Both the position numbers and the translations under genes were made by a program. The notes below the pieces were generated by a model, which did not search any database, was not told the origin of the DNA, and worked only from the letters and a program-made list of their open reading frames with translations. This document shows, piece after piece, positions 1 to 64,000 of a DNA stretch of 64,000 bases. This DNA comes from Prolixibacter bellariivorans ATCC BAA-1284 (GTDB lineage: Bacteria > Bacteroidota > Bacteroidia > Bacteroidales > Prolixibacteraceae), in contig NZ_JHXO01000009.1 in assembly GCF_000621705.1 (NCBI RefSeq), positions 186,001 through 250,000 of the forward strand, in the 5' to 3' direction. The first letter of the stretch is position 1. The number at the start of each line of letters is the position of its first letter.

Positions 1-2116
1 CGTCAACCATGGCGTAGGGATCGAAAATAGCACCGAAGTTAATGTTGGTACCGGCAACTTTGGTTCGCCCGCGCACACTGATATTTGAAAGATTCAGCGA
101 ATCGGCCGCCAGGTTATATGAACCACTCAGCGAAAGCTGGTCGAGCAGTTTTATTTTCTTGTAGGCATCCTTACTGTCCGTTTTGGCAGTGTCCTTTTCC
201 GACTTCAGCTTTTTCATTTCCAACGTATTATTCAGGCTAAAGCCGATAGAACCCGAACGTCCCTGCCCTGCCGTACCGTAAAGGGCATTCTGATGGTACG
301 GATACCGAATATATTCAGGCCTTCCGAGGGAATCGTAAACAGCAACTGTTCCGTACATGCCATAACGCGGATCACTAAAGTCGGGTCGCATACTGAAGCT
401 GATGCTGGGCGTCATCACGTGGCGGATACCCTTGATTTTACTGTTTGGATTTCGCGGCACGTACATACCGTACAATTTGGTAGACGCCCCCACGCTGAAC
501 GAGTAATCGTAATCACGGGTAAATCCGTAAATCGTATCGGTCACCTGCATCTGATTGGTATCGTAGTTATAATCCTTCCTGATCTGCTTGGTATACCAAC
601 GCTCAGTATAATTAAATGATGGACTGATTGTCATGAATTTCAAAGCCTTAAAGGAAGTACTGACCGGAATGGATTGCTTAATACCGTTTTCCCAGTCAGA
701 TACAAATGAAGAATTGAGCAGGTCGTACTCCTTCATATTGGTTTTATTCTGAATGTCTGCTGTATAGCTGACCCCAATCTTTTCGTACCATTTCTCCTTT
801 CCAACACGCTCTTTTGATTTGAAAGGGTAAATCCGGTTCATGTTCACCGTCATTTGGGGCATCGTCAGGCTAATCGTTGTATCGCGACTGTTTTGCGAGT
901 GCCGCAGGTTGGCTGACATGGAGAACGGCGAATTTTCCCAGCGCTTGGTATATGAAATACTCGATTGTTTCGTATTAGTCAGGTAATTCTGAGTCGAATA
1001 AGAGTTATTCTGATCATACGAGCTGGTCGAGAAATTCACACTGGCGCTAAACGTCTGGTTGGGACTTGCTTTCGGGTCCATCCGGTGACTCCAGGTAATC
1101 GCGAAATCATTCTGCGTTTTATATCCCGGAAGGCCTTTGTCGCCAAACACATTCTTATAAAATTTCAGGTCAAAGCTTCCGCTGAACTTGTAGCGAAGTT
1201 TATAGTTGGTATGAAATTTCAATCCCCTCGAGCCTTTCGAATAAATATCGCCCCGGAGTGCCACATCAAAGTAATCGCTGGCGGCCCAGTAATAACCAAA
1301 ATCGCGCAGGAAGAAACCACGGTTTTTCTCTTCACCTTGCGAAGGCATCAGAAAGCCTGATGAATATTTCGGTGAATTTGGGAAAAAACCAAAAGGAATG
1401 ATAGCAAAATAAATGGGCAAATCCTCCACTACCAGGTAGGCCGGACCGGTGATAATCTTCTTGTTCGATATCACTTTGGCTTTGGTCATCTCCAGGTAGA
1501 AGTGCGGATGTTCGGCATCACAGGTCGTGTATTTTCCGTTTTTCAAACAGTAAGTCGAATCATTGACCAACTTGGTTCTTTCCGCTTGTACATATCCCCC
1601 CTGTTGTTCGGTAGTTACACCAAATACAATTCCCTTTTTGGTTTTGAAATTATACCGGATCTTATCTGCCTGAAATTCTTCCGAACCTTGCTTGAAGTTT
1701 GGTTTCCCCTGAATCGTTCCGGTTGAATCGGGCATACCGACCGCATATACTTCACTACTATCGAGGTTCAATTCGATGTAGGCTGCTTTTAATTCAATAT
1801 CCTTATAATCAACCTGGGCATCACCATACATGAACACTTTTTTTCCACTAATAGAAAAATCAAGCGAATCGGAAGCGGTATAGCTGATTTCTGCATCAAT
1901 GGATTGTACTTGTTCTGAAGATTTCTGATCTTTCTGATTATTATTACTCAAAGAATCAGGCTGAGAGGGCCTTTCAGTTACAGGTTGCACCTGAGGATTA
2001 ACAGTTCCGGAACGCAACTGAGGTGTTTTCCGTTCAACCGGTTCCTGAGCATAAGCCATCAAAGAGTTAAACAACAGGATGACAAAGAGAAAATATAATC
2101 GATGATTTTTACCCAA
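1..2116 (-). CDS. lptD: LPS-assembly protein LptD, C-terminus cut by window edge
   Basis: The minus strand is open from 2116 to the left edge (about 705 codons, no stop), so the 3' part lies outside. The translation begins with a signal peptide of the form Leu/Phe/Val-rich core then AYA|QE. A Ser/Gln/Asp-rich linker follows, then an OstA-like N-terminal region (motifs VFMYGDAQVDYKDIELKA and YNFKTKKGIVFGV), then long alternating beta-strand sequence typical of an outer-membrane barrel. LptD inserts lipopolysaccharide into the outer leaflet together with LptE. The first ATG in frame (around 2083) would delete the signal peptide; upstream of it only TTG (2116) or ATT (2119) can start, so a non-ATG start is likely. 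A -7 element TACTTTTG lies at 2181-2174 on this strand. Family call is firm; the start is less certain. Confidence 0.85.
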   Translation of the reverse strand, partial: MGKNHRLYFLFVILLFNSLMAYAQEPVERKTPQLRSGTVNPQVQPVTERPSQPDSLSNNNQKDQKSSEQVQSIDAEISYTASDSLDFSISGKKVFMYGDAQVDYKDIELKAAYIELNLDSSEVYAVGMPDSTGTIQGKPNFKQGSEEFQADKIRYNFKTKKGIVFGVTTEQQGGYVQAERTKLVNDSTYCLKNGKYTTCDAEHPHFYLEMTKAKVISNKKIITGPAYLVVEDLPIYFAIIPFGFFPNSPKYSSGFLMPSQGEEKNRGFFLRDFGYYWAASDYFDVALRGDIYSKGSRGLKFHTNYKLRYKFSGSFDLKFYKNVFGDKGLPGYKTQNDFAITWSHRMDPKASPNQTFSASVNFSTSSYDQNNSYSTQNYLTNTKQSSISYTKRWENSPFSMSANLRHSQNSRDTTISLTMPQMTVNMNRIYPFKSKERVGKEKWYEKIGVSYTADIQNKTNMKEYDLLNSSFVSDWENGIKQSIPVSTSFKALKFMTISPSFNYTERWYTKQIRKDYNYDTNQMQVTDTIYGFTRDYDYSFSVGASTKLYGMYVPRNPNSKIKGIRHVMTPSISFSMRPDFSDPRYGMYGTVAVYDSLGRPEYIRYPYHQNALYGTAGQGRSGSIGFSLNNTLEMKKLKSEKDTAKTDSKDAYKKIKLLDQLSLSGSYNLAADSLNLSNISVRGRTKVAGTNINFGAIFDPYAMVD

Positions 2117-2173
2117 AATCGTGTCTATTCAAATACGTTTAACCTACCGAATATGCGATAAAATTATGTAGTG

Positions 2174-2181
2174 CAAAAGTA
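2174..2181 (-). promoter_or_regulatory. -7 promoter element of lptD
   Basis: TACTTTTG on the minus strand matches the Bacteroidota -7 consensus TAnnTTTG and sits 57 bases before the proposed TTG start. It is one half of a divergent promoter region shared with the amidase gene. Confidence 0.45.
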
Positions 2182-2231
2182 AAAAAACCTCCTTTAGAAT
2201 TGGGGTCTCGCTAAAAATTATTTAATCTTTC

Positions 2232-2239
2232 TATTTTTG
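2232..2239 (+). promoter_or_regulatory. -7 promoter element of the amidase gene
   Basis: TATTTTTG matches TAnnTTTG exactly and ends 28 bases before the ATG at 2268, the spacing also seen at several other genes in this window. No convincing -33 TTG at the usual distance was found. Confidence 0.6.
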
Positions 2240-2267
2240 TAGTAGTTATGATAAAGCAAGCGACGAA

Positions 2268-3461
2268 ATGTACATTATAAATCTCTTCCACTTTCGAAAA
2301 GCACTAAGGCCACTGAGAACCATTTCTCTTTTGCTGGGAATGGTTATTCTTTTTTCCGGTCCGGTGTATTCACAATCAGAAAATGAGCCGGCATATAAAC
2401 TAAAGACGGTTGTACTGGATGCAGGACACGGTGGGCGCGACCCCGGTGCCATGGTAGGAAAATTAATGGAAAAGGACATCGCGCTCGACATTGTACTAAA
2501 GCTTGGACATTATATAAAGGAATACCTTCCAGATGTGAAGGTGGTTTACACACGTGACAGTGATTTCTTTGTCCCACTATATAAACGGGCAGAAATCGCC
2601 AATAAAATAAAGGCGGACTTATTCATTTCTGTGCACGTCAATATTTGTGGCAGTCCTTCCATCCACGGTACCGAAACCTATGCACTGGGACTACACCGAA
2701 CTGAAGACAACCTGGATGTAGCCAAGAAGGAGAACAGTGTTATTTTGCTGGAGAAGGATCATACCACACGGTACGAAGGCTTTGACCCCAACTCTTCAGA
2801 ATCATATATTATGTTCGAATTGGTTCAAAATGAATTTCTGGACCAAAGCCTGATGTTTGCTTCCGATGTACAAAATCAGTTTAGAACAAGAGCCGCCAGA
2901 CATGACAGAGGAGTTCGTCAGGCGGGATTTCTTGTACTTCGGGAAACCTCGATGCCCAGTGTTTTGATTGAGACGGGTTATATGAGTAACAAAAAAGAAC
3001 TGAATTACCTGGAAAGCGACAACGGAAGAGCCCTGATAGCATCAGCGATATTCCGTGCATTCAGAAACTACAAAAAAACCATCGAGGCCCGCAGCAAGTA
3101 TCACACCCAGGTTGCTGAAACCCCAAAAAAGAAGCTAAAGCCAGCCATTGATTCGGTTGCCGTTTCGGGGCGTGATACAATTGATTTATATAAGGGATTA
3201 GTATTTGCCATTCAGATTGCTGCTTCGAAACGGGAACTAAAACCTAAATCCAGTAATTTTAAAGGAGTTAACGACCTCTATCGAATTAAGACGAACAATA
3301 TTTACAGATACCTCACCTGCGCTTCGAATAAAGAAGATGAGGTTCAGAATCAACTAAAAGAGGTTCAGAAAAAATTCCCCGATGCCTATGTAGTAGCTTA
3401 TGAAAATGGCCATCCTGTATCAATACAAAAAGCCCGCAAAAAAATCGCTGCGGAACACTAA
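2268..3461 (+). CDS. N-acetylmuramoyl-L-alanine amidase with C-terminal SPOR-like domain
   Basis: This is a 397-residue secreted enzyme that cleaves the bond between MurNAc and the stem peptide of peptidoglycan. The signal peptide covers about residues 1-35 (ending PVYS|Q). The Amidase_3 domain runs from 46 to about 270 with the expected zinc and catalytic residues: His54 in LDAGHGG, Glu68, His123 in ISVHVN and Glu235 in LIETGYMSN. A linker with KKK is followed by a SPOR-like region (about 310-390; FAIQIAASKREL, then FPDAYVVAYENGHP) that would bind denuded glycan strands at the division site. A strikingly similar tail is present on the next gene, an MCE protein. The gene is read away from lptD and is probably co-transcribed with the MCE gene (74-base gap). 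Function is well supported. Confidence 0.92.
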   Translation: MYIINLFHFRKALRPLRTISLLLGMVILFSGPVYSQSENEPAYKLKTVVLDAGHGGRDPGAMVGKLMEKDIALDIVLKLGHYIKEYLPDVKVVYTRDSDFFVPLYKRAEIANKIKADLFISVHVNICGSPSIHGTETYALGLHRTEDNLDVAKKENSVILLEKDHTTRYEGFDPNSSESYIMFELVQNEFLDQSLMFASDVQNQFRTRAARHDRGVRQAGFLVLRETSMPSVLIETGYMSNKKELNYLESDNGRALIASAIFRAFRNYKKTIEARSKYHTQVAETPKKKLKPAIDSVAVSGRDTIDLYKGLVFAIQIAASKRELKPKSSNFKGVNDLYRIKTNNIYRYLTCASNKEDEVQNQLKEVQKKFPDAYVVAYENGHPVSIQKARKKIAAEH

Positions 3462-3535
3462 AGTAAAATAGTGCTTTTTATATCAGGATTTTCCTCATTA
3501 CTTTTGTTTAGACTCTATATCAATCTTAGCCACAC

Positions 3536-4795
3536 ATGAAAATTAATAAGACCACGAAAATAGGCTTACTCACTTTGGGAAGCCTTGCCATACTCATCTG
3601 GGGAGTCAACTTCCTGAAAGGACGGGATCTCTTCAAATCCGAAACCATATTCTACGCCCAATACCACAATGTAGGTGGCCTCGAAGCCTCATCAGATGTG
3701 CGCCTGAACGGATTCAAAGTCGGATATGTCAGAGACATCTATTTTAAAGAGGACCAGTCGGGTGACCTCATAGTCAAACTGGCCATCAACAAGAACTTTG
3801 AGATTCCCAAAGGAACGGTTGCAGAGATCGTCAGTACGGACATTTTAGGCTCCCGCTCAGTACAATTAACCCTGGGAAAAAGCAACGAATATTATCAGCC
3901 TTACGATACCCTGCGCACATCAGTTGAAGCCGACCTAAAGCAACAAGTGAGCGAGGAGCTGGCTCCGATTAAAGCGAAAGCTGAAAACCTGCTGGGCTCA
4001 CTTGATTCGGCTATTACTGTTGTTACCTATGTATTCAATGATAAAACCCGCGACAACCTCAGGGAAAGTTTCGCACACATCAATAATACCATTCTTAATC
4101 TCGAAGAAACATCGAAGAACCTGAATATGTTAGTGGCCGACCAAAAGGAAAATATGTCGGCTACGATAGCGAACATGCGGAAAATAAGTGAAACGCTGAA
4201 TAACAACGCCGATAACATTGATAATATCATGAAAAACCTGTCAAATGTTAGCGACACCCTTTCAGCCTTGCAGCTACAGGCATCTTTGAGCCGTTTTGAT
4301 AATATGCTGACAAACCTGGACTCCATTATGGCCAAAGTGAATAACCAGGAGGGAAGTTTGGGGCTGCTAGTAAACGATCCAATGCTTTACAATAATCTCA
4401 ACCGGATTAGTCAAAATCTGAACCGTTTATTAATCGATTTACGTCAAAATCCGAAACGCTTTATCCATTTTTCTGCGTTCGACTTGGGTAAGGAAATTTA
4501 CCTCACCCCAAAACACAATACGCAACCCAATGAGGATGTGAAATTTAGGGTTCTTTTGGTAAGCAGCACTTCAGCAATACCGATGGAATCAGCTCTATTT
4601 AAGACATTTAAAGATGTTCAGGAGGTTAAATCAGGAAAGTACTTTAATTATTTTACCGGTAATGATTCTTCGATAGAAAAAATTAGAACCATTCTAAATA
4701 AAGCACAAAATGTCTTTCCTGACGCTTCGATCATAGCATTCAAAAACGGGAAAAAAATCAGATTAGAGAGAGCGTTAAAAAAGGTTAACAAATAA
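3536..4795 (+). CDS. MCE (MlaD-like) lipid-transport protein with SPOR-like tail
   Basis: This 419-residue protein has one N-terminal membrane anchor (about residues 9-27, IGLLTLGSLAILIWGVNF) and an MCE domain (about 38-115; VGGLEASSDVRLNGFKVGYV and IPKGTVAEIVSTDILGS). A long helical stretch of about 150 residues rich in Asn and Leu follows (NLEETSKNL, MRKISETLNNNADNIDN), as in MlaD-type periplasmic phospholipid shuttles. MCE proteins form hexameric rings that carry phospholipids between membranes, usually with an MlaE permease and MlaF ATPase; neither is visible next to this gene. The last 80 residues resemble the C-terminal SPOR-like domain of the preceding amidase, ending FPDASIIAFKNGKKI. 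That fusion is unusual for an MCE protein. Lipid transport is family knowledge; coupling to peptidoglycan is inference. Confidence 0.88.
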   Translation: MKINKTTKIGLLTLGSLAILIWGVNFLKGRDLFKSETIFYAQYHNVGGLEASSDVRLNGFKVGYVRDIYFKEDQSGDLIVKLAINKNFEIPKGTVAEIVSTDILGSRSVQLTLGKSNEYYQPYDTLRTSVEADLKQQVSEELAPIKAKAENLLGSLDSAITVVTYVFNDKTRDNLRESFAHINNTILNLEETSKNLNMLVADQKENMSATIANMRKISETLNNNADNIDNIMKNLSNVSDTLSALQLQASLSRFDNMLTNLDSIMAKVNNQEGSLGLLVNDPMLYNNLNRISQNLNRLLIDLRQNPKRFIHFSAFDLGKEIYLTPKHNTQPNEDVKFRVLLVSSTSAIPMESALFKTFKDVQEVKSGKYFNYFTGNDSSIEKIRTILNKAQNVFPDASIIAFKNGKKIRLERALKKVNK

Positions 4796-5147
4796 ATTTC
4801 ATTCCAATTTCATTTTTCTTAAATTCGATAGCTGAATATAGTCGGAAATACCCTCCCGGTAACAGAGCCTGCCGCATCAATACCGGGAAGATTCCAGAAG
4901 ACAGCTAAGCAATTGAGTATACAAAAATCTACATTCCAAGATTTTGTGCCTCGCACTAAAACTCAACTGCCTTACTATTAGATAGTTAATTAATTTACTT
5001 TTTTTTACATTTTTAATAAACTGATGTCTAAACCGATACTAAAATGCAAGCGTCAACGAAATTTTTTTCAGGCTAATTTTTTATAACCTTTGTCTTGGGA
5101 AATGGAAATAATAACAAAGTTGAACTTCTTTTAAGCCTGCTGCCTAA
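4796..5147. other. 352-base intergenic region upstream of dnaA
   Basis: No gene is supported here. The right part is AT-rich with T runs and carries a plausible -7 region TAACCTTTG (about 5085-5093, one base longer than consensus) some 55 bases before the dnaA ATG. I looked for DnaA boxes of the TTATCCACA type on both strands and found none, so I do not call an origin. Confidence 0.4.
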
Positions 5148-6578
5148 ATGAGCAACGACCATGAAAAGGCCTGGGAAAATTGCCTCAGGATTGTAAAGGA
5201 CAACGTTCCTGCCATTAGTTTTCGGACATGGTTTGAACCTATTGTTCCGGTTAAATTGGAAGAGAATGTATTGACGATTCAGGTACCGAGTCCGTTTTTC
5301 TACGAGTATCTGGAGGAACAATACATTGACATTTTACGTAAGACCCTGCGAAAAGAATTAGGGACGGGTGCGAAGCTGGAATACAGCGTTGTGGTTGATA
5401 ACAACAACACTGTTGACAGCAAGCCTTACACCGTTAAGTTGCCGACCAATAACAACAAAAGCATTAAAAATCGGCCACTTTCAGCTCCCCTCACTCAGGA
5501 AGAAAAATCGATCAAGAATCCGTTTGTGATTCCCGGCATCCAGAAGTTGCACATCGATCCGCAACTGAAAATGGATAATACCTTCGATAATTTTGTGGAA
5601 GGTGAATGCAACCGACTGGCACGAAGTGCTGGTTTTGCGGTTGCACAAAATCCGGGAGGAACTGCCTTCAATCCCCTGATGATTTACGGAAACTCGGGAC
5701 TAGGGAAAACCCATTTGGCGCAAGCTATCGGGATTGAAGTGAAAGAGCGTTATCCTGAAAAGGTCGTATTATACGTAAATGCCAACAAATTCCAGACACA
5801 GTTCGCCGAAGCGACTCGGAACAATAACCGTAACGATTTCCTGCACTTTTATCAAATGATTGACGTATTAATCATTGATGACGTGCAGGAATTCGCCGGT
5901 AAGGAAAAGACACAGGAAACATTTTTCCACATCTTTAACCATCTGCATCAAACCGGAAAACAGCTTATTCTAACGTCGGATAAGCCACCGATTGAACTGA
6001 AAGGACTGGAACAGCGTCTTTTGTCACGATTCAAATGGGGATTAACTGCTGATTTGCAGATCCCCGATTTTGAGACCCGCATGAATATTTTGCGGAAGAA
6101 AATCTACAAGGATGGTATTGAAATTCCCGAAGAGGTACTCGAGTACGTTGCTTCGCATATCAATACCAACGTCCGTGAACTGGAGGGAGCGCTGATTTCG
6201 CTTCTCGCCCAGGCTACCCTGAACAAAAAGGAGATTACACTCGACCTGGCCATTAAAATGGTCAACAAGCTGGTAAAAAATACCCGCCGTGAAATCTCAA
6301 TCGACTTCATTACTAAAGTAGTCTGTGACTATTTTGGAATGCCGGTCGAAAACTTACAGGCAAAAACACGGAAACGTGAAATAGTACAAGCCCGGCAGAT
6401 TGCCATGTTCTTTTCGAAGAGCATGACCAAATCGTCGCTGGCATCTATCGGTTCGCAAATTGGCGGAAAAGATCATGCGACCGTATTACATGCCTGCAAA
6501 ACGGTCAGTAATCTGAAGGACACGGACAAAAATTTCAGGGTATACATTGATGAAATTGAACGCAAGCTGAAGATGTAA
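5148..6578 (+). CDS. dnaA: chromosomal replication initiator DnaA
   Basis: The 476-residue length and order of domains are those of DnaA. Domain I (residues 1-85, CLRIVKDNVPAISFRTWFEPI) mediates self-association, and domain II is a variable linker rich in Asn and Lys. Domain III is the AAA+ ATPase with Walker A GNSGLGKTHLA (about 181-191), Walker B VLIIDDVQEF (about 239-248) and an arginine-rich sensor region (EQRLLSRFKWG). Domain IV is the helix-turn-helix with the DnaA signature GGKDHATVLHACKTV (about 439-453). DnaA melts the origin and loads the replicative helicase. The gene stands alone, followed by an intrinsic terminator; no dnaN or recF is adjacent, which is common in this phylum. Confidence 0.97.
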   Translation: MSNDHEKAWENCLRIVKDNVPAISFRTWFEPIVPVKLEENVLTIQVPSPFFYEYLEEQYIDILRKTLRKELGTGAKLEYSVVVDNNNTVDSKPYTVKLPTNNNKSIKNRPLSAPLTQEEKSIKNPFVIPGIQKLHIDPQLKMDNTFDNFVEGECNRLARSAGFAVAQNPGGTAFNPLMIYGNSGLGKTHLAQAIGIEVKERYPEKVVLYVNANKFQTQFAEATRNNNRNDFLHFYQMIDVLIIDDVQEFAGKEKTQETFFHIFNHLHQTGKQLILTSDKPPIELKGLEQRLLSRFKWGLTADLQIPDFETRMNILRKKIYKDGIEIPEEVLEYVASHINTNVRELEGALISLLAQATLNKKEITLDLAIKMVNKLVKNTRREISIDFITKVVCDYFGMPVENLQAKTRKREIVQARQIAMFFSKSMTKSSLASIGSQIGGKDHATVLHACKTVSNLKDTDKNFRVYIDEIERKLKM

Positions 6579-6598
6579 TGCTTCATTAAGTGATGAGA

Positions 6599-6625
6599 AA
6601 GCAGGCCTCCGGGTCTGCTTTTTTT
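6599..6625 (+). terminator. intrinsic terminator of dnaA
   Basis: A GC-rich hairpin (AGCAGGCC / GGGTCTGCT with one wobble) is directly followed by eight T, 21 bases after the dnaA stop codon. Confidence 0.8.
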
Positions 6626-6626
6626 A

Positions 6627-6634
6627 TATTTTCG
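6627..6634 (+). promoter_or_regulatory. -7-like element of the DMT transporter gene
   Basis: TATTTTCG differs from TAnnTTTG at one base and ends 23 bases before the ATG at 6658; the same variant precedes the M23 peptidase gene (16075-16082). Confidence 0.4.
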
Positions 6635-6657
6635 CGTCCGTAAAACATCGCAAATTC

Positions 6658-7518
6658 ATGCACTACCTACTATTAAGTATTCTGTCGTCGACGCTTATCT
6701 TTTTCATATTCAAATTTTTGGAAAAATACAGAGCCGACCTGTTCCTCGTTATCTTGCTGAATTACATTACTGCATCAGTCCTCGGTTTCCGGCTGGTGCC
6801 TCACCTACCGTCGGTAACTACAATAATAAAAGCCGGCTGGCTGCCATACGCGCTGCTTATTGGCATTCTGTTCATCGCCATCTTCTTCCTGATTGCCCGC
6901 TCCTCGCAAAAAGCGGGTATCACCATTACAGCATTAGCCGCCAAACTCTCGATGGTGGTCCCCATCCTCTACTCCATTCTGTTCTTTGGCGAACGGGTAA
7001 CCATCTTCCGGATACTGGGAATTACCACCGCCATTCTTGCCGTACTTTTAGCAATTTATAAACGAAACGGCAAAACCAACTGGAGTGCCATCTTGCTGCC
7101 GGTCATCATTTTTATGGGTACCGGGGCAGTCGATTCGATGGTGAAATACGTACAACAGGTATACGTACGAGGAACTACCACAGCTGTTTTCACAACCGTA
7201 TTGTTTGCCACGGCAGGAATTATCGGATTGGTGGTAACGCTGTTCAAGCGTCCCGGATGGAAAGAATTTTTCCGACTGCCGGTTATTGCCGGGGGAATTT
7301 TTCTGGGAGCCGCCAACTTTGGGTCCATCTACTTCATGATGCACGCCCTTTCTTATAGTGGACTGGCAAGCTCGGTCGTTTTCGGTCTGAATAATATGTG
7401 CATCGTCGCCTTCTCCACCATTCTCGGCATGCTCTTCTTCCGCGAAAAGCTGAGTACCGTTAACTGGACCGGTATTATTCTCTCATTCATCAGTATATTT
7501 ATTCTCGTTTACATCTGA
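6658..7518 (+). CDS. DMT-superfamily (EamA-like) transporter
   Basis: This is a 286-residue, very hydrophobic protein with about ten membrane segments and little sequence outside them, the size and pattern of drug/metabolite transporters. The first half contains a Lys/Arg-flanked boundary (IYKRNGKTNW, about residues 136-145) separating two five-helix halves, consistent with the internal EamA duplication. The end of each half has the family's short conserved segments, for example SMVVPILYSILFFGERVTIFRI (about 93-114, given in part) and ILGMLFFREKL. Members export metabolites or amino acids, but the substrate cannot be read from sequence. The gene starts a short distance after the dnaA terminator and is followed, three bases after its stop, by the IMPACT-family gene, so the two are probably co-transcribed. 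Confidence 0.8.
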   Translation: MHYLLLSILSSTLIFFIFKFLEKYRADLFLVILLNYITASVLGFRLVPHLPSVTTIIKAGWLPYALLIGILFIAIFFLIARSSQKAGITITALAAKLSMVVPILYSILFFGERVTIFRILGITTAILAVLLAIYKRNGKTNWSAILLPVIIFMGTGAVDSMVKYVQQVYVRGTTTAVFTTVLFATAGIIGLVVTLFKRPGWKEFFRLPVIAGGIFLGAANFGSIYFMMHALSYSGLASSVVFGLNNMCIVAFSTILGMLFFREKLSTVNWTGIILSFISIFILVYI

Positions 7519-7521
7519 TTT

Positions 7522-8136
7522 ATGGAAGCAACCGATACATATCTGACCATTGCCGAACCATCCGAGGGACTCTACAAGGATAAGGGTAGTAAATTCATCG
7601 CTTACGCTTATCCCGTTTTCACGGAAGACGAAATCAAGGAAATTCTGAACGAGCTTAAAAAGAATCACCACAATGCACGGCACCATTGCTATGCCTGGCG
7701 ATTGGGAGCAGATATGGAGCGCTACCGGGCCAATGATGACGGTGAACCTTCGGGAACAGCCGGTCGCCCCATCTTCGGACAGATTCGATCGAAGGAGCTG
7801 ACCAATATTCTCATTGTGGTCGTCCGGTATTTTGGTGGAACGCTTCTGGGTGTGAGTGGTCTCATCAAAGCTTATGGAACAGCCGCTGCCGATGCACTGG
7901 AACAGGCCGAAATCACCGAAAGGATCGTCGAAGATTTGGTCGAAGTGAAATTTGAATATCCGGCCATGAATGATGTCATGAGAATTATCAAGGACGATAG
8001 TCTGGAGCAGCTCGAAACACAATTCGAGCTTTCGTGCCGGATTGTGCTGGCCATCCGTCAGTCGCAAACCGAAACCATCACCGAAAAGTTGTCATCACTG
8101 GAACAAACTAAGGTCGAATGCATTGGCACACGCTGA
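7522..8136 (+). CDS. IMPACT/YigZ family protein
   Basis: This 204-residue protein shows the two-domain IMPACT/YigZ layout. An N-terminal UPF0029 domain (residues 10-120) has the conserved stretch DDGEPSGTAGRPI (about 73-85) and VVVRYFGGTLLGVSGLIKAYG, followed by a small ferredoxin-like C-terminal domain (DUF1949 type, 135-200). Bacterial members bind nucleic acid, and eukaryotic IMPACT modulates GCN2 signalling. The exact role in this lineage is not established, and older annotations as a proline dipeptidase are unsupported. The start is the ATG at 7522, with near-adjacent spacing to the preceding transporter stop. The identification is strong at family level. Confidence 0.9.
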   Translation: MEATDTYLTIAEPSEGLYKDKGSKFIAYAYPVFTEDEIKEILNELKKNHHNARHHCYAWRLGADMERYRANDDGEPSGTAGRPIFGQIRSKELTNILIVVVRYFGGTLLGVSGLIKAYGTAAADALEQAEITERIVEDLVEVKFEYPAMNDVMRIIKDDSLEQLETQFELSCRIVLAIRQSQTETITEKLSSLEQTKVECIGTR

Positions 8137-8191
8137 GCAAATTGTGAATAAATTTTGATTTGAAATTGAAATATTTCAAAACCAGTTTGCC

Positions 8192-8199
8192 TATCTTTG
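8192..8199 (+). promoter_or_regulatory. -7 promoter element of the pyrBI leader
   Basis: TATCTTTG is an exact TAnnTTTG match, with a TTG at 8166-8168 some 23 bases upstream as a possible -33 element. It lies 242 bases before the pyrB ATG, leaving a leader of more than 230 bases, much longer than elsewhere in the window. Confidence 0.6.
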
Positions 8200-8205
8200 T
8201 CTCTA

Positions 8206-8430
8206 ATGAAGAATGAACAGCCATTAGCGATTGAAAACATTCGGTTGTACGAACCTTTTCGCTTTCGAAACAAATTCAGGCGATGGGCAGGGCATTCTCT
8301 CCACCATTTTATGCATCGATCGTTTCGACTAAAAATATTTCTTTCAAAAGAAACCAACAGAGCCATTTTCAATTGGAACTGTTGGTTTTTTTTTGTCCGC
8401 AATTTTAAAATACCATTCAATAACTTGTAA
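8206..8430 (+). CDS. putative pyrBI leader peptide reading through an attenuator
   Basis: An open frame of 74 codons begins with ATG right after the -7 element and ends 11 bases before pyrB. It runs through a perfect hairpin plus T9 run (8351-8394). The peptide is rich in Arg, Phe and His ([10 protein letters not shown] near the middle, [11 protein letters not shown] across the hairpin) and matches no family I recognise. A leader frame translated through an intrinsic terminator just before pyrB is the arrangement of enterobacterial pyrBI attenuation, where UTP shortage lets the ribosome follow polymerase closely and break the hairpin. The start codon lies so close to the promoter that the message could be almost leaderless. 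Translation is unproven; the open frame across 225 bases could also be chance. Confidence 0.4.
8351..8394 (+). terminator. attenuator-like intrinsic terminator upstream of pyrB
   Basis: AAACCAACAG pairs with CTGTTGGTTT (10 perfect base pairs, 18-base loop), and the second arm runs into nine T. It stands inside the pyrBI leader, 47 bases before the pyrB start and after the promoter at 8192, so it would stop most leader transcripts unless antagonised. Confidence 0.8.
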
Positions 8431-8441
8431 AAGTAGCTCCA

Positions 8442-9353
8442 ATGAACGCAAAAAATCTGATTTCAATTACCGACTTTTCGAAAGAAGAATACCTGCGCAT
8501 CATGGATTTGGCCGCCGATTTTGAAGCCAATCCCGATCAGCGTCTTCTCGACGGAAAAGTGGTAGCCACCCTTTTCTTTGAACCATCCACCCGCACACGC
8601 TTAAGTTTCGAAACGGCCATTAACCGTTTGGGTGGAGAAATCATTGGTTTTACCGATTCATCTTCGTCTAGTGTAACCAAAGGGGAAACATTGCATGATA
8701 CCATCAAAATGGTGAGCAATTACGCCGACTTGATTGTCATGCGGCATCCGCTCGAAGGAAGTGCCCGCTATGCGTCCGAAGTGTCGGATGTACCGGTGAT
8801 AAATGCAGGCGACGGTGCCAATCAGCACCCAACGCAAACACTCCTCGACCTGTATTCTATCGTGAAAACGCAGGATCGCCTCGACGACATCAACCTCTTC
8901 ATGGTAGGTGATCTGAAGTACGGTAGAACAGTACACAGTCTGCTCATGGCCATGTCGCATTTTAATAACCCGATATTCAACTTTATCGCACCGCCTGAAC
9001 TGGCGATGCCCAACGAATACAAGTTGTACCTCCAGTCGAAAGGCATGCGTTATTTCGAGCATACTGAATTCACTGACATTATCAGCGAAGCCGATATTAT
9101 TTACATGACAAGAGTTCAGAAAGAGCGCTTCCCCGATCCGGTGGATTACGAGAAGGTGAAAAATGTTTATATTCTGCGCAACAAGATGTTAAAGCACACC
9201 AAGGACAACATGCGAATTCTGCACCCACTGCCACGGGTTAATGAAATCCACACCGATGTGGACAGCAACCCTAAAGCTTACTATTTCGATCAGGCCCGAA
9301 ACGGTGTTTATACCCGTATGGCCATCATCGCTCATCTGTTGAACCTGAAATAA
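8442..9353 (+). CDS. pyrB: aspartate carbamoyltransferase, catalytic chain
   Basis: This 303-residue enzyme condenses carbamoyl phosphate with L-aspartate to carbamoyl aspartate, the committed step of pyrimidine synthesis. The carbamoyl-phosphate loop [11 protein letters not shown] is at about residues 46-56, the [10 protein letters not shown] loop is present, the HPTQTLLD motif is at about 128-135 and HPLPRVNEI is at about 260-268. All are hallmarks of the ATCase catalytic subunit. The next gene encodes the regulatory chain PyrI, so the enzyme should form the allosteric dodecamer inhibited by CTP. The long leader with a terminator hairpin suggests transcription attenuation. The start is the ATG at 8442. 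Confidence 0.97.
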
Positions 9354-9379
9354 TACCGAAACGCAAAACAAGCAGAACA

Positions 9380-9832
9380 ATGAAAAAACAATTAAACGTA
9401 AGTGCCATTAAGCAAGGTACCGTTATCGATCATATTCCTTCCACTGCTCTTTTTAAAGTCATTTCCATACTGAAACTCGACCACTGCAAGGACATGGTGA
9501 CTTTTGGAAATAACCTCGACAGCAATGTCATGGATGGTAAAGCCATCATCAAAGTGGAAAACCGGTTCTTCAAGGACAAAGAGATTAACAAAATTGCGCT
9601 GGTGGCACCACACGCCAAGCTCAACACCATCAAAGATTATGAAGTGGTTGGGAAATACGTGGTGGAAATTCCGGATGAAATTCAGGATATAGCGCGTTGC
9701 TTCAATCCCAAATGCATCACCAACCACGAAAACATCGACACCTATTTTGAAGTGATTTCGAAATCGCCGGTAGCGTTGAAATGCCGCTACTGTGAAAAAA
9801 TCACGCATCAGGATCAGATGGAAATCAAATAG
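9380..9832 (+). CDS. pyrI: aspartate carbamoyltransferase, regulatory chain
   Basis: The 150-residue length matches PyrI. The N-terminal nucleotide-binding domain (about 1-95; LNVSAIKQGTVIDHIP) binds CTP/ATP. The C-terminal zinc domain carries the four ligands Cys107, Cys112, Cys135 and Cys138 in the expected C-x4-C-x22-C-x2-C spacing. PyrI links catalytic trimers of PyrB and transmits feedback inhibition. The gene follows pyrB after 26 bases and is surely in the same operon. Confidence 0.97.
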   Translation: MKKQLNVSAIKQGTVIDHIPSTALFKVISILKLDHCKDMVTFGNNLDSNVMDGKAIIKVENRFFKDKEINKIALVAPHAKLNTIKDYEVVGKYVVEIPDEIQDIARCFNPKCITNHENIDTYFEVISKSPVALKCRYCEKITHQDQMEIK

Positions 9833-9891
9833 AATTATCATATTTGGACTTCCGGTTCAACCGGAAACAGAAATGTTAATTTTCAGATATC

Positions 9892-10350
9892 ATGCAAACT
9901 GATTTTCAAAATATACTGAACGGAATAAAGCCGTTGTTTGATGCCGGAAAAAGCCGCGAACAACTGCTGGCCGACATTTGTGCCATATTGAAAGAGAAGG
10001 TGTACCATTACGATTGGGTTGGTTTTTATCTTCTGGATGAAAACAATAACGAACTCGTACTTGGTCCATACGTTGGAAAACCGACCGATCACACACATAT
10101 CCCGGTAGGAAAAGGCGTGTGTGGGCAAGTCGCCGAAAGTGGGCTGAGCAAAGTGGTACAGGATGTAAGCGCAGAAAACAATTACATCGCCTGCAGCATC
10201 GATGTGCAAAGCGAAATTGTGGTTCCGGTAATGAAAAACGACAAGTTTGTAGCCGAAATCGATATCGATTCACATTCAGCCGCACCGTTTACCGGAGAAG
10301 ATGAGCAGTTTCTGGGAGCCATTTGCGAAATGGTGGCCGAACAGTTTTAG
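9892..10350 (+). CDS. GAF-domain protein, free methionine-R-sulfoxide reductase-like
   Basis: This 152-residue protein is a single GAF domain with the fRMsr signature: YDWVGFYLLD near residue 40, IPVGKGVCG with Cys77, NYIACS with Cys101, SEIVVPV, then EIDIDSHS. Enzymes of this family reduce free methionine-(R)-sulfoxide with thioredoxin. Well-studied members have three cysteines; the first of them, which lies before the IPxGxGVCG motif, is His/Asp here (DHTHIPVG), so only two of the three remain. The catalytic cysteine is most likely Cys101, with Cys77 as resolving partner. The gene follows pyrI by 59 bases and ends at a bidirectional terminator. Confidence 0.82.
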   Translation: MQTDFQNILNGIKPLFDAGKSREQLLADICAILKEKVYHYDWVGFYLLDENNNELVLGPYVGKPTDHTHIPVGKGVCGQVAESGLSKVVQDVSAENNYIACSIDVQSEIVVPVMKNDKFVAEIDIDSHSAAPFTGEDEQFLGAICEMVAEQF

Positions 10351-10369
10351 AAAGAGTCTAATTCAAATA

Positions 10370-10402
10370 AAAAGGCTGTCCTGATGTGGGACAGCCTTTT
10401 AT
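10370..10402. terminator. bidirectional terminator
   Basis: AAAAGGCTGTCC and GGGACAGCCTTTT form a near-perfect hairpin with A and T tracts on both sides, between the convergent GAF-protein and DUF4293 genes. Confidence 0.85.
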
Positions 10403-10422
10403 TTTGCTTCTTGTTTATTCAA

Positions 10423-10887
10423 TTAACGAATGCGGTCGACCGAACGAACCAACGCTTCATCGCGGCCAATGTTCCGAATGGCCAAATAGGTCAATACCAC
10501 CGCAATTAATGGCATCACCAAACTGGGTTCAAAACTGTACTTACCATCCAGTAAACCGGCACTGTGCGAGGTGAAATAAAAGATAACGCCCGACAAACCA
10601 ATCATCAGCAAGATATTAAAAACGGACAGCCGAATCTGACGAATCCGCTTCTTGAATGAAAAAATAGTGACCAGGTTTACCAATGCGATAATTCCCAGTA
10701 AGATCTGAATGGGAAGTCCACTATAGATGATTTCCGGGTTCTTGGCTTCCTGCAGGTAAACGCCCGCTCTATCAAAAACATAGATGGCTCCGTCGCCACC
10801 GATTATCTCGGCAAAGGGAACGAAAAACAGGGCTGCAATCAACAACAGCGCGCCCAACAGATAAATGGATTGTATTCGTTGTAACAT
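10423..10887 (-). CDS. DUF4293 membrane protein
   Basis: This 154-residue protein has four predicted membrane segments: MLQRIQSIYLLGALLLIAALFF at the start (given in part), a second around residue 60, and a third and fourth separated by a short lumenal or periplasmic loop containing KYSFEPS. The opening MLQRIQSIYLL and the four-helix pattern are those of the Bacteroidota-restricted DUF4293 family, whose function is unknown. It ends in a basic, polar tail (IRNIGRDEALVRSVDRIR). It is read convergently with the GAF-protein gene and lies downstream of the prohibitin-like gene on the same strand (61-base gap), so the two may share a transcript. Confidence 0.8.
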   Translation of the reverse strand: MLQRIQSIYLLGALLLIAALFFVPFAEIIGGDGAIYVFDRAGVYLQEAKNPEIIYSGLPIQILLGIIALVNLVTIFSFKKRIRQIRLSVFNILLMIGLSGVIFYFTSHSAGLLDGKYSFEPSLVMPLIAVVLTYLAIRNIGRDEALVRSVDRIR

Positions 10888-10948
10888 CGTTATTCTTTTT
10901 CCTGCAAAATTAAACTTTCACCCGTAAGCATCAACAGAAATCTGCCAA

Positions 10949-11761
10949 TTAATTATTGTTCAAAATCAATGGCAGACCATTATCCCCTGCACCAATCACA
11001 ATCACTTTTGAATTCTGCGAGTTAGCGAGTTCCAGCGTCGCCTCAATTCCACGCTGCTTCAAAATCTTATCTGTCAACGATTTATTGATGATGTCGTTGT
11101 AAGCAGCAATTCCCTCAGCCTGAATCCGTTTCCGTTCGGCTTCACTCTTCTCTTTATCCAGTCGGAATTGGTAAGCCAACGCTTCCTGTTCCTGTTTCAA
11201 CTTACTTTCGATGGCCATTTTAATTTCATTAGGCAAATTGATGGAACGAATCAGCAGGGCACGCAAATCAATGTTATTCTGCTCCATCACCTTGCGGGCT
11301 TCGTCGATTATCGCCGCCTCCACTTCGGACCGTTTGGTCGAGTAAATTTCCTCCGCCGTATAGCGGCCGGCTACACGTCTGACCGTTGAACGGATTTCGG
11401 GAATAATCAGCTGGTCGATATAATCCTTCCCGAAGGTTTCGTGCAGATAGCCAATGCGATTATGAACCGGATTGAAACGAATAGATACATCCATTTTGAT
11501 GGACAATCCGCTTTTATCAAGCACGTCCATGGTCTCTTCGCGTTTCTTCTCCTTCACATCATAAATGTAAAGTTTATTCCATGGGGCAATCATATGAAAG
11601 CCTGGCAGAAAGACGTGTTCTTTATCCAGTCCAGAGGTAAATTTGCGAAAGATAACAGCGCGTTCGCCCGGCTGAATAGTGAAAAACATACTGCTGCCAA
11701 ACACCACCAAAACAATAATGGCAATTCCGGCAAGGATAAGGTAGGATCGTTTAAAATTCAT
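10949..11761 (-). CDS. prohibitin-family (SPFH/Band 7) membrane protein
   Basis: This 270-residue protein has one N-terminal membrane helix (about residues 7-28) followed by an SPFH/Band 7 domain (FTIQPGERAVIFRKFTSG at 27-44, then FNPVHNRIGYLHETFG and IRSTVRRVAGRYTAEEIYS). A long charged helix follows (about 190-225, KLKQEQEALAYQFRLDKEKS), as in prohibitins. Prohibitin homologues assemble in large membrane rings that organise membranes and regulate proteases such as FtsH. Here the protease partner is not adjacent. The ATG at 11761 is preceded by a weak -7-like TATTTCT region. Confidence 0.88.
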   Translation of the reverse strand: MNFKRSYLILAGIAIIVLVVFGSSMFFTIQPGERAVIFRKFTSGLDKEHVFLPGFHMIAPWNKLYIYDVKEKKREETMDVLDKSGLSIKMDVSIRFNPVHNRIGYLHETFGKDYIDQLIIPEIRSTVRRVAGRYTAEEIYSTKRSEVEAAIIDEARKVMEQNNIDLRALLIRSINLPNEIKMAIESKLKQEQEALAYQFRLDKEKSEAERKRIQAEGIAAYNDIINKSLTDKILKQRGIEATLELANSQNSKVIVIGAGDNGLPLILNNN

Positions 11762-11871
11762 AAGTTAATTGATTAGTTCGAAAATTCAATCGTAGAAATA
11801 GATAGTCTGGTACTTCGAAAATACTGAAAAAGCAGGTAATCCGTAGCTTTGAATTTATGATTATTTTTCGA

Positions 11872-11879
11872 TAGTTTTG
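11872..11879 (+). promoter_or_regulatory. -7 promoter element of the nucleoside phosphorylase gene
   Basis: TAGTTTTG matches TAnnTTTG and ends 26 bases before the ATG at 11906, the window's usual spacing. Confidence 0.6.
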
Positions 11880-11905
11880 GATATACAACAATTTCGAACA
11901 AATCT

Positions 11906-12781
11906 ATGAAAAAAATAAAAGCATCTGAGCTTATTATCAATCCGGATGGCACCATTTTCCATCTGCATCTCAAACCTGAAAATCTTGCTGAGAACATTAT
12001 TTTAGTAGGAGATCCGGGACGTGTACAACTGGTTTCTTCGTTTTTCGACAATATTGAATGCACGTCCGAAAACCGGGAATTTGTATCGGCAACCGGTACT
12101 TTTCGCGGCAAGCGGATTACTGCACTATCCACCGGAATCGGGACTGACAATATCGATATTGTCGTGAACGAACTCGATGCACTGGTCAACATCGATCTGG
12201 AAACCCGTACGATTAAGGAAGAGCATACCGCGCTGAATATTATCCGCATTGGCACTTCGGGAGCGCTTCAGGGAGATATTCCGGTAAACAGCTACGTTGC
12301 TTCTAAGCGAGCCATTGGCTTTGATGGCTTATTGAATTTTTATGCCGGCCGCGAAAAATTTGCCGATGTAGATTTCGAAAAATCCTTCAAAGAGCATACT
12401 GGATGGAATCCTTTGCTGACTTCACCCTACGTAGTAGAAAGTGACCAGGCACTTTTTAATAAGATAGTAGGTAACGATATGGTTTCAGGCGTCACCATTT
12501 CGGCTCCCGGCTTTTATGGTCCGCAAGGTCGCGAACTTCGTTTGCCAACGGTCGATCCTGATTTGAACGATAAAATTGAAACCTTCCGTTTTAACGGGAT
12601 GAAGATTACCAACTACGAAATGGAGTGCTCGGCTATTTATGGTTTGAGCCATTTATTAGGCCACCATGCCCTGACAATTTGTGCCATCATTGCTAACCGC
12701 GTAACCCGCGAAGCCAATGAAAACTATAAGCCAGTAATTAAAAATCTGGTTCAAACGGTACTAGAACGAATTGTTATGTAA
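11906..12781 (+). CDS. nucleoside phosphorylase (uridine phosphorylase-like)
   Basis: This 291-residue protein belongs to the PNP/UDP family: the phosphate-binding loop GDPGRV is at about residues 36-41, RIGTSGAL at about 112-119, and the nucleoside-binding MKITNYEMECSAIYGLS near 233-249 ends the core. The Met-Glu pair before the CSAIY segment is the family's ribose-binding motif. Enzymes of this group cleave nucleosides with phosphate to free base and ribose 1-phosphate. The Bacteroidota clade is usually annotated as uridine phosphorylase, but substrate preference (uridine versus purine) cannot be fixed from sequence. It is followed nine bases later by the SirB1-like gene. Confidence 0.85.
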   Translation: MKKIKASELIINPDGTIFHLHLKPENLAENIILVGDPGRVQLVSSFFDNIECTSENREFVSATGTFRGKRITALSTGIGTDNIDIVVNELDALVNIDLETRTIKEEHTALNIIRIGTSGALQGDIPVNSYVASKRAIGFDGLLNFYAGREKFADVDFEKSFKEHTGWNPLLTSPYVVESDQALFNKIVGNDMVSGVTISAPGFYGPQGRELRLPTVDPDLNDKIETFRFNGMKITNYEMECSAIYGLSHLLGHHALTICAIIANRVTREANENYKPVIKNLVQTVLERIVM

Positions 12782-12790
12782 AACAAAATA

Positions 12791-13651
12791 ATGAACAAGC
12801 AGTTACAGGCCATGATTTCGTTGCTCGAAGACCCGGAGAAAACGGTCTACGAAGCAGTGCAGCAAGAATTAATGGATGTCGATCCTTTACTGATTCCTGA
12901 ACTGGAAACAGCCTGGGAGAATGCCGACACCCTTCTGCAACAAGATCGCCTGGAAAAAGTGATATCGCACCTTCGGTTCCGCAAAGTGGCCAACCGGATA
13001 AAAAACTGGAACGAATCGGAACTTCCCTCCTTTCTCGACGGATGGATCATTCTGAGTCAAATTCAGTATCCTGACCTGGAGCCGAAAGATGTGGAAATCC
13101 AGATACAGCAAATTGTAACAGATGCGTGGCTTGAGATGAATGAATCTTTGACTTCGCTTGAAAAAACCACCATCCTGAATCACATACTTTTTGAGTTGTA
13201 TCACTTCGACCTGAATGTGGCAAATTTCGGAGCCCCGCAAAACTGCTTTATCAACGACATACTTTCATCACGAAAGGGAAATCCTTCAACCTTAACCCTG
13301 TTCTATTGCCTGGTAGCCCGAAAGCTGAACCTGCCGATTTATCACCTGAATCTGAAGCGGGTGCTGTTTTTAGGTTATTATGACCCGGAAATGTCGAAGG
13401 AAGCATTCGGTACGACATCGTCCCCCATCCTCTTTTACATCAATCCGGCAAACAAAGGAGCCATCATTGGTCACAAGGAGATGGACTATTACCTAAGCCG
13501 CCAACAAATCGAAATGGGCTCGGACATTATTATGGACGATCGTTTTTGTCTGAAAGGCCTCATCGAAAGTATGCAGGATGCCTACCGGGCTGCAGGCGAT
13601 GAGGAGAAGGTAAAACAGCTGGACGTACTGAAAGAAATCATTACCACATAA
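12791..13651 (+). CDS. SirB1/transglutaminase-like superfamily protein
   Basis: This 286-residue protein matches the Transglut_core2 (SirB1-type) family. It has a helical N-terminal half with HEAT-like character (LIPELETAWENADTLLQQDR), then the conserved block NCFINDILSSRKGNPSTL around residues 153-170 followed by FYCLVARKLNLPIYHLNL. In most SirB1 proteins the equivalent segment reads RKGIPISL with a downstream glycine- and histidine-containing stretch; here the later segment is LFLGYYDP. Whether the protein has protease or transglutaminase activity is unknown for the family. It follows the phosphorylase gene after 9 bases, so they form an operon ending at the terminator at 13650. Confidence 0.75.
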   Translation: MNKQLQAMISLLEDPEKTVYEAVQQELMDVDPLLIPELETAWENADTLLQQDRLEKVISHLRFRKVANRIKNWNESELPSFLDGWIILSQIQYPDLEPKDVEIQIQQIVTDAWLEMNESLTSLEKTTILNHILFELYHFDLNVANFGAPQNCFINDILSSRKGNPSTLTLFYCLVARKLNLPIYHLNLKRVLFLGYYDPEMSKEAFGTTSSPILFYINPANKGAIIGHKEMDYYLSRQQIEMGSDIIMDDRFCLKGLIESMQDAYRAAGDEEKVKQLDVLKEIITT

Positions 13652-13684
13652 AAAAAGAGCTTCGAAATTTCGAAGCTCTTTTTT
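13650..13684. terminator. bidirectional terminator overlapping a stop codon
   Basis: A perfect inverted repeat (AAAAAAGAGCTTCGAAAT and its complement) with flanking A and T tracts starts within the TAA of the SirB1-like gene and serves the convergent rny gene as well. Confidence 0.9.
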
Positions 13685-13701
13685 GTATCTATCCTAAATG
13701 C

Positions 13702-15261
13702 TTATTTGGCATAATTAACCGCACGGGTTTCCCGAATCACCGTAATTTTCACCTGTCCGGGATAAGTCATTTCATCCTGGATTTTCTTGGCGATATCGTA
13801 CGAAAGTTCTTCCGCTTCCTTATCGGTCAGTTTATCACTTCCCACAATCACGCGCAATTCACGACCTGCCTGAATAGCATAAGTCTTCATAACGCCCGGA
13901 TAAGAAAGAGCCATCGCTTCCAGATCTTTCAGTCGTTTGATGTATGATTCAACCGCTTCGCGACGAGCACCCGGACGGGCACCTGAAATAGCGTCACAAA
14001 CCTGAACGATGGGCGCCAGTAAGCTGGTCATTTCAATCTCATCGTGGTGCGCTCCAATCGCGTTGGTTACAACCGGCTTCTCTTTGTACTTTTCAGCCAG
14101 CTTCATACCCAGGATTGCGTGTGGCAATTCCGGCTCATCATCCGGCACTTTACCGATATCGTGCAACAGTCCGGCACGTTTGGCCTGTTTCGGGTTCAAA
14201 CCCAGTTCGGAAGCCATGATGGCACACAGGTTGGCCGTTTCGCGCGAGTGTTGCAACAGGTTCTGTCCGTAAGAAGAACGATATTTCATTTTACCGATCA
14301 AACGAATCAGCTCGGGATGCATTCCATGAATTCCGAGGTCGATACAGGTCCGTTTTCCGGTTTCGATGATCTCTTCTTCAATCTGTTTCTTCACTTTGTT
14401 CACCACCTCTTCGATGCGGGCCGGGTGAATACGTCCGTCGGTCACCAATTGGTGCAATGCCAAACGGGCAATTTCACGGCGTACCGGATCGAATGCTGAA
14501 AGAACAATGGCTTCCGGCGTATCGTCGACAATAATCTCGACACCGGTAGCTGCTTCCAGTGCACGAATGTTACGTCCTTCACGACCGATAATGCGACCTT
14601 TGATTTCGTCATTCTCGATGTGGAAGATGGTAACAGAGTTCTCCACGGCCGTTTCGGTAGCCACTCGTTGAATTGATTTAATAACAATCTTTTTGGCCTC
14701 CTTGTTAGCGGTCATTTTGGCTTCATCCATAATCTCCTGGATGTACGACATCGCCTCGGTTTTGGCCTCGTTCTTCAGCGAATCAGTCAACTGAGCCTTT
14801 GCCTCATCAGCCGACAATCCGGAAATGGATTCCAGTTGCTCCACCTGCTGTTTGTGCATTTTGTTCAGTTCTTCGCTCTTCTGATCAATCACTTCCAACT
14901 GTGCGGTAAGATTTTCACGAATCACTTCAACTTCCTTCCGGGTAGTTTCAAATTCCTTTACCTTACGTTGCAACTCTTCTTTTCGTTGCAGGAAATTCGT
15001 TTCACGCTGTTTGAGTTTATTCTCAGTGCTTGTAATCCGCTGATTCTTCTCGTTGATATACTTTTCGTGCTCTGATTTCAGCTGGATGAATTTTTCTTTT
15101 GCCTGGAGCATTTTTTTCTCCTTCAGCATCTCAGCCCGGGCTTCTGCCTCGCCGATGAGTTTGTCTTTCTTCTTCTTCAGTGCCTTGTCCCAAACAAAGT
15201 AGGAAATCACTCCTCCTAAGATTAAGCCAACGACAGCTGCTATGATCGCCATTGTTGTCAT
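13702..15261 (-). CDS. rny: ribonuclease Y
   Basis: This 519-residue endonuclease starts mRNA decay. The order of domains is diagnostic: one N-terminal membrane helix (residues 3-24, [18 protein letters not shown]), a long coiled coil (about 30-190, many Lys/Glu heptads), a KH RNA-binding domain with [15 protein letters not shown] (about 222-236), and an HD phosphohydrolase domain with [18 protein letters not shown] (about 363-380). Metal-binding His-Asp of the HD motif are intact. It lies downstream of zapA on the same strand, with a structured RNA candidate between the two genes. Confidence 0.96.
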
Positions 15262-15289
15262 GTCACAATTATTTATAATTCAATTTTAA

Positions 15290-15358
15290 CAAAAAACCCG
15301 CAATTCCAACTTCTCCCAATCAAGTTTCCCTAATTGGAAGAAGACAAAATGCGGGCAA
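15290..15358 (-). ncRNA. structured RNA candidate between zapA and rny, possibly 6S RNA
   Basis: Read on the minus strand, the interval has a closing stem CCCGCA/TGCGGG (15355-15350 with 15302-15297), an asymmetric internal loop of roughly 7-8 bases per side, then an 11-pair upper stem (CTTCTTCCAAT with ATTGGGAGAAG, one G-T pair) capped by a 12-base loop, and a T6 run after the closing stem. A rod with a central bubble ending in a terminator is the shape of 6S RNA, and 6S genes often lie beside zapA. The candidate is short for 6S, and a plain terminator of the zapA transcript is the main alternative. Confidence 0.45.
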
Positions 15359-15382
15359 ATATCATTAATTAAACTGACTTAA

Positions 15383-15676
15383 TTAACTTTCCTTTTCCAG
15401 ATATTCTGCTAAAAAATCGTTTAGTTCTTCCAGTTCTTCAACCAATGGCGAAATATCATTTCGCTTTTCAACTTCAAGCATCTGAATAACAAACTGCAAA
15501 GTGGCCATTGACAGACAATCCTGGCTGTCCTTATTGGCATAGCGCTGCTTGTACTGCAGAACCTTGTCGTTAATAATTTTCGCCGCCTTCCGTATTTTCT
15601 CCTCATCGTTGCGATCGATGCGCAACGGATACCGACGGTCGGCTATATTAATATTGATTGAAAGCTTATCTTCCAT
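15383..15676 (-). CDS. zapA: cell division protein ZapA
   Basis: From the ATG at 15676 this is a 97-residue protein beginning MEDKLSININIADRRYPLRI, the usual ZapA N-terminus with its beta-strand dimer edge, followed by an alpha-helical coiled-coil half (EEKIRKAAKIINDKVLQYKQ). ZapA crosslinks FtsZ filaments at the division ring. An upstream ATG at 15715 is in frame but would overlap the preceding coiled-coil gene and add residues (MYCYVEQ) not typical of the family, so I chose 15676, which leaves a 14-base gap. The C-terminal acidic tail (LEELNDFLAEYLEKES) is common in this phylum. Confidence 0.88.
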   Translation of the reverse strand: MEDKLSININIADRRYPLRIDRNDEEKIRKAAKIINDKVLQYKQRYANKDSQDCLSMATLQFVIQMLEVEKRNDISPLVEELEELNDFLAEYLEKES

Positions 15677-15690
15677 TTCAGCAGGTGGTA

Positions 15691-15984
15691 TTACTTGTTC
15701 AACATAGCAATACACTTATCTATTTCCCGCACTATTCGGTTAATCTTGATACGGGCATCGTGCGATTGACCGTCAGATGCCAGTAACGACTTAGCAAATT
15801 TCAGTTGCTCATTTTTTTCAGTCAACTCCTCGTTACGACTGCTCAACAACCTAATTTGATCCTGGAGTTGAACCTGTTCTTCCAGGAGCCGATAGTTCTC
15901 ACTTTTCAACGTTTCACAACGCCGAATAAGCTTATCGATTTTCTCCTTAAACTCTCCTAATAAAACAGTTTCGCGTTCTGTCAT
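15691..15984 (-). CDS. small coiled-coil protein upstream of zapA
   Basis: This 97-residue protein is almost entirely predicted coiled coil, with leucines at heptad spacing (about residues 12-65; SENYRLLEEQVQLQDQIRLL). A more basic C-terminus ends KINRIVREIDKCIAMLNK. It has no signal peptide or membrane helix. Position directly before zapA and its all-helical character suggest a division-ring factor functionally like ZapB, but I see no sequence proof of homology. It is probably the first gene of the transcript that continues through zapA. Confidence 0.75.
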   Translation of the reverse strand: MTERETVLLGEFKEKIDKLIRRCETLKSENYRLLEEQVQLQDQIRLLSSRNEELTEKNEQLKFAKSLLASDGQSHDARIKINRIVREIDKCIAMLNK

Positions 15985-16074
15985 ACTTCAGGATTTCCTA
16001 CACAAAGTTAATATTTAAATCAAATCGAAAAAATTTCGTTACACATAATACTGGTACGGTCGGCATAAAGTTTA

Positions 16075-16082
16075 TATTTTCG
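16075..16082 (+). promoter_or_regulatory. -7-like element of the M23 peptidase gene
   Basis: TATTTTCG, one base off TAnnTTTG, ends 25 bases before the ATG at 16108; the same variant precedes the DMT transporter gene. Confidence 0.4.
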
Positions 16083-16107
16083 TGAAACAAACTGAAAGGG
16101 AAAGAGA

Positions 16108-17826
16108 ATGAAGCTATTTACACCGCTTTTTGTGCTGCTATGGATATGGTCATTTCAGGTTTATGGACAGGAGGCCCCTCCACCACCCGATGAGCCACAG
16201 AAGTTGATACCTCCGATTAAACCACCGATTTCCCTTTCGGGTAATTTTGGAGAACTGCGCCCCAATCACTTTCATTCGGGACTCGATATGCGGACTGGCG
16301 GGCATACAGGCGTTCCGGTTCATGCAGTCGCTGATGGATACGTTACACGCGTTGCGATTTCCCCGACCGGTTATGGTCGTGCTGTTTACATCAATCACCC
16401 GAATGGAATAACGACAGTTTATGGCCATTTGGAACGGCTGATGCCGCGATTGGAAAGATATGTAAGACGAATTCAGTATAAACGGGAACACTTTGCCGTG
16501 AACCTGACCATTCCCCGCGATTCGTTTCCTGTGAAACAGGGAGATGTAATAGCATGGTCAGGAAATGCTGGGAGTTCCGGCGGTCCGCATCTGCATTTCG
16601 AAATCCGGGACACACAAACCCAGCGTCCGCAGAATGGCTTAAAATGGCACTTCCCGATTACCGATAACATACCGCCCAAAATGATTTCACTTTATGCGTA
16701 TTCATTCCCCTCAACCGGTGTTTACGAAGATAAGCGGTACCCTACCGTGTACTACTCGTCGGCTTACCACCTGAAAGGCAATCCGGTACTGAAAGTGAAC
16801 GGCCCCACAGCTTTTGGCATTCAGGCAGTCGATTACCTAAATGCCAGCTGGAGCAAATGTGGGATATACAGCGCGCAGTTGATTGTCGACCAGGACACCA
16901 TTTTTGGATTCCGGATAAGCGATATTTCATTTGCCGAAACACGTTACGTAAACAGTCTGGCCGATTATGCCGAGCGCGAACGATATGGCCGTTGGGTTCA
17001 CCGGCTTTTTCGCCAACCGGGAAACAAACTCGATATCTATACTGTCGATAAAAACAATGGTATCGTCAACTTCACCGACGATAAGATACACAACGTGAAG
17101 GTTATTACGGCCGATGCTTACGGTAACCAATCCACCCTTGAGTTTCAGGTAAAAAGTACACCACCCGACAGTACTCAACGACACGATAACGGTGCGCGGA
17201 TATTTTCATACCAGAAAGACAATTATTTCCAGGCTGACAATCTGAAACTGAAAGTTCCGGCCGGCGCTCTCTATGATGATTTACCATTTCATTTCGAGGA
17301 AGGGGAAACTCCGGAAGGATGCTATGCGCCTTTGCAAAAAATACAGGACAAATATACGCCACTGCAAAAGGCCATGCGGGTTGCCATCAGGCCGGACAGT
17401 CTTCCCGATTCACTCCAAAATAAGGCCCTGCTCGTCATGGTTGACCCCGATGGGCAAAAATGGAGTGCCGGAGGTGAGTTCGAAAAAGGTTGGGTCGTCG
17501 GTTATCCACGCTCCTTCGGTAATTTCAGTGTAGCCGTCGATACTGTTCCTCCAACGATTCGTTCACTCAGCATCAAAGAACACAAGCATTTGATGAACCC
17601 GAAGCATATTCGATTCAGAATAAAAGACAACCTATCGGGAATTGACAAATACCGTGGCAAAATCGATGGAAAATGGGCGTTGTTTGTCTACGACCCCAAA
17701 TATGACCTACTAACCTATACCATTGATCCTTCGCGACTGGAACTCGGGAAGACACACCAACTGAAACTGACGATTACTGACGCAAAAGACAATCAATCGG
17801 TATACACAGCAACCTTTTACAAATGA
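16108..17826 (+). CDS. M23 family metallopeptidase
   Basis: This 572-residue secreted protein has a signal peptide (residues 1-20, ending VYG|Q). A proline-rich stretch (APPPPDEPQKLIPPIKPP) precedes a LytM/M23 domain with HFHSGLDM (about 53-60) and HLHFEIRD (about 160-167), the two zinc-binding motifs of this family. The remaining 400 residues look like beta-sandwich modules (for example TVPPTIRSLSIKEH, then a segment FRIKDNLSGIDKYRGKIDGK), as is common in Bacteroidota M23 proteins. It should hydrolyse peptide crosslinks of peptidoglycan or regulate an amidase. The stop codon overlaps the start of anmK by four bases, coupling it to cell-wall recycling. Confidence 0.9.
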   Translation: MKLFTPLFVLLWIWSFQVYGQEAPPPPDEPQKLIPPIKPPISLSGNFGELRPNHFHSGLDMRTGGHTGVPVHAVADGYVTRVAISPTGYGRAVYINHPNGITTVYGHLERLMPRLERYVRRIQYKREHFAVNLTIPRDSFPVKQGDVIAWSGNAGSSGGPHLHFEIRDTQTQRPQNGLKWHFPITDNIPPKMISLYAYSFPSTGVYEDKRYPTVYYSSAYHLKGNPVLKVNGPTAFGIQAVDYLNASWSKCGIYSAQLIVDQDTIFGFRISDISFAETRYVNSLADYAERERYGRWVHRLFRQPGNKLDIYTVDKNNGIVNFTDDKIHNVKVITADAYGNQSTLEFQVKSTPPDSTQRHDNGARIFSYQKDNYFQADNLKLKVPAGALYDDLPFHFEEGETPEGCYAPLQKIQDKYTPLQKAMRVAIRPDSLPDSLQNKALLVMVDPDGQKWSAGGEFEKGWVVGYPRSFGNFSVAVDTVPPTIRSLSIKEHKHLMNPKHIRFRIKDNLSGIDKYRGKIDGKWALFVYDPKYDLLTYTIDPSRLELGKTHQLKLTITDAKDNQSVYTATFYK

Positions 17827-18875
17827 AAAAAAGCATTACCGCATTAGGCCTCATGTCTGGCACATCGCTCGATGGCATCGATTTGGCTCTATGCAGCTTC
17901 GACAATAACGAATCAGGTTGGTCGTTCAGGGTTGAAGCCTCTGAAACCGTTCCTTACTCTGCCAAATGGAAAAGAAAACTACGCGAAGCAGAAAACAGTT
18001 CAGCTCAGGATATCTTGTTACTTCACAACGAATATGCACGGTATACCGGAGAAGTCATCAATCGTTTTCTGGACGGTAAAACAAAACCCGAGCTTATTGC
18101 CTCGCACGGACACACGATTTTTCACCAACCGGAAAAGCACTTTACATTTCAGCTGGGAAACGGGACCGTGATCGCTGCTGAAACCGGTATCAAAACCATT
18201 GCCGATTTCCGGAATATGGATGTAGCGCTGGGTGGCCAGGGTGCTCCATTGGTGCCAATGGGCGATCGATTGCTTTTCGCTGAATATGACTATTGCCTCA
18301 ACCTGGGTGGCTTTTCCAATATCTCGTACGAGGAAGGCGGACAGCGTATTGCTTTCGACATTGGTCCAGCCAACATCGTTCTTAATTTTTTATCTCAACA
18401 GGTAGGCAAAGAGTACGACCGCAACAGTCTTATCGCGCAAAGCGGAAAAGTCAATATAGCTTTGCTGAACGAATTGAATAAGTTGGCTTTCTATCGCGAA
18501 AAACCACCCAAATCGTTAGGGAAAGAGTGGCTAGACAGTGAATTGATCCCGATGTTGAAAAAGAGTTCCCTTACACTCCCCGACCAAATGAGGACCCTCT
18601 ACGAACACATTGCCATACAGATAGGTGAAGTCATCCGCAATTCGGGCACGATGCTGGTAACTGGCGGAGGCGCGCACAATCCGCTGCTAATGGAACGCAT
18701 TACTGCATGTTCTAAAGCAGAAGTCATCATTCCCCAAAATGAGATCATCGACTTTAAGGAAGCGCTCATATTTGCATTTCTGGGTGTATTAGCCAATGAA
18801 CACCAGATCAACTGCCTTGCTGCTGTAACCGGAGCATCGCGGGACAATACCGGCGGAACCATCCATTTATCATAA
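17823..18875 (+). CDS. anmK: anhydro-N-acetylmuramic acid kinase
   Basis: This 350-residue kinase opens with the diagnostic LGLMSGTSLDGIDLAL (residues 8-23) and carries the other conserved blocks ASHGHTIFHQP (about 92-102), IADFRNMDVALGGQGAPLVP, GGFSNIS and DIGPANIVLN. AnmK hydrolyses and phosphorylates 1,6-anhydroMurNAc to MurNAc 6-phosphate in peptidoglycan recycling. Overlap with the M23 peptidase gene (ATGA) indicates translational coupling, so wall hydrolysis and recycling are jointly expressed. It ends 116 bases before the C69 dipeptidase gene, which has its own promoter. Confidence 0.96.
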   Translation: MKKSITALGLMSGTSLDGIDLALCSFDNNESGWSFRVEASETVPYSAKWKRKLREAENSSAQDILLLHNEYARYTGEVINRFLDGKTKPELIASHGHTIFHQPEKHFTFQLGNGTVIAAETGIKTIADFRNMDVALGGQGAPLVPMGDRLLFAEYDYCLNLGGFSNISYEEGGQRIAFDIGPANIVLNFLSQQVGKEYDRNSLIAQSGKVNIALLNELNKLAFYREKPPKSLGKEWLDSELIPMLKKSSLTLPDQMRTLYEHIAIQIGEVIRNSGTMLVTGGGAHNPLLMERITACSKAEVIIPQNEIIDFKEALIFAFLGVLANEHQINCLAAVTGASRDNTGGTIHLS

Positions 18876-18956
18876 ACCAGGAAGAAACCTAACAAATGTC
18901 ATATAAAAAGGTTATGTTGTAGGTATTTGCAACAATAGCGCATTCATTTATTTTCC

Positions 18957-18964
18957 TATTTTTG
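18957..18964 (+). promoter_or_regulatory. -7 promoter element of the C69 dipeptidase gene
   Basis: TATTTTTG matches TAnnTTTG exactly and ends 27 bases before the ATG at 18992. Confidence 0.6.
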
Positions 18965-18991
18965 TGAAAAACGAAAAAATTCCTTTCTACT

Positions 18992-20665
18992 ATGTTGAAG
19001 AAAACGCTCTTACTGACCGGCCTTCTTTGGCTGGCCCTGCAGGTTCGCGTGGCTGACGCCTGCACCAACTTTCTCATCACCAAAGGTGCAACTGTTGACG
19101 GCTCGACCATGATTACCTATGCAGCTGATTCACATACACTATACGGAGAAATGTATTTCTGGCCGGCTGCCGATCATAAGCCGGGTGAAATGGTCGATGT
19201 TACTGAATGGGACACGGGCAAATTTCTGGGTAAAATTCCACAGATTCCACATACCTATCAGGTAACCGGAAACATGAACGAACACCAGCTTTCGATTGGT
19301 GAAACCACTTTTGGTGGCCGTAAGGAACTGCATCATCAACCCGGAGCTATTGTTGATTACGGTAGCTTGATTTACCTGACCTTGCAACGCGCTAAAACAG
19401 CTCGTGAGGCGATTCATGTCATGGCCGATTTGGTTGCCAAATACGGATATGCCAGCGAAGGAGAATCTTTCTCGATTGCTGACCCGAACGAAGTATGGAT
19501 TCTGGAAATGATTGGAAAAGGAGAAGCCGAAAAAGGTGCTGTTTGGGTCGCTCGCCGCATTCCTGACGGATATATCTCAGGACACGCCAACCAAGCTCGT
19601 ATCACCACCTTCCCATTGAACGATCCGGATAACTGCCTCTATTCAAACGATGTTATTTCGTTTGCACGTGAAAAAGGATGGTTCGATGGCAAAAACAAAG
19701 ACTTTAGCTTCTCGGGCACTTACGCTCCGGTTGATTTCGGAGGAGCTCGTTTCTGCGATGCACGTGTTTGGGCTGGTTTCCGTAAAGTAGCCAGCAACAT
19801 GGATAGATATCAGGACTATGCCCTGGGTAAAATCACTCACGGTGCTAACGGATACGCAACTAACCGCATGCCGCTTTGGGTAAAACCTGATACCCTGTTA
19901 ACGGTAAAAGATGTAATGGGCATGATGCGCGACCACTTCGAAGGAACTGCTCTGGATATGACCAAAGACCCGGGTGCCGGTCCATTTAAACTGCCGTACC
20001 GCTGGCGTCCGCTAACCTGGAAAGTTGACTCGACGACTTACGTCAACGAGCGTGCTATCTCTACCCAACAGACCGGTTTCTCCTTCGTCGCTCAAATGCG
20101 CTCCAAGTACCCCGATCCGATTGGTGGTATCATGTGGTTTGGCGTTGATGATACGTATTCTACCTGCTACATGCCGGTATATTGCGGTATTCAGAAAGTA
20201 CCGGAACCCATTCGCGTTGGTAACGGCGATATGCTTACCTGGTCGGACAATTCCGCCTTCTGGGTATTCAACACCGTATCGAACCTTGCTTACCTGCGTT
20301 ACGATTACATGATTAAAGACATCCAAAAGGTACAGAGTGAGCTTGAAACCAAATTTGTTGATTTCACACCTGCAGTTGATGAAGCTGCCATGGATTTATG
20401 GAACAAAGGCCAGCACAATATGGCCCGTAAATTCCTGACGGAATATTCAGACAAACAGGTTAACCTAACGGTAAACCGCTGGAAACAACTGGAACATTAC
20501 CTCATTATCAAGTACAAAGATGGCAACATCATGAAAGAGAAAGACGGTAAGTTCGAGCGCAACGAGAGCGGTAAGCTTCCGGCTATGCCCGATCAGCCCG
20601 GTTACCCGGAATGGTGGTACCGCAACGTAGCCAAACAAACGGGCGACCATTTAAAAGAAAAATAA
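18992..20665 (+). CDS. C69 family dipeptidase
   Basis: This 557-residue secreted Ntn hydrolase is of the PepD/C69 type. The signal peptide (residues 1-23) ends VADA, so cleavage exposes Cys24 as the N-terminal nucleophile in CTNFLITKGATVDGSTM, the family's characteristic start. Further hallmarks are HQLSIGETTFGGRKEL (about 91-106), an NEVWILEMIGKGEAEKGAVW stretch, and the QARITTFPLNDP region. Members cleave dipeptides, with broad specificity. The codon usage is conspicuously regular and biased (GCT, GGT, AAA), suggesting high expression. The Bacteroidota -7 element lies 27 bases upstream. Confidence 0.93.
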   Translation: MLKKTLLLTGLLWLALQVRVADACTNFLITKGATVDGSTMITYAADSHTLYGEMYFWPAADHKPGEMVDVTEWDTGKFLGKIPQIPHTYQVTGNMNEHQLSIGETTFGGRKELHHQPGAIVDYGSLIYLTLQRAKTAREAIHVMADLVAKYGYASEGESFSIADPNEVWILEMIGKGEAEKGAVWVARRIPDGYISGHANQARITTFPLNDPDNCLYSNDVISFAREKGWFDGKNKDFSFSGTYAPVDFGGARFCDARVWAGFRKVASNMDRYQDYALGKITHGANGYATNRMPLWVKPDTLLTVKDVMGMMRDHFEGTALDMTKDPGAGPFKLPYRWRPLTWKVDSTTYVNERAISTQQTGFSFVAQMRSKYPDPIGGIMWFGVDDTYSTCYMPVYCGIQKVPEPIRVGNGDMLTWSDNSAFWVFNTVSNLAYLRYDYMIKDIQKVQSELETKFVDFTPAVDEAAMDLWNKGQHNMARKFLTEYSDKQVNLTVNRWKQLEHYLIIKYKDGNIMKEKDGKFERNESGKLPAMPDQPGYPEWWYRNVAKQTGDHLKEK

Positions 20666-20721
20666 ACAGACAGCAAAAGTGGATTTACGGGTTATTATTT
20701 TATGATTCAGAAAAAAATCCA

Positions 20722-20729
20722 TAATTTTG
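20722..20729 (+). promoter_or_regulatory. -7 promoter element of rplS
   Basis: TAATTTTG fits TAnnTTTG and lies 76 bases before the rplS ATG, giving a leader of about 70 bases, longer than the roughly 20 bases of its neighbours. Confidence 0.55.
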
Positions 20730-20805
20730 CCGCGAATTTTCCGTACGTAATCTCTGGCAGACGACCTGTTAATATTGCGTTCGTCAAATACTTAAAATAA
20801 ATACG

Positions 20806-21159
20806 ATGGATCTCATTAATGTAGCAGAAAACGCATTTTTAGGGGAACAACAGAAAGAACTTCCGAAATTCGGTCCCGGCGATACCATTACGGTTCACTA
20901 CAAAATCCGTGAGGGTAACAAGGAAAGAATTCAGAATTACCGCGGTACGGTTCTTCAGATCAAAGGTTCCGGTTTGACCAAAACCTTTACTGTTCGTAAA
21001 ATGTCGGGTAACGTAGGCGTGGAAAGAATTTTCCCGTTTAACTCTCCTTTCATCGACCAGATTGATGTTAACCGGAGAGGTAGTGTACGCCGTGCCCGCT
21101 TGTTCTACCTGCGTAGCCGGACTGGTAAAAAAGCCCGGATCAAAGAGAAAAGATTCTAA
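20806..21159 (+). CDS. rplS: 50S ribosomal protein L19
   Basis: The 117-residue sequence is L19 throughout: [20 protein letters not shown] (residues 22-41), the [16 protein letters not shown]-like block (here [16 protein letters not shown]), [23 protein letters not shown] and the basic tail [17 protein letters not shown]19 sits at the 30S-50S interface. It is a single-gene unit here, with its own promoter and terminator; rimM, trmD and rpsP are not adjacent, unlike in many other bacteria. Confidence 0.98.
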
Positions 21160-21174
21160 AATGACCAATGTTAT

Positions 21175-21210
21175 TAAAAAGGCTTCTCTATCGGGAAGCC
21201 TTTTTTTTTT
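21175..21210 (+). terminator. intrinsic terminator of rplS
   Basis: AAAAAGGCTTC / GAAGCCTTTTT hairpin with a ten-T run, 15 bases after the rplS stop. Confidence 0.9.
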
Positions 21211-21360
21211 GCAGAAATAGTCTGAGTCGGATTACGATTGTTAAGCCAATGGCAGACTTTTATAAAAGTCTTATATAAACAAGTTTCCATCAGCTCATGC
21301 AGACAAAAATGTTTAAGAAAAGGATCAGGTTTTATCGTGTGGTTTACTGCTTAAAATATC

Positions 21361-21368
21361 TATTTTTG
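21361..21368 (+). promoter_or_regulatory. -7 promoter element of the YitT-family gene
   Basis: TATTTTTG matches TAnnTTTG and ends 24 bases before the ATG at 21393. Confidence 0.6.
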
Positions 21369-21392
21369 CCCCCGAAATTAACATAGAGACTT

Positions 21393-22319
21393 ATGGCATT
21401 CCTACCGAAAGAGCGGGTCTTTTCCCTGCGCTGGTTTATCGACTACATGTACATCATTGTCGGCTCTTTTATTTTGGCCGTTGGTTTTGTCTATTTCATC
21501 TCTCCCCATAAGATTGTGCCGGGCGGAGTGTATGGTATTGCCATTATTGTGCACTACCTCACTCACGGAATCTTTTCTTTCTGGCCCGAAGGAATCCCAA
21601 TAGGTCTTTTCGGATTGATATTGAATATACCGCTCACCTATGCCGGGATAAAAATACTGGGACCTCGTTTTGGAGTAAAAACAATTGTGGGATTTGTCCT
21701 GTCATCCGTTTTCATGGATGGTATTACTTACCTGCGCGTCGATGGCGATGCCCCGTTGGTTCACGATGTGTTGCTCTCCTGTATTTTTGGCGGGGTACTC
21801 ATTGGATTTGGATTAGGCTTGATTTTTAAGTCAAAAGCCACGTCGGGCGGTTCCGATATCATTGCCATGATCATCGCCAAATACACCAACATGCCACTCG
21901 GACAATTGATGATTTATGTCGACTCTACCATTGTCCTGATGGCCTTGCTTGCTTTTAAAGACTGGCAGATTCCACTTTACAGCTGGCTGGTGATTTACAT
22001 AACCGGAAAAGCCATCGACCAGACCATGGCAGGTGCCAATTACAATAAGGCACTTATCATTGTTTCCGATAAACATGACGAGATAAAAGATAAAATATTG
22101 GTCAATCTGGAACGCGGTGGTACGTATCTGAAAGGTGTTGGCATGTACACCAACGAGGAGAAAAACATCATCTTCACGGTAGTCAGCCGTCGTGAAGTAG
22201 CCATCCTCGAAGAGCACATCAACCTGGTGGACCCGGATGCCTTTATTACGATTATGGATGCCAGTGAAATCCTGGGAGAAGGCTTCCGTTCTCTGCGAAC
22301 GAAAATGAGCGACAAGTAA
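21393..22319 (+). CDS. YitT family membrane protein with DUF2179 domain
   Basis: This 308-residue protein has about five to six membrane segments in residues 15-215 (first one YMYIIVGSFILAVGFVYFI, about 19-37). A cytosolic DUF2179 domain follows (about 222-300; KALIIVSDKHDEIKDKILVN, then GGTYLKGVGMYTNEEKNIIF). Glycine-rich conserved segments PGGVYGIAII and SKATSGGSDIIAMI are characteristic of the YitT family. The transported substrate is unknown, and DUF2179 is thought to be a small-ligand regulatory domain. The gene stands alone between the rplS terminator and a shared terminator with the convergent GH16-like gene. Confidence 0.9.
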   Translation: MAFLPKERVFSLRWFIDYMYIIVGSFILAVGFVYFISPHKIVPGGVYGIAIIVHYLTHGIFSFWPEGIPIGLFGLILNIPLTYAGIKILGPRFGVKTIVGFVLSSVFMDGITYLRVDGDAPLVHDVLLSCIFGGVLIGFGLGLIFKSKATSGGSDIIAMIIAKYTNMPLGQLMIYVDSTIVLMALLAFKDWQIPLYSWLVIYITGKAIDQTMAGANYNKALIIVSDKHDEIKDKILVNLERGGTYLKGVGMYTNEEKNIIFTVVSRREVAILEEHINLVDPDAFITIMDASEILGEGFRSLRTKMSDK

Positions 22320-22368
22320 TATTATCGGTTTATAACGACAGGTGTCAGACCGACGCCATCATCATACA

Positions 22369-22414
22369 AAAAGGAACTATAATCATTGCTTCATGCACGA
22401 CTATAGTTCCTTTT
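22369..22414. terminator. bidirectional terminator
   Basis: AAAAGGAACTATA and TATAGTTCCTTTT (13 perfect pairs, 20-base loop) with A and T tracts lie between the convergent YitT and GH16-like genes. Confidence 0.75.
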
Positions 22415-22473
22415 GTTTTGAATATAGAAACCTTAAACCAACGTTTTCTCTAAAGAAGCTCTGAGCCGGTGTT

Positions 22474-24246
22474 CTAATTATTCCCAGCCTGTGGAACCAG
22501 GCATCGTACCCAATCCACCTCAAGATAATGTGGCAGATTTTGGTGATGCACCTCTTCGTGCACACTCGAGAGCAAGTTCAAAAACATGTTATCGAACGAA
22601 GCATCCACACGGGTATGATGAACCACCGCGCCATTGATTTTCCAGGTCAGCGTCTGTCCGTCCCACTCGAGTCTATACACATGAAATTTCTTAAAGTTCA
22701 GTCCGGTGATGGTTTGGTGTTGCCAAATCGGTTCCCCTTTCAGTTCCCGAATGACTCCCATGCTGACCTCATTTTTTCCGCTGCGCAAAATATCAATCTG
22801 CGGAAAAGCTCCGTCTCCTTTTAAAGAGAAAGCAGAGACAATCTCAGCGCACGGATTCACGCGTATCTTCGCCTCAATGATACCTTGTTTTATCCGAAAG
22901 CTATTTCCGGTATTCAGCATCGATGAAGTATAATCAAATTCAGCAGGTATCAAGCCAAGTTGCGGATTCCATCTCATCCCTTCAGTCTGTTCCTTTCGGG
23001 TGACAATCGACAAAATGCCACCGTGTACCTGCAGGTTCTCTTCACCATTCAGACATTGCAACTCGTTGGCTTGCGAGTAGTTGTTCCCAAAAACATCTTT
23101 ACCCGGAAAAATACCCGAATTCCAGCGCTCGTAATTGATACCGTCGCGGGTAAACTCGTCATCAAAGGCAACCTTCCACTTATCGAAGAAATTAAGCTCT
23201 TTGGCTTTATGTAACTCGAAATACTTCTTGATGGCTGCACTATTCTCCAGTTTACTGAACTCTTGCTCCAACTTAAAATCTTCCGATTTCTCGTAGCGTT
23301 TTTTATCCTTCAGAAAAGCGACACGCTCCCGGAAGCCTTCGTCCTTCACCAAATCCTCCAACTCATTCAATCGCTCCAGCTCTTTCGAATCGTGTACTCT
23401 CTGATAGTTGAGGTATTCGGCCGATTTACTAAATTTCTGGTAAAACCTGACATCCGGATCTTTACTCAATTTTTCGTATTCAGCTACCAAACGATAGTCA
23501 TCGGTAGTCTGGTAACGTTTTTTGTTTTTAAGAAATTTCTCTCTCTCCAGAAATTCATCCGACTGCACTTCACCGCGCAGCTCTTCGAATCGCTTGGTCA
23601 GATTTTGTTTTTCAACCGCTTTCAGGTTACTGTAGTCTTTCGACTGAAGGAAGTTTTCGTAGCGCTTCAGTTCATCCTTGCCCGACGGCTTATCTCCGCT
23701 CTCCTCCACTTTCATATACAAACGATAACTGTCCGAGGCAAGCGTGTTATAATACAGTTTCAGTCGTTTATCGTTCTTTAACGACTCAAATTCTTTCCGT
23801 TTCGCAGCTTCAGGAGCCCCGTTATAATGAAGCTTCTCCATGTCTTTCCTGCGTTTCACGAACTCAGGCGTTGTCACAACTTTGTCGAGTTCATTAAGTC
23901 GGGCAAGCTTATCTCCTTTTTCAATATTCCTGAAACGGGCCAGTTTTTCTGAACTCAATGTTTTGAAATACTGCTTCATCGACTTGGAACGGTTCAGGTG
24001 TTCCAGTTCACTAAGCATCTTCTGCTCATGACTCCCTTCGAACTTCAGTTGGGTTAGCTCCTTTTTTCGGGCTCTGAACTCGGCAGATTTCAGTTCGGCA
24101 TCCAATTCCCGATAACGGGCCAGTTCGTCCGATTGCTCCAATTCCTGCAGCTCATCGCGCATGCCCAGCAACTTATTCCACTTTGCATCAATTTTTGCTG
24201 TACCAGGAATAAGTCCCAGCTTATATTTCAAACTAAAACCTGACAT
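22474..24246 (-). CDS. GH16-like pseudoenzyme with four N-terminal helical repeats
   Basis: The protein has 590 residues and no signal peptide. Residues about 42-100, 113-172, 216-275 and 289-348 are four related, charged, helical repeats with the pattern L-x2-(F/L)-x-E-L ... EF-x-x-R ... Y ... LS/LK ... (K/Y)-x-F/Y. From about 358 to 586 the sequence follows the concanavalin-type fold of glycoside hydrolase family 16 (FDDEFTRDGINYERWNSG, IIEAKIRVNPCAEIVSAFSL, VYRLEWDGQTLTWKING). The catalytic motif ExDxxE, however, reads QIDILR (Gln483, Asp485, Arg488), so both catalytic glutamates are absent and hydrolysis is unlikely; glycan binding is possible. I do not know this architecture. The start is the ATG at 24246, followed by SGFSLKYKLG. 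Confidence 0.75.
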   Translation of the reverse strand: MSGFSLKYKLGLIPGTAKIDAKWNKLLGMRDELQELEQSDELARYRELDAELKSAEFRARKKELTQLKFEGSHEQKMLSELEHLNRSKSMKQYFKTLSSEKLARFRNIEKGDKLARLNELDKVVTTPEFVKRRKDMEKLHYNGAPEAAKRKEFESLKNDKRLKLYYNTLASDSYRLYMKVEESGDKPSGKDELKRYENFLQSKDYSNLKAVEKQNLTKRFEELRGEVQSDEFLEREKFLKNKKRYQTTDDYRLVAEYEKLSKDPDVRFYQKFSKSAEYLNYQRVHDSKELERLNELEDLVKDEGFRERVAFLKDKKRYEKSEDFKLEQEFSKLENSAAIKKYFELHKAKELNFFDKWKVAFDDEFTRDGINYERWNSGIFPGKDVFGNNYSQANELQCLNGEENLQVHGGILSIVTRKEQTEGMRWNPQLGLIPAEFDYTSSMLNTGNSFRIKQGIIEAKIRVNPCAEIVSAFSLKGDGAFPQIDILRSGKNEVSMGVIRELKGEPIWQHQTITGLNFKKFHVYRLEWDGQTLTWKINGAVVHHTRVDASFDNMFLNLLSSVHEEVHHQNLPHYLEVDWVRCLVPQAGNN

Positions 24247-24385
24247 ATTTTATACTGATTTCGAGCGTGTAACCGGATATTCCGGCATTCTTAATTAGTT
24301 TATGTTGTCAAATAACTAACGTGAAAACAATCCAAATATTTCGTTTCGGGGCCACAATTTAGAACTTCCCTCTGATTTAAAAAGC

Positions 24386-24393
24386 TAATTTTG
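24386..24393 (+). promoter_or_regulatory. -7 promoter element of the rRNA methyltransferase gene
   Basis: TAATTTTG matches TAnnTTTG and ends 28 bases before the ATG at 24422. Confidence 0.6.
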
Positions 24394-24421
24394 CATAATT
24401 TTAAAAGGAAATCGAACAGCC

Positions 24422-25828
24422 ATGGCAACACTTCTTCCCGAAAGTTTTACCCAACGTATGCAAGCACAGTTGGGGAACGAATTCGAAGCATTTCAACAAT
24501 CGCTTTCGGACGCTGCCGTCAGTTCGGTTCGGATTAACACAACTAAATTTTCAGGTTCCGTTAACGACAATCAGGTTCCCTGGTCTAAAACCGGTTTCTA
24601 CCTCGAAGAACGACCTTTCTATACGCTCGACCCTTTTCTGCATGCCGGCGTTTATTACGTGCAGGAAGCCAGCTCCATGTTTCTAGAACAGGCTTTTCAA
24701 CAACTATCTAATGAACCAGTAAAGGTGCTCGATTTGTGTGGCGCGCCGGGTGGTAAATCCACGCACATTGCGTCTCTCCTGCCGGAAAATAGTCTGTTGG
24801 TATCCAACGAAGTAATTCGCAGCCGGGCAGTTATCCTTTCCGAGAACCTGAAGAAATGGGGAAACCCGAGTGTGGTAGTCACCAATAATGACCCCAAGGA
24901 TTTTGCATCCTTCAAAGGCTTTTTCGATGTAATTGTGGTGGATGCACCTTGTTCCGGCGAAGGTCTTTTTCGGCGCGATGAAAATGCGATTACTGAGTGG
25001 TCGCCCGAGAATACGCAGCATTGCGCCCAGCGGCAACAACGCATCCTGGCTGATGTTTGGCCGGCATTGAAGCCCGGAGGTATACTTATCTACAGCACCT
25101 GTACATACAATCCGGGGGAGAACGAGGAAAATCTGAAATGGTTGAACGAATTTGCCGACGTTGAAAATATTTCCCTTCCGGTGAAGGCAGAATGGGGTGT
25201 TACCGAAACGGAAGCGGCCGGACTGTCAGGATATCGTTTCTATCCGCACAAAACCAAAGGTGAAGGCTTTTTTATGGCGGTCGTGCGTAAACTTGACGGA
25301 GAAACTGCCCGTATACCCAGGAAAATAAAGGGTACAGCTTTTACAACTGCTTCACGCAACGAAAAGGCGCTGATTGAGAATTGGCTCTCAAGTGACGAGA
25401 TGGAACTCCTCAACCTGAACGGAACACTGCTTTCGTTTCCCGGAAGGTATACTGCCGAACTGACCTGGCTGCAACAAAGCTTGCGCATTGTGCATGCCGG
25501 CATTAAAACCGGTGAGTTAAAAAAGAAAGAGGTGTTACCAGCACATGAACTGGCTCTCTCTCCCATCCTCAACCGCGGGAAGTTCCCTGAAATCGAATTA
25601 TCGCTGGACGAAGCAATTAGGTTCCTGCACCGTGACGACATCCGGCCCGAAGCAAAAGAGCGTGGATGGCACCTGCTCACCTACCGGGATGTACCGCTAG
25701 GATGGGCCAAAAACCTGGGCAACCGGTTCAACAGCAATTATCCCAAAGAGTGGCGTATCCGGATGGACATCACCGAATACCTGGCCGGCAAGCTGGATGA
25801 AGAAAAAGCAAAATTTCCAATTAGGTAG
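24422..25828 (+). CDS. rRNA (cytosine-5) methyltransferase, RsmF/NOP2 type
   Basis: This 468-residue enzyme transfers a methyl group from S-adenosylmethionine to cytosine C5 in rRNA. The SAM site VLDLCGAPGGKSTHIASLLP is at about residues 102-121. The two catalytic cysteines are in DAPCSGEGLFRRD (about 174-186) and YSTCTYNPGENE (about 223-234). The C-terminal 160 residues form the RsmF-type extension (TAFTTASRNEK, then WHLLTYRDVPLGWAKNLGNR) related to PUA-like RNA-binding domains. This fits RsmF-like enzymes; the exact target cytosine is not deducible. The gene stands alone with its own promoter. Confidence 0.93.
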   Translation: MATLLPESFTQRMQAQLGNEFEAFQQSLSDAAVSSVRINTTKFSGSVNDNQVPWSKTGFYLEERPFYTLDPFLHAGVYYVQEASSMFLEQAFQQLSNEPVKVLDLCGAPGGKSTHIASLLPENSLLVSNEVIRSRAVILSENLKKWGNPSVVVTNNDPKDFASFKGFFDVIVVDAPCSGEGLFRRDENAITEWSPENTQHCAQRQQRILADVWPALKPGGILIYSTCTYNPGENEENLKWLNEFADVENISLPVKAEWGVTETEAAGLSGYRFYPHKTKGEGFFMAVVRKLDGETARIPRKIKGTAFTTASRNEKALIENWLSSDEMELLNLNGTLLSFPGRYTAELTWLQQSLRIVHAGIKTGELKKKEVLPAHELALSPILNRGKFPEIELSLDEAIRFLHRDDIRPEAKERGWHLLTYRDVPLGWAKNLGNRFNSNYPKEWRIRMDITEYLAGKLDEEKAKFPIR

Positions 25829-25942
25829 ACACTGGAAACTTCTCCGAAATTCAGTTCTTTACTCGCCCTTCCCTCTGCGAATCGATGAAAAAATTGAAAC
25901 GTTGAGTTAAACCTTCACCCGGAATCCTCATCCAATTACATG

Positions 25943-25976
25943 TCCTTCAAACGATAACAAGCTTGAAGGATTGACC
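25943..25976 (+). terminator. weak terminator-like hairpin
   Basis: TCCTTCAA pairs with TTGAAGGA (8 pairs, 12-base loop), followed by TTGACCTTTT; it is between the rRNA methyltransferase and PepSY-type genes, with an imperfect T tract. Confidence 0.4.
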
Positions 25977-26002
25977 TTTTCACTCGTTCTAAAACCTGAA
26001 TA

Positions 26003-26515
26003 ATGAAGAAAAGAAGCATCCACTATTATATGCGAACGTTGCATCGCTATGTAGGCTATTTCGTATTAGGCTTTACCCTCATCTATTCCATCAGCGGAAT
26101 CATGCTGGTTTACCGGGATACCGATTTTCTGAAACAGGAAACAGTTGTTGAGAGAAAACTCCCGGTAAATCTCGACCAATCGGCATTAGGCAGCGAATTA
26201 CATATGAGAGGATTCAAAATCATCAAAACGGAAGGCGACCTGCATTATTTTGCAAACGGCACCTACAATAAGGCCACCGGGGTAACCAATTATACAGTCA
26301 AAGCACTTCCTACAATTCTTTCGAAAATGAACTCAGTCCATAAATCAGCAAGCCAAAATCCATCCCACTTGTTTGCCACGATCTTTGGAATATTACTGCT
26401 CTTTTTAGCCGTCTCGTCTCTATGGATGTTCAAACCCAAAGCAAAAAGCTTCAAAAAAGGCATGGTGGTAGCCGGTTCGGGAGTAGTAATTGCCATTGTA
26501 CTTCTGTTTATCTAA
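26003..26515 (+). CDS. PepSY-associated membrane protein
   Basis: This 170-residue protein has a first membrane helix (about residues 15-38) containing the motif LHRYVGYFVLGFTLIYSISG, typical of PepSY-associated TM (PepSY_TM) proteins, with His and Tyr near its start. A small periplasmic domain of about 85 residues follows (EGDLHYFANGTYNKATGVTN), then HKSASQNPSHLFATIFGILL leading into two more helices. The conserved histidines next to helices suggest heme or metal binding, as in iron-reductase relatives, but this is inference. It lies before the molybdenum oxidoreductase genes, separated by 215 bases and a promoter, so a shared role is not shown. Confidence 0.7.
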   Translation: MKKRSIHYYMRTLHRYVGYFVLGFTLIYSISGIMLVYRDTDFLKQETVVERKLPVNLDQSALGSELHMRGFKIIKTEGDLHYFANGTYNKATGVTNYTVKALPTILSKMNSVHKSASQNPSHLFATIFGILLLFLAVSSLWMFKPKAKSFKKGMVVAGSGVVIAIVLLFI

Positions 26516-26688
26516 ATCCCACTCCCGCTACCACAATTTATGGTATAACGGAGACTCAATATGCAGGGTTGCGTGTCGATTATTCACACTGTCATATTCC
26601 ATCTCCTATATTTTAAACATAAGACTTACAGCCTTATTCATTAGCCAATATTTCAAAAGTCAATGTCCGGGGACTGGTTGAAATTTCA

Positions 26689-26696
26689 TAAATTTG
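26689..26696 (+). promoter_or_regulatory. -7 promoter element of the aldehyde oxidoreductase operon
   Basis: TAAATTTG matches TAnnTTTG and lies 43 bases before the more likely ATG at 26740, leading a three-gene operon. Confidence 0.5.
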
Positions 26697-26739
26697 GGTA
26701 TGAGACCTGCTAAGGCATTAACCAAATTAATTGCTAACG

Positions 26740-27342
26740 ATGAAACATTCCCATTCTAATGCCATGTCGATGAGCCGCCGCTTCTTCTTGAAATCCAGTT
26801 CTGCACTGGCGGCATTGTCATTCATTCCCAACAGCGTAAAAGCTTTTTACCAGGACGTCAAAGAGAAGTTCTTCGTCAAAAAGCAGATGATTCCCATCCA
26901 GCTCGAAATCAACAAAAAGCAATATTCACTGACGGTTGACAGTCGGGCGACACTTCTGGATGTACTGCGGGAGGAGTTAAACCTGACCGGTAGTAAAAAA
27001 GGCTGCGACCATGGTCAATGCGGTGCCTGCACAGTGCATATAAACGGCGAACAAGCATTGAGCTGTTTAACCCTGGCCGCCATGGCCCAGGGGAAAGCAA
27101 TCACAACCATCGAAGGCTTGGCCGACGGAGACAACCTGCACCCGATGCAGGAAGCTTTCATTGAAAACGACGGCTTCCAATGTGGTTATTGCACCTCCGG
27201 ACAAATCATGTCCGCAGTAGCGTGTGTCAACGAAGGACACACCGGTTCGGTAGAGGAGATTAAAGAATACATGAGTGGCAACCTCTGCCGGTGCGGTGCT
27301 TACAACGGCATCACAGAAGCCATCCAGCAAGTAGCCAAATGA
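26740..27342 (+). CDS. paoA: Tat-exported 2Fe-2S subunit of aldehyde/xanthine oxidoreductase
   Basis: From the ATG at 26740 (an in-frame ATG at 26731 adds only MLT) the protein has 200 residues. A twin-arginine signal (SRRFFLK, then a hydrophobic stretch ending SVKA) is followed by two [2Fe-2S] domains. The plant-ferredoxin-like cluster is in CDHGQCGACTVHINGEQALSC, given in part here by its cysteines at the GCDHG, GQCGAC and SC positions. The second cluster is in QCGYCTSGQIMSA and LCRCGAYNGI. This is the electron-transfer subunit of the periplasmic PaoABC-type enzyme, which oxidises aromatic and other aldehydes. The signal would carry the folded complex across the membrane. The gene starts the operon with paoB- and paoC-like genes. 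Confidence 0.88.
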   Translation: MKHSHSNAMSMSRRFFLKSSSALAALSFIPNSVKAFYQDVKEKFFVKKQMIPIQLEINKKQYSLTVDSRATLLDVLREELNLTGSKKGCDHGQCGACTVHINGEQALSCLTLAAMAQGKAITTIEGLADGDNLHPMQEAFIENDGFQCGYCTSGQIMSAVACVNEGHTGSVEEIKEYMSGNLCRCGAYNGITEAIQQVAK

Positions 27343-27365
27343 AACGTCCATGAAAAAATAGCCAG

Positions 27366-28349
27366 ATGAAACCTTTCGAATATACGAAACCCAAAACGGT
27401 CCGCGAAGCGCTGTCCTCGGCAACAAGGCATTCCCACTACATTGCCGGTGGTACCAACCTGGTGGACTTAATGAAAAAAGAAATTGATGAACCGGATAAG
27501 TTGCTGGATATAACCAACACCTTACCCGACCAAATCGAAGTAAAAGATAACGGAGTAGTCATCGGGGCGATGGTCCGGAATACAGCCATCGCTGTAAACA
27601 AAATCATCCTGGAAAGCTGGCCATTACTCTCCAAAGCCATTCTGAAGGGAGCTTCTCCCCAGATTCGCAACATGGCTTCTGCCGGAGGTAACCTGTTACA
27701 ACGCACCCGTTGTCCGTATTTTTACGACTTGACACTTCCGTGCAACAAACGAAAAAATGGCTCGGGCTGTGGTGCATTGAAAGGGAATAACCGAATGGGC
27801 GCCATCATTGGCTATTCCGATGCCTGTGTGGCCGTGCACCCGTCGGACATGTGTGTGGCGCTCGCCGCGCTGGATGCCAAGGTCAATATCCAAAAAGCTG
27901 ACGGTTCGGAAGAAACGATGAACTTTCTGGATTTTCACCGGCTACCGGGAACCAATCCTGAAAAGGATAATAACCTTCCGGAAAACGCCTTGATCACTTC
28001 CATTTTTGTTCCGAAGAACAACTTCAGCAAACATTTCGAATACCTGAAACTGCGTGACCGCGAATCGTACGCTTTCGCACTGGTTTCGGTAGCTGCAGCG
28101 TTGGATATGGACGGGAATCAGATCAGCGAAGCACGGCTGGCATCCGGTGGTGTCGCTCATAAGCCCTGGCGCTGGACCAAAGCAGAAGACTTCCTGAAGG
28201 GAAAACAGGCAACAGCCGAGAACTTTGCCGAAGCAGCACGGATAGCTGCTGAGGATACCGCTCCCCTATCGACAAATGCCTTCAAGGTTCCATTGCTGAA
28301 AGGCGCGATAGAAACCGCATTACACACTTGTCTCACGAATAAAGCATAA
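27366..28349 (+). CDS. paoB: FAD-binding subunit of aldehyde oxidoreductase with extra 4Fe-4S site
   Basis: This 327-residue protein has the FAD-binding signature IAGGTNLVDLMKKEID (residues 27-42) and ASAGGNLLQRTRCPYF (about 107-122). The four cysteines around RTRCPYFYDLTLPCNK and GSGCGAL, plus the later SDACVA, match the additional [4Fe-4S] cluster described for PaoB. The C-terminal CO_deh_flav domain has LRDRESYAFALVSVAAAL and the ARLASGGVAHKPWR stretch. It passes electrons from molybdenum through 2Fe-2S to FAD. The gene is spaced 23 bases after paoA and 1 base before paoC, confirming the operon. Confidence 0.9.
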   Translation: MKPFEYTKPKTVREALSSATRHSHYIAGGTNLVDLMKKEIDEPDKLLDITNTLPDQIEVKDNGVVIGAMVRNTAIAVNKIILESWPLLSKAILKGASPQIRNMASAGGNLLQRTRCPYFYDLTLPCNKRKNGSGCGALKGNNRMGAIIGYSDACVAVHPSDMCVALAALDAKVNIQKADGSEETMNFLDFHRLPGTNPEKDNNLPENALITSIFVPKNNFSKHFEYLKLRDRESYAFALVSVAAALDMDGNQISEARLASGGVAHKPWRWTKAEDFLKGKQATAENFAEAARIAAEDTAPLSTNAFKVPLLKGAIETALHTCLTNKA

Positions 28350-28350
28350 G

Positions 28351-30555
28351 GTGATGAGCTACTTTTTTGACTCGAAAAATACGGAACAAATGCCGAAAGG
28401 TCGTGTGGAAGGGATTGCGAAGGTAACCGGCAAAGCAAAATATTCAGCGGAATATGATATTCCCGATGTAACATACGGAGTGATGGTCGGAAGTACCATA
28501 GCCTCCGGAAGAATTCTGAAAATGCAGATTGAAGAAGCGATGAAGGCTCCCGGTGTCATCGATATTCTTTCGCATGAAAATAAGCCTTATGTATCCGGTT
28601 TCTCCGGAATGAAAGAGATGCCGGACAATCGATTTGGTTTGCCCATTTTCTACACTGACAAGGTTTACTACAACGACCAGCCCATTGCCATGGTGGTAGC
28701 CGAAACCATCGAGGATGCCATGTTTGCAGCTTCGCTGGTTAAAGCCGAATACGAAGAAGCAATACCGGAGACTGACTTCGCCAAGAAAGCCAAAGAGGTA
28801 TCGCTGAAAGAGACCGAAAATGACCGGGGAAGCGTCGGGGCATGGGAAAACGCGCCATATAAAGTCGACCAGGAATACACCATCGCGACGGAAGTTCACA
28901 ACCCAATGGAAATGCACGCCACCATCGCCCAGTGGAAACCGAACGACAAGCTGGTGTTGTACGACAAAAACCAGGGCGTAAACCGGGTGCAGTCGGTCAT
29001 CAGCAGTTTGTTCGACATTCCGACAGACAACATTCATGTCATCAGTGAATTCGTCGGAGGCGGCTTTGGCAGCGGCTTACGGGTATGGCCTCATACCATC
29101 GCTGCGGTAATGGCAGCCCAGCAGGTCAAACGCCCGGTGAAAGTGATGCTCACGCGTCCGCAGATGTTTACCATGGTTGGCTATCGGCCCGAATCGTGGC
29201 AACGGGTGAAACTGGGAGCTGATAAGGACGGCAAGTTCCTTGGTGTCATTCATCAGGCGAAAAATATCAGTTCCAAAATTCAGGGATTCTCCGACGGAAT
29301 TACACGCGTGACGCGTAAGATTTATGGCTTTAAGAACGTAAAAACAGAGGAGGCAATTGTCGATCTGAACGTCCCCATGCCGACCTGGAACCGCGGGCCT
29401 GGTGACACGACCGGCTGTTTTGGTGTGGAAAGTGCCATCGATGAATTATGTCACGAGCTGAAATTGGACCCGGTGGATGTTCGACTGAAAAACATTGCGC
29501 CTTACGAAATGGAAACCGGTCTGCCGTGGTCGACCAACTACCTGAACGAGTGTCTCGAAAAAGGGGCCGAACTGATTGGCTGGAAAAACCGCAATCCCGT
29601 CCCGGGCTCACAGAAAGAGGGCGATTACAAAATCGGCTACGGCGTTGCCGTGGGTATGTGGGGCTCGGGCCGTTCCTACACCGGTGCTTCGATCGACATG
29701 CAGAAAGACGGAGTCATCACCGTTCGCACAGCTATGACGGATATCGGGACCGGAACAGGAACCGGCATGCAAAACGTAGCTCACACAGTTACCGGTATTC
29801 CGAAAAGTAAAATCAAAATCGAGCTGGGAAATTCCGATTTTCCCAAAGCTCCCAGCCAGGGAGGTAGCCGGGGAATGGCTTCCGTCAGTAGTGCAGTATA
29901 TGCCGCCAGTCTGGCACTGAAACGAAAAGTGGCCGGTTACGCCTGGCCCGATAAAGATGCCAATACCTTGAATATAGATGACATCTCGTTGTCCGATAAA
30001 GGCATTACCTATAAGGACAGTTTTCTTCCATATGCCGATATTTTTGGCAAGAATAATCTCAATGACATCAAAGTCGAGGAATTTGCCGGACCGGGTGAAG
30101 AACGAAAAAAGTACGGATTCTGCTCTTCCGCTGCTCATTTCTATAAAGTGAAAGTGCACGAGAAAACCGGTAAAATCAAAATGGACCGGATGGTGATTGT
30201 CGCCGATGCCGGAAGGATCATCAATCCAAAGGCAGCCGCTAACCAGGTGATTGGTGCCGGAGCCGGAGGCATTGGCATGGGATTACTGGAAGAACAGCTA
30301 ATTGATTTCAAAACCGGGCGGTTAATTGGGAACGATTTGGCGGGTTATCACTTCGCCGTCAATGCCGATGTGCCGCTCATTGAAGTCTCCTTTATCGGCA
30401 AACCCGACCCGAACATCAATCCATCCGGAGCAAAGGGATTAGGCGAGGTAGGCATCATTGGAGCCGCACCGGCGATTGCCAACGCCGTTTTCAATGCCAC
30501 CGGGAAACGGGTACGTGATATCCCCATAACAGTAGAGCGGTTTTTCAACGCATAA
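28351..30555 (+). CDS. paoC: molybdenum-binding catalytic subunit of aldehyde oxidoreductase
   Basis: The 734-residue length and motifs match PaoC of the xanthine-oxidase family. Early blocks are GKAKYSAEYDIP (about 27-38) and EVHNPMEMHATIAQW (about 181-195). The molybdopterin-contact motif EFVGGGFGSG is near residue 232, then GGSRGMAS, and GAKGLGEVGIIGAAPAIANA (about 695-714), with the catalytic Glu in GLGE. Molybdenum bound by a dinucleotide cofactor hydroxylates aldehydes to acids. There is no signal peptide, so export would rely on the Tat signal of the small subunit. No XdhC/PaoD-like maturation chaperone gene is adjacent. Confidence 0.92.
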   Translation: MMSYFFDSKNTEQMPKGRVEGIAKVTGKAKYSAEYDIPDVTYGVMVGSTIASGRILKMQIEEAMKAPGVIDILSHENKPYVSGFSGMKEMPDNRFGLPIFYTDKVYYNDQPIAMVVAETIEDAMFAASLVKAEYEEAIPETDFAKKAKEVSLKETENDRGSVGAWENAPYKVDQEYTIATEVHNPMEMHATIAQWKPNDKLVLYDKNQGVNRVQSVISSLFDIPTDNIHVISEFVGGGFGSGLRVWPHTIAAVMAAQQVKRPVKVMLTRPQMFTMVGYRPESWQRVKLGADKDGKFLGVIHQAKNISSKIQGFSDGITRVTRKIYGFKNVKTEEAIVDLNVPMPTWNRGPGDTTGCFGVESAIDELCHELKLDPVDVRLKNIAPYEMETGLPWSTNYLNECLEKGAELIGWKNRNPVPGSQKEGDYKIGYGVAVGMWGSGRSYTGASIDMQKDGVITVRTAMTDIGTGTGTGMQNVAHTVTGIPKSKIKIELGNSDFPKAPSQGGSRGMASVSSAVYAASLALKRKVAGYAWPDKDANTLNIDDISLSDKGITYKDSFLPYADIFGKNNLNDIKVEEFAGPGEERKKYGFCSSAAHFYKVKVHEKTGKIKMDRMVIVADAGRIINPKAAANQVIGAGAGGIGMGLLEEQLIDFKTGRLIGNDLAGYHFAVNADVPLIEVSFIGKPDPNINPSGAKGLGEVGIIGAAPAIANAVFNATGKRVRDIPITVERFFNA

Positions 30556-30574
30556 CTAAATTTGAACTGATAGA

Positions 30575-30606
30575 GAGGCCGACCAGGAATTGTCGGCCTT
30601 TTTTCT
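30575..30606 (+). terminator. intrinsic terminator of the aldehyde oxidoreductase operon
   Basis: AGGCCGAC / GTCGGCCT hairpin followed by a T run, 20 bases after the paoC stop. Confidence 0.85.
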
Positions 30607-30837
30607 ATGAAAGTCAGTTAAAATGCCATTGAGATAATAACGAAGAATGCGCCGCTCAGAAAATCTACCACAAGGATCACAAAGATTTTTGTGTTAAAGA
30701 AAGCATCCGAATGCAAAATCACCGTCCTTTTTCAATTTCATCGAAGAATCAAGGGTGTTCATCGAAAAAAATTGCTTACAACGACCGGTTGATTTTACTT
30801 TGGTTACAGATTGTTTAACCAAAAAATTCAATTAGCC

Positions 30838-31485
30838 ATGAAAACAAAACTGATCCTCTTAGCCTTCCTGCTGGCAGTAATCGTCAGCAGCTGTATCGTG
30901 AAGTCGCTCCATCCATTTTACAAGAAAGAGGATGTCATCTTCAAAAAGGAACTGGTAGGAACCTGGCTCGACCAGGAATCGAATAAATGGACCATTAAGC
31001 AAACAGTACATCATCCGGGTGGACCGATTCCGGGTAATCCGGCCGATTCGTTACAGAATAATTATTCAGTTTCATACACCGATAAAGATGGTACGTCGAA
31101 ATTCATCGTCCACCTGTTTCAGCTCGACCATCAGCTATATGTCGATTTCTACCCGGATGATGTCAATGTTCCTGACCTGACCGCTTTTCACCTGGTGAAG
31201 GCACATAGCATTGCCAAAATAGGAATATCAAAAGACAGTTTGAGCATCAAATGGTTCAACGAAGCCTGGCTGGCTGATTTGCTTAAAAACAATAAAATCC
31301 GTATCTCACATGAAACTATTCACAAAAAGTATGTAGATGATTCCTATATCTTGACGGCATCGACCGATGAGCTGCAAAAGTTTCTGATAAAATACGGAAA
31401 CGACCCGAATGCTTTTGTAGATCATCCCGGTGATAAAGACAAGGAAGAAATCATGTGTTATTATTTGAAACGGGTTCAGCAATGA
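30838..31485 (+). CDS. lipoprotein of unknown function upstream of a sensor kinase
   Basis: From the ATG at 30838 the protein has 215 residues. A lipobox VSSC follows a hydrophobic signal (KLILLAFLLAVIVSSC, residues 4-19), so it should be a lipoprotein. An upstream in-frame ATG at 30811 would put nine polar residues before the signal and is less likely. The rest is rich in Asp/Lys/His, with short segments such as HPFYKKEDVIF and ELVGTWLDQESNKWTI suggesting a lipocalin-like beta-barrel, but I do not recognise a named family. Its stop overlaps the histidine-kinase start (ATGA), so it may act as the periplasmic partner of that system; this is inference. Confidence 0.75.
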   Translation: MKTKLILLAFLLAVIVSSCIVKSLHPFYKKEDVIFKKELVGTWLDQESNKWTIKQTVHHPGGPIPGNPADSLQNNYSVSYTDKDGTSKFIVHLFQLDHQLYVDFYPDDVNVPDLTAFHLVKAHSIAKIGISKDSLSIKWFNEAWLADLLKNNKIRISHETIHKKYVDDSYILTASTDELQKFLIKYGNDPNAFVDHPGDKDKEEIMCYYLKRVQQ

Positions 31486-32531
31486 ACATAGACAAAATAA
31501 AAAACATCTACCGAAACAGGATTGTACAGCATATCCTGTTTTGGTGTGTTTCGTATTACGTTTTACTGAACCTGTTCACCCCTTCCGGGAAAATTGAAAA
31601 GATTGACATTATCTATACGGTCCTGTTTCTGGCTACCATCATTCCCGGTATCTATGTCAATTTATCCATTCTGATTCCCCGGTATCTGAGCAGGAAAAGG
31701 TATTTCATGTACGGAATACTGCTGGCCATAACAACATTGGCTACCGCCGGATTTAACCTGCTCTTTTTCGATAAATGGGTTAGCTACATTTTACCGGGAT
31801 ACTATTTCATTTCTTATTACGAGTTCTTCGATATCGTCAAATTTGTGGTAGTATTTGTCGGGATTACCACCCTGCTCAAGTTATCCAGGGGGTGGTTCGA
31901 ACTCTCGGAAGCCCGACACCGACTGAACCAACTACAGAAAGAAAAAGTGGAAACTGAGCTAAAAGCATTGAAAGGACAAATCAATCCGCACTTTCTCTTC
32001 AACAGCCTGAACAGTATCTATTCGCTGGCCCTGAGCCATTCCGACAGAACACCGGAAATTGTATTGAAACTCTCCGATATCATGCGGTACATCATTTACG
32101 AAGCCAATGTCGACCGGGTTAAATTAACGAAGGAAATCAAATACCTGGAAGATTACATCGAACTGCAGAAACTCAGGACGGATAACCGGGCGACCATTAC
32201 TTTTGAAATAACCGGTGACCCGGAAAACATCCGGATTGCCCCGTTGCTCTTCTTCCCATTGATTGAAAACAGTTTTAAACACGGCATCAAAGGTGCCACC
32301 AGCCAATCGTTTGTTTTCATCAACTTGCAAATGACTGGTGACCATGTAACTTTAATCGTCGAGAATAATAAAGGCATAACCGACAACGTGGAGAAAAAGG
32401 AATACAAAGGAATTGGATTGGCCAATGTGCAAAAGCGGCTTGAAATGATCTATCCCGGCGCCCATCAGCTAAAAATTACAGACGGGAACGAAACCTTCAA
32501 AGTGGAACTAACCATCACTCATGCCAAATGA
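31482..32531 (+). CDS. LytS/YehU-type sensor histidine kinase
   Basis: Chosen from the ATG at 31482, which overlaps the lipoprotein stop; the protein has 349 residues. Four membrane segments occupy residues 18-135. The His_kinase domain has the phosphorylated histidine in KGQINPHFLFNSLNSIYS (His170) and the ATP-binding part includes APLLFFPLIENSFKHGI and GIGLANVQKRLEMIYPG (about 299-315). This LytS-like class lacks a separate DHp domain, and the histidine stands in a short linker. No large extracellular sensor domain is present, so the stimulus may reach the membrane helices directly or through the lipoprotein. The stop overlaps the response regulator start. Confidence 0.93.
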   Translation: MNIDKIKNIYRNRIVQHILFWCVSYYVLLNLFTPSGKIEKIDIIYTVLFLATIIPGIYVNLSILIPRYLSRKRYFMYGILLAITTLATAGFNLLFFDKWVSYILPGYYFISYYEFFDIVKFVVVFVGITTLLKLSRGWFELSEARHRLNQLQKEKVETELKALKGQINPHFLFNSLNSIYSLALSHSDRTPEIVLKLSDIMRYIIYEANVDRVKLTKEIKYLEDYIELQKLRTDNRATITFEITGDPENIRIAPLLFFPLIENSFKHGIKGATSQSFVFINLQMTGDHVTLIVENNKGITDNVEKKEYKGIGLANVQKRLEMIYPGAHQLKITDGNETFKVELTITHAK

Positions 32532-33223
32532 AAATCAGCTGCCTAATTGTTGACGACGAACCCTTGTCGCAGGATGTACTGAAGAAATACATCGCCGATA
32601 GCCCGATGCTCGAACTGGTCGATATTTGTTTCGATGCGTTTGAAGCAAACGACAAGTTGCAGAACGACGATATTCAGCTCATTTTCCTGGACATCAACAT
32701 GCCCAAACTTTCGGGTGTCCGGTTCGTCAAAACATTAAGTAACCCACCGCTCGTCATTTTTACCACCGCTTATCCCGAGTATGCCATCGAAGGTTTCGAG
32801 GTGGATGCAGTTGATTACCTCGTCAAACCCTTTTCATTCGAACGGTTTCTGAAAGCCATCAACAAGGCCGTCGAGAAAATCAGTTTTGCCAACATGAAGA
32901 CTGCTGCCGGCAACCGGTTTGTTTTACTCAGGGCAGATAAGAAGGTATATAAAGTCAATTTCGACGACATCGACTATCTGCAATCGTTTGGCGACTACAT
33001 AAAAGTATTCACATCCGAAGAATGCCTGATGGTTCACGAAACTGTGAAAAATATGCTCGAACAATTGCCTGCAGAAGAATTCCTGCGCATCCACAAGTCC
33101 TACATTATCGCGCTAAGTAAAATCCAGTACATTGACGGCAACCAGGTAAAGATAGCCGACCAGCTCATCCCGATAGGAGCCAACTACAAGGATGATTTGC
33201 TCAAGACCCTGGGCGATAAATAA
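32528..33223 (+). CDS. LytTR-family response regulator
   Basis: This 231-residue protein has a receiver domain (residues 1-120) with the acidic pocket DDEP (about 9-12), the phosphorylated Asp55 in LIFLDINMPKLSG, and the conserved Thr/Ala plus Lys in DYLVKPFSF (about 97-105). A C-terminal LytTR DNA-binding domain follows (about 135-228; DIDYLQSFGDYIKVFT, FLRIHKSYIIALSKI). LytTR proteins bind direct repeats in promoters and in this phylum often control their own operon or an adjacent one. The partner kinase overlaps by four bases. Confidence 0.95.
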   Translation: MKISCLIVDDEPLSQDVLKKYIADSPMLELVDICFDAFEANDKLQNDDIQLIFLDINMPKLSGVRFVKTLSNPPLVIFTTAYPEYAIEGFEVDAVDYLVKPFSFERFLKAINKAVEKISFANMKTAAGNRFVLLRADKKVYKVNFDDIDYLQSFGDYIKVFTSEECLMVHETVKNMLEQLPAEEFLRIHKSYIIALSKIQYIDGNQVKIADQLIPIGANYKDDLLKTLGDK

Positions 33224-33320
33224 AACGGTATAGAAATAAAAACAGGGAACCAACACGCCTCCGGGTTGATAGCCCCGTTCGACATGATTGATTCCCTGCT
33301 TAAGCGATGAAGCTTATCGC

Positions 33321-34319
33321 CTAAAATTCCTTATCACCTTTCAGGTCGGTCAGTTTGCCCTGATGGCACAACTGAAGTTCCCTCTTCAGCTCCGGCTGAT
33401 TTCTTTTGGTCTGTTCTGCCGGGTCGAGACTGGTTAGGTCCGGTTTTCCCGCATTTACCCATGCCGTGTACCAGAAATCGGCTGTTTCCTTGATCGAACT
33501 CCGAAGCTGTTTCTCCACCATTCCATTCAACGCCTTGTTATAAGCACGGGCATAAGCCGCTGTATGGATAGGTTGATGATATTTGTTTCTCCTGATTTTG
33601 CCCGATGCATCTTTCTCGTAAACATCCCCTTTAAAGTGTTTCTTCAGTTCCCGGTCGGCCAGCAACAGCGTATCGGCCAACTGATGCGAATGGCGGAGAA
33701 TCTTCCACACTTCCTGGTGAATGTTTTTAATATACTTTGCCTGACCGCAGTTGTAGTTGTATTGGTCACCAAACATTTCGGGCAGTTGCGATTCCCAGAA
33801 GGAATGAATCCCCCGCTGACCGGTCAACTGTCCATCATGATTCACCGACGTATGCAACGGCATATGAGCATCGCCGACATAGTGTCCAAGGTCAGCCGCA
33901 AGGTACAGTATCTCGTTTTTGCTCTTTTCCTTAAAGGCGGTGGTCAACTTCTTCATCATCTCCTCGATGTACCAGGGTAGTATCCCGTTCTTCTGTAGAA
34001 ACTCCGGAGAATATTTCTCTTCGGCCTCCTTCATGGTAGCCGGAAGGCTGTCCATCGTTCCGTAACGCTCCAAATCGATATAATGCCTGGGTCTCTCGGC
34101 TTTGTAACGCAACGTATATTTCCGAACATCCGGAATAGTCGATTCCGTTGTCATAAAATCGATATGATTGAAAAAGAACGCCTGCATGGGAGCAGGAAGC
34201 GCCATTACAGCAGCGCGATTGATGTGTTCATGGCCGAATGTGCCCCATGCCATGAGGAAGGGAGACAAAACCAAAAAGGGAATAATCCGGCTCCAATAAT
34301 TTTTCAAAAAACGTTTCAT
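33321..34319 (-). CDS. secreted zinc-dependent phospholipase C/S1-P1 nuclease-like protein
   Basis: This 332-residue protein has a signal peptide that ends FLMA, so the mature chain starts with Trp25 (WGTFGHEHINRAAV). A mature N-terminal Trp whose amino group binds zinc, followed by His30 and His32, is the hallmark of phospholipase C and P1 nuclease families. Further metal ligands stand in DLGHYVGDAHMPLHTSVNHDG (given by its GHYVGDAHMPLH core, about 166-177). The motif HSFWESQLPE also fits. Family membership is sound; whether it hydrolyses phospholipid or nucleic acid is open. It is read toward the LytTR gene and follows the PafA gene with 21 bases between, so these two hydrolases may be an operon for phosphate acquisition. 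Confidence 0.8.
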   Translation of the reverse strand: MKRFLKNYWSRIIPFLVLSPFLMAWGTFGHEHINRAAVMALPAPMQAFFFNHIDFMTTESTIPDVRKYTLRYKAERPRHYIDLERYGTMDSLPATMKEAEEKYSPEFLQKNGILPWYIEEMMKKLTTAFKEKSKNEILYLAADLGHYVGDAHMPLHTSVNHDGQLTGQRGIHSFWESQLPEMFGDQYNYNCGQAKYIKNIHQEVWKILRHSHQLADTLLLADRELKKHFKGDVYEKDASGKIRRNKYHQPIHTAAYARAYNKALNGMVEKQLRSSIKETADFWYTAWVNAGKPDLTSLDPAEQTKRNQPELKRELQLCHQGKLTDLKGDKEF

Positions 34320-34340
34320 TTGTAACTCTCCTATTTATAC

Positions 34341-35993
34341 TTACTTCGTTAAGGTAACAATGGGGCGACCTGTACAGGCATTGGGCGCATCGATATTCAG
34401 GAACGCAGCAAGAGTCGGGGCAATATCAACAGTATGCACCGGTTTCGAAGTATAGCCCGGCTTGATGTGCCAGCCATACCAAAGCAACGGTACGTGAGTA
34501 TCATAGCTGTAAGTGGTTCCGTGCGATGTTCCGGTATGTGGGTAATCCCCCAGCCATTGCGGGTCAAGCAGAATGGAGACATCCCCCGAGCGTTTCACGT
34601 AAAAACCATTCTGTATGTACCGGCCCGATTGATTTTGCAGGGTAGCTCCCGTCAACTGCTCAGCTGTATAAGCGTTGGCAACTCCTTTAAAGGTCTGAGC
34701 ATACCGCGCGATTTCCTTAGCAACAGCGTTGATACCAATTTGCTTTTTATGTATCTCCGGATGATTCAGGTACACCTGATCGTTGATGATGTAGGAAACC
34801 AGATTGCTATCGTTGTACATGGCAGCCAGATGTGCTTTTAACTTCTTATCAAAATCTTTGAAGCTGAAGTAACCGGCATCCATTTTATGGTCCATCAACT
34901 GCTGAGGCACGTATGCGGCACCGTGATCGGCCGTCAGAAAAAGCAGGTAGTTATCTTTTCCGTACGTTTTGTCCAGTACACTAATCAGCTGCGCCAGGTC
35001 GCGGTCTAACCTCAAATAGGTATCTTCCAACTCAACCGACTGAGGCCCCATTTTATGGCCGATATAGTCGGTCGACGAAAAGCTGACCATCAGGAAATCA
35101 GTATTGTTACCCTTACCTAAATTGGCTCCCTTTAATGCGGCAAGGGCCAGGTCCTTCGTTAGCGAATTGCCAAACGGGGTAGAGCGGATGATGCCGTAAT
35201 TGTTTTTGCTGTACATTGCCGGCAGGTTATGCGGAAATACCGGTTTCGTTTCTCCCTTGTACAATCCTTCGTAAGGATTATCATCCGGCGCACTCTCGGT
35301 ATACTCGCTAATGGGCAGAAGCGTGTTCCAGGGTTTCGATAAATACTTCTCCGGAAGTTTCTGCGCATTGAAATCACGCACCCATTTCGGCAACTCGTTC
35401 ATGTAGTAGGTCGAGGTGACAAAATTTCCGGAGCTAGGATCGAACCAAAAGGCTCCGCTTGCCAAATGGCCTCCCGGTAAAATCGCGGCGCGGTCTTTCA
35501 ATGATATGGAAATGACTTTTGATTTCATGTTGGAAAAGAGCCGTGCTTCGTCACCAATGGTTGAAGCCAGCATGTTGCGCGGCGACATCTTGCCCACATC
35601 AGCCGAGTTACTTCCTACTGTTTGAACTGATGCATCATCAGTAACGTACATGGTTTTACCTGTTGTGCGGTTGTACCAGTTGTTACCGATGATTCCGTGA
35701 TAAGCCGGTGTAGTTCCGGTGTAAATTGATGTATGTCCGGGGCCAGTGTAGGTAGGGGCATAATTGAAGTTGGCGTCTTTGCAGTTAAAGCCTTGGTTCA
35801 TGAGCTTTTTAAAACCGCCGTCCGAAAACTTGTTGTAGTATTTGGCCAGGTAGTCGTATCGCATCTGGTCGACCACAATACCCACGACCAATTTGGGATG
35901 TTTTAATGCAGAGGGTTGCCTGGTTTGTGCTTTTGCCTCTGCATGAATCGCCGTTAGCAGGAATACAGCGATGCTCGTTATGACAAGTTTCAT
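34341..35993 (-). CDS. PafA-like alkaline phosphatase
   Basis: This 550-residue exported enzyme has a signal peptide (1-22, ending EAKA|Q). The alkaline phosphatase superfamily core begins LVVGIVVDQMRYDYLAKYYN (about 35-54) and has the metal-binding Asp (VDQM). The nucleophile region APTYTGPGHTSIYTG is at about 79-93, and the metal ligands are in LFLTADHGAAYVP (His and Asp) and HTGTSHGTTYSYDTHVPLL. PafA enzymes are constitutive, phosphate-insensitive monoesterases of Bacteroidota, and the nucleophile is a threonine, which fits the TYTGPG segment. The next gene on the strand is a zinc-dependent phospholipase-like protein. Confidence 0.9.
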   Translation of the reverse strand: MKLVITSIAVFLLTAIHAEAKAQTRQPSALKHPKLVVGIVVDQMRYDYLAKYYNKFSDGGFKKLMNQGFNCKDANFNYAPTYTGPGHTSIYTGTTPAYHGIIGNNWYNRTTGKTMYVTDDASVQTVGSNSADVGKMSPRNMLASTIGDEARLFSNMKSKVISISLKDRAAILPGGHLASGAFWFDPSSGNFVTSTYYMNELPKWVRDFNAQKLPEKYLSKPWNTLLPISEYTESAPDDNPYEGLYKGETKPVFPHNLPAMYSKNNYGIIRSTPFGNSLTKDLALAALKGANLGKGNNTDFLMVSFSSTDYIGHKMGPQSVELEDTYLRLDRDLAQLISVLDKTYGKDNYLLFLTADHGAAYVPQQLMDHKMDAGYFSFKDFDKKLKAHLAAMYNDSNLVSYIINDQVYLNHPEIHKKQIGINAVAKEIARYAQTFKGVANAYTAEQLTGATLQNQSGRYIQNGFYVKRSGDVSILLDPQWLGDYPHTGTSHGTTYSYDTHVPLLWYGWHIKPGYTSKPVHTVDIAPTLAAFLNIDAPNACTGRPIVTLTK

Positions 35994-36369
35994 TGTTGAA
36001 AATTTAGCGTTCGTCTAAGATTTCTGGCTCCAAAACTAAACTAAAGTTGCAACAAACGCTCCTTATTAAGAATTATTTAAAATAATAGTCCCCTCTACAA
36101 AGCACACGCCCAACACGGATACTCACAACAAATTCGCTGGTAACAAAATTGTTAAGATGAGATACCGGAAGAGAAAGGGAAATACCATTGAAAATTAGTG
36201 TCCTCACCGAATATGACCAAAAGATGAATACACGATGACAAAAACATGTCAAATTCGTTCTTTTCATTTTCAGCGTTTCCTTTACCTAATTTGGTAATTC
36301 TTCCGCCTCATTACTAGCGAAAAATCACTAATTTGTATGTCATTAACTAACTGACACAAAAAACAAACC
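35994..36369. other. 376-base intergenic region between divergent genes
   Basis: No convincing gene. The right end carries TAATTTG (36329-36335), a short variant of the -7 element, 34 bases before the ATG at 36370; the same TAATTTG with related flanks precedes three more genes (37196, 40488, 42621). I see no terminator or structured RNA here. Confidence 0.45.
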
Positions 36370-37152
36370 ATGAAAAAGATAGCATTCGTATGGGCGATTT
36401 TCATTCTGTCACTAAACCTTTCATACGCACAAAATAACCGGGATACACTGTTCACGCAAATCGGTCATTCCGTACAGATTGAGTCCGGCATATTGAACCA
36501 GACCAAAAAGGTATTCATTCATCTTCCCTTTAAATTTGACAAAAGCAAAGAATATCCCTTAGTCGTACTGGCCGATGTTATGGCTTTTAAGCCCTTGTCA
36601 AGTATCACAGAAATCATGGCTTATAACCGGACCATTCCTTTTTGTATTGTTGTATGTGCCGTTCCAACAAACGCACAAAATGACTATTCTCCAATTATTG
36701 ATGACACGTCGGATGCCATAAACGGAGGAAAAACAATGGCTTTCTACGAAAAAGAACTCTTCCCGTATTTAGCGTCGAAGTATAACATTTCAAAGAAAAT
36801 TATCTGGGGACAAAATTATTCCGGCATGTTTACCACCTTCATCTTATTGTCAAGGCCGGGTTTGTTTGACGGATATCTTTCCGATGTGCCCCGAGTGGAC
36901 TTGTTGAAGAAAGAGATCGAACGCGAAAACTGCTTTGCTAATCTGGGTAATGACACCGTTTTCTATCAAGTTTCATGGACCACCTTAAAGAATAAACCTG
37001 CGGGAATGAATAACCTCTTGAAGAAACTTGAATCGGATGCCCCTGATAACCTGAAATGGACTTATACAGCGGAAAGCGACTCCATAATGATTACCCATAT
37101 CCTGACCAATTACACATACGGTCTTAAAGCCTTTTTCAGGGAAATGGAATAG
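36370..37152 (+). CDS. degenerate alpha/beta-hydrolase (esterase family) protein
   Basis: This 260-residue secreted protein has a signal peptide ending SYA|Q (residues 1-20) and the strand pattern of the putative-esterase (IroE/Fes-like) alpha/beta hydrolases: KKVFIHLPFKF (about 46-56), YPLVVLADV (about 62-70), FCIVVCAVP and YEKELFPYLASKYNI. The nucleophile elbow should read G-x-S-x-G, but here it is GQNYSG (residues 147-152) with Asn149 in the Ser position; Ser151 is two residues on. So the classical nucleophile is missing and activity is doubtful. The promoter TAATTTG is 34 bases upstream. The gene stands before the aldo/keto reductase gene with a similar promoter. Confidence 0.65.
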   Translation: MKKIAFVWAIFILSLNLSYAQNNRDTLFTQIGHSVQIESGILNQTKKVFIHLPFKFDKSKEYPLVVLADVMAFKPLSSITEIMAYNRTIPFCIVVCAVPTNAQNDYSPIIDDTSDAINGGKTMAFYEKELFPYLASKYNISKKIIWGQNYSGMFTTFILLSRPGLFDGYLSDVPRVDLLKKEIERENCFANLGNDTVFYQVSWTTLKNKPAGMNNLLKKLESDAPDNLKWTYTAESDSIMITHILTNYTYGLKAFFREME

Positions 37153-37195
37153 CACCACGCCAAAGTTTTGCACTTCGTTTTTAATGAAAAATCGC

Positions 37196-37202
37196 TAATT
37201 TG
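37196..37202 (+). promoter_or_regulatory. -7-like TAATTTG element of the aldo/keto reductase gene
   Basis: TAATTTG lies 27 bases before the ATG at 37230 within AAAAATCGCTAATTTGA, almost the same string as AAAAATCACTAATTTGT upstream of the esterase-like gene. A TTG within it is in frame with the gene but cannot be a start if this is the promoter. Confidence 0.45.
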
Positions 37203-37229
37203 AGCCAAAATCAAACTAACAAGACGAAG

Positions 37230-38171
37230 ATGAATCAGAAGAATCACAACAAAGGAATCAAACGCCGCGACTTTTTGAAGACCAGCGCTGCGTTTGCCGG
37301 AACAGCCATGTTCATGGGGATGGGAACATCGCGATTATTTGGCGCACCCGGTCTGCCGGAAAGCTCTATTGAAAACGTCACGCTCAACAATGGCGTCAAA
37401 ATGCCCATCCTCGGTTTTGGAACCTACGGGCTGAATGGTGAAGTATGCAAGGATAGCGTTGCCGATGCGCTCTCGCTGGGCTATCGCCTGATCGACACCG
37501 CAACGGTTTACCGGAACGAAGAATTCGTTGGTGCCGGAATTAAGCAAAGCGGGATAAAACGGGAAGAACTGTTTATCACCTCCAAGGTGTGGGTTGACGA
37601 TTCGGGTTATGAAAAGGCGAAGATAGCCTTCGAAACATCACTGAAAAAGTTGGGAACCGACTATCTGGACCTCTATCTTATTCACCGGCCACGGGGCGAT
37701 GTAAAAGGTTCGTGGAAGGCAATGGAAGAGCTGTATAAGGAAGGCAAAATCAGGGCCATCGGAGTCAGCAATTTCGAGCCACACCAGCTGGATGAGCTGA
37801 TGGCTGATTTTGACGTTACACCAGCCGTCAATCAAATCGAATCGCATGCGTTCTTCCAGCAGAATAAAGCCAATGCCTATATGAAGCCCCACAAGATTCA
37901 AATGGAAGCCTGGGCTCCTTTGGCAGAAGGCCGCAACGGACTCTTCACCAACGAAACACTGGCAGCCATTGGCAAAAAGTATAACAAAAGCAATGCGCAG
38001 GTGAGTTTACGATGGCATTACCAGCGAGGCATCATCGCTATCCCTCGCTCATCTCAGAATGCGCACAGGATGGAAAATCTCAACATTTTCGATTTTGAGT
38101 TGAGTGAATCCGAGATGCAAACCATTGCCCCACTCGACCTGAATAAGACGCAATTCCCCGAGTGGAGCTAA
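37230..38171 (+). CDS. Tat-exported aldo/keto reductase
   Basis: From the ATG at 37230 the protein has 313 residues. A twin-arginine signal (KRRDFLKTSAAFAG, then a hydrophobic run to about residue 35) precedes an AKR (beta/alpha)8 barrel. Catalytic residues are present: Asp and Tyr in LIDTATVYRNE, Lys in FITSKVW and His in YLIHRPRG; the NADPH-binding end of the barrel includes IAIPRSSQNAHRMENL. AKRs reduce aldehydes and ketones with NADPH; finding one behind a Tat signal means it is folded with its cofactor before export, as in other Bacteroidota periplasmic AKRs. The substrate is not deducible. Confidence 0.88.
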   Translation: MNQKNHNKGIKRRDFLKTSAAFAGTAMFMGMGTSRLFGAPGLPESSIENVTLNNGVKMPILGFGTYGLNGEVCKDSVADALSLGYRLIDTATVYRNEEFVGAGIKQSGIKREELFITSKVWVDDSGYEKAKIAFETSLKKLGTDYLDLYLIHRPRGDVKGSWKAMEELYKEGKIRAIGVSNFEPHQLDELMADFDVTPAVNQIESHAFFQQNKANAYMKPHKIQMEAWAPLAEGRNGLFTNETLAAIGKKYNKSNAQVSLRWHYQRGIIAIPRSSQNAHRMENLNIFDFELSESEMQTIAPLDLNKTQFPEWS

Positions 38172-38184
38172 AATAGCATTCAAC

Positions 38185-38302
38185 AACCCGTTGTGTGAAA
38201 TTCAAGGCTGTCATGATTTTTCAGTCCTTTTAGCCCCGACTGTTCGGGGAGGGTAAAAAGCTTGATTTTTTGCTGGGCAAAAGCAGTTTCACACAGCGGG
38301 TT
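38185..38302. repeat. 118-bp structured element with long inverted ends
   Basis: AACCCGTTGTGTGAAA (38185-38200) and TTTCACACAGCGGGTT (38287-38302) are inverted repeats with 15 of 16 matches; a nested CCCCGA/TCGGGG hairpin (38234-38249) lies between. The element fills the gap after the aldo/keto reductase gene and codes for nothing visible. It could be a palindromic repeat or a transcribed rod. Confidence 0.55.
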
Positions 38303-38333
38303 TCAATAAAAAGAGCAGACCGAAAAAAGCCAG

Positions 38334-38834
38334 ATGAACTTACCTCCCTACGCTATTTTCCCGAATATTTCGGGTGACAAAGTCTCGTTGCGCCAAATTC
38401 AACCGTCCGATATTCCGGCCATTATTGACATCTCGTTCTATGACGCCGTCAAAGCTTCAACCACGGAAGAAGCAATGGAAATGCAGGAGAAAATCAATCA
38501 AGACTATGAGCAGCGCAAATCCATCCATTGGGGCATTTTCGACAATGCATCCGGCGATATCGTCGGTACGTGTGGGTTTTACCGGGGATTTCCCGAGGAT
38601 GCAGGAGAACTCGGATGTGTTTTGTTGCCTCAGTTCCGGGGACAAGGTTTTATGACCGCCGCCATGCAGTTAGCCATCGACTTTGGCATCGGGCACATGA
38701 AGCTCCGACGCATCTGGGCGGCTACCGCAACCGAAAATCATAAAGCAAGGAAGCTATTCGAACGACTCAACTTCAAAGAAGTAAGAGAACTACCAGATGG
38801 AGAAGTTGAGCTGGAGTTGGTGCAAGAAGCCTAA
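38334..38834 (+). CDS. GNAT family N-acetyltransferase
   Basis: This 166-residue protein matches the RimJ/RimL-type acetyltransferase group: ISGDKVSLRQIQPSDIPAI (about residues 11-29), GTCGFYRGFPEDAGELGC and the acetyl-CoA loop LPQFRGQGFMTAAMQLAIDF (about 98-117), in which RGQGFM supplies the pyrophosphate contacts. NHKARKLFERLNFKEV (about 139-154) closes the fold. It transfers acetyl from acetyl-CoA to an amino group; the acceptor is unknown. The gene is close to the repeat array that begins 16 bases after its stop. Confidence 0.88.
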   Translation: MNLPPYAIFPNISGDKVSLRQIQPSDIPAIIDISFYDAVKASTTEEAMEMQEKINQDYEQRKSIHWGIFDNASGDIVGTCGFYRGFPEDAGELGCVLLPQFRGQGFMTAAMQLAIDFGIGHMKLRRIWAATATENHKARKLFERLNFKEVRELPDGEVELELVQEA

Positions 38835-38849
38835 TTGTCGATAGATAGT

Positions 38850-40386
38850 CTACTCACCCAACCCTCTCTAACATAGAGAGGGCTCAGGACACTGCAAATT
38901 CTCAAGGACTTAAGTCCACCAGCAAAGCTATTGGAACCAAACGTCGATTCAACCACCGGCCAAGCCCCTCTTTACTTGTAGAGAGGGGTAATTCAGACGC
39001 AGTCTGGATGGAGTGAGTAGAACACCAGCCATTTCCGGCTGCACAATCTTTTCTACTCATCCCAACCCTCTCTAACATCGAGAGGGCTCAGGACACTGCC
39101 TTATATCGACGCCTAAATTTAAAACGAGAATCCTGTTCAGAAACGACCAATTAGAATAAAAACTACATCGGAGCACCAACTTGGCCGCTCTTTACTCGTA
39201 GAGAGGGGCAATCCGGCCACAGGTCGGATGGGGTGAGTAGATGATACCTAAATAAATTGCTCGATTCTTTTCAGCACCTGCCCCAAACTCTTACACTCTT
39301 CATTCTTTAATCTCAGAACATGCAGTCCATTGTGTCGTAATACTTCATCACGGTTATTATCATATCCTTTTTGAAAATCGTGAATTCGGCCGTCAACTTC
39401 TATTGCCAGCTTTTTCTCTGCACAATAGAAATCTGCGATAAAGTACAACGGATGCTTATTATCGTCAATTTGGTATACAATAGGATGCTGCCGAAGGAAC
39501 TTAAGACCATGAAATTTCCGGTTTCGCAAAACGCTCCATAAAAGCTTTTCTTCATCCGTCATACTTCTCCTTAGCCTTCTGGCCCGTTTGATAAAATAAT
39601 TGTCGCTCATATATAGTCTGGTTTAATAAAGTCAAGTTATGAAATAAGATCTACTCACCCAACCCTCTCTAACATAGAGAGGGCTCAGGACACTGCAAAT
39701 TTTCAGGGACGTAATTCCACCAGCAAAGCAATTGGAACCAAACGTCGATTCAACCACCGGCCACGCCCCTCTTTACTTGTAGAGAGGGGCAATTCAGACG
39801 CAGTCTGGATGGGGTGAGTAAACGTCAACCGTCTCAGGCTGCACAAATACTTTCTACTCACCCAACCCTCTCTAACATAGAGAGGGCTCAGGACACTGCA
39901 AATTCTCAGGGACTTAATTCCACCAGCAAAGCAATTGGAACCAAACATCGATTCAACCACCGGCCAAGCCCCTCTTTACTTGTAGAGAGGGGCAATTCAG
40001 ACGCAGTCTGGATGGGGTGAGTAAACGTCAACCGTCTCAGGCTGCACAAATACTTTCTAGTCACCCAACCCTCTCTAACATAGAGAGGGCTTAGGAAACT
40101 ACATGATTTCAAGGACTTAATTTCACCAGCAGAGCTATTGGAACCAAACGTCGATTCAACCACCGGCCACACCCCTCTTTACTTGTAGAGAGGGGCAATT
40201 CAGACGCAGTCTGGATGGGGTGAGTAAACATCAACCGTCTCAGGCTGCACAAATACTTTCTACTCACCCAACCCTCTCTAACATCGAGAGGGCTCAGGAC
40301 ACTGCAAATTTTCAGGGACGTAACTCCACCAGCAAAGCTATTGGAACCAAACGCTGCTCCAACCACCGGCCAAGCCCCTCTTTACT
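38850..40386. repeat. array of six 203-bp-period palindromic repeat units
   Basis: Units start at 38850, 39053, 39651, 39854, 40057 and 40260. The successive distances are 203, 598, 203, 203 and 203; the larger one contains the DUF559 gene. A full unit is about 170 bp, starts CTACTCACCC and ends GGGTGAGTAG or GGGTGAGTAA, i.e. terminal inverted repeats. Inside are the hairpins CCCTCTCT/AGAGAGGG and CCCCTCT/AGAGGGG and a CAGACgcaGTCTG stem. Units are joined by a spacer of about 33 bases with a shared CTGCACAA and T-rich end. The sixth unit is cut at 40386. Open frames of about 85 codons repeated within the array are by-products of the repetition. Confidence 0.9.
39248..39610 (-). CDS. DUF559 (Vsr-like) endonuclease-domain protein inside the repeat array
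   Basis: This 120-residue protein belongs to the DUF559 family: RRLRRSMTDEEKLLWSVLRN (residues 11-30), FHGLKFLRQHPI, then the PD-(D/E)XK-like core FIADFYCAEKKLAIEVDGR with Asp, Glu and Lys in place, ending in IHDFQKGYDNNRDEVLRHNG. These proteins resemble very short patch repair endonucleases, and their function in Bacteroidota is not established. It is placed exactly between two units of the array (8 bases after one, 41 bases before the next), read opposite to the adjacent GNAT gene. This bracketed position suggests that gene and repeats travel or are kept together. Confidence 0.8.
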   Translation of the reverse strand: MSDNYFIKRARRLRRSMTDEEKLLWSVLRNRKFHGLKFLRQHPIVYQIDDNKHPLYFIADFYCAEKKLAIEVDGRIHDFQKGYDNNRDEVLRHNGLHVLRLKNEECKSLGQVLKRIEQFI

Positions 40387-40487
40387 ATCTTTTCCCGAGC
40401 TGTCACACACATCATATACACTGGTTTTCAACAAAGAGCAAAAAAAACAACAACTTCCAGCCACTCGGTTTTCTGCTAAGATTTCGC

Positions 40488-40494
40488 TAATTTG
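40488..40494 (+). promoter_or_regulatory. -7-like TAATTTG element upstream of a short leader frame
   Basis: GCTAATTTGAAC with TAATTTG at 40488-40494, 19 bases before the leader ATG at 40514. A near copy of the whole region exists at 42621. Confidence 0.45.
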
Positions 40495-40513
40495 AACTAC
40501 ATAAAACCGACGA

Positions 40514-40564
40514 ATGGAAATGAACCATGCCATATTACTAAATCAGCACAGAAACGAGAATTAG
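40514..40564 (+). CDS. 16-residue leader peptide abutting the methyltransferase start
   Basis: ATG at 40514 opens a frame of 16 codons (MEMNHAILLNQHRNEN) whose TAG stop at 40562-40564 is immediately followed by the next gene's ATG, giving TAGATG. Such adjacency allows re-initiation by the same ribosome. It is preceded by the TAATTTG promoter element. Too short for family assignment; a chance frame is possible. Confidence 0.35.
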   Translation: MEMNHAILLNQHRNEN

Positions 40565-41590
40565 ATGACAGATAACCAAACAAATAAACAGCCACCCAAA
40601 ATATTAAGTTTCATAAAAACGTTGCTTCAAATCATCCTTTATATACCCATTCAAATAATCTTCATTCCTGTTGCTATTATTGGACTAACAGATGGAATTT
40701 ACAAGGGGATAATAAAAAGCAGGAAAATGGGGGTCTCTTTCTCGGCATGCCGCTCGCTTCAATACAAATGGTTCATGCATTATTTTAATATCAGACCGGA
40801 TCCCCTTTCCATTGCATTCACAAAAAAGTTTCCGTGTGAATCACATTTTGGTTTGTTGTCGACTTTTGGAGCTCTTATCATTTCTCAACGGTTATTCGGT
40901 TTCACCACCAGGTTGGGAAAAGTCGATGAGAAGGGTGAAGAGACCTTTATTTCCTTTGCTGGTCCACGGGTGCTCATGTTCGACTGCATAATGGAAAAAT
41001 ATATTGATGAAATGGAGCAGCTTGTCCTTCCGGGAGCTGGCTTTGATCTAATCGCGTTGCAATTTACGAAGGGGAAGAAAATAAAGGTCTTCGAACTCGA
41101 CCAGGTTAAAACACTGGATGTTAAAGTTGAAACATTGGAAAAAACCGGCATAAAGCATGATTGGATTACCTATATCCCGGTTGATTATTCAAATGAATCC
41201 TGGGTTGATAAACTATTAGGAGCTGGCTTTGATAAAACTAAAAAGACCTTGTTCCTTTGGCAAAGCGTCTCTCTGTTCTTGGAAGCTGAGCTTGTCAAAG
41301 AAACACTTAGGGAAATGGCTGATTTATGTGCAGATGGAAGTATCATCGCTCAAGACTTTTATTCCCAGGCATTCATATCAGGTGAAGCTTCAAAAACAGT
41401 TAAAAGAGCTGCAAGAATGATAGAAAAAAGGGAGCCCTGGAAATTCGGAATTGATATGAGAAATGAGCCTAACGCAGCCGTTGAATCATTTTTAAATGAA
41501 TGTGGATTAAGAATGACAGGAATAAGCCAGTTCGGAGAGAAACTGGGTATCGAACCATTTTACTGTATTGTTGAAGCTGAAAAGCTGTAA
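40565..41590 (+). CDS. class I SAM-dependent methyltransferase (leucine carboxyl methyltransferase type)
   Basis: This 341-residue protein has an unusual hydrophobic N-terminal segment (about residues 16-45, LLQIILYIPIQIIFIPVAII), suggesting membrane association, then a PF04072-type methyltransferase domain: FISFAGPRVLMFDCIMEKYI, the SAM loop LVLPGAGFDLIALQFTKGKK (about 155-174), FELDQVKTLDVKVETLEKTG, and LFLWQSVSLFLEAELVKETL. The family methylates carboxyl groups or small polyketide-like molecules, with substrate unknown here. Base composition is slightly more AT-rich than the flanking operons. It lies directly after the truncated end of the repeat array and may be part of the accessory region. 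Confidence 0.75.
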   Translation: MTDNQTNKQPPKILSFIKTLLQIILYIPIQIIFIPVAIIGLTDGIYKGIIKSRKMGVSFSACRSLQYKWFMHYFNIRPDPLSIAFTKKFPCESHFGLLSTFGALIISQRLFGFTTRLGKVDEKGEETFISFAGPRVLMFDCIMEKYIDEMEQLVLPGAGFDLIALQFTKGKKIKVFELDQVKTLDVKVETLEKTGIKHDWITYIPVDYSNESWVDKLLGAGFDKTKKTLFLWQSVSLFLEAELVKETLREMADLCADGSIIAQDFYSQAFISGEASKTVKRAARMIEKREPWKFGIDMRNEPNAAVESFLNECGLRMTGISQFGEKLGIEPFYCIVEAEKL

Positions 41591-41659
41591 ATAAAAAAAG
41601 TAAGCCCGATAGGATATTACCCCATAAGCTCTTCTTGTGCCCTAAAAAACCCTCTGAAA

Positions 41660-41770
41660 AAACTTCTACGTTTCTCTTGCCATCTTTCTAAGTAGAAAGG
41701 TGGATCACTTCTAAGTAGAAGTTTCCGAAAAGAACAGTAGAAGTTTTTGAACTTATACGTAGAAGTTTTG
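41660..41770. repeat. cluster of five AACTTCTA/TAGAAGTT motifs
   Basis: The octamer AACTTCTA or its complement TAGAAGTT occurs in the neighbourhood of 41661, 41706, 41716, 41738 and 41760; two copies form the perfect palindrome ACTTCTA-AG-TAGAAGT (41707-41722), and just before it CTTTCTA-AG-TAGAAAG (41684-41699) is a variant. The cluster lies between the methyltransferase and the HU-like gene, outside any coding region. Confidence 0.6.
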
Positions 41771-41812
41771 GGCGACAACTTGAGAAGGCAAAAACAGGAA
41801 CAAAATAACGAG

Positions 41813-41846
41813 AAAAAAACTCCCGGAACTGGCGGGTTCCGGGAGC
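41813..41846 (-). terminator. intrinsic terminator of the HU-like gene
   Basis: On the minus strand GCTCCCGGAACC and GTTCCGGGAG pair in a stable hairpin followed by seven T, 12 bases after the gene's stop. Confidence 0.85.
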
Positions 41847-41857
41847 ACTTCAGCGGA

Positions 41858-42238
41858 TTAACGGGGAGTGAACGAAGCCTTGGCAACGGCCTCTTTCATC
41901 CCCTTACCGGGACGAAACCGGATGTTCACCGCTTTGATTTTATCGGCGGTACAATCGGCCTCCGTGTCAGCGCCGTCGCTGCTAAGGGTTAGCTGGAACG
42001 AACCCCAGTCGCCCATCTGCACGGTGTAACCGTCGAGCAACGAGCTGATGATAACGGCTTTTACCTCGTCCAGCACCAGGCTGGCTTCCCCACGACTTAA
42101 AGTCGTGTTCTTACTAAGCGCTTCAGCTATTTCCTTTTCACTTTTCTGCCCTATCCGTTGCGGGACGATGTACCATTTTTTCGGAGCTTGCAGGTCCCGT
42201 GGATTAATCCGCTGAACCTTGCTATATAATATAGACAT
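41858..42238 (-). CDS. HU/IHF-like DNA-binding protein (Bacteroidota HU-HIG type)
   Basis: This 126-residue protein has the HU fold with an N-terminal extension (MSILYSKVQRINPRDLQAP). The rest follows HU topology: EKEIAEALSKNTTLSRGEAS (helices 1-2), VQMGDWGSFQLTLSSDGADT and IRFRPGKGMKEAVAKASFTP. It lacks the classical proline-tipped arm but keeps RFRPGKGMKEA, where the conserved FxPGKxxR-like box lies. It binds and bends DNA. In this phylum such proteins are numerous and often sit beside unrelated genes. Its transcript ends at the terminator at 41813-41846. Confidence 0.85.
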   Translation of the reverse strand: MSILYSKVQRINPRDLQAPKKWYIVPQRIGQKSEKEIAEALSKNTTLSRGEASLVLDEVKAVIISSLLDGYTVQMGDWGSFQLTLSSDGADTEADCTADKIKAVNIRFRPGKGMKEAVAKASFTPR

Positions 42239-42646
42239 AATAAAGGTTTTAAAGATGAATGAAAAATCCGGTGATAGCCCGGAAATGATAAGATGGCAGG
42301 CAAAAAAGCAGGTCGGCTAGCCGCGCTCAGGTACTCCACTCACGACGAACAGATACCGGCATGGAATTACGCAATGTGGTCGCAAGTGGAGTTCGGCTTT
42401 CGATTTAGTGGTCATAATCTGTTGGTTTCTTTCGGGATATAAATTAGCAATAATTCTTCGAATCATACCCTCAAACTGCCGAATAACATATCAAAATGTT
42501 TGAAAAAGAAATCTTCTGCTCTGCTTCCACTCCGCCCCTCCGGGTCTTTTTCTGACTGGTTATCAACTTTAAGTTAATAAATACCTGCTACCATGCGATG
42601 GGGATATGATATGTTTTTGCTAATTTGAACGTCGTAAAACTGACGG
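42239..42646. other. intergenic region upstream of an HU-like gene and a leader frame
   Basis: No convincing gene; short open frames here lack coding signs. The right end carries GCTAATTTGAAC with a -7-like TAATTTG at 42621-42627, 19 bases before the ATG of a 42-codon frame. The region between has T- and C-rich stretches but no clear hairpin. Confidence 0.4.
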
Positions 42647-42775
42647 ATGGAATTAAGCCAAACCATACAACGGAATCTAAAACCCGGAAGAATATCGATT
42701 CAACATAATAGGTGTTGTTATACCCCTGATTTGGGTAGTGTAACAACACCTGGAAATTTGTTAAAAGAGAAATAA
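42647..42775 (+). CDS. short leader frame of unknown function
   Basis: A 42-codon frame begins MELSQTIQRN and ends GNLLKEK, 39 bases before the next gene. Its upstream region repeats the promoter and first codons of the 16-residue leader at 40514: TAATTTGAAC, then TAAAAC, GACG and ATGGAA, at the same 19-base spacing. The two starts therefore look like copies of one promoter-leader module. Coding is unproven. Confidence 0.3.
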   Translation: MELSQTIQRNLKPGRISIQHNRCCYTPDLGSVTTPGNLLKEK

Positions 42776-42814
42776 CAACCATAGGTGATACACACTAGTT
42801 GTGGGTAATTAAAA

Positions 42815-43144
42815 ATGAGACTAACAGCAAACATAAAACATCCTGATTCAGACGTAAAAAGATTAATGATTTACGACTCTGAAGATGGCGTGTATCTATT
42901 TGGATACGATAAAGAAACTGATTCAAGTGCAATTTGGGACAACTGGTTTGAGAAAGTAGAGTATGCAATTGAAGCTTCACAAGAATACAGTGTTGACCAA
43001 AATGATTGGCAAGAAATACCAGACCCTATGGAAAATTGCCAACACGATTGGATAGAACCTGTAAGAGTAAAAGGACGAGAGATTGGGAAACCTGAGTGGG
43101 GTAAACTTGAGAAATTAGTAAATGGTAAATGGATTGATTTATGA
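42815..43144 (+). CDS. AT-rich gene of unknown function, first of a two-gene unit
   Basis: This 109-residue soluble, acidic protein has the ending QEIPDPMENCQHDWIEPVRV followed by KGREIGKPEWGKLEKL and NGKWIDL, with several Trp and Asp in DxW motifs. I know similar sequences only as uncharacterised Bacteroidota proteins, with no assigned function. Base composition is visibly more AT-rich than the housekeeping genes, a sign of horizontal transfer. The stop overlaps the next gene's start (ATGA), so they form one unit of two unknown proteins, an arrangement also seen for toxin-immunity or toxin-antitoxin pairs; nothing in the sequence proves this. Confidence 0.65.
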   Translation: MRLTANIKHPDSDVKRLMIYDSEDGVYLFGYDKETDSSAIWDNWFEKVEYAIEASQEYSVDQNDWQEIPDPMENCQHDWIEPVRVKGREIGKPEWGKLEKLVNGKWIDL

Positions 43145-43686
43145 TTCACAAGATTGACAATACTGGAAAATTAAATAAATCAATTTATCAGCAAATTGGT
43201 AGACCTATATCTGAAAAGGAAAACAAGTTGATTAATATAACGGGGAGTTGTTTGTTCAACCTCAGAGACATAAGAATCTTCAACGAAAAGAATGATTTTG
43301 AGCTTGAACCAAATGCACGTTGCAATTTTGAACTTTTCGAGTATGGACTCTTACTCAGAATTAATGACAGACAACATTATTATGTTCTTCCGCTATCAAA
43401 AAATGAAAATCTAAGAATGATTTTAAAGGAAGGAGAAGAAAAAATATTCCCGATTAATTTGACTGGATTTCTATATGCAATTGGATTTAAAAGAAGCTTT
43501 TTGAGAAAGTATTGGTTATTATCAAGAGGATTTTACAACGAAAGATTTGAACTTCTGATAGAAACTGATTCAGAGAAACTTTTACTTGACTCGCAAGGAA
43601 AGAATTTCAAAGAAGCGGTGAAATATTTTGAAAAAAGTGAACTGAGAACAATAATAACTACCCACAACAATAAATATAAGCAATAG
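43141..43686 (+). CDS. AT-rich gene of unknown function, second of a two-gene unit
   Basis: This 181-residue soluble protein starts MIHKIDNTGKLNKSIYQQIG and is rich in Lys, Asn, Glu and Ile. It has no signal peptide or membrane segment; a mid-section LRINDRQHYYVLPLSKNENL suggests a beta-strand core. I recognise no family. It overlaps the preceding gene by four bases and shares its AT-rich codon use, so both were probably acquired together. The following 190 bases have no gene. Confidence 0.6.
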   Translation: MIHKIDNTGKLNKSIYQQIGRPISEKENKLINITGSCLFNLRDIRIFNEKNDFELEPNARCNFELFEYGLLLRINDRQHYYVLPLSKNENLRMILKEGEEKIFPINLTGFLYAIGFKRSFLRKYWLLSRGFYNERFELLIETDSEKLLLDSQGKNFKEAVKYFEKSELRTIITTHNNKYKQ

Positions 43687-43877
43687 CTGTTTCTGTGGGT
43701 ATTCGGGCGGTAGTGGTTCTAATCATCCCCGCCAAATCTACGGATTTGACTATTTAATTTTGCGTAGCTTTGGCTACTTTGTAACTTGATACGAAACCGC
43801 ATTTAAGACCGCTACATGCTCATATTATTAACGTTAGACAATATTTGAAAGCACCCTATTAACCATAAACGGCAACG

Positions 43878-45023
43878 ATGGAAAATGAATTTTATAAACC
43901 AATAATAATTGACAACCTGAGAGTTTCGGGAATTGCAGATGGGACTATTCCTCCTGGACAAAGTGGAAATATTATTGTTAGAAAATTTACATCCTCTTTA
44001 TCTCCTAATTTTTCACGTCATTTCAATAACATAATTTCACTTTTTCTTAATCAGAATGCTGGAAACTCCTTGAATAATCTTTTGGTAATTATCAAACCTG
44101 ATTTCAAAGCATATGTTTACACAAAATTCCCTTTGAGCATTAATATTAAAGCTTCTCGTGATTTAAAAAAAGGAGAGCTTGTAATGTTTGGAGATTTTGC
44201 CGATTTAGATAATGTATCATTTCATGATGCTACGATTGATTTAAATCCCGAAAAAGGAGATCAGATTGTATGGCTGTTTAGAGATAATTGGCATTTTGGA
44301 TTGCACTTTGATTTTTCAAGGTTGCTTGATAGAGCAGCAATGTTGAGTGAGCTAGGGTACCATTATAAGAAAATGCTTTATCTTGAAATGTATTCGTTTT
44401 TATCAACTGAAAAACATTTTAAATCATTGATTAATGACGGCTGGTTTCCATTTATTCGATTATTAAATGGTCAGTTTAATAATCTGATAGCTTACTATGA
44501 AGAGGACATGAAGTTTAATAGCTATACAGAGAAAGTAGTTGATTCTTTCACAGATGACCATTTACGTAAAATAGTTGCTAGATGGTGGAGGAATCCAGTC
44601 TTAAATAATAAAAAAGAAATAATCCAATCTGGAATTGACGCATACATTTCTAGAACTAAATCAGGATTTATAAACTGCATAAAAAATCTAGTGACTGAGC
44701 TTGAAGGAATAATCCGTATGGCTTGTTACCATGAAACAGGGAATAAAAGCCCATCCACAAAGCAGATTAAGGAGTACATCGTTGAGTCTGGCAAACAGAA
44801 TTTTAAAACATTAGCGACCCTTGGATTTACAAATGAATTTATGTTTTATCTTAATGATTCTATTTTTAAAGGTTTTGATTTAGAAAAGGATATACCTTCA
44901 AGCAGACATTCAGTTGCTCATGGTGTGGCAACCACAGATAGTTATACACAAATGCGGGCTTTGCAGATTATTCTGACAATTGACCAAGCGTTCTATTTTC
45001 TTGGGAATAAAAATATTGCCTAA
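43878..45023 (+). CDS. AT-rich orphan gene with a HEPN-like R-x4-H motif
   Basis: This 381-residue soluble protein is not from a family I know. The N-terminal half is mixed beta/alpha (IIIDNLRVSGIADGTIPPGQ; KGDQIVWLFRDNWHFGLHFD). The C-terminal third is helical and ends SSRHSVAHGVATTDSYTQMR followed by a helix ALQIILTIDQAFYFL. Arg343 and His348 form R-x4-H with a Gly after the His, the typical active site of HEPN ribonucleases found in toxins and phage-defence proteins. The gene is AT-rich and isolated, with 191 gene-free bases upstream and the GH172-like gene 150 bases downstream, all of which fits acquisition. HEPN assignment is motif-based only. Confidence 0.6.
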   Translation: MENEFYKPIIIDNLRVSGIADGTIPPGQSGNIIVRKFTSSLSPNFSRHFNNIISLFLNQNAGNSLNNLLVIIKPDFKAYVYTKFPLSINIKASRDLKKGELVMFGDFADLDNVSFHDATIDLNPEKGDQIVWLFRDNWHFGLHFDFSRLLDRAAMLSELGYHYKKMLYLEMYSFLSTEKHFKSLINDGWFPFIRLLNGQFNNLIAYYEEDMKFNSYTEKVVDSFTDDHLRKIVARWWRNPVLNNKKEIIQSGIDAYISRTKSGFINCIKNLVTELEGIIRMACYHETGNKSPSTKQIKEYIVESGKQNFKTLATLGFTNEFMFYLNDSIFKGFDLEKDIPSSRHSVAHGVATTDSYTQMRALQIILTIDQAFYFLGNKNIA

Positions 45024-45173
45024 CGATGTATAAAAATAATAGCCGAGACAGTAGTAAAATCAAGGGTTTTATCCCGTGTAAACTTTCGTGTAACTTGACA
45101 GGAAAGTGCCACGCTATCTGTCACTACTCATACAATTCTTCGTCGACATGCAAACCAACTAAACCAACACGCC

Positions 45174-46397
45174 ATGAAAAACACCGCCAACCTACTCATC
45201 GTTGCACTCCTCTTCCTGGTTTCCTGCCAGCAAAAGGCGGAGCAGCCTGGCCAATCGATGTATTCCTTTCCGGAACAAACCCAATCGCGGTGGATTAGCT
45301 TCGAGAACCCACACGGCGAAAAGGGCAAAGGCGGCATGGAGAACTTTGGGGCGAAAGGACATCCGCAGGACAGCATCGGCGCCGGCGCTACCCAGGTGTT
45401 GATGGACATCAAAGGTAGCGGCGTTATCAACCGGATGTGGGTGACCATCAACGACCGGAGCCCGGAAATGCTGCGTTCACTCCGCATCGATATGTATTGG
45501 GACGGTGAAAGCAAACCAGCTGTCTCCGCTCCTTTCGGCGATTTCTTTGGTGTAGGTTTAGGCCGGATGACCGCTTTCGAGAACGAACTGTTTGCTGACC
45601 CGGAGGGGCGCTCATTTGTGAGTTTCATTCAAATGCCGTTCAAAACCGGGGCAAAAATTACACTCACCAACGAATCGGACCAACCGGTTTCGGCCCTGTT
45701 CTACGACATCGATTATCTGTTGACTCCCTGGAAAAAAGATAACCTCTATTTCCATTGCTACTGGAACCGGGACACCGCCACCACACCGGGCGTCGATTAT
45801 ACCATCCTTCCCGATGTATCAGGCAAAGGACGCTTCCTGGGAACCAACATCGGGGTGAATGCTAACCCGGCCTACAGAGATTCGTGGTGGGGCGAAGGCG
45901 AAGTAAAAATGTACCTCGACGGCGATACGAAATTTCCGACGCTGGCCGGAACCGGAACGGAAGATTACATCGCCACGGCATGGGGACAGGGCCAATTCAT
46001 TTCGCGGTACTCGGGCTGTACCCTGGCCGATAGCAAAAACAAGCAATGGGCCTTCTACCGCTATCACATACCCGACCCCATCTATTTTGGTTCCGATTGC
46101 CGCGTCACCATTCAGCAAATCGGGGGAGCCCCCAAAGCCCAGGTAATCGACATGCAGAAGAAAGGAGCTAACCTGATACCGGTCACCATCCACGATGGCC
46201 ATACGTTGCATCTCATTTATAAGAAAGATACGGTAGTGAATCTGGCAACCATCCCCTATAACGGATGGACCAATTTCTATCGCTCCGACGATGTCTCCTC
46301 CACCGCCTATTTTTATCTTGATCAACCGACGGATGATTTACCGGCTTTAAAACCGAGAGCCTACCGGGTTTATCATTTAAAAGCTGATAAGGAATGA
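45174..46397 (+). CDS. DUF2961 (GH172-like) lipoprotein
   Basis: This 407-residue protein has a lipoprotein signal (LLIVALLFLVSC, lipobox Cys18) and the DUF2961 fold: RWISFENPHGEKGKGGMENF (about residues 39-58), QVLMDIKGSGVINRMWVTIN, LRIDMYWDGESKPAVSAPFG and FGVGLGRMTAFENELFADPE. The C-terminal half contains the second strand set (GEGEVKMYLDGDTKFPTLAG, then TGTEDYIATAWGQGQF), typical of GH172 enzymes, which act on fructo- or arabino-furanosides. It is probably outer-membrane anchored and facing the periplasm or outside. It has no neighbouring polysaccharide-utilisation genes (no SusCD). Confidence 0.85.
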   Translation: MKNTANLLIVALLFLVSCQQKAEQPGQSMYSFPEQTQSRWISFENPHGEKGKGGMENFGAKGHPQDSIGAGATQVLMDIKGSGVINRMWVTINDRSPEMLRSLRIDMYWDGESKPAVSAPFGDFFGVGLGRMTAFENELFADPEGRSFVSFIQMPFKTGAKITLTNESDQPVSALFYDIDYLLTPWKKDNLYFHCYWNRDTATTPGVDYTILPDVSGKGRFLGTNIGVNANPAYRDSWWGEGEVKMYLDGDTKFPTLAGTGTEDYIATAWGQGQFISRYSGCTLADSKNKQWAFYRYHIPDPIYFGSDCRVTIQQIGGAPKAQVIDMQKKGANLIPVTIHDGHTLHLIYKKDTVVNLATIPYNGWTNFYRSDDVSSTAYFYLDQPTDDLPALKPRAYRVYHLKADKE

Positions 46398-46614
46398 CAA
46401 CATTCGATATCTCGGATAACTGACCAAAATATTATTATGTAATTTTTTTATCTTAGATGAGTTCTAACAACCAACAAATGCCGACAGATCCAATTATCAC
46501 GCTTCGCAAGGCTTACTTCCCGCCTTAAACAGACGGAATAATAACAAATAACAGAGTGAGATAACCACCTAAGGAAGGTTACTAGTACAAAATATCCCCA
46601 AACAAAATTATTAA

Positions 46615-47838
46615 ATGATGAAAGCAAAAATATTGTTGTTCAGCCTTATTTTATCAGTAAGCGTCGCCAAATCACAAACAATCGATGCACAGTTTCCCGG
46701 GTACGAGATGAAAACATTGCTGCAAACAGAACTCCCAATGGGCATGTGTTTCAATGCCGATAGTAATTTAGTAATAGTAAATAGAATTACACCACCAACA
46801 AAGCTTACCGTTGCCGTAATCGACAGCGGCAATTATGTTAAAGATTCCGTCTTGGTTGATTTTGCAAATCTGACCTATCAACCTCAGTATATTAAAGCAG
46901 ACAAAGCAGGAAATATTTTCTTCTTAGATGCCAATAGAGATGACGGAAATTTTTACAGAATAACTCCGGATTTAAACATAGAAACGATTTATTTTGCAAC
47001 CACTGGTGAGTTTAATGATCCACGGGGATTGTCCATTAATTCAAATAATGAAGTATTTGTTGTTAATAATATTATGGCAAACCAGGATTATTTAAAGTAC
47101 GGCTACATTTCGGAATATAAGCTCAATGATACTCATAACGCTTTTCTGAATTCTCATCCCTACTTTATATCGTCATTCCCCAATGGAGTAATTGATTTGG
47201 AATTCTCAAAATCAGGTGATTTATATATCACAACTCACTCAACTTTAGCAAAAGTCAAATTTGACAGTTTGGGATATGTCAGCTCCTTAGATATGAACTT
47301 TGCCAAATTTCCCGTCGACTCCTCTATAACCAATTTTATATGTGGAATCGGGATTGACAATGATGATAACGTATATGTTTCTGAGGTTTCCACGAATGAA
47401 ACAACAGGCGGAAAAATATATGAGGTTGACAGTTTAGGTAATGTAGAATTATTTGCATCAGGCTTAAATGCACCCCGAGACATTGTTTTTGACTCAAAAA
47501 ACAGGATGTATGTATCTGACTATGGTGCGAGTAAAATTTATCAAATACAAAAAGCTACAACAACCGGTGTAAAAGATGGATATGCGCTAAAATCATTAAG
47601 AGTGTTTCCCAATCCCACCAGTAATTCATTTAGTGTTGAAGTGAACAACGAATTAAACACGACCGGCAAAAACCTAAAAATCAATCTATATGACATGACA
47701 GGTAAAAAAATACTTAATGCGCCCATGCAGAGTTCCAATACGAATATTGATATCTCCAACTTCAAAAATGGTATTTATCTGTATCGAATAACCGATGGAG
47801 AGGAGATTATGGCACAAGGCAAAATGATAAAAAAATAA
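46615..47838 (+). CDS. NHL/SMP-30-like beta-propeller protein with type IX secretion sorting domain
   Basis: This 407-residue protein has a signal peptide (1-20, ending VAKS|Q). Its repeating strands with DNDDNVYVSEVSTNETTGGK and FDSKNRMYVSDYGASKIYQI form an NHL/SGL-like beta-propeller (about 25-315). The last 80 residues (LRVFPNPTSNSFSVEVNNEL ... NIDISNFKNGIYLYRITDGE) are a Por-type type IX secretion C-terminal domain with the usual PNP motif and the ending KMIKK. So the protein crosses the outer membrane and is likely surface-attached or released. The gene is AT-rich compared with its neighbours. The substrate of the propeller is unknown. Confidence 0.85.
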   Translation: MMKAKILLFSLILSVSVAKSQTIDAQFPGYEMKTLLQTELPMGMCFNADSNLVIVNRITPPTKLTVAVIDSGNYVKDSVLVDFANLTYQPQYIKADKAGNIFFLDANRDDGNFYRITPDLNIETIYFATTGEFNDPRGLSINSNNEVFVVNNIMANQDYLKYGYISEYKLNDTHNAFLNSHPYFISSFPNGVIDLEFSKSGDLYITTHSTLAKVKFDSLGYVSSLDMNFAKFPVDSSITNFICGIGIDNDDNVYVSEVSTNETTGGKIYEVDSLGNVELFASGLNAPRDIVFDSKNRMYVSDYGASKIYQIQKATTTGVKDGYALKSLRVFPNPTSNSFSVEVNNELNTTGKNLKINLYDMTGKKILNAPMQSSNTNIDISNFKNGIYLYRITDGEEIMAQGKMIKK

Positions 47839-48130
47839 CTATTTACGCCCGATAATAACATCTGTAGAGGTATTGCCACACCTATCATCCAGCACTCTTT
47901 ATGTATCCATAGTGAGTGCTGGAGTTAAAAAATAACACATTTTTCAAACTCAACAATAACCGGTTGAGACGAATCACCCGGATAACTGATGTGGAGGAAC
48001 TTCAAAGATTCGTTGAGAAGAATTTTGTCACCAGATAAACCATCGAAAAGTTTATACTCAAAATTCGCCCCCATTCATGTAACAACTTCCGGACGGTTGG
48101 CGTCTTATAGTTTGCAATTAACATAAAGAC

Positions 48131-48973
48131 ATGCACAAACTACTGACCTTTCTACTGGGAGTATTTCTCTTCACCAACGCACTGGCGCAAAGCGATGAAA
48201 TCCCTCCGTCAACCCAAATCATGACGCTGGGCGTATTTCATTTTGCCTACCCGAATCTGGATGCCATTAAAACAAAAGAGAACGATAAAATATCGGTCCT
48301 CGAAGAACCCTGGCAGTCGGAAATCATCTCGGTAGCCAATGCCATTAGTGAGTTTCGACCCACCATCATTGCCATTGAAGTAACGCCCGACCAGCAAGGC
48401 AAAATAGACTCTATGTACGCACTTTACCGCGCTGACCAATTCACCTTAAGGAAAGGTGAGATTTACCAGCTGGGCTTTCGTATCGGGAAACAATCGGACG
48501 TACCGGTCATCTATTGTGTCAACGACTGGGGAAGGCATTATCAGTCTGTTGAAACATTGTTTAAAGACAGCATCCGGCAAAGTAAATTCACAGAATACTA
48601 CCGAAACTCGCCCGATTCAGTTTATGAAACGCACCGCAAGGCAACCAAAGTGAAAAACATCATCGGGGAATTGAAAAAGCTGAATGACCCGGCTGCCATC
48701 AGGGAACGGCTTTCGGTATACTTGCTAAACCCTTTCAAGTATGAGGAAAAGCCGGGCGATTTTATGGGCGTTGACTTCGAAACCGGCCGTTGGTTCAACC
48801 GGAACCTGCGTATCTTCCGAAACATACAGCGGATAAAACACAACAGTGATGACAGAATCCTGCTGATTATCGGCCGTGAACACCTGAACCTGCTCAACCT
48901 GTTTTTCGATGTATCGAAAGAATTTGAACTGGTTTCACCTCTTCCTTACCTGGAAAACATGAACCATGAGTAA
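48131..48973 (+). CDS. DUF5694 (TraB/GumN-like) secreted protein
   Basis: This 280-residue protein has a signal peptide (1-19, ending ALA|Q) and matches the DUF5694 group: TQIMTLGVFHFAYPNLDAIK (about residues 29-48), FRPTIIAIEVTPDQQGKIDS (about 77-96) and RILLIIGREHLNLLNLFFDV (about 244-263, with the conserved Gly-x-x-His). The first and last blocks resemble the Gly-x-x-His motifs of TraB/GumN-like proteins, proposed metalloproteases, which would place one putative active-site His in each. No activity is proven for the family. It is isolated, between the T9SS protein and the FAD-dependent oxidoreductase. Confidence 0.75.
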   Translation: MHKLLTFLLGVFLFTNALAQSDEIPPSTQIMTLGVFHFAYPNLDAIKTKENDKISVLEEPWQSEIISVANAISEFRPTIIAIEVTPDQQGKIDSMYALYRADQFTLRKGEIYQLGFRIGKQSDVPVIYCVNDWGRHYQSVETLFKDSIRQSKFTEYYRNSPDSVYETHRKATKVKNIIGELKKLNDPAAIRERLSVYLLNPFKYEEKPGDFMGVDFETGRWFNRNLRIFRNIQRIKHNSDDRILLIIGREHLNLLNLFFDVSKEFELVSPLPYLENMNHE

Positions 48974-49160
48974 AACAGGTGCTAAGAATTAAAGCGCTGT
49001 CGGGATAGCGGGATTGATTTTATTCTTTTCCCGGCTTGTAATTCCATCTCTGGTAACACCAGCAAGTATTACACTGAAAATAAGACACCAAACGATAACA
49101 TTTAGTATATTCATCGTGGTTTAACCAACCGATATGACTACTAAACCAAATGAAAGAACG

Positions 49161-50816
49161 ATGAAATTAAGTGTGATCAAAAGCAGTTTTGTCTTATTGC
49201 TGTTTGTCTGTTTATCCGGCTGCAGCTCTACAAACAAACATCAAGTTATTAGTGCCGATGTAGTTATTTACGGAGGAACGCCTGCCGCCATAACAGCAGC
49301 TGTCGAATTAACCCGTTCGAACAAACACGTGGTTATTGTCTGTCCGGAAAAGCATTTAGGAGGCATGAGTTCTAACGGACTCGGTTTTACTGACACAGGC
49401 GACAAGAATATTATCGGTGGCATTGCAAAGGAATTCTACCAACGGTTGTATACTTACTATGACAAAGAGGAAGCATGGAACTGGCAATCGAAATCCGAAT
49501 ACGGCAATAAAGGCCAGGATACACCTGCCATAGATGGAGGCACCAAGTCGATGTGGATTTTTGAACCGCATGTTGCCGAAAACGTATTCGAGAATTTTAT
49601 CGAGGAGAACAAAATAGCAGTATACCGCGATCATTGGCTGGATAGGAATGACGGCGTTGAAGTAACAAATGGTTCCATCAAATCAATAAAGATGTTGAAT
49701 GGAACACTTTTCAAAGCCAAAATCTATATTGATGCCACTTATGAGGGAGATCTGTTGGCCGCTGCCGGTGTGAGTTACCATGTTGGAAGGGAATCGAATA
49801 GTGAGTACAACGAAACATGGAATGGAGTTCAGGTGGGTACATTTCATCACGGCCACAATTTTGGAGATATGAAGATAAGCCCGTATAAAATTCCCGGTGA
49901 TTCTTCGAGCGGGGTTTTAGCTTATATTTCAACAGACCCTCCGGGGAAAAAAGGCGAAGCGGATTATCGGGTTCAGGCCTATTGTTTCAGATTGTGCCTC
50001 ACAAAGCATGAGGAGAATCGTGTTCCATTTGAAAAACCGGCTGGATATGATTCCACGAAATATGAACTGCTGGCCAGGATATATGAGGCCGGCTGGAACC
50101 AAACCTTCGACAAATTCGATCCCATCCCCAACTATAAGACCGATGTCAATAACCACGGACCATTCAGCTCCGATTACATCGGGATGAATTACGAATATCC
50201 GGAAGCGTCTTACGAGCAAAGAGCTCGTATCATACGTGAACATGAGGCCTATCAAAAGGGACTGCTTTACTTCCTGGCAAACGACCGACGTGTTCCTTCC
50301 GAAGTTCGGCAAGAGATGAACAAATGGGGATATGCAAAAGACGAATTCGTCGATAATGGACACTGGCCTCATCAGATTTACGTTCGCGAAGCAAGAAGAA
50401 TGATTGGTGAGTATATTATGACCGAGAATGAAGTGCTTGGCAGAACGCCGGTAACGACATCCATCGGCATGGGTTCCTACACGATGGATTCGCATAATGT
50501 GCAACGATACATTACGCCGGATGGATACGTTCAAAACGAAGGCGATATTGGCGTTCACCCGCACAAGCCTTATCAAATCGCCATGGGAACCGTACTCCCC
50601 CAAAAAGAAGAGTGCAGCAATTTACTTGTTCCAGTGGCTGTGTCAAGTTCTCATATCGCTTTTGGTTCTATCCGGATGGAACCCGTTTTTATGATTCTGG
50701 GCCAAAGTTCGGGAGTAATGGCATCGATGGCTTTGGATAAGAAAGTTCCACTTCACGATTTATCGTATGAAGAGGTACGAAAAGAGCTGGTGGCAAGAAA
50801 TCAAATAATAAACTAG
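49161..50816 (+). CDS. FAD-dependent oxidoreductase (FAD_oxidored family) lipoprotein
   Basis: Chosen from the ATG at 49161 (551 residues), because it begins a lipoprotein signal MKLSVIKSSFVLLLFVCLSGC with the lipobox Cys at residue 21; an upstream in-frame ATG at 49134 adds nine polar residues. The FAD-binding start is VVIYGGTPAAITAAVELTRS (about residues 34-53), followed by CPEKHLGGMSSNGLGFTDTG, the FAD_oxidored signature. Later blocks are IDATYEGDLLAAAGVSYHVG and SSHIAFGSIRMEPVFMILGQ. Members oxidise sugars, alcohols or unknown carbon substrates in the periplasm of Bacteroidota. The gene is isolated, without an obvious partner. Confidence 0.85.
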   Translation: MKLSVIKSSFVLLLFVCLSGCSSTNKHQVISADVVIYGGTPAAITAAVELTRSNKHVVIVCPEKHLGGMSSNGLGFTDTGDKNIIGGIAKEFYQRLYTYYDKEEAWNWQSKSEYGNKGQDTPAIDGGTKSMWIFEPHVAENVFENFIEENKIAVYRDHWLDRNDGVEVTNGSIKSIKMLNGTLFKAKIYIDATYEGDLLAAAGVSYHVGRESNSEYNETWNGVQVGTFHHGHNFGDMKISPYKIPGDSSSGVLAYISTDPPGKKGEADYRVQAYCFRLCLTKHEENRVPFEKPAGYDSTKYELLARIYEAGWNQTFDKFDPIPNYKTDVNNHGPFSSDYIGMNYEYPEASYEQRARIIREHEAYQKGLLYFLANDRRVPSEVRQEMNKWGYAKDEFVDNGHWPHQIYVREARRMIGEYIMTENEVLGRTPVTTSIGMGSYTMDSHNVQRYITPDGYVQNEGDIGVHPHKPYQIAMGTVLPQKEECSNLLVPVAVSSSHIAFGSIRMEPVFMILGQSSGVMASMALDKKVPLHDLSYEEVRKELVARNQIIN

Positions 50817-50911
50817 CCGATATACATGCTTAAGAAATTCGCTTCATGCCAGACAATTGATATGTAACGGTTTTCCACTACTTTTATGCTCATAACTAAA
50901 CACCAAACGCT

Positions 50912-51685
50912 ATGACAAAAAATTCACGGAGACAATTCCTGACCCAGACGGTACCCCTCACCATTGGTGCGACGATGGGAATCACCCAGGCAAATGCGAT
51001 GGGAAGCGCTACAGCTACTCCATCTGAAAAAAAGAAGAAAGTGGTAGTGTTTGGCGCCCATCCCGATGACCCGGAGACGATATGCGGCGGTCTAATGGCC
51101 TTATATGCCAATGCAGGGCACGAAGTGGTCTCAGCGTATCTGACGCGGGGCGAAGCCGGCATAGAGGGGAAATCGCATGAAGAAGCGGCAAAGATTCGCA
51201 CCGCTGAAGCACTGACGGCCTGCAAGATTCTGAAATGTCGCGCTGAGTTCCTGGGACAAATCGACGGGAATACCGAAATAACAAGGGAAAAATACGCTCC
51301 CGTCAGCGATTTTCTGAAAAAGGAAAACCCGGATATCATCGTTACGCACTGGCCCATCGATACACACCGCGACCACCGGATTTGTTCCAACCTGGTATAC
51401 GATGCCTGGTTACGGATGAAACCCAAACCGACTCTCTATTTCGGCGAAGCAATGACCGGGGCCCAATCACAAAACTTTACGCCTACCGATTACATCGATA
51501 TCACCAGTGTGATACAGCAAAAACACCAGGCTTGTTATGCGCACGTCAGTCAGAAAGTTGACGAATGGTACCCGAATGATCATGCGAGAATGGAAGTATT
51601 TCGCGGAATGGAGTTCGGATGCGACTATGCCGAAGCCTTTGTGCGATACATTAAAAGTCCGGAAAATAATTTGAAGGAAGCTTGA
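50912..51685 (+). CDS. Tat-exported PIG-L family deacetylase
   Basis: This 257-residue protein has a twin-arginine signal (NSRRQFLTQTVPLT, then a short hydrophobic segment ending ANAM). The PIG-L domain begins KVVVFGAHPDDPETICGGLM (about residues 40-59) with the zinc-binding AHPDDPE motif, and continues with TRGEAGIEGKSHEEAAKIRT and THWPIDTHRDHRICSNLVYD, which supplies the remaining zinc His. These enzymes remove acetyl groups from N-acetylglucosamine-type amino sugars. The mature chain would function in the periplasm. Two decayed copies of a cupin gene tail follow. Confidence 0.88.
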   Translation: MTKNSRRQFLTQTVPLTIGATMGITQANAMGSATATPSEKKKKVVVFGAHPDDPETICGGLMALYANAGHEVVSAYLTRGEAGIEGKSHEEAAKIRTAEALTACKILKCRAEFLGQIDGNTEITREKYAPVSDFLKKENPDIIVTHWPIDTHRDHRICSNLVYDAWLRMKPKPTLYFGEAMTGAQSQNFTPTDYIDITSVIQQKHQACYAHVSQKVDEWYPNDHARMEVFRGMEFGCDYAEAFVRYIKSPENNLKEA

Positions 51686-51695
51686 TGCCCCAACC

Positions 51696-51790
51696 ACCAG
51701 CTTCTATTGCCCGCCGAAGGTAAGCACGACATCCGCAACCTGGGCGATATGGAACTGAAATACCTGGTGATTAAGAAATATCAAAAATAG
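51696..51790 (+). pseudogene. decayed cupin gene tail, copy 1
   Basis: In one frame TSFYCPPKV can be read; after a one-base frame change the sequence continues HDIRNLGDMELKYLVIKKYQK and a stop. This is the C-terminal strand pair of a cupin protein without the rest of the gene. It begins 11 bases after the PIG-L gene stop. A second copy of the same tail lies at 52078-52229. Confidence 0.7.
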
Positions 51791-51859
51791 CATCGTACAG
51801 ACTGGCTTCGCCAGGCGATGTTTCCGGAAAGATAATTACACGTCAAATTTGATTTTACG

Positions 51860-52081
51860 ATGAAAACGACAAAGACAAATTGGATAAATCATCCTTCTAA
51901 AAAACAACTCATTTTATTGACTACAATTTGGATTTTGGGAGTTGTTTTACTGGTTATTTCAATGACAAACTTATTTAAAGAAAGTATTTTTCAAGGGAAA
52001 TACGTATTGATTTATTTCTTACTCATTGGTTCGATGGTAGCAATAGTTAGATTATATCGCAACTATTATAAAAATGCATGA
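51860..52081 (+). CDS. small two-helix membrane protein between two cupin remnants
   Basis: This 73-residue protein starts MKTTKTNWINHPSKKQ and has two membrane segments (about residues 17-36, LILLTTIWILGVVLLVISMT, and about 46-64) with a short loop and a basic C-terminus RLYRNYYKNA. No family is recognised. It is AT-rich and lies between two direct-repeat remnants of a cupin gene tail, so it looks like an insertion. The stop overlaps the start of the second remnant by four bases (ATGA). It might be a genuine small gene, but its length and setting make this uncertain. Confidence 0.5.
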   Translation: MKTTKTNWINHPSKKQLILLTTIWILGVVLLVISMTNLFKESIFQGKYVLIYFLLIGSMVAIVRLYRNYYKNA

Positions 52082-52229
52082 AAAGTACGGCAGAATTTTA
52101 CCTCGACGGGAAACCAAAACAACCGGTCCGTACGCCAGTTTTTATTGCCCTTCGAATGTCACGCACGGCATCCGCAACGTGAGCGATACCGAGCTGAAAT
52201 ACCTGGTGATTAAGAAGTATCAGGAATAA
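52078..52229 (+). pseudogene. decayed cupin gene tail, copy 2
   Basis: The opening frame reads MKSTAEFYLDGKPKQPVRT, part of a cupin, and stops soon after. In a second frame YASFYCPSNVTHGIRN runs on to DTELKYLVIKKYQE and a stop. Together they are one cupin gene interrupted by a frameshift near 52135. The last 85 bases match copy 1 at most positions. No complete cupin of this type is next to either copy; the cupin at 53728 is a different, longer protein. Confidence 0.7.
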
Positions 52230-52235
52230 ATTCGA

Positions 52236-53675
52236 TTACCCCCGGCGCAAATTCTTCAAGACCTTCCGCGCCAGTTCCTTTTGACTTTGGCGACCATTCA
52301 ACCGGTAACGGGCAGCGACAACCGGTCCGGTCAGCAATTGGAGCAAGCTTCCCAGGTTGCCCCACACTTTCGGCGATACGCCAATGATTTGGGCAATGAC
52401 ATCGAGGTACGTCAGCGTTTGCACCCGCATCGGATTGACCTTTCGTTCCTCACAAAGCCTGCGGTGTTTTTCCACCTCTTGTTTCATGACTTCCGGGGAA
52501 GGAAGCTGCGTATGCCCGGCAATTACTTCGGCGATGTACCTTCCCTGCATTTCGAGAGCCGGCAAAATCGGCCCGACAATGTAACACATGCCGCACATAG
52601 CCAAATGCCTGGTATTGGGAGAGAATATTTGCTGATACAACGGAACATAGTTATTCTCCACTTTCGTAACAGATGATTCTATAAAGGGGATGTCAATCTG
52701 GTAGCCGGTAGCAAAAATAATCGTATCCACCGTTTCGGTGCTGCCGTCTTCAAACGTTACCTGGTTACCGGAAATAAATTGAATCACCGGCTTCACGTTC
52801 AGTTTTCCTTGTTCCAGTCGTTTCAACAACAAATCATTCGGCACAAACCGTTGCTTCTCCAAATCGAGGGAATGGTCGGGCGTTCCAAAGTATTGCCGGA
52901 TAGCTTCGTCATCGTACTGCCGGTACGCTTTCATCAGCTTGCTACGGAAAGCCTTTTCCCGAACTACTTTCGGCAGACTGGCCGACAACTTGGTCAGTTG
53001 CAAGTCGTACGCTTTGTTATCGATGAACCGGGGCACCAGCCACGACGGGCTCCGCATGGAAAGAAACGCACCGGAAGCTATCTCCGCTACTTCCGACGCA
53101 ATATCGATGGCACTGCTCCCCGCTCCCACAGCCAGTACCTTCTTGCCTTCGAAGCTCTCCGGCGAGAAATAGTCACGGCTGTGCAATACCCTTCCGGTAA
53201 ACGTATCCAAGCCTTCGATGTCCGGCATGGATGTTTTCTCATGCCGGCCATTGGCAATGATCAGCCAGTCGAATATGTGTGTTTCGCTATTGCCTCCCGA
53301 TTCCACCTCAACGATAAATCGTCCTTCCGATTGCTTATCAGCGTGGATAACTGTTGTATTAAAGCTGATGTATTCAGCTAAATGAAATTGTTCTGTGTAG
53401 TTTTTCAGGTACTCCGAAACCACTTCCCGCGAAGGAAAATCAGCTACCTCCTTCTCAAACGGGAAATCAGAAAAGGCCATCATCTGTTTCGAGGTATTGG
53501 TTATCAAAGACCGGTAAGCCGCCGTGTCGCATTCCTGCTCATTTTCGTTAAGCTTCCATAGTCCCCCGAACCGGTCACTTCGTTCAAAAACGACCGGCTC
53601 GATACCGTATTCCAATAAGCTTTTCAAACACGTCAGGCCGGCTGCTCCGGCCCCGATGATGGCCACACTTTTCAT
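52236..53675 (-). CDS. flavin-containing monooxygenase-like protein
   Basis: This 479-residue enzyme has the FAD-binding GAGAAG (about residues 8-13) and a second Rossmann motif KVLAVGAGSSAIDIASEVAE (about 181-200) for NADPH. The FMO identifying motif appears in FTGRVLHSRDYFSP (F-x-G-x3-H-S-x2-Y, about 162-175). The C-terminal half has the NADPH/FAD closure TVDTIIFATGYQIDIPFIES. Such enzymes oxygenate N, S or carbonyl groups (Baeyer-Villiger-like). It is preceded on the same strand by a cupin gene (52-base gap); a shared role is possible but not shown. Confidence 0.85.
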   Translation of the reverse strand: MKSVAIIGAGAAGLTCLKSLLEYGIEPVVFERSDRFGGLWKLNENEQECDTAAYRSLITNTSKQMMAFSDFPFEKEVADFPSREVVSEYLKNYTEQFHLAEYISFNTTVIHADKQSEGRFIVEVESGGNSETHIFDWLIIANGRHEKTSMPDIEGLDTFTGRVLHSRDYFSPESFEGKKVLAVGAGSSAIDIASEVAEIASGAFLSMRSPSWLVPRFIDNKAYDLQLTKLSASLPKVVREKAFRSKLMKAYRQYDDEAIRQYFGTPDHSLDLEKQRFVPNDLLLKRLEQGKLNVKPVIQFISGNQVTFEDGSTETVDTIIFATGYQIDIPFIESSVTKVENNYVPLYQQIFSPNTRHLAMCGMCYIVGPILPALEMQGRYIAEVIAGHTQLPSPEVMKQEVEKHRRLCEERKVNPMRVQTLTYLDVIAQIIGVSPKVWGNLGSLLQLLTGPVVAARYRLNGRQSQKELARKVLKNLRRG

Positions 53676-53727
53676 GTGTTTATCTTTTCAATAATTCGTT
53701 TCAGTAATCGGTGAATCAACACCGTTC

Positions 53728-54312
53728 CTATTTGTTTCCGTCCCCCGGCAACAGTGCCTGAAGTTTCTTATCCATCCCTACTCCCTTGGCTACCGCGGCC
53801 GCAATGAAAAACGCCGATTTCTGTAACCCAATGGGAATTCCGTATAACCACGTATCGCCCAATTGTGCCAGTATAGCCATGTGAAAAATGTTGGAAGGCG
53901 TTCCTTTCGGGGATGCTTTCCCGGCAGCCGCCAGTGCATGATTGAGCCGTAACGCTTTTTCGAATTGTTTGGCTGGCGTTACCTCTACGGTATACGTCAC
54001 TGGCTCGGAAGATTCGTTCCAGAAGGTATGCGGACATAGGGGTTTCACCAGGTAAGATTCGCCGGCCTTCAGCGTTAGATGCTCTTTGTTGTCACCGACA
54101 ATCAGGTTGAGTTGCCCTTCCACTACACGAAAATGCTCACTGAAATGGCCGTGGTAATGATAAGGCGCCCGGTTCATTTGCCGCGCTTTCATGGTACTGC
54201 GTATTTTAAAAAGCTTGCCTTGGCTCTCCGCGGTACTGACCAATATCTCAACCTTCACACCCGTGACCGGGTTCTCCATTTTTCGTGTCATCCATTCAGG
54301 CTTGTTGTGCAA
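53728..54312 (-). CDS. cupin-domain protein
   Basis: This 194-residue protein has a single cupin domain (about residues 45-115) with the metal-binding His residues in YHYHGHFSEHFRVVEGQLNL and the second His in YLVKPLCPHTFWNESSEPVT. The C-terminal part (about 125-190) is helical and ends with a run KKLQALLPGDGNK. The exact substrate is unknown; it could be an oxygenase-type or sugar-isomerase cupin. It lies just upstream of the FMO-like gene on the same strand, so co-transcription is likely. Confidence 0.78.
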   Translation of the reverse strand: MHNKPEWMTRKMENPVTGVKVEILVSTAESQGKLFKIRSTMKARQMNRAPYHYHGHFSEHFRVVEGQLNLIVGDNKEHLTLKAGESYLVKPLCPHTFWNESSEPVTYTVEVTPAKQFEKALRLNHALAAAGKASPKGTPSNIFHMAILAQLGDTWLYGIPIGLQKSAFFIAAAVAKGVGMDKKLQALLPGDGNK

Positions 54313-54683
54313 ATATAGAAAAATCGGATAAAGGAGTTTGGCATCTTAATTCTTCGTAGTATAAGAATGAGGCCGTCTCAAAAAGTACAGAGAACATTTT
54401 CAGAACCGTCAATTTGAAAGTTGCCTCCAAAATCTCACCCCTAAATCCCCTAAAGGGGACTTTAAGCCGCCCCTTTAGGGGAGGTTTGGAGGGGTAAAAG
54501 CAGACTTACTTATAATTTGAAAGTTTTAAATTGTGCAGTTTGACTTTTAGTACAGCCTCTTTAACCAAGTTTCGAGATACCACTGTGCAAGACTATCCGA
54601 AGCAGAAAAATCTCGTGGATAATGAATTTCACACATCGAGTTCTTCATTGTATCTTTATGAGAAGCTTACCAAACCAACCAAC
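54313..54683. other. 371-base intergenic region with a palindromic repeat and a promoter
   Basis: Holds a 63-bp palindromic repeat (54434-54496) and, nearer the next gene, TATCTTTA (54651-54658), one base off the -7 consensus and 25 bases before the chosen ATG at 54684. An open frame extending from 54531 into the next gene is not used, because it would start upstream of this promoter. Confidence 0.45.
54434..54496. repeat. CCCC/GGGG palindromic repeat
   Basis: CTCACCCCTAAAT at the left and GGAGGGGT at the right are inverted; CCCCTAAAGGGG and CCCCTTTAGGGG hairpins lie between. The layout resembles the units of the 38850-40386 array (CTCACC ends and two CCCC/GGGG hairpins) but the sequence differs. 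Similar short repeats are common between Bacteroidota genes. Confidence 0.6.
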
Positions 54684-55385
54684 ATGTCCATTCAGACTGA
54701 ACTGACAGAGCAACTCAACCGGTACAGTGTCGATTTTATCCGGTTTGTCGATGTTTCGGCCTTGCCGGAAGAGCAAAACAAGGGATTTCCTTATGCTATT
54801 CTGTTTGGAATTGCCTTAACCCCCGAATACATTCAGGAAATAACCAATCAGCCCGATTACATTCAGCAGAAGATTAAACGCGAAGCGATTCATCGGGATG
54901 AATTCCATCTGAAAGAAAGGAAAACAGACCGGCTGGCTGATGAGCTGGCTGATTTTCTTACACAGAAAGGATTTACCGCATATTCCCAGTCGGAAGAGAA
55001 TTTAGCCCAAACCGGCTCTTATAACGAAGCAATACAGCAGACTTCGTTGCCCCACAAAACCATTGCCCACCTGGCCGGTATGGGATGGATGGGAAAACAC
55101 GATTTACTGGTCACGCCCGAATACGGAAGTGCCGTCAGCATGTGCACCGTTTTGACGGATGCCCCGTTAGAAACCGTTCTATATTCGCCAGAAGAGTCAA
55201 TGTGCGGAGAGTGCCAAGTCTGCGTGGACGTGTGTGTCCCCGGGGCACTCAAAGGGAAAACATGGAATATCAAGACCTCACGGGACGAGATAGTCGATAT
55301 AGCGCACTGTACCACCTGCCTGCGGTGTTTGGTGATGTGCCCGTGGACGCAGCGGTATGCACAACGCCCCGTTGCCGTCCGTTAA
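54684..55385 (+). CDS. QueG-like protein with two 4Fe-4S clusters
   Basis: Chosen from the ATG at 54684 (233 residues), 25 bases after a -7-like element. The C-terminal half has two four-cysteine motifs for 4Fe-4S clusters: C-x2-C-x2-C-x3-C in CGECQVCVDVC (about residues 173-183) and CTTCLRCLVMCP (about 212-223). The middle has AHLAGMGWMGKHDLLVTPEY (about 130-149), as in epoxyqueuosine reductases. The N-terminal domain is shorter than in classical QueG (about 380 residues), so this is a QueG-related reductase rather than a proven queuosine enzyme. A minisatellite begins 12 bases after its stop. Confidence 0.75.
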   Translation: MSIQTELTEQLNRYSVDFIRFVDVSALPEEQNKGFPYAILFGIALTPEYIQEITNQPDYIQQKIKREAIHRDEFHLKERKTDRLADELADFLTQKGFTAYSQSEENLAQTGSYNEAIQQTSLPHKTIAHLAGMGWMGKHDLLVTPEYGSAVSMCTVLTDAPLETVLYSPEESMCGECQVCVDVCVPGALKGKTWNIKTSRDEIVDIAHCTTCLRCLVMCPWTQRYAQRPVAVR

Positions 55386-55396
55386 GGCTCCCCATT

Positions 55397-55590
55397 GGTG
55401 GGGACTGTTCGCTAAGTGGTGGGCGGACCTCGCTGACTGGTGGGGGTTGTTCGCTAAGTGGTGGCCGGACTTCGCTGACTGGTGGGGATCGTTCGCTAAG
55501 TGGTGGGCAGACTTCGCCGACTAGTGGGGATTGTTCGCCAAGTGGTGGTCAGACTCCGCTGAGTGGTGGCCGGGCTCCGCTACCGGGTGA
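55397..55590. repeat. 42-bp tandem repeat (four copies plus a partial)
   Basis: Four units of 42 bp begin at 55397, 55439, 55481 and 55523; each is two 21-bp halves of the pattern GGTGGGG...TTCGCTAAGT and GGTGGG...TTCGCTGACT. A degenerate partial copy follows. The period is a multiple of three, so every frame stays open in at least part of the array and a spurious 196-codon frame reads through it. The unit has no start codon or promoter of its own. Confidence 0.85.
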
Positions 55591-55727
55591 GGATTGCAGA
55601 CCGCCCCGGCATCAGGAAAGAAACGAGCAAATATGTGCAGCCCATTGCCACTCTCCTGCCCAATATCCCATATAATTCTCACGTTTCGTCCATCATCATT
55701 TGCCGGTTTTTGACTAAATTGGTCCTC

Positions 55728-56075
55728 ATGGAAAACCTGAAAAACACACTCCTCCTGCTATCGCAATATGGCATGGGCACCGGCGACGAAGCGCTGGGAC
55801 TGCAACTTGTCACCAACTATTTAAACCTGATGAACGAAGAAGCGGAACCGCCCCGTTTCATTGCCCTGTATAACGGCGGCGTCAAACTGATTTGTGAAGG
55901 TTCGCCGGTGATTGACATCATGAAGGAGCTGGAGCAAAAAGGCGTCAAACTGCTGGCCTGCAAAACCTGCCTGCGGCATTTCGACCTGCTCGACAAAATG
56001 GAAGCGGGAATAGCCGGCACCATGATGGACATCGTGCAGTTGCAAAAGGCCGCCGACAAGGTGATTACCCTGTAA
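55728..56075 (+). CDS. DsrE/YedF-like sulfur-metabolism protein
   Basis: From the ATG at 55728 the protein has 115 residues, a DsrE-type domain: TLLLLSQYGMGTGDEALGLQ (about residues 7-26), PPRFIALYNGGVKLICEGSP (about 41-60), then MKELEQKGVKLLACKTCLRH (about 66-85) with the Cys pair C-x2-C in ACKTC. This matches the C-terminal DsrE part of YedF-like sulfurtransferases, which are linked to selenium or sulfur metabolism, but the N-terminal TusA part is absent. It lies between two minisatellites and follows the QueG-like Fe-S protein; coupling between the two is only suggested by position. An in-frame start farther upstream would include minisatellite sequence. Confidence 0.8.
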   Translation: MENLKNTLLLLSQYGMGTGDEALGLQLVTNYLNLMNEEAEPPRFIALYNGGVKLICEGSPVIDIMKELEQKGVKLLACKTCLRHFDLLDKMEAGIAGTMMDIVQLQKAADKVITL

Positions 56076-56554
56076 CGACTATCCCCGAAAAGAGGTCGTG
56101 ATCAAAAGTTCATAAGCCATTTACTTGCCGGAGAAGCCATGGGCAAAAGTCCATGAACCATTTACTCGCCGGGGAAGCCATGGGCAAAAGTCCATGAGCC
56201 GTTTACTCGCCGGGGAAGCCATGGGCAAAAGTCCATGAGCCATTTACTCGCCGGGGAAGCCATGATCAAAAATTAATACCTCATAGCCTATCTCCTGCTG
56301 CGCGCGCAATAAATCGCCTTTGCCCCGCTTTTGTTTTATGATAAAAAACGCTAATTTCAGTGGTGAAAACGAAACGACTGGTCAAAACCAAGATGAAGAA
56401 TACCTGACAGAACATAATAAGTACACAATCCATCCCTAAATGAATGTATAACCACAACTCATCTAATGACATAAAATCAATAACAAGCATTACAATATCT
56501 CCTAGCTAGCGTTCATGCTGAATAAGTATTACATAAAAAACAAAAAAAATACTA
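56076..56554. other. 479-base region without a gene, holding a minisatellite
   Basis: Its left part is the 41-bp tandem repeat (56102-56270). The rest has only short frames. AACGCTAATTTC near 56345 resembles the GCTAATTTG element found upstream of four other genes but is one base off and faces no nearby gene start. Confidence 0.4.
56102..56270. repeat. 41-bp tandem repeat (about four copies)
   Basis: Four successive copies of a 41-bp unit contain GCCATGGGCAAAAGTCCATG, then a (G/A)CC(A/G)TTTACTCGCCGGGGAA stretch. Each copy has an internal CATGG/CCATG inverted pair. The first copy is more divergent (CATAAGCC, TTGCCGGAGAA) and the last loses its end. The copies begin about 27 bases after the DsrE-like gene. 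Confidence 0.85.
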
Positions 56555-57926
56555 ATGGATATTTATAATATTTCGGAAATTGAAATAGAGCTACGAGCCA
56601 CATCTGATGCAGCCTGTGGAAATGGTATTAACGCACTACTCGACTCAAAAAAAATTTCTATTGAAGAATTTATAGAGCATAGAGAAAAATACGCTGAAGA
56701 TTTTATCCGATTTAGCCATGACGGTTTTAAAGGAGCCCAAAATAGAATTATAAAAAATATTCTTCTCATTCAAGATGAACAAGAAGTTGTAAAACAGAAT
56801 CTAAAAAAGGCAAGAGTTGAAAGAAATAAAGAAGAAATTCCTGAATTAATAAATAAAAAAAAACATCTTGAAAACATTGTAAAGTTATTTAAACATTGTG
56901 CCGATGCTTTGGTTTGGCAACTTATACAAGGACAACTTTGAATTTCGCGTAGACTTTATTTAAATGTATCAGGAGAGAAAAAACTAAGAGAAGTAAATTT
57001 GGAATCTGCAATAAAAGTTGCCGAAGATTATAATTCCAATCCAATGAATTTTGTGCTAATTACCGACATTACAAATAATGTTCAAGTCGGCGATTTAATG
57101 GGAATTGTTGATGGTCAGTTTATAATAGCAGAAATCAAAGAAGGAGAAAAAAAATCTAGAAATTTTGGAAGTTATTCAAGAATTAAGCGATCCAGAAAAA
57201 ACACCTCAAGATGTATTAAAGACCTTTTCTTCCGAACCTAAAATGATTGAACAACTTGAGCGGACAATTAAACAGCATAAAACATTACACGATGTTCATC
57301 AAATTCTGAGTACTGACAAGGGAATCGACCCAACTTCTGGCAAAGAAGTTAGAATTTTTACTCCAAATGAACCAACTCCAATATTTTCAGAAAGATTGTC
57401 TTTACTCGAAAAACAACTACAAGAAAGAAATTTTTGGGCATACGATGTAATTGAAGGTTGCTTACATATCGGAATATATAAAGGTGAGAAAAGATTTGCC
57501 GGACACCTAATTTTAAAAGCGATTTGCGAACAAAAAGAAAAACCAAACTATATAATAGTCGATGCATTAAGTATAATTGATTCTCTTAATAAACCATTAT
57601 TTTTTCTCCCCTTCAGCACAGACTTTATTTTCGATATAATTTTCAGTCGAGTAAAAATGTATTTTATGCTTGAGTTAGATAACTACATGGAACTGTATAG
57701 CCATTACGGATTTAAAGCTGAATGGGCTAGTAGAAAACAAACAACAAAAGCAAAGGAAATGGTAAAAGCCTATGATATTTTTGAACACAATCATCGAGGA
57801 ATAAAAATTAAGATTGATGGGAACAAGAGTATGTGGTTATCATTTGGAACCTTAACAAGAATTTTCTTTGAGCATATAAATCCATCGTATACTGCTTATT
57901 CGACCAAGTACTATATGGAAAAGTAA
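56555..57926 (+). pseudogene. AT-rich gene broken by an in-frame stop and a frameshift
   Basis: Three frame pieces read as one protein of about 455 residues. Piece 1 (56555-56941) ends at TGA after LVWQLIQGQL; the same frame goes on with ISRRLYLNVSGEKKLREVNL up to an A8 run at 57147-57154. Removing one A joins AEIKEGEK to NLEILEVIQELSDPEKTPQD and the rest of piece 3, ending at 57926. The first section is helical, rich in Lys and Glu; the second and third contain VLITDITNNVQVGDLMG and RFAGHLILKAICEQ, but I know no family. AT-rich codon use continues through all three pieces, as expected for one decayed gene. A recoding signal cannot be excluded, though two breaks in one gene favour decay. Confidence 0.7.
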
Positions 57927-58230
57927 TGAAATCAATAAAAGAAAAGCACCAAACGCTAATTGGTATAGGGCATGACTGAGTATAGCTCCCTCTAATACTC
58001 AGGGGCGACAAGTCCAATCTCTTCCCAACCTCAATTCCTAAGGATGTCATCCCCCGGAGGGATGACATCCTTTTTTAGTTCCTTTTACCCCAGCCCGGGA
58101 AGATGAGTCATACATAATAAGGCGGCTTATTCCGGATACGATGATGAAATAAAGTGTACCTTCACCGCATCAGTCTTGCCCCAAGAAGCGTATTTTTCCA
58201 TTTTAGTTCTTCACCATAACAGGAAAATCG
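57927..58230. other. 304-base region with two hairpins and a possible promoter
   Basis: Holds an 8-pair hairpin CTGAGTAT/ATACTCAG (57976-58002) not followed by T, the strong terminator at 58040-58076 and TATTTTTC (58191-58198), one base off the -7 consensus, 32 bases before the ATG at 58231. Confidence 0.45.
58040..58076 (+). terminator. strong terminator-like hairpin before the UPF0182 gene
   Basis: AAGGATGTCATCCC and GGGATGACATCCTT form a perfect 14-pair stem with a six-T run. A nearly identical hairpin lies after the UPF0182 gene at 61037. Confidence 0.8.
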
Positions 58231-61002
58231 ATGAAAAGAAACAGAAAGATCATCTCCGTCATTGTTGCCATTATCGTGGCTTTCTACTTGTTAAACCTGT
58301 TCTTAAACTACTACGGCGACTGGCTCTGGTTCAACAATCTGCACTATGGCTCGGTATTTAGTACCATGATTATTGCCAAGATTGTTTCGTTTGTCGTATT
58401 CTTCCTGGTTTTTGTCCTGTTTTTTAGTCTTCACCTTCGCCTGGCCCATCGCAGGGGCCAACTGAGCAGGCAGAACATCTACCTGCCGGAAGACGACCCC
58501 CGACAAGTTATTTTACAGCTCTACAAAGGGAAAACAATCTTTTGGATCTGGGCTATACTGACGTTGTTGCTTGGCAAATTTATGGGTTCATATGCTGTCG
58601 ACCAATGGAACAATTTCCTGCAATTCATCCATGCTTCTTCTTTTGGTATTCAGGAGCCGATTTTTCACAAAGATGCCGGATTTTACGTATTCAAACTTCC
58701 GGTTTACCAGTTCATCACCAGCTGGTATCTTTTCATGGTGGGGATGACTTTCATTGCCGTTATGGCGTCCTATTATCTCGATAACGTCTTTTCGTCAGTC
58801 GGGAAAGGTTTTCAGGTTCTCAAACCCGTCAGAAGACATTTATTGAGCCTGACCGGATTCTTCGTGCTGGGCATTTCGGTATCCTATTTCCTGAAACTGT
58901 ATAACATTTTATATTCCTCCCACGGAGCAGCTTACGGCCCCTCGTATGTGGATGTACACGCACAAATCCCGGCCTATTGGGCACTTTTTGTTGTGAGCCT
59001 TGCTATCACATTGCTTTTGTTTTTATCCCGGGCCTTCCGGAAAAAGAAAATTATTTTGTATGCCGTTGGAGTTTGGGTATTCGTCTTAATTGGCTTTGTG
59101 TGGATTTACCCCAGCATAATAGAACAATACGTTGTGAAGCCCAACGAACTGCAAAAAGAGACACCGTATATTCTGAATAATATAAAACTAACGCGGGAAG
59201 CTTATGGCTTAAATAAAATTAAGGTCAAACCTTTTCCTGTCGACGACAAGATTACCTATAAGGACATTGAGGAAAACCGCAATACCATAGAAAACATACG
59301 GCTATGGGACAGAAGACCGTTGATACAAACCTACAAACAGCTGCAGGAAATTCGCCTCTATTACGATTTTAACAGTGTGCAGGTCGATCGGTATCATTTC
59401 GACAAATATACTGAAGTAGCATTGGCCGGAAGAGAATTACCTGTTTCGCAAATTCCCAACCGGGCACAAACCTGGGTCAACACCCATTTGATCTTTACCC
59501 ACGGTTACGGTGTGGTGATGAACCCCGTGAATGAGATATTGCCTAACGGTATGCCCAACCTGGTTGTCAAGGACATTCCTCCGACAACCACTGTCCCGCT
59601 TAAGTTAAAGCAAATGGGAATTTACTATGGCGAAGAGTCCAACCAGTTTGTTTTGGTCAACACCACCGCCAAAGAGTTTGATTACCCGAAGGGCGACGAT
59701 AATGTATATACCAGTTATGCCGGCAAGGGAGGCGTTCGTATTTCCGGTTTGTTTAAGCGCCTGGTTTTTGCCTGGAAATTTTCAGACATCAAAATTCTGC
59801 TGACCGGCTATCTGACAAACCAAAGCCGCATTATGTTCTACCGGAATATTACGCAGCGTGACAAAACCATTGCTCCGTTTCTTTCATACGACAGCCAGCC
59901 TTATATGGTCGTCGGAGACGACGGACAACTCTACTGGATACACGATGCCTACACCACGAGCAATATGTTTCCTTACTCTGAGCCTGTCACACAAAACCTG
60001 AGTGAACGTGGTTTCAACTACATCAATAATTCGGTTAAGGTGGTGATCAATGCGTACAACGGAGATGTTTCCTATTATGTGATTAATCCCAACGACCCGA
60101 TTATTCAAACGTATGAGAAAATCTATCCGAAGCTTTTCAAACCGTTTAGCGACATGCCGGAATTTTTAAAGGCTCACATCCGCTATCCCACCGATCTGTT
60201 CAATATACAAACACAGATGTACAATGTATATCACATGACCGATCCGAAGGTTTTTTACAACCAGGAAGACTATTGGCAGGTTCCGAATGAAAGCTATAAT
60301 AACGAGCAGCAGAAAATGTTCCCTTATTACATTATCATGCGCTTGCCTGAAACCCAAAAAGAAGAGTATATCCTCATGCTGCCACTGACTCCTTCCAAGA
60401 AGGATAATATGATTGCATGGATGTGCGCCCGTTGCGACGCCCCTAATTACGGCGATCTGATTGTCTATTCACTTCCGAAGGATAAATTGATTTACGGGCC
60501 CATGCAGGTTGAAGCCAGAATTAATCAGCAACCTGACATCTCTTCCCAGCTTACCCTTTGGGGACAGCAAGGCTCGCAGGTTTTCAAAGGAAACCAGTTG
60601 ATCATCCCGATAAAAAATTCGTTCCTGTATGTGGAGCCTGTCTATCTGCAATCAGACCAGGGCAAAATCCCGGAACTGAAACGGGTGATTGTGACCTACA
60701 ACGATCATATTGAGATGAAGAAAACGCTGGAAGAAGCACTCCAGGCGATTTTCAATAGCTCCGGCTCACAAGACACGTTGTCGGCACCACAGGTAAAAGA
60801 TATCGTCAACATCGTTAAGACTTCCCTTTCGGCGAAAGCCAAGGAAGCACTTGACCATTACAACAAAGCCACCGAATATCTGAAACAGAATAACTGGGCC
60901 GGTTATGGGAAAGAGCTGCAGCAGATGAAAGCAGTTTTATCCAAGATGACCCGGGACAGCACAACAAGCCAGGAAGCCAATAAGGAACCAATGAAGCAGT
61001 AG
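58231..61002 (+). CDS. UPF0182 family membrane protein
   Basis: This 923-residue protein has seven membrane segments within the first 310 residues (the first is IISVIVAIIVAFYLLNLFL, about 6-24, the last near residues 280-300). A large periplasmic domain of about 600 residues follows (GRELPVSQIPNRAQTWVNTH; LTGYLTNQSRIMFYRNITQR; SYDSQPYMVVGDDGQLYWIH). This matches UPF0182 throughout, as does the KMYPKLFKPFSDMP-like block (here KIYPKLFKPFSDMPEFLKAH). The function is unknown. The C-terminal 60 residues are Gln/Lys-rich with a helix AKEALDHYNKATEYLKQNNW. It is a single-gene unit, flanked by two near-identical hairpins. Confidence 0.92.
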   Translation: MKRNRKIISVIVAIIVAFYLLNLFLNYYGDWLWFNNLHYGSVFSTMIIAKIVSFVVFFLVFVLFFSLHLRLAHRRGQLSRQNIYLPEDDPRQVILQLYKGKTIFWIWAILTLLLGKFMGSYAVDQWNNFLQFIHASSFGIQEPIFHKDAGFYVFKLPVYQFITSWYLFMVGMTFIAVMASYYLDNVFSSVGKGFQVLKPVRRHLLSLTGFFVLGISVSYFLKLYNILYSSHGAAYGPSYVDVHAQIPAYWALFVVSLAITLLLFLSRAFRKKKIILYAVGVWVFVLIGFVWIYPSIIEQYVVKPNELQKETPYILNNIKLTREAYGLNKIKVKPFPVDDKITYKDIEENRNTIENIRLWDRRPLIQTYKQLQEIRLYYDFNSVQVDRYHFDKYTEVALAGRELPVSQIPNRAQTWVNTHLIFTHGYGVVMNPVNEILPNGMPNLVVKDIPPTTTVPLKLKQMGIYYGEESNQFVLVNTTAKEFDYPKGDDNVYTSYAGKGGVRISGLFKRLVFAWKFSDIKILLTGYLTNQSRIMFYRNITQRDKTIAPFLSYDSQPYMVVGDDGQLYWIHDAYTTSNMFPYSEPVTQNLSERGFNYINNSVKVVINAYNGDVSYYVINPNDPIIQTYEKIYPKLFKPFSDMPEFLKAHIRYPTDLFNIQTQMYNVYHMTDPKVFYNQEDYWQVPNESYNNEQQKMFPYYIIMRLPETQKEEYILMLPLTPSKKDNMIAWMCARCDAPNYGDLIVYSLPKDKLIYGPMQVEARINQQPDISSQLTLWGQQGSQVFKGNQLIIPIKNSFLYVEPVYLQSDQGKIPELKRVIVTYNDHIEMKKTLEEALQAIFNSSGSQDTLSAPQVKDIVNIVKTSLSAKAKEALDHYNKATEYLKQNNWAGYGKELQQMKAVLSKMTRDSTTSQEANKEPMKQ

Positions 61003-61036
61003 GGCTTGAAGCCATATTGAGATTTACGATAGTTAA

Positions 61037-61069
61037 AAGGATGTTATCCCTTCGAGGGATGACATCCTT
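61037..61069 (+). terminator. terminator-like hairpin after the UPF0182 gene
   Basis: AAGGATGTTATCCC and GGGATGACATCCTT form a stem with one G-T pair. The tract after it is TATTCG, with fewer T than at 58040. The arms match the hairpin before the gene except for one base. Confidence 0.6.
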
Positions 61070-61192
61070 ATTCGTTACATACAAGCGTCAACGATTAAGT
61101 TTCTTTAACAAAAGAGTTCCGATGTGAGCTCAACCTTTTACCGGGTCGTATGTCTCATAATTACTATTCAGAACAATCATTAGGAGACGAAT

Positions 61193-61741
61193 ATGAGAAG
61201 ATTTTCAATGCCTGGTCAACTAAAAACTGTTTTTGCCATAATGGTTTTTGCAAGCCCGTTTCTTTCCGGCAATGTACTGGCCCGGAATAACCATCACCAT
61301 CCATGCTTAATGAGGAAAGATTCAACCCTGATGCAGCGGCAGGAAATGATACACTCCCGGAGTCATATGGTGATGCCTTTCGACATGAATAAAGTCACCC
61401 ATTATTTTATCAAAACCAACAACGGCGGCATTTTACGGATCAAGGCAAAAGACCCTGCTGATACATTGCAAATTTCGATGATCCGAAAACACCTTAGTAA
61501 AGAAAGAAACTTGTTTTCGAAAGCCGATTTTAAAGACCCAAAAACCCTTCACGGGATGCATATGCCGGGACTCAAAACACTTTCGGGTTCAAAAGGCAAG
61601 TTTACGGTTGACTATCAGCAATTACCGGACGGTGCAAAGCTCACATTTGCTTCGAAGGATGCTGCCGTAATCGATGCGCTTCATGTTTGGTTTGATGCCC
61701 AGTTGAGAGACCACGGCAGCGATGCCAAGAGTAAAGAATAA
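61193..61741 (+). CDS. small secreted Met/His-rich protein of a widespread uncharacterised family
   Basis: This 182-residue protein has a signal peptide (1-30, ending VLA|R) and a short His-rich stretch NNHHHPCLM. The core then reads HSRSHMVMPFDMNKVTHYFI (about residues 54-73), ISMIRKHLSKERNLFSKADF, LHGMHMPGLKTLSGSKGKFT and DALHVWFDAQLRDHGSDAKS. I have seen this block in many bacteria, where it is sometimes labelled aspartate carbamoyltransferase; nothing in it resembles the PyrB motifs at 8442, so the label is wrong. The conserved His, Asp and Met residues suggest metal binding, but no function is established. Confidence 0.7.
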   Translation: MRRFSMPGQLKTVFAIMVFASPFLSGNVLARNNHHHPCLMRKDSTLMQRQEMIHSRSHMVMPFDMNKVTHYFIKTNNGGILRIKAKDPADTLQISMIRKHLSKERNLFSKADFKDPKTLHGMHMPGLKTLSGSKGKFTVDYQQLPDGAKLTFASKDAAVIDALHVWFDAQLRDHGSDAKSKE

Positions 61742-62144
61742 CGTTCCCGGGTGATTCACCTTTTACCACTTAGCGGTAACGCGTTGCAAAAGATGCCGCA
61801 ATCCATCATTGAGCTGCAGCTCGCAAACTATCCTCCTCCAGGAGGAGGTGGCCGAAGGCCGGAGGAGGATTTAAGGTACCGTTGGGATTCTCCTGACCAC
61901 CATCAAACGGTAACCACTGTGCGGTATTCGCCCCCGACGGCATTACATGAAATGTTCGGTTAGAAGTTGGTGGGTATGTGCGGCGCGACAGCCTTTCCTT
62001 TTCAATCGTGACCCGAATGTGCGCCTCTTTTCATGCGGGCACTGCTACGGGGCGAAAAGCATTTCGCCCCTTCGTCCTTCCCCACAACAACGAAGCCTAT
62101 CGGCGTAAATCAGTGAATAAAATCCGTGGCTATCCGCGAAAATA
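61742..62144. other. 403-base region with a GGAGG palindromic repeat
   Basis: Open frames here (61751-61963 and 61978-62166) lack coding signs. The centre holds the inverted repeat TCCTCCTCC (61831-61839) with GGAGGAGGA (61861-61869), and between them GGCCGAAGGCC, a compact hairpin of the kind scattered through Bacteroidota intergenic DNA. No promoter is clear. Confidence 0.4.
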
Positions 62145-63287
62145 TTACGACAACCGCTGCTTATAATCTGAATAACTGAACTCTCGCATTAACCGAAAGC
62201 CGGTCTCGTCGTTCCAGATGCCGATGGACGGATGGGCGACTCCGTTGAACATGGTGGTTTTCACCATCGTGTAGTGAATCATATCTTCGAAAACAATCGA
62301 GTCGCCGGGTTGCAGCTCTTCGTCGAACGACCAGTAGCCGACAAAATCACCGGCGAGGCAGGAATTGCCACCCATGCGGTAGGCCGGTTTGTCATCTACC
62401 GGGTCGAAGTGTGCGCCCTGGATACGGGGTTTGTATGGCATTTCGAGGCAGTCGGGCATGTGCGCCGTAAACGATACGTTGAGCACCGCTGTCCGGATGC
62501 CTTTGTTCTCCACCACATCCACCACGGTCGATTTCAGCACACCGGTTTCCCAGGCAAACGCGCTGCCCGGTTCCAGAATCACCTGCACATCCCACTTTTC
62601 GCGGAACGCTTTCAGGAGATTGATCAAATGCTGCGTATCGTAACCTTTGCGGGTCATCAGGTGGCCGCCGCCCATGTTCACCCATTTTACTTTCGGCAAG
62701 AAACGGGCAAAACGCTCTTCGAACGCCGCCAGGGTTTTCTCCAAATCAACAGAGTTCGACTCGCACAGTGTATGAAAATGGAGACCTTCTACCCCTTCAG
62801 GCAGTTCTTCGCCCAGTTGCGAGGATAAGATGCCTAAACGCGTTCCCGGCGAACAGGGATTATATAAATCGGTATCTACTTCCGAGAATTCGGGATTGAC
62901 CCGGAGACCGACGGATATCTTACGGGAATAGTTTTTCACGGCCGGCAGGAACCGTTCCAGTTGCGAAAGGGAATTGAAGGTGATGTGCGACGAACATTCG
63001 AGTACCTCGTCGAAATCGTCCTCGGTATAAGCAGGCGAATAGGTATGCGCCAGGGACTTCATCTCCTCCACTGCTAAACGGGCCTCATACGCTCCACTGG
63101 CTGTCGCACCGCTGATGTATTCGCGAACAATGGGAAAAGCGCTCCACATGGCGAAGCCTTTAAATGCGAGGATGATATCCACACCCGCAGCGTCTCTCAC
63201 GCCCCGGATAAGTTCGAGATTTTTTCGCAACAAACCTTCGTCGAGCACATAACAGGGCGAAGGAATTTTATTCAGATCGATAGCCAT
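62145..63287 (-). CDS. nspC: carboxynorspermidine decarboxylase
   Basis: This 380-residue enzyme of the alanine racemase-fold PLP family removes CO2 from carboxy(nor)spermidine to make (nor)spermidine. The PLP lysine is Lys43 in ILAFKGFAMWSAFPIVREYI. The catalytic cysteine region is LHFHTLCESNSVDLEKTLAA (about residues 189-208), followed by WVNMGGGHLMTRKGYD (about 225-240, phosphate-binding glycines). Also seen are the EPGSAFAWETGVL block and ERGDIVFEDM-like GDSIVFEDMIHYTM (about 338-351). The expected partner, carboxynorspermidine dehydrogenase, is not in the window. The ATG at 63287 starts MAIDLNKIPSPCYV. Confidence 0.93.
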   Translation of the reverse strand: MAIDLNKIPSPCYVLDEGLLRKNLELIRGVRDAAGVDIILAFKGFAMWSAFPIVREYISGATASGAYEARLAVEEMKSLAHTYSPAYTEDDFDEVLECSSHITFNSLSQLERFLPAVKNYSRKISVGLRVNPEFSEVDTDLYNPCSPGTRLGILSSQLGEELPEGVEGLHFHTLCESNSVDLEKTLAAFEERFARFLPKVKWVNMGGGHLMTRKGYDTQHLINLLKAFREKWDVQVILEPGSAFAWETGVLKSTVVDVVENKGIRTAVLNVSFTAHMPDCLEMPYKPRIQGAHFDPVDDKPAYRMGGNSCLAGDFVGYWSFDEELQPGDSIVFEDMIHYTMVKTTMFNGVAHPSIGIWNDETGFRLMREFSYSDYKQRLS

Positions 63288-63369
63288 AACTGCCGTGATT
63301 TTTCTTCTAAACAGGCAGCAAAGTTACGCTTTTCCCGGTAGGATAAAACAGGGACGGGATAGATAAAAA

Positions 63370-63435
63370 CAAACCGGGCACCAGCAACGACAGAGAGTAA
63401 CGTTATAAAGCAGAACGTCGTTGTGATACCCGGTA
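63370..63435 (-). terminator. large hairpin after the dihydroorotate dehydrogenase-like gene
   Basis: On the minus strand ACCGGG near 63435 pairs with CCCGGT near 63380, and AACGAC with GTCGTT inside, followed by TTGTTTTTATC. It is about 30-40 bases past the stop of the gene at 63467. Confidence 0.55.
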
Positions 63436-63466
63436 GTATTGAATGCCGGTGTCCCGGCAGGTGGTT

Positions 63467-64000
63467 CTATTTTACATCCGAAAAGTACTTCATGAACTGG
63501 GCGCGTTCGTAAATCATCGGTTTGGTTACACTCTCCTGGCTCAGTTTGCCAATGAGTTCACTTACCGAGTTGTAGTTGTGCGCTTTCATCCATTCGGTCA
63601 TTTCGGTCAGCATTTGCGGGATAACGCCCATACCGTTTTTGTAGATAGCCGAAGCTACTTCTACCGCGTTAGCGCCAACCAACAGGTTCTTCAGGATGGT
63701 TTTTCCATCGTGGATACCGGTCGAAGCCGCCATATCGCAGGCCAGTTTTCCTTTCAGGATGCCAATCCAGCGAAGGACCATGGCATTCTCATCGGGGTTG
63801 CTGTAAATGTGCGACGAGGTAATTTTCATCTTCTCCAGGTCCACATCCGGACGGTAGAAACGGTTGAACAGCACCAGCGATGAAATTCCGGATTCCGATA
63901 GCTTTATGGCAAAGTTGGCCATACCCGAGAAGAAGTTACTAATCTTCAGGGCCACCGGAATGGTGATGTGCTGTTTTATGGCTTCGATGATATCGAAGTA
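63467..64000 (-). CDS. dihydroorotate dehydrogenase-like protein, 5' part beyond window
   Basis: The frame is open to the right edge with no start in the window, leaving the C-terminal 177 residues of a flavin-dependent TIM-barrel protein. PVALKISNFFSGMANFAIKL near the edge, then FNRFYRPDVDLEKMKI, LRWIGILKGKLACDMAASTG and ILKNLLVGANAVEVASAIYK (the phosphate-binding end of the barrel) are typical of the Bacteroidota dihydroorotate-dehydrogenase-like proteins. The conventional catalytic cysteine or serine would lie upstream. The last residues are QFMKYFSDVK. Whether it makes orotate or serves another oxidation is open; pyrBI elsewhere in the window shows the pathway exists. Confidence 0.82.
   Translation of the reverse strand, partial: YFDIIEAIKQHITIPVALKISNFFSGMANFAIKLSESGISSLVLFNRFYRPDVDLEKMKITSSHIYSNPDENAMVLRWIGILKGKLACDMAASTGIHDGKTILKNLLVGANAVEVASAIYKNGMGVIPQMLTEMTEWMKAHNYNSVSELIGKLSQESVTKPMIYERAQFMKYFSDVK

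Follow-up and report, generated by a model that had tools for sequence, protein, structure and literature searches.

Within the window (the whole stretch of DNA that was analysed, 64 kb), a palindromic unit recurs six times, always on the + strand, around a small nuclease gene. The units start at 38850, 39053, 39651, 39854, 40057 and 40260, exactly as in the original prediction. Its description of a six-unit array is confirmed, with corrections: five units are complete, with lengths of 170–188 bp, but unit 6 (40260..40386) is truncated at 40386, inside its right hairpin, and unit 2 (39053..39240) is divergent and, at 188 bp, longer than the other complete units (170–171 bp). Relative to unit 3 (39651..39820), identity amounted to 98% for unit 4 (39854..40023), 95% for unit 1 (38850..39020), 92% for unit 5 (40057..40226) and 69% for unit 2; the remnant of unit 6 was 94% identical over 127 bases. 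Units 3–6 make up a strict 203-bp tandem array. Both this predicted period and the conservation of the spacers were confirmed for these units by Tandem Repeats Finder, which reported, for 39650-40386, a period of 203, 3.6 copies and 92% matches. The conserved 33-bp spacer separates units 3 and 4 (39821..39853) and is repeated at 40024-40056 and 40227-40259.

The complete units also display the predicted anatomy, namely inverted ends (CTACTCACCC ... GGGTGAGTAG, i.e., terminal inverted repeats; CTACTCACCC / GAGTGAGTAG in unit 1, and a left end CTAGTCACCC in unit 5), a left-end hairpin CCCTCTCT/AGAGAGGG (38862-38882 in unit 1), a right-end hairpin CCCCTCTTTAC..GTAGAGAGGGG and a third, short stem, CAGAC/GTCTG. 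Six of the seven pyrimidine-arm hairpins (stem of at least 7) in the entire 64 kb fall within the array, a concentration that exceeds chance. No Rfam family matched positions 38700-40600 at E up to 1.

The gene (39248..39610, − strand) encodes a protein of 120 aa whose only Pfam content is PF04480, DUF559 (E 3.6e-28), with no Y1/HUH transposase domain. This copy of the DUF559 cassette is intergenic. The gene had been thought to replace one interval of the repeat; the nuclease module (39241..39650) actually fills the spacer between units 2 and 3, and no unit is replaced. The spacing of 598 between the starts of these two units arises because the gene stands where a spacer of 32–33 bp is usually found.

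When unit 3 was searched against its own genome, we obtained 29 matches (E up to 1). Of these, 19 had E <1e-10, 6 being the window array itself and 13 lying elsewhere, and these 19 span six contigs in all (C1, C2, C6, C7, C10 and C13); weaker matches were also present on contig C3. We compared the CAGAC/GTCTG stem among the nine distinct right ends of this genome, which were typed, with the short partial match L026 excluded. The bases were paired in 96.8% of cells, and 4 of the 7 pairs had a compensatory change on both sides. In 500 shuffles, the covariation score and the paired percentage were never reached, while the count of pairs changed on both sides was reached by 11 shuffles and that of further pair types by 92. 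Because of these compensatory changes, the stem seems to have been selected to remain paired.

A second DUF559 gene and the related genomes

The window's genome (G000) contains a second DUF559 gene, on contig C8 (L003 4301-4699), where the search with unit 3 (E up to 1) gave no match to the window's unit family. Direct reading of the sequence revealed that this gene is enclosed by a directly repeated pair of double-hairpin units unlike those of the window, with CACCCC/GGGGTG on the outside and, further in, CCCCTGAAGGGG and CCCCTTTAGGG-type hairpins. Since the C8 gene is likewise enclosed, both nuclease genes share one plan, with unit sequences that differ. As for a GTAG or CGTC tag of the REP kind at the foot of the palindromes, the right ends of the window units read GTGAGTA(G), which may be due to chance, and the C8 units end in GGGGTGAA.

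Three other genomes of the genus (G296, G297 and G298) were available for comparison; PF04480 hits numbered two in the window's genome, two in G296, one in G297 and five in G298 (two of them partial or broken). The window-type nuclease was paired with CTACTCACC units in both G000 and G297, and the C8-type nuclease with CACCCC units in G000, G296 and G298. The pairing of nuclease and unit thus looks constant within the genus, at least in the few blocks that were read, and it may reflect nothing more than common descent of each block.

At the window's site, G296, in which the same GNAT gene adjoins, has a short unit of ~65 bp and, ~300 bp further on, a full unit, with no DUF559 gene beside them; G297 has decayed remnants of units, and in G298 the GNAT gene itself found no match. 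At a different locus, G297 carries a five-unit array together with a DUF559 protein 84% identical to that of the window, and the match between the two blocks starts and stops at unit ends. One gene flanking this G297 locus borders, in G296, an array of short units with a 363-bp period. In G298, two identical DUF559 genes (132 aa) lie within an array that repeats every 264 bp and belongs to another unit family; they are spaced 1423 apart, equal to 631 + 3 x 264.

The C8-type block precedes a ferredoxin-type gene in G000 and follows the same gene in G296; in G298 it is found behind a truncated ORF and the ferredoxin-type gene is missing, and G297 has the latter gene without DUF559. (This gene was named from its sequence, without a family search.) Such differences could possibly be due to local rearrangement or deletion, because all three occur in one neighbourhood. 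At the site of the solo unit L017, G297 showed two short matches to the unit ends and G296 nothing between the flank matches. Neither for the C8 gene nor for this solo unit did any of the three genomes offer a clean empty site from which a target-site duplication could be read.

Array make-up and position do differ in G296, G297 and G298. The same-genus data point to movement of the block and later tandem amplification, without any single transposition being demonstrated at the base level.

DUF559 genes and palindromes across bacteria

PF04480 was detected at E up to 0.001 in 170 of 296 genomes, with a patchy distribution and, in many of them, several copies. From the top of this list we hand-picked, among hits in short frames, 80 standalone DUF559 loci of the same phylum (L092-L171), the window being assumed to belong to Bacteroidota on the strength of the original prediction and of protein resemblance. 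The set omits long-frame hits and part of those close to the start of a contig; a contig end cuts several loci short, several genomes contribute more than one locus, and a domain length of about 315 bases was assumed throughout. Hairpins were counted strictly, as perfect, GC-rich stems of at least 8 with a loop of 3–9, within 400 bp.

By this measure, hairpins stood to the left of 58 loci, to the right of 48, on both sides of 38 and on either side of 68. Among 228 control ORFs in the same stretches, only 2 had hairpins on both sides (left 19, right 20); the same held for 8 of 2178 random intervals and for a single one of 115 small ORFs. The comparison of 38/80 with 2/228 gave a Fisher p of 8e-24, with the reservation that the loci, being related by descent, are not independent. 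Within 200 bp of the domain the density of hairpins was 2.9–4.5 per kb, compared with 0.13 per kb beyond 1.2 kb. In addition, 41 of the 80 loci had a direct repeat (40 bits or more) common to both flanks, as against 17 of 6320 mismatched flank pairs, and inverted repeats were shared in 18/80 loci versus 28/6320 mismatched pairs.

Given this sharing of direct repeats between flanks, roughly half of the DUF559 genes sit between copies of their own local repeat. The pairing of gene and palindrome, whose recurrence elsewhere the original prediction had set as the mark of a system, is no coincidence, because it is attested by both the two-sided hairpins and the shared flank repeats. Neither outcome that would have refuted the original prediction, namely lack of association or identical arrays in relatives, occurred. 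The strict hairpin was missing on at least one side in 42/80 loci, and 12/80 had none at all. A tandem array of period 60–500 was present within 1 kb of the gene in only 7 of the 80 loci; such an array is not essential to the pairing.

A second set, referred to here as the named loci, comprised 80 loci retrieved with one query, the DUF559 domain of the locus L035, itself flanked by palindromes; it is not a random sample. According to record titles, these loci include Proteobacteria of alpha, beta, gamma, delta and zeta type, Poribacteria, Nitrospirota, Chloroflexi, Acidobacteria, Gemmatimonadales, Victivallaceae, Neomarinimicrobiota, Ignavibacteria and Clostridia. After 6 loci had been dropped for short flanks, hairpins were observed on both sides in 38/74 and on either side in 53/74, versus 21/2229 and 335/2229 random intervals from the same stretches. 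Of the 21 loci devoid of hairpins, 18 were Bacteroidetes-type by title; both Ignavibacteria records had a hairpin on one side only.

For hairpins within 400 bp of DUF559 in the two sets combined (16 off-centre named loci being excluded from the count of polarity), the 5' arm was at least 80% pyrimidine in 245 of 270 cases and the reverse held in 2; the corresponding figures for far hairpins (n = 123) were 34 and 2. A C4 run beyond the 5' foot or a G4 run beyond the 3' foot, in each case no more than 25 nt away, accompanied 166/270 near hairpins, and the opposite polarity occurred in 36/270; far hairpins had the expected polarity in 39/123 and the opposite one in 15/123. Because arm polarity and flanking runs are shared, there is one anatomy for many sequences: an outer C-run/G-run and an inner pyrimidine–purine hairpin. 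Sequence matching of nuclease and hairpin between taxonomic families was not found, as similarity of the proteins did not follow similarity of the hairpin arms across families (77 loci, Spearman 0.02, equalled or exceeded in 184 of 500 permutations).

The commonest hairpin arm beside DUF559 genes was CCCTCTCCC. The commonest palindrome, CCCTCTCCN(3-6)GGAGAGGG, was present in 47 of the 126 genomes with a clear DUF559 gene and in 13 of the 170 others (odds ratio 7.2, p 5e-10, without correction for phylogeny). These genome-level counts were copied by hand, and the threshold for a clear gene (E <1e-12) was set after the data had been seen. The backward control pattern had zero matches in every genome row listed. 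Within families the numbers are small: with and without a clear DUF559 gene, respectively, the palindrome occurred in 4/6 and 0/1 genomes of family f3, 1/2 and 0/8 of f4, 4/12 and 3/17 of f6, 3/3 and 2/4 of f10, and 0/5 and 0/1 of f5. One genome (G086), in which 32 copies occur without any DUF559 hit, speaks against a strict rule, and this palindrome is absent from the genome of the window itself. All loci in our analysis were chosen via DUF559 and none via palindromes.

The nuclease and its cassettes inside protein genes

In an alignment of 60 sequences, residues E21, Q41, D60, E71, D73, H77 and R87 (numbering of the window protein) were invariant. A profile search against solved structures retrieved 3hrl, an endonuclease-like protein from Neisseria (E 8.7e-34), 3r3p, which is the homing endonuclease I-Bth0305I (E 4.7e-7), and PvuRts1I (E 0.0026). 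We also modelled the structure from the 60 sequences (pLDDT 85.5, replacing a single-sequence model of pLDDT 43.9), and Foldseek with this model recovered 3hrl (E 2e-5), PvuRts1I (E 7.1e-4) and I-Bth0305I (E 1.5e-3, TM 0.58 on query length). PvuRts1I, a modification-dependent enzyme, thus matches the predicted fold as closely as I-Bth0305I or more so. Based on sequence and predicted fold, the window protein and the homing endonuclease I-Bth0305I are related, and we infer a small endonuclease of Vsr-like/EDxHD type; its cleavage activity and its target are likewise inferences. The dN/dS ratio was 0.099 for the window gene versus its G297 ortholog and 0.09–0.18 in three comparisons of C8-type genes. 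Judged by these values (0.09–0.18 over the four comparisons), the DUF559 gene is under purifying selection.

The domain resided within an open frame of at least 600 residues in 12 of 30 fetched DUF559 loci. Pfam, run on ten of these long frames (L037 and L050 were left out), placed DUF559 inside or behind the domains of LeuRS (2), HsdR (4), the cobalamin-dependent methionine synthase MetH (1), an HsdM/N6 methylase (1), a type ISP enzyme (1) and an N6/N4 methylase (1). No intein family was detected in the ten cassettes at E up to 1e-8. The hairpins beside in-frame DUF559 domains are themselves translated, yielding peptides such as SPLPLGEDLGEG.

For LeuRS we surveyed 41 genomes of one family, 40 of which had the N-terminal part, G369 giving only a DUF559 match. 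One and the same loop, ahead of the editing-domain motif, was filled in four of the 40, with an intact DUF559 domain in G103, G389 and G377 and a degenerate one, lacking the DGxxH motif, in G356; in the other 36 genomes the two LeuRS parts were directly adjacent. Letter-by-letter reading of 31 LeuRS loci, including that of G053, identified five with the insert or its relic; L194, L205 and L208 had other repeat-like peptides, and all remaining loci a short variable loop. The cassette replaces the short variable loop, and no clean empty site was found there. To judge from these alignments, the cassette occupies a position of the host protein that is tolerant of insertions; the function of the host protein has not been shown.

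Proposed system, rival explanations and known relatives

We consider it rather probable that the DUF559 gene and the palindromic units constitute one mobile system driven by a homing-like nuclease, with cleavage, target, repair-based copying and mobilization of solo units all being inferred. In such a system, a small Vsr-like/EDxHD-type endonuclease would stand between palindromic units repeated in direct orientation, each unit consisting of an outer inverted repeat (C-run/G-run) and, inside each end, a hairpin with a pyrimidine-rich 5' arm. The nuclease would cut or nick its target, possibly the hairpin extruded by a unit or a site devoid of units, and repair of the break would copy the unit–nuclease–unit block, or a lone unit, into it. 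Homing-like spread of this sort would leave many non-autonomous solo units behind. Unequal recombination between direct copies could then generate tandem arrays with a period of one unit plus spacer, which would account for the fixed period, and in protein genes only in-frame, stop-free copies would survive. Homing-like break repair would thus explain the direct flanking units, the solo units, the in-frame survivors, the patchiness and the purifying selection.

What is directly supported is the association, the common anatomy, the dispersal, the differing sites and arrays within the genus, the in-frame residence, the homology to a homing endonuclease and the purifying selection, which acts on the gene and on one stem of the unit. 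The original prediction had suggested that the nuclease acts on, spreads or amplifies the palindromes; its reading of the two as a system draws support from the association and the same-genus differences, whereas cutting, spreading and amplifying of the units have not been shown.

The main rival, which we deem unlikely, is that the units were moved by another enzyme, e.g., a Y1/HUH transposase of the RAYT/IS200 kind, DUF559 being a passenger or parasite. A hairpin with a short outer tag would be similar to the anatomy of REP sequences; moreover, solo units are more numerous than nuclease genes, and palindromes occur in some genomes without a clear DUF559 hit (13/170). The link to DUF559 across many phyla and unit sequences, and the purifying selection on the gene, argue otherwise, but this evidence is weak, because the loci were all chosen by DUF559 and other enzymes were not searched for. 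It is improbable, in our judgement, that DUF559 is a Vsr-like mismatch-repair nuclease with a cellular function, near which terminators or repair-prone palindromes happen to gather. Such a role has been proposed for a DUF559 protein, the Caulobacter VsrA, and the CCCTCTCCC palindromes of Enterobacter sp. 638 are presumed to be transcription terminators, to go by the available portions of the two reports (PMC12907096 and PMC2869309, respectively). A terminator role as a general reading is nonetheless rejected, since only 25 of 154 near hairpins (80 same-phylum loci) had a T-run, on one strand or the other, no more than 10 nt away, and we would also expect terminating cassettes within the LeuRS, HsdR and MetH frames to damage the host gene. 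The patchy distribution of the family (170/296 genomes, many with several copies) does not favour a mismatch-repair function either.

Still less probable is a defence or addiction island, in which the nuclease would cut invading DNA and the units would mark self or control expression. PADLOC did return weak hits, the best being that of the C8 protein to a methyl-directed restriction enzyme (E 3.5e-5), with 1.6e-4 for the window protein, but in the few same-genus loci read no partner gene recurs beside DUF559, the immediate neighbours being units. An ordinary satellite arisen by tandem duplication, with the gene there by accident, seems to us very improbable: the exact 203-bp period and the conserved spacer are what unequal recombination would be expected to produce, but the explanation is contradicted by the association results (same-phylum, flank-repeat and cross-phylum), by the dispersal of single units in the genome and by G298, where an array of a different unit family, with a period of 264 bp, contains the same DUF559 gene twice.

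The mobile system that we favour has several partial counterparts. In REP/RAYT (TnpA-REP) systems, short palindromic repeats flank a nuclease gene and also occur on their own at scattered sites. The window gene, too, is flanked by palindromic repeats that occur as solo copies, yet its enzyme is a DUF559 protein with a putative Vsr-like/EDxHD fold instead of a Y1/HUH transposase and, unlike REP sequences, its units are about 170–190 bp long with two hairpins. With the EDxHD homing endonuclease I-Bth0305I, the window protein shares a catalytic domain that is homologous by sequence and predicted fold, but its gene lies outside any intron or intein and is carried by palindromic units, and the protein, with no more than 120 residues, lacks a long additional region for binding DNA. 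The window units resemble MITEs in being short and dispersed, with inverted ends and solo copies; no target-site duplication could be read for them, in the absence of a clean empty site at the base level, and no transposase has been assigned to them. Because defining features are unmet or untested, we do not class the system as RAYT, intron homing or MITE.

As far as the accessible parts of the papers go, REP/RAYT pairs, EDxHD homing endonucleases, Rickettsia palindromic elements (RPE) and CCCTCTCCC palindromes have each been described previously (PMC3733652, PMC9403480, PMC10969869, PMC2869309, PMC3943268); GTAG-tagged repeats, in particular, appear as the subject of PMC3733652, work on Thermosynechococcus assigns a DUF559 gene to the EDxHD family (PMC9403480), and Caulobacter VsrA is read as a mismatch-repair nuclease (PMC12907096). 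RPE, in the excerpt at hand, encode peptides in frame in unrelated protein genes, and no mobilizing enzyme is named there for such elements (PMC10969869). The relatives' palindromic cassettes are similarly in frame in LeuRS, HsdR, MetH and methylase genes, although some DUF559 inserts also bring a nuclease domain and the window copy is intergenic. The Enterobacter sp. 638 palindromes, given as CCCTCTCCCXX(X)GGGAGAGGG and presumed to be terminators, have the same hairpin as the commonest DUF559-adjacent arm, CCCTCTCCC, but the portion of PMC2869309 available does not tie them to a nuclease gene.

No publication joining DUF559 to palindromic repeats was found by title or abstract among the matches listed, subscription papers not being covered. 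The pairing of nuclease gene and palindrome suggests a widespread and apparently undescribed kind of mobile DNA. More tentatively, and without quite leaning towards it, we raise the possibility that DUF559 nucleases are the mobilizing enzymes of pan-bacterial pyrimidine-arm palindromic elements, with one anatomy and many sequences, both nuclease-bearing and solo, and capable of in-frame residence within essential genes and restriction genes. If so, elements of the RPE kind would acquire an enzyme, common CCCTCTCCC-type repeats would be traces of a homing-like nuclease, and the large uncharacterised family DUF559 would gain a function; new peptides and domains would also have a route into proteins. 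A recurrent nuclease partner, from Proteobacteria to Chloroflexi and Clostridia, would give scattered palindromic repeats an agent.

A further DUF559 gene, ycjD of E. coli K-12, was read directly; towards fabI it is bordered by a CCCCTCACCCTAACCCTCTCCCC-type element and towards sapF by a long inverted repeat, neither of which is counted by the strict hairpin finder; the strict pattern for the E. coli ycjD palindrome likewise had no match in the ycjD region. The fabI-ycjD-sapF query was covered to at least 80% at one place in 3334 of 5426 E. coli genomes. In two strains without ycjD, an efflux operon adjoins sapF, implying that there the gene is not a simple insertion.

Unit families in the genus and copies away from the array

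Two further unit families were found in same-genus genomes. In one of these (G298), an array with a 264-bp period contains two identical DUF559 genes (1223-3044 of locus L328) and represents a third unit family. A fourth is provided by another same-genus genome (G296), where a further DUF559 gene is flanked by repeats with CCTCTCCCCA..TGGGGAGAGG hairpins (797-1862 of locus L329).

In the window's own genome, an ORF of about 440 aa is bordered on one side by the left half of a unit and on the other by a complete unit (L018 and L020; contig C2, 414444-416453), the two lying about 2 kb apart. Among the other genomes compared, G275 carries 149 copies of the CCCTCTCC..GGAGAGGG palindrome, which is an extreme expansion, along with one DUF559 hit.

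DUF559 genes of E. coli and cyanobacterial plasmids

Palindromic elements flank both sides of the DUF559 gene ycjD in E. coli K-12 (3040-3830 of locus L331). When the fabI-ycjD-sapF region was used as a query, at least 80% of it was covered at one place in 3334 of the 5426 E. coli genomes. In two genomes inspected outside these 3334, an efflux operon adjoins sapF.

In two cyanobacterial plasmids (L332 and L333), DUF1156 genes were observed adjoining the DUF559 genes.

Inserts in LeuRS, HsdR-like and other frames

The LeuRS of one genome (G356, locus L191) retains in frame a DUF559-like insert that is degenerate and lacks the DGxxH motif; it is perhaps a domesticated relic. The same LeuRS loop holds other repeat-like peptides and no nuclease at three further loci (L194, L205 and L208), examples being VIPSEAKESAK and VIASEAKQSH. 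Another genome (G369) showed a DUF559 match (contig C73, 3991-4329) within an unassigned 1070-aa open frame; the LeuRS query gave no other strong LeuRS part there.

Within one HsdR-like frame (175-3315 of locus L056), a GIY-YIG domain (residues 251-317) and DUF559 are each read in frame. Small GIY-YIG genes may be members of the same kind of system as DUF559 and its palindromes.

Other tandem arrays in the window

Two further tandem arrays are present in the window, one with a 42-bp (21-bp) period at 55396-55569, the other with a 41-bp period at 56103-56271.
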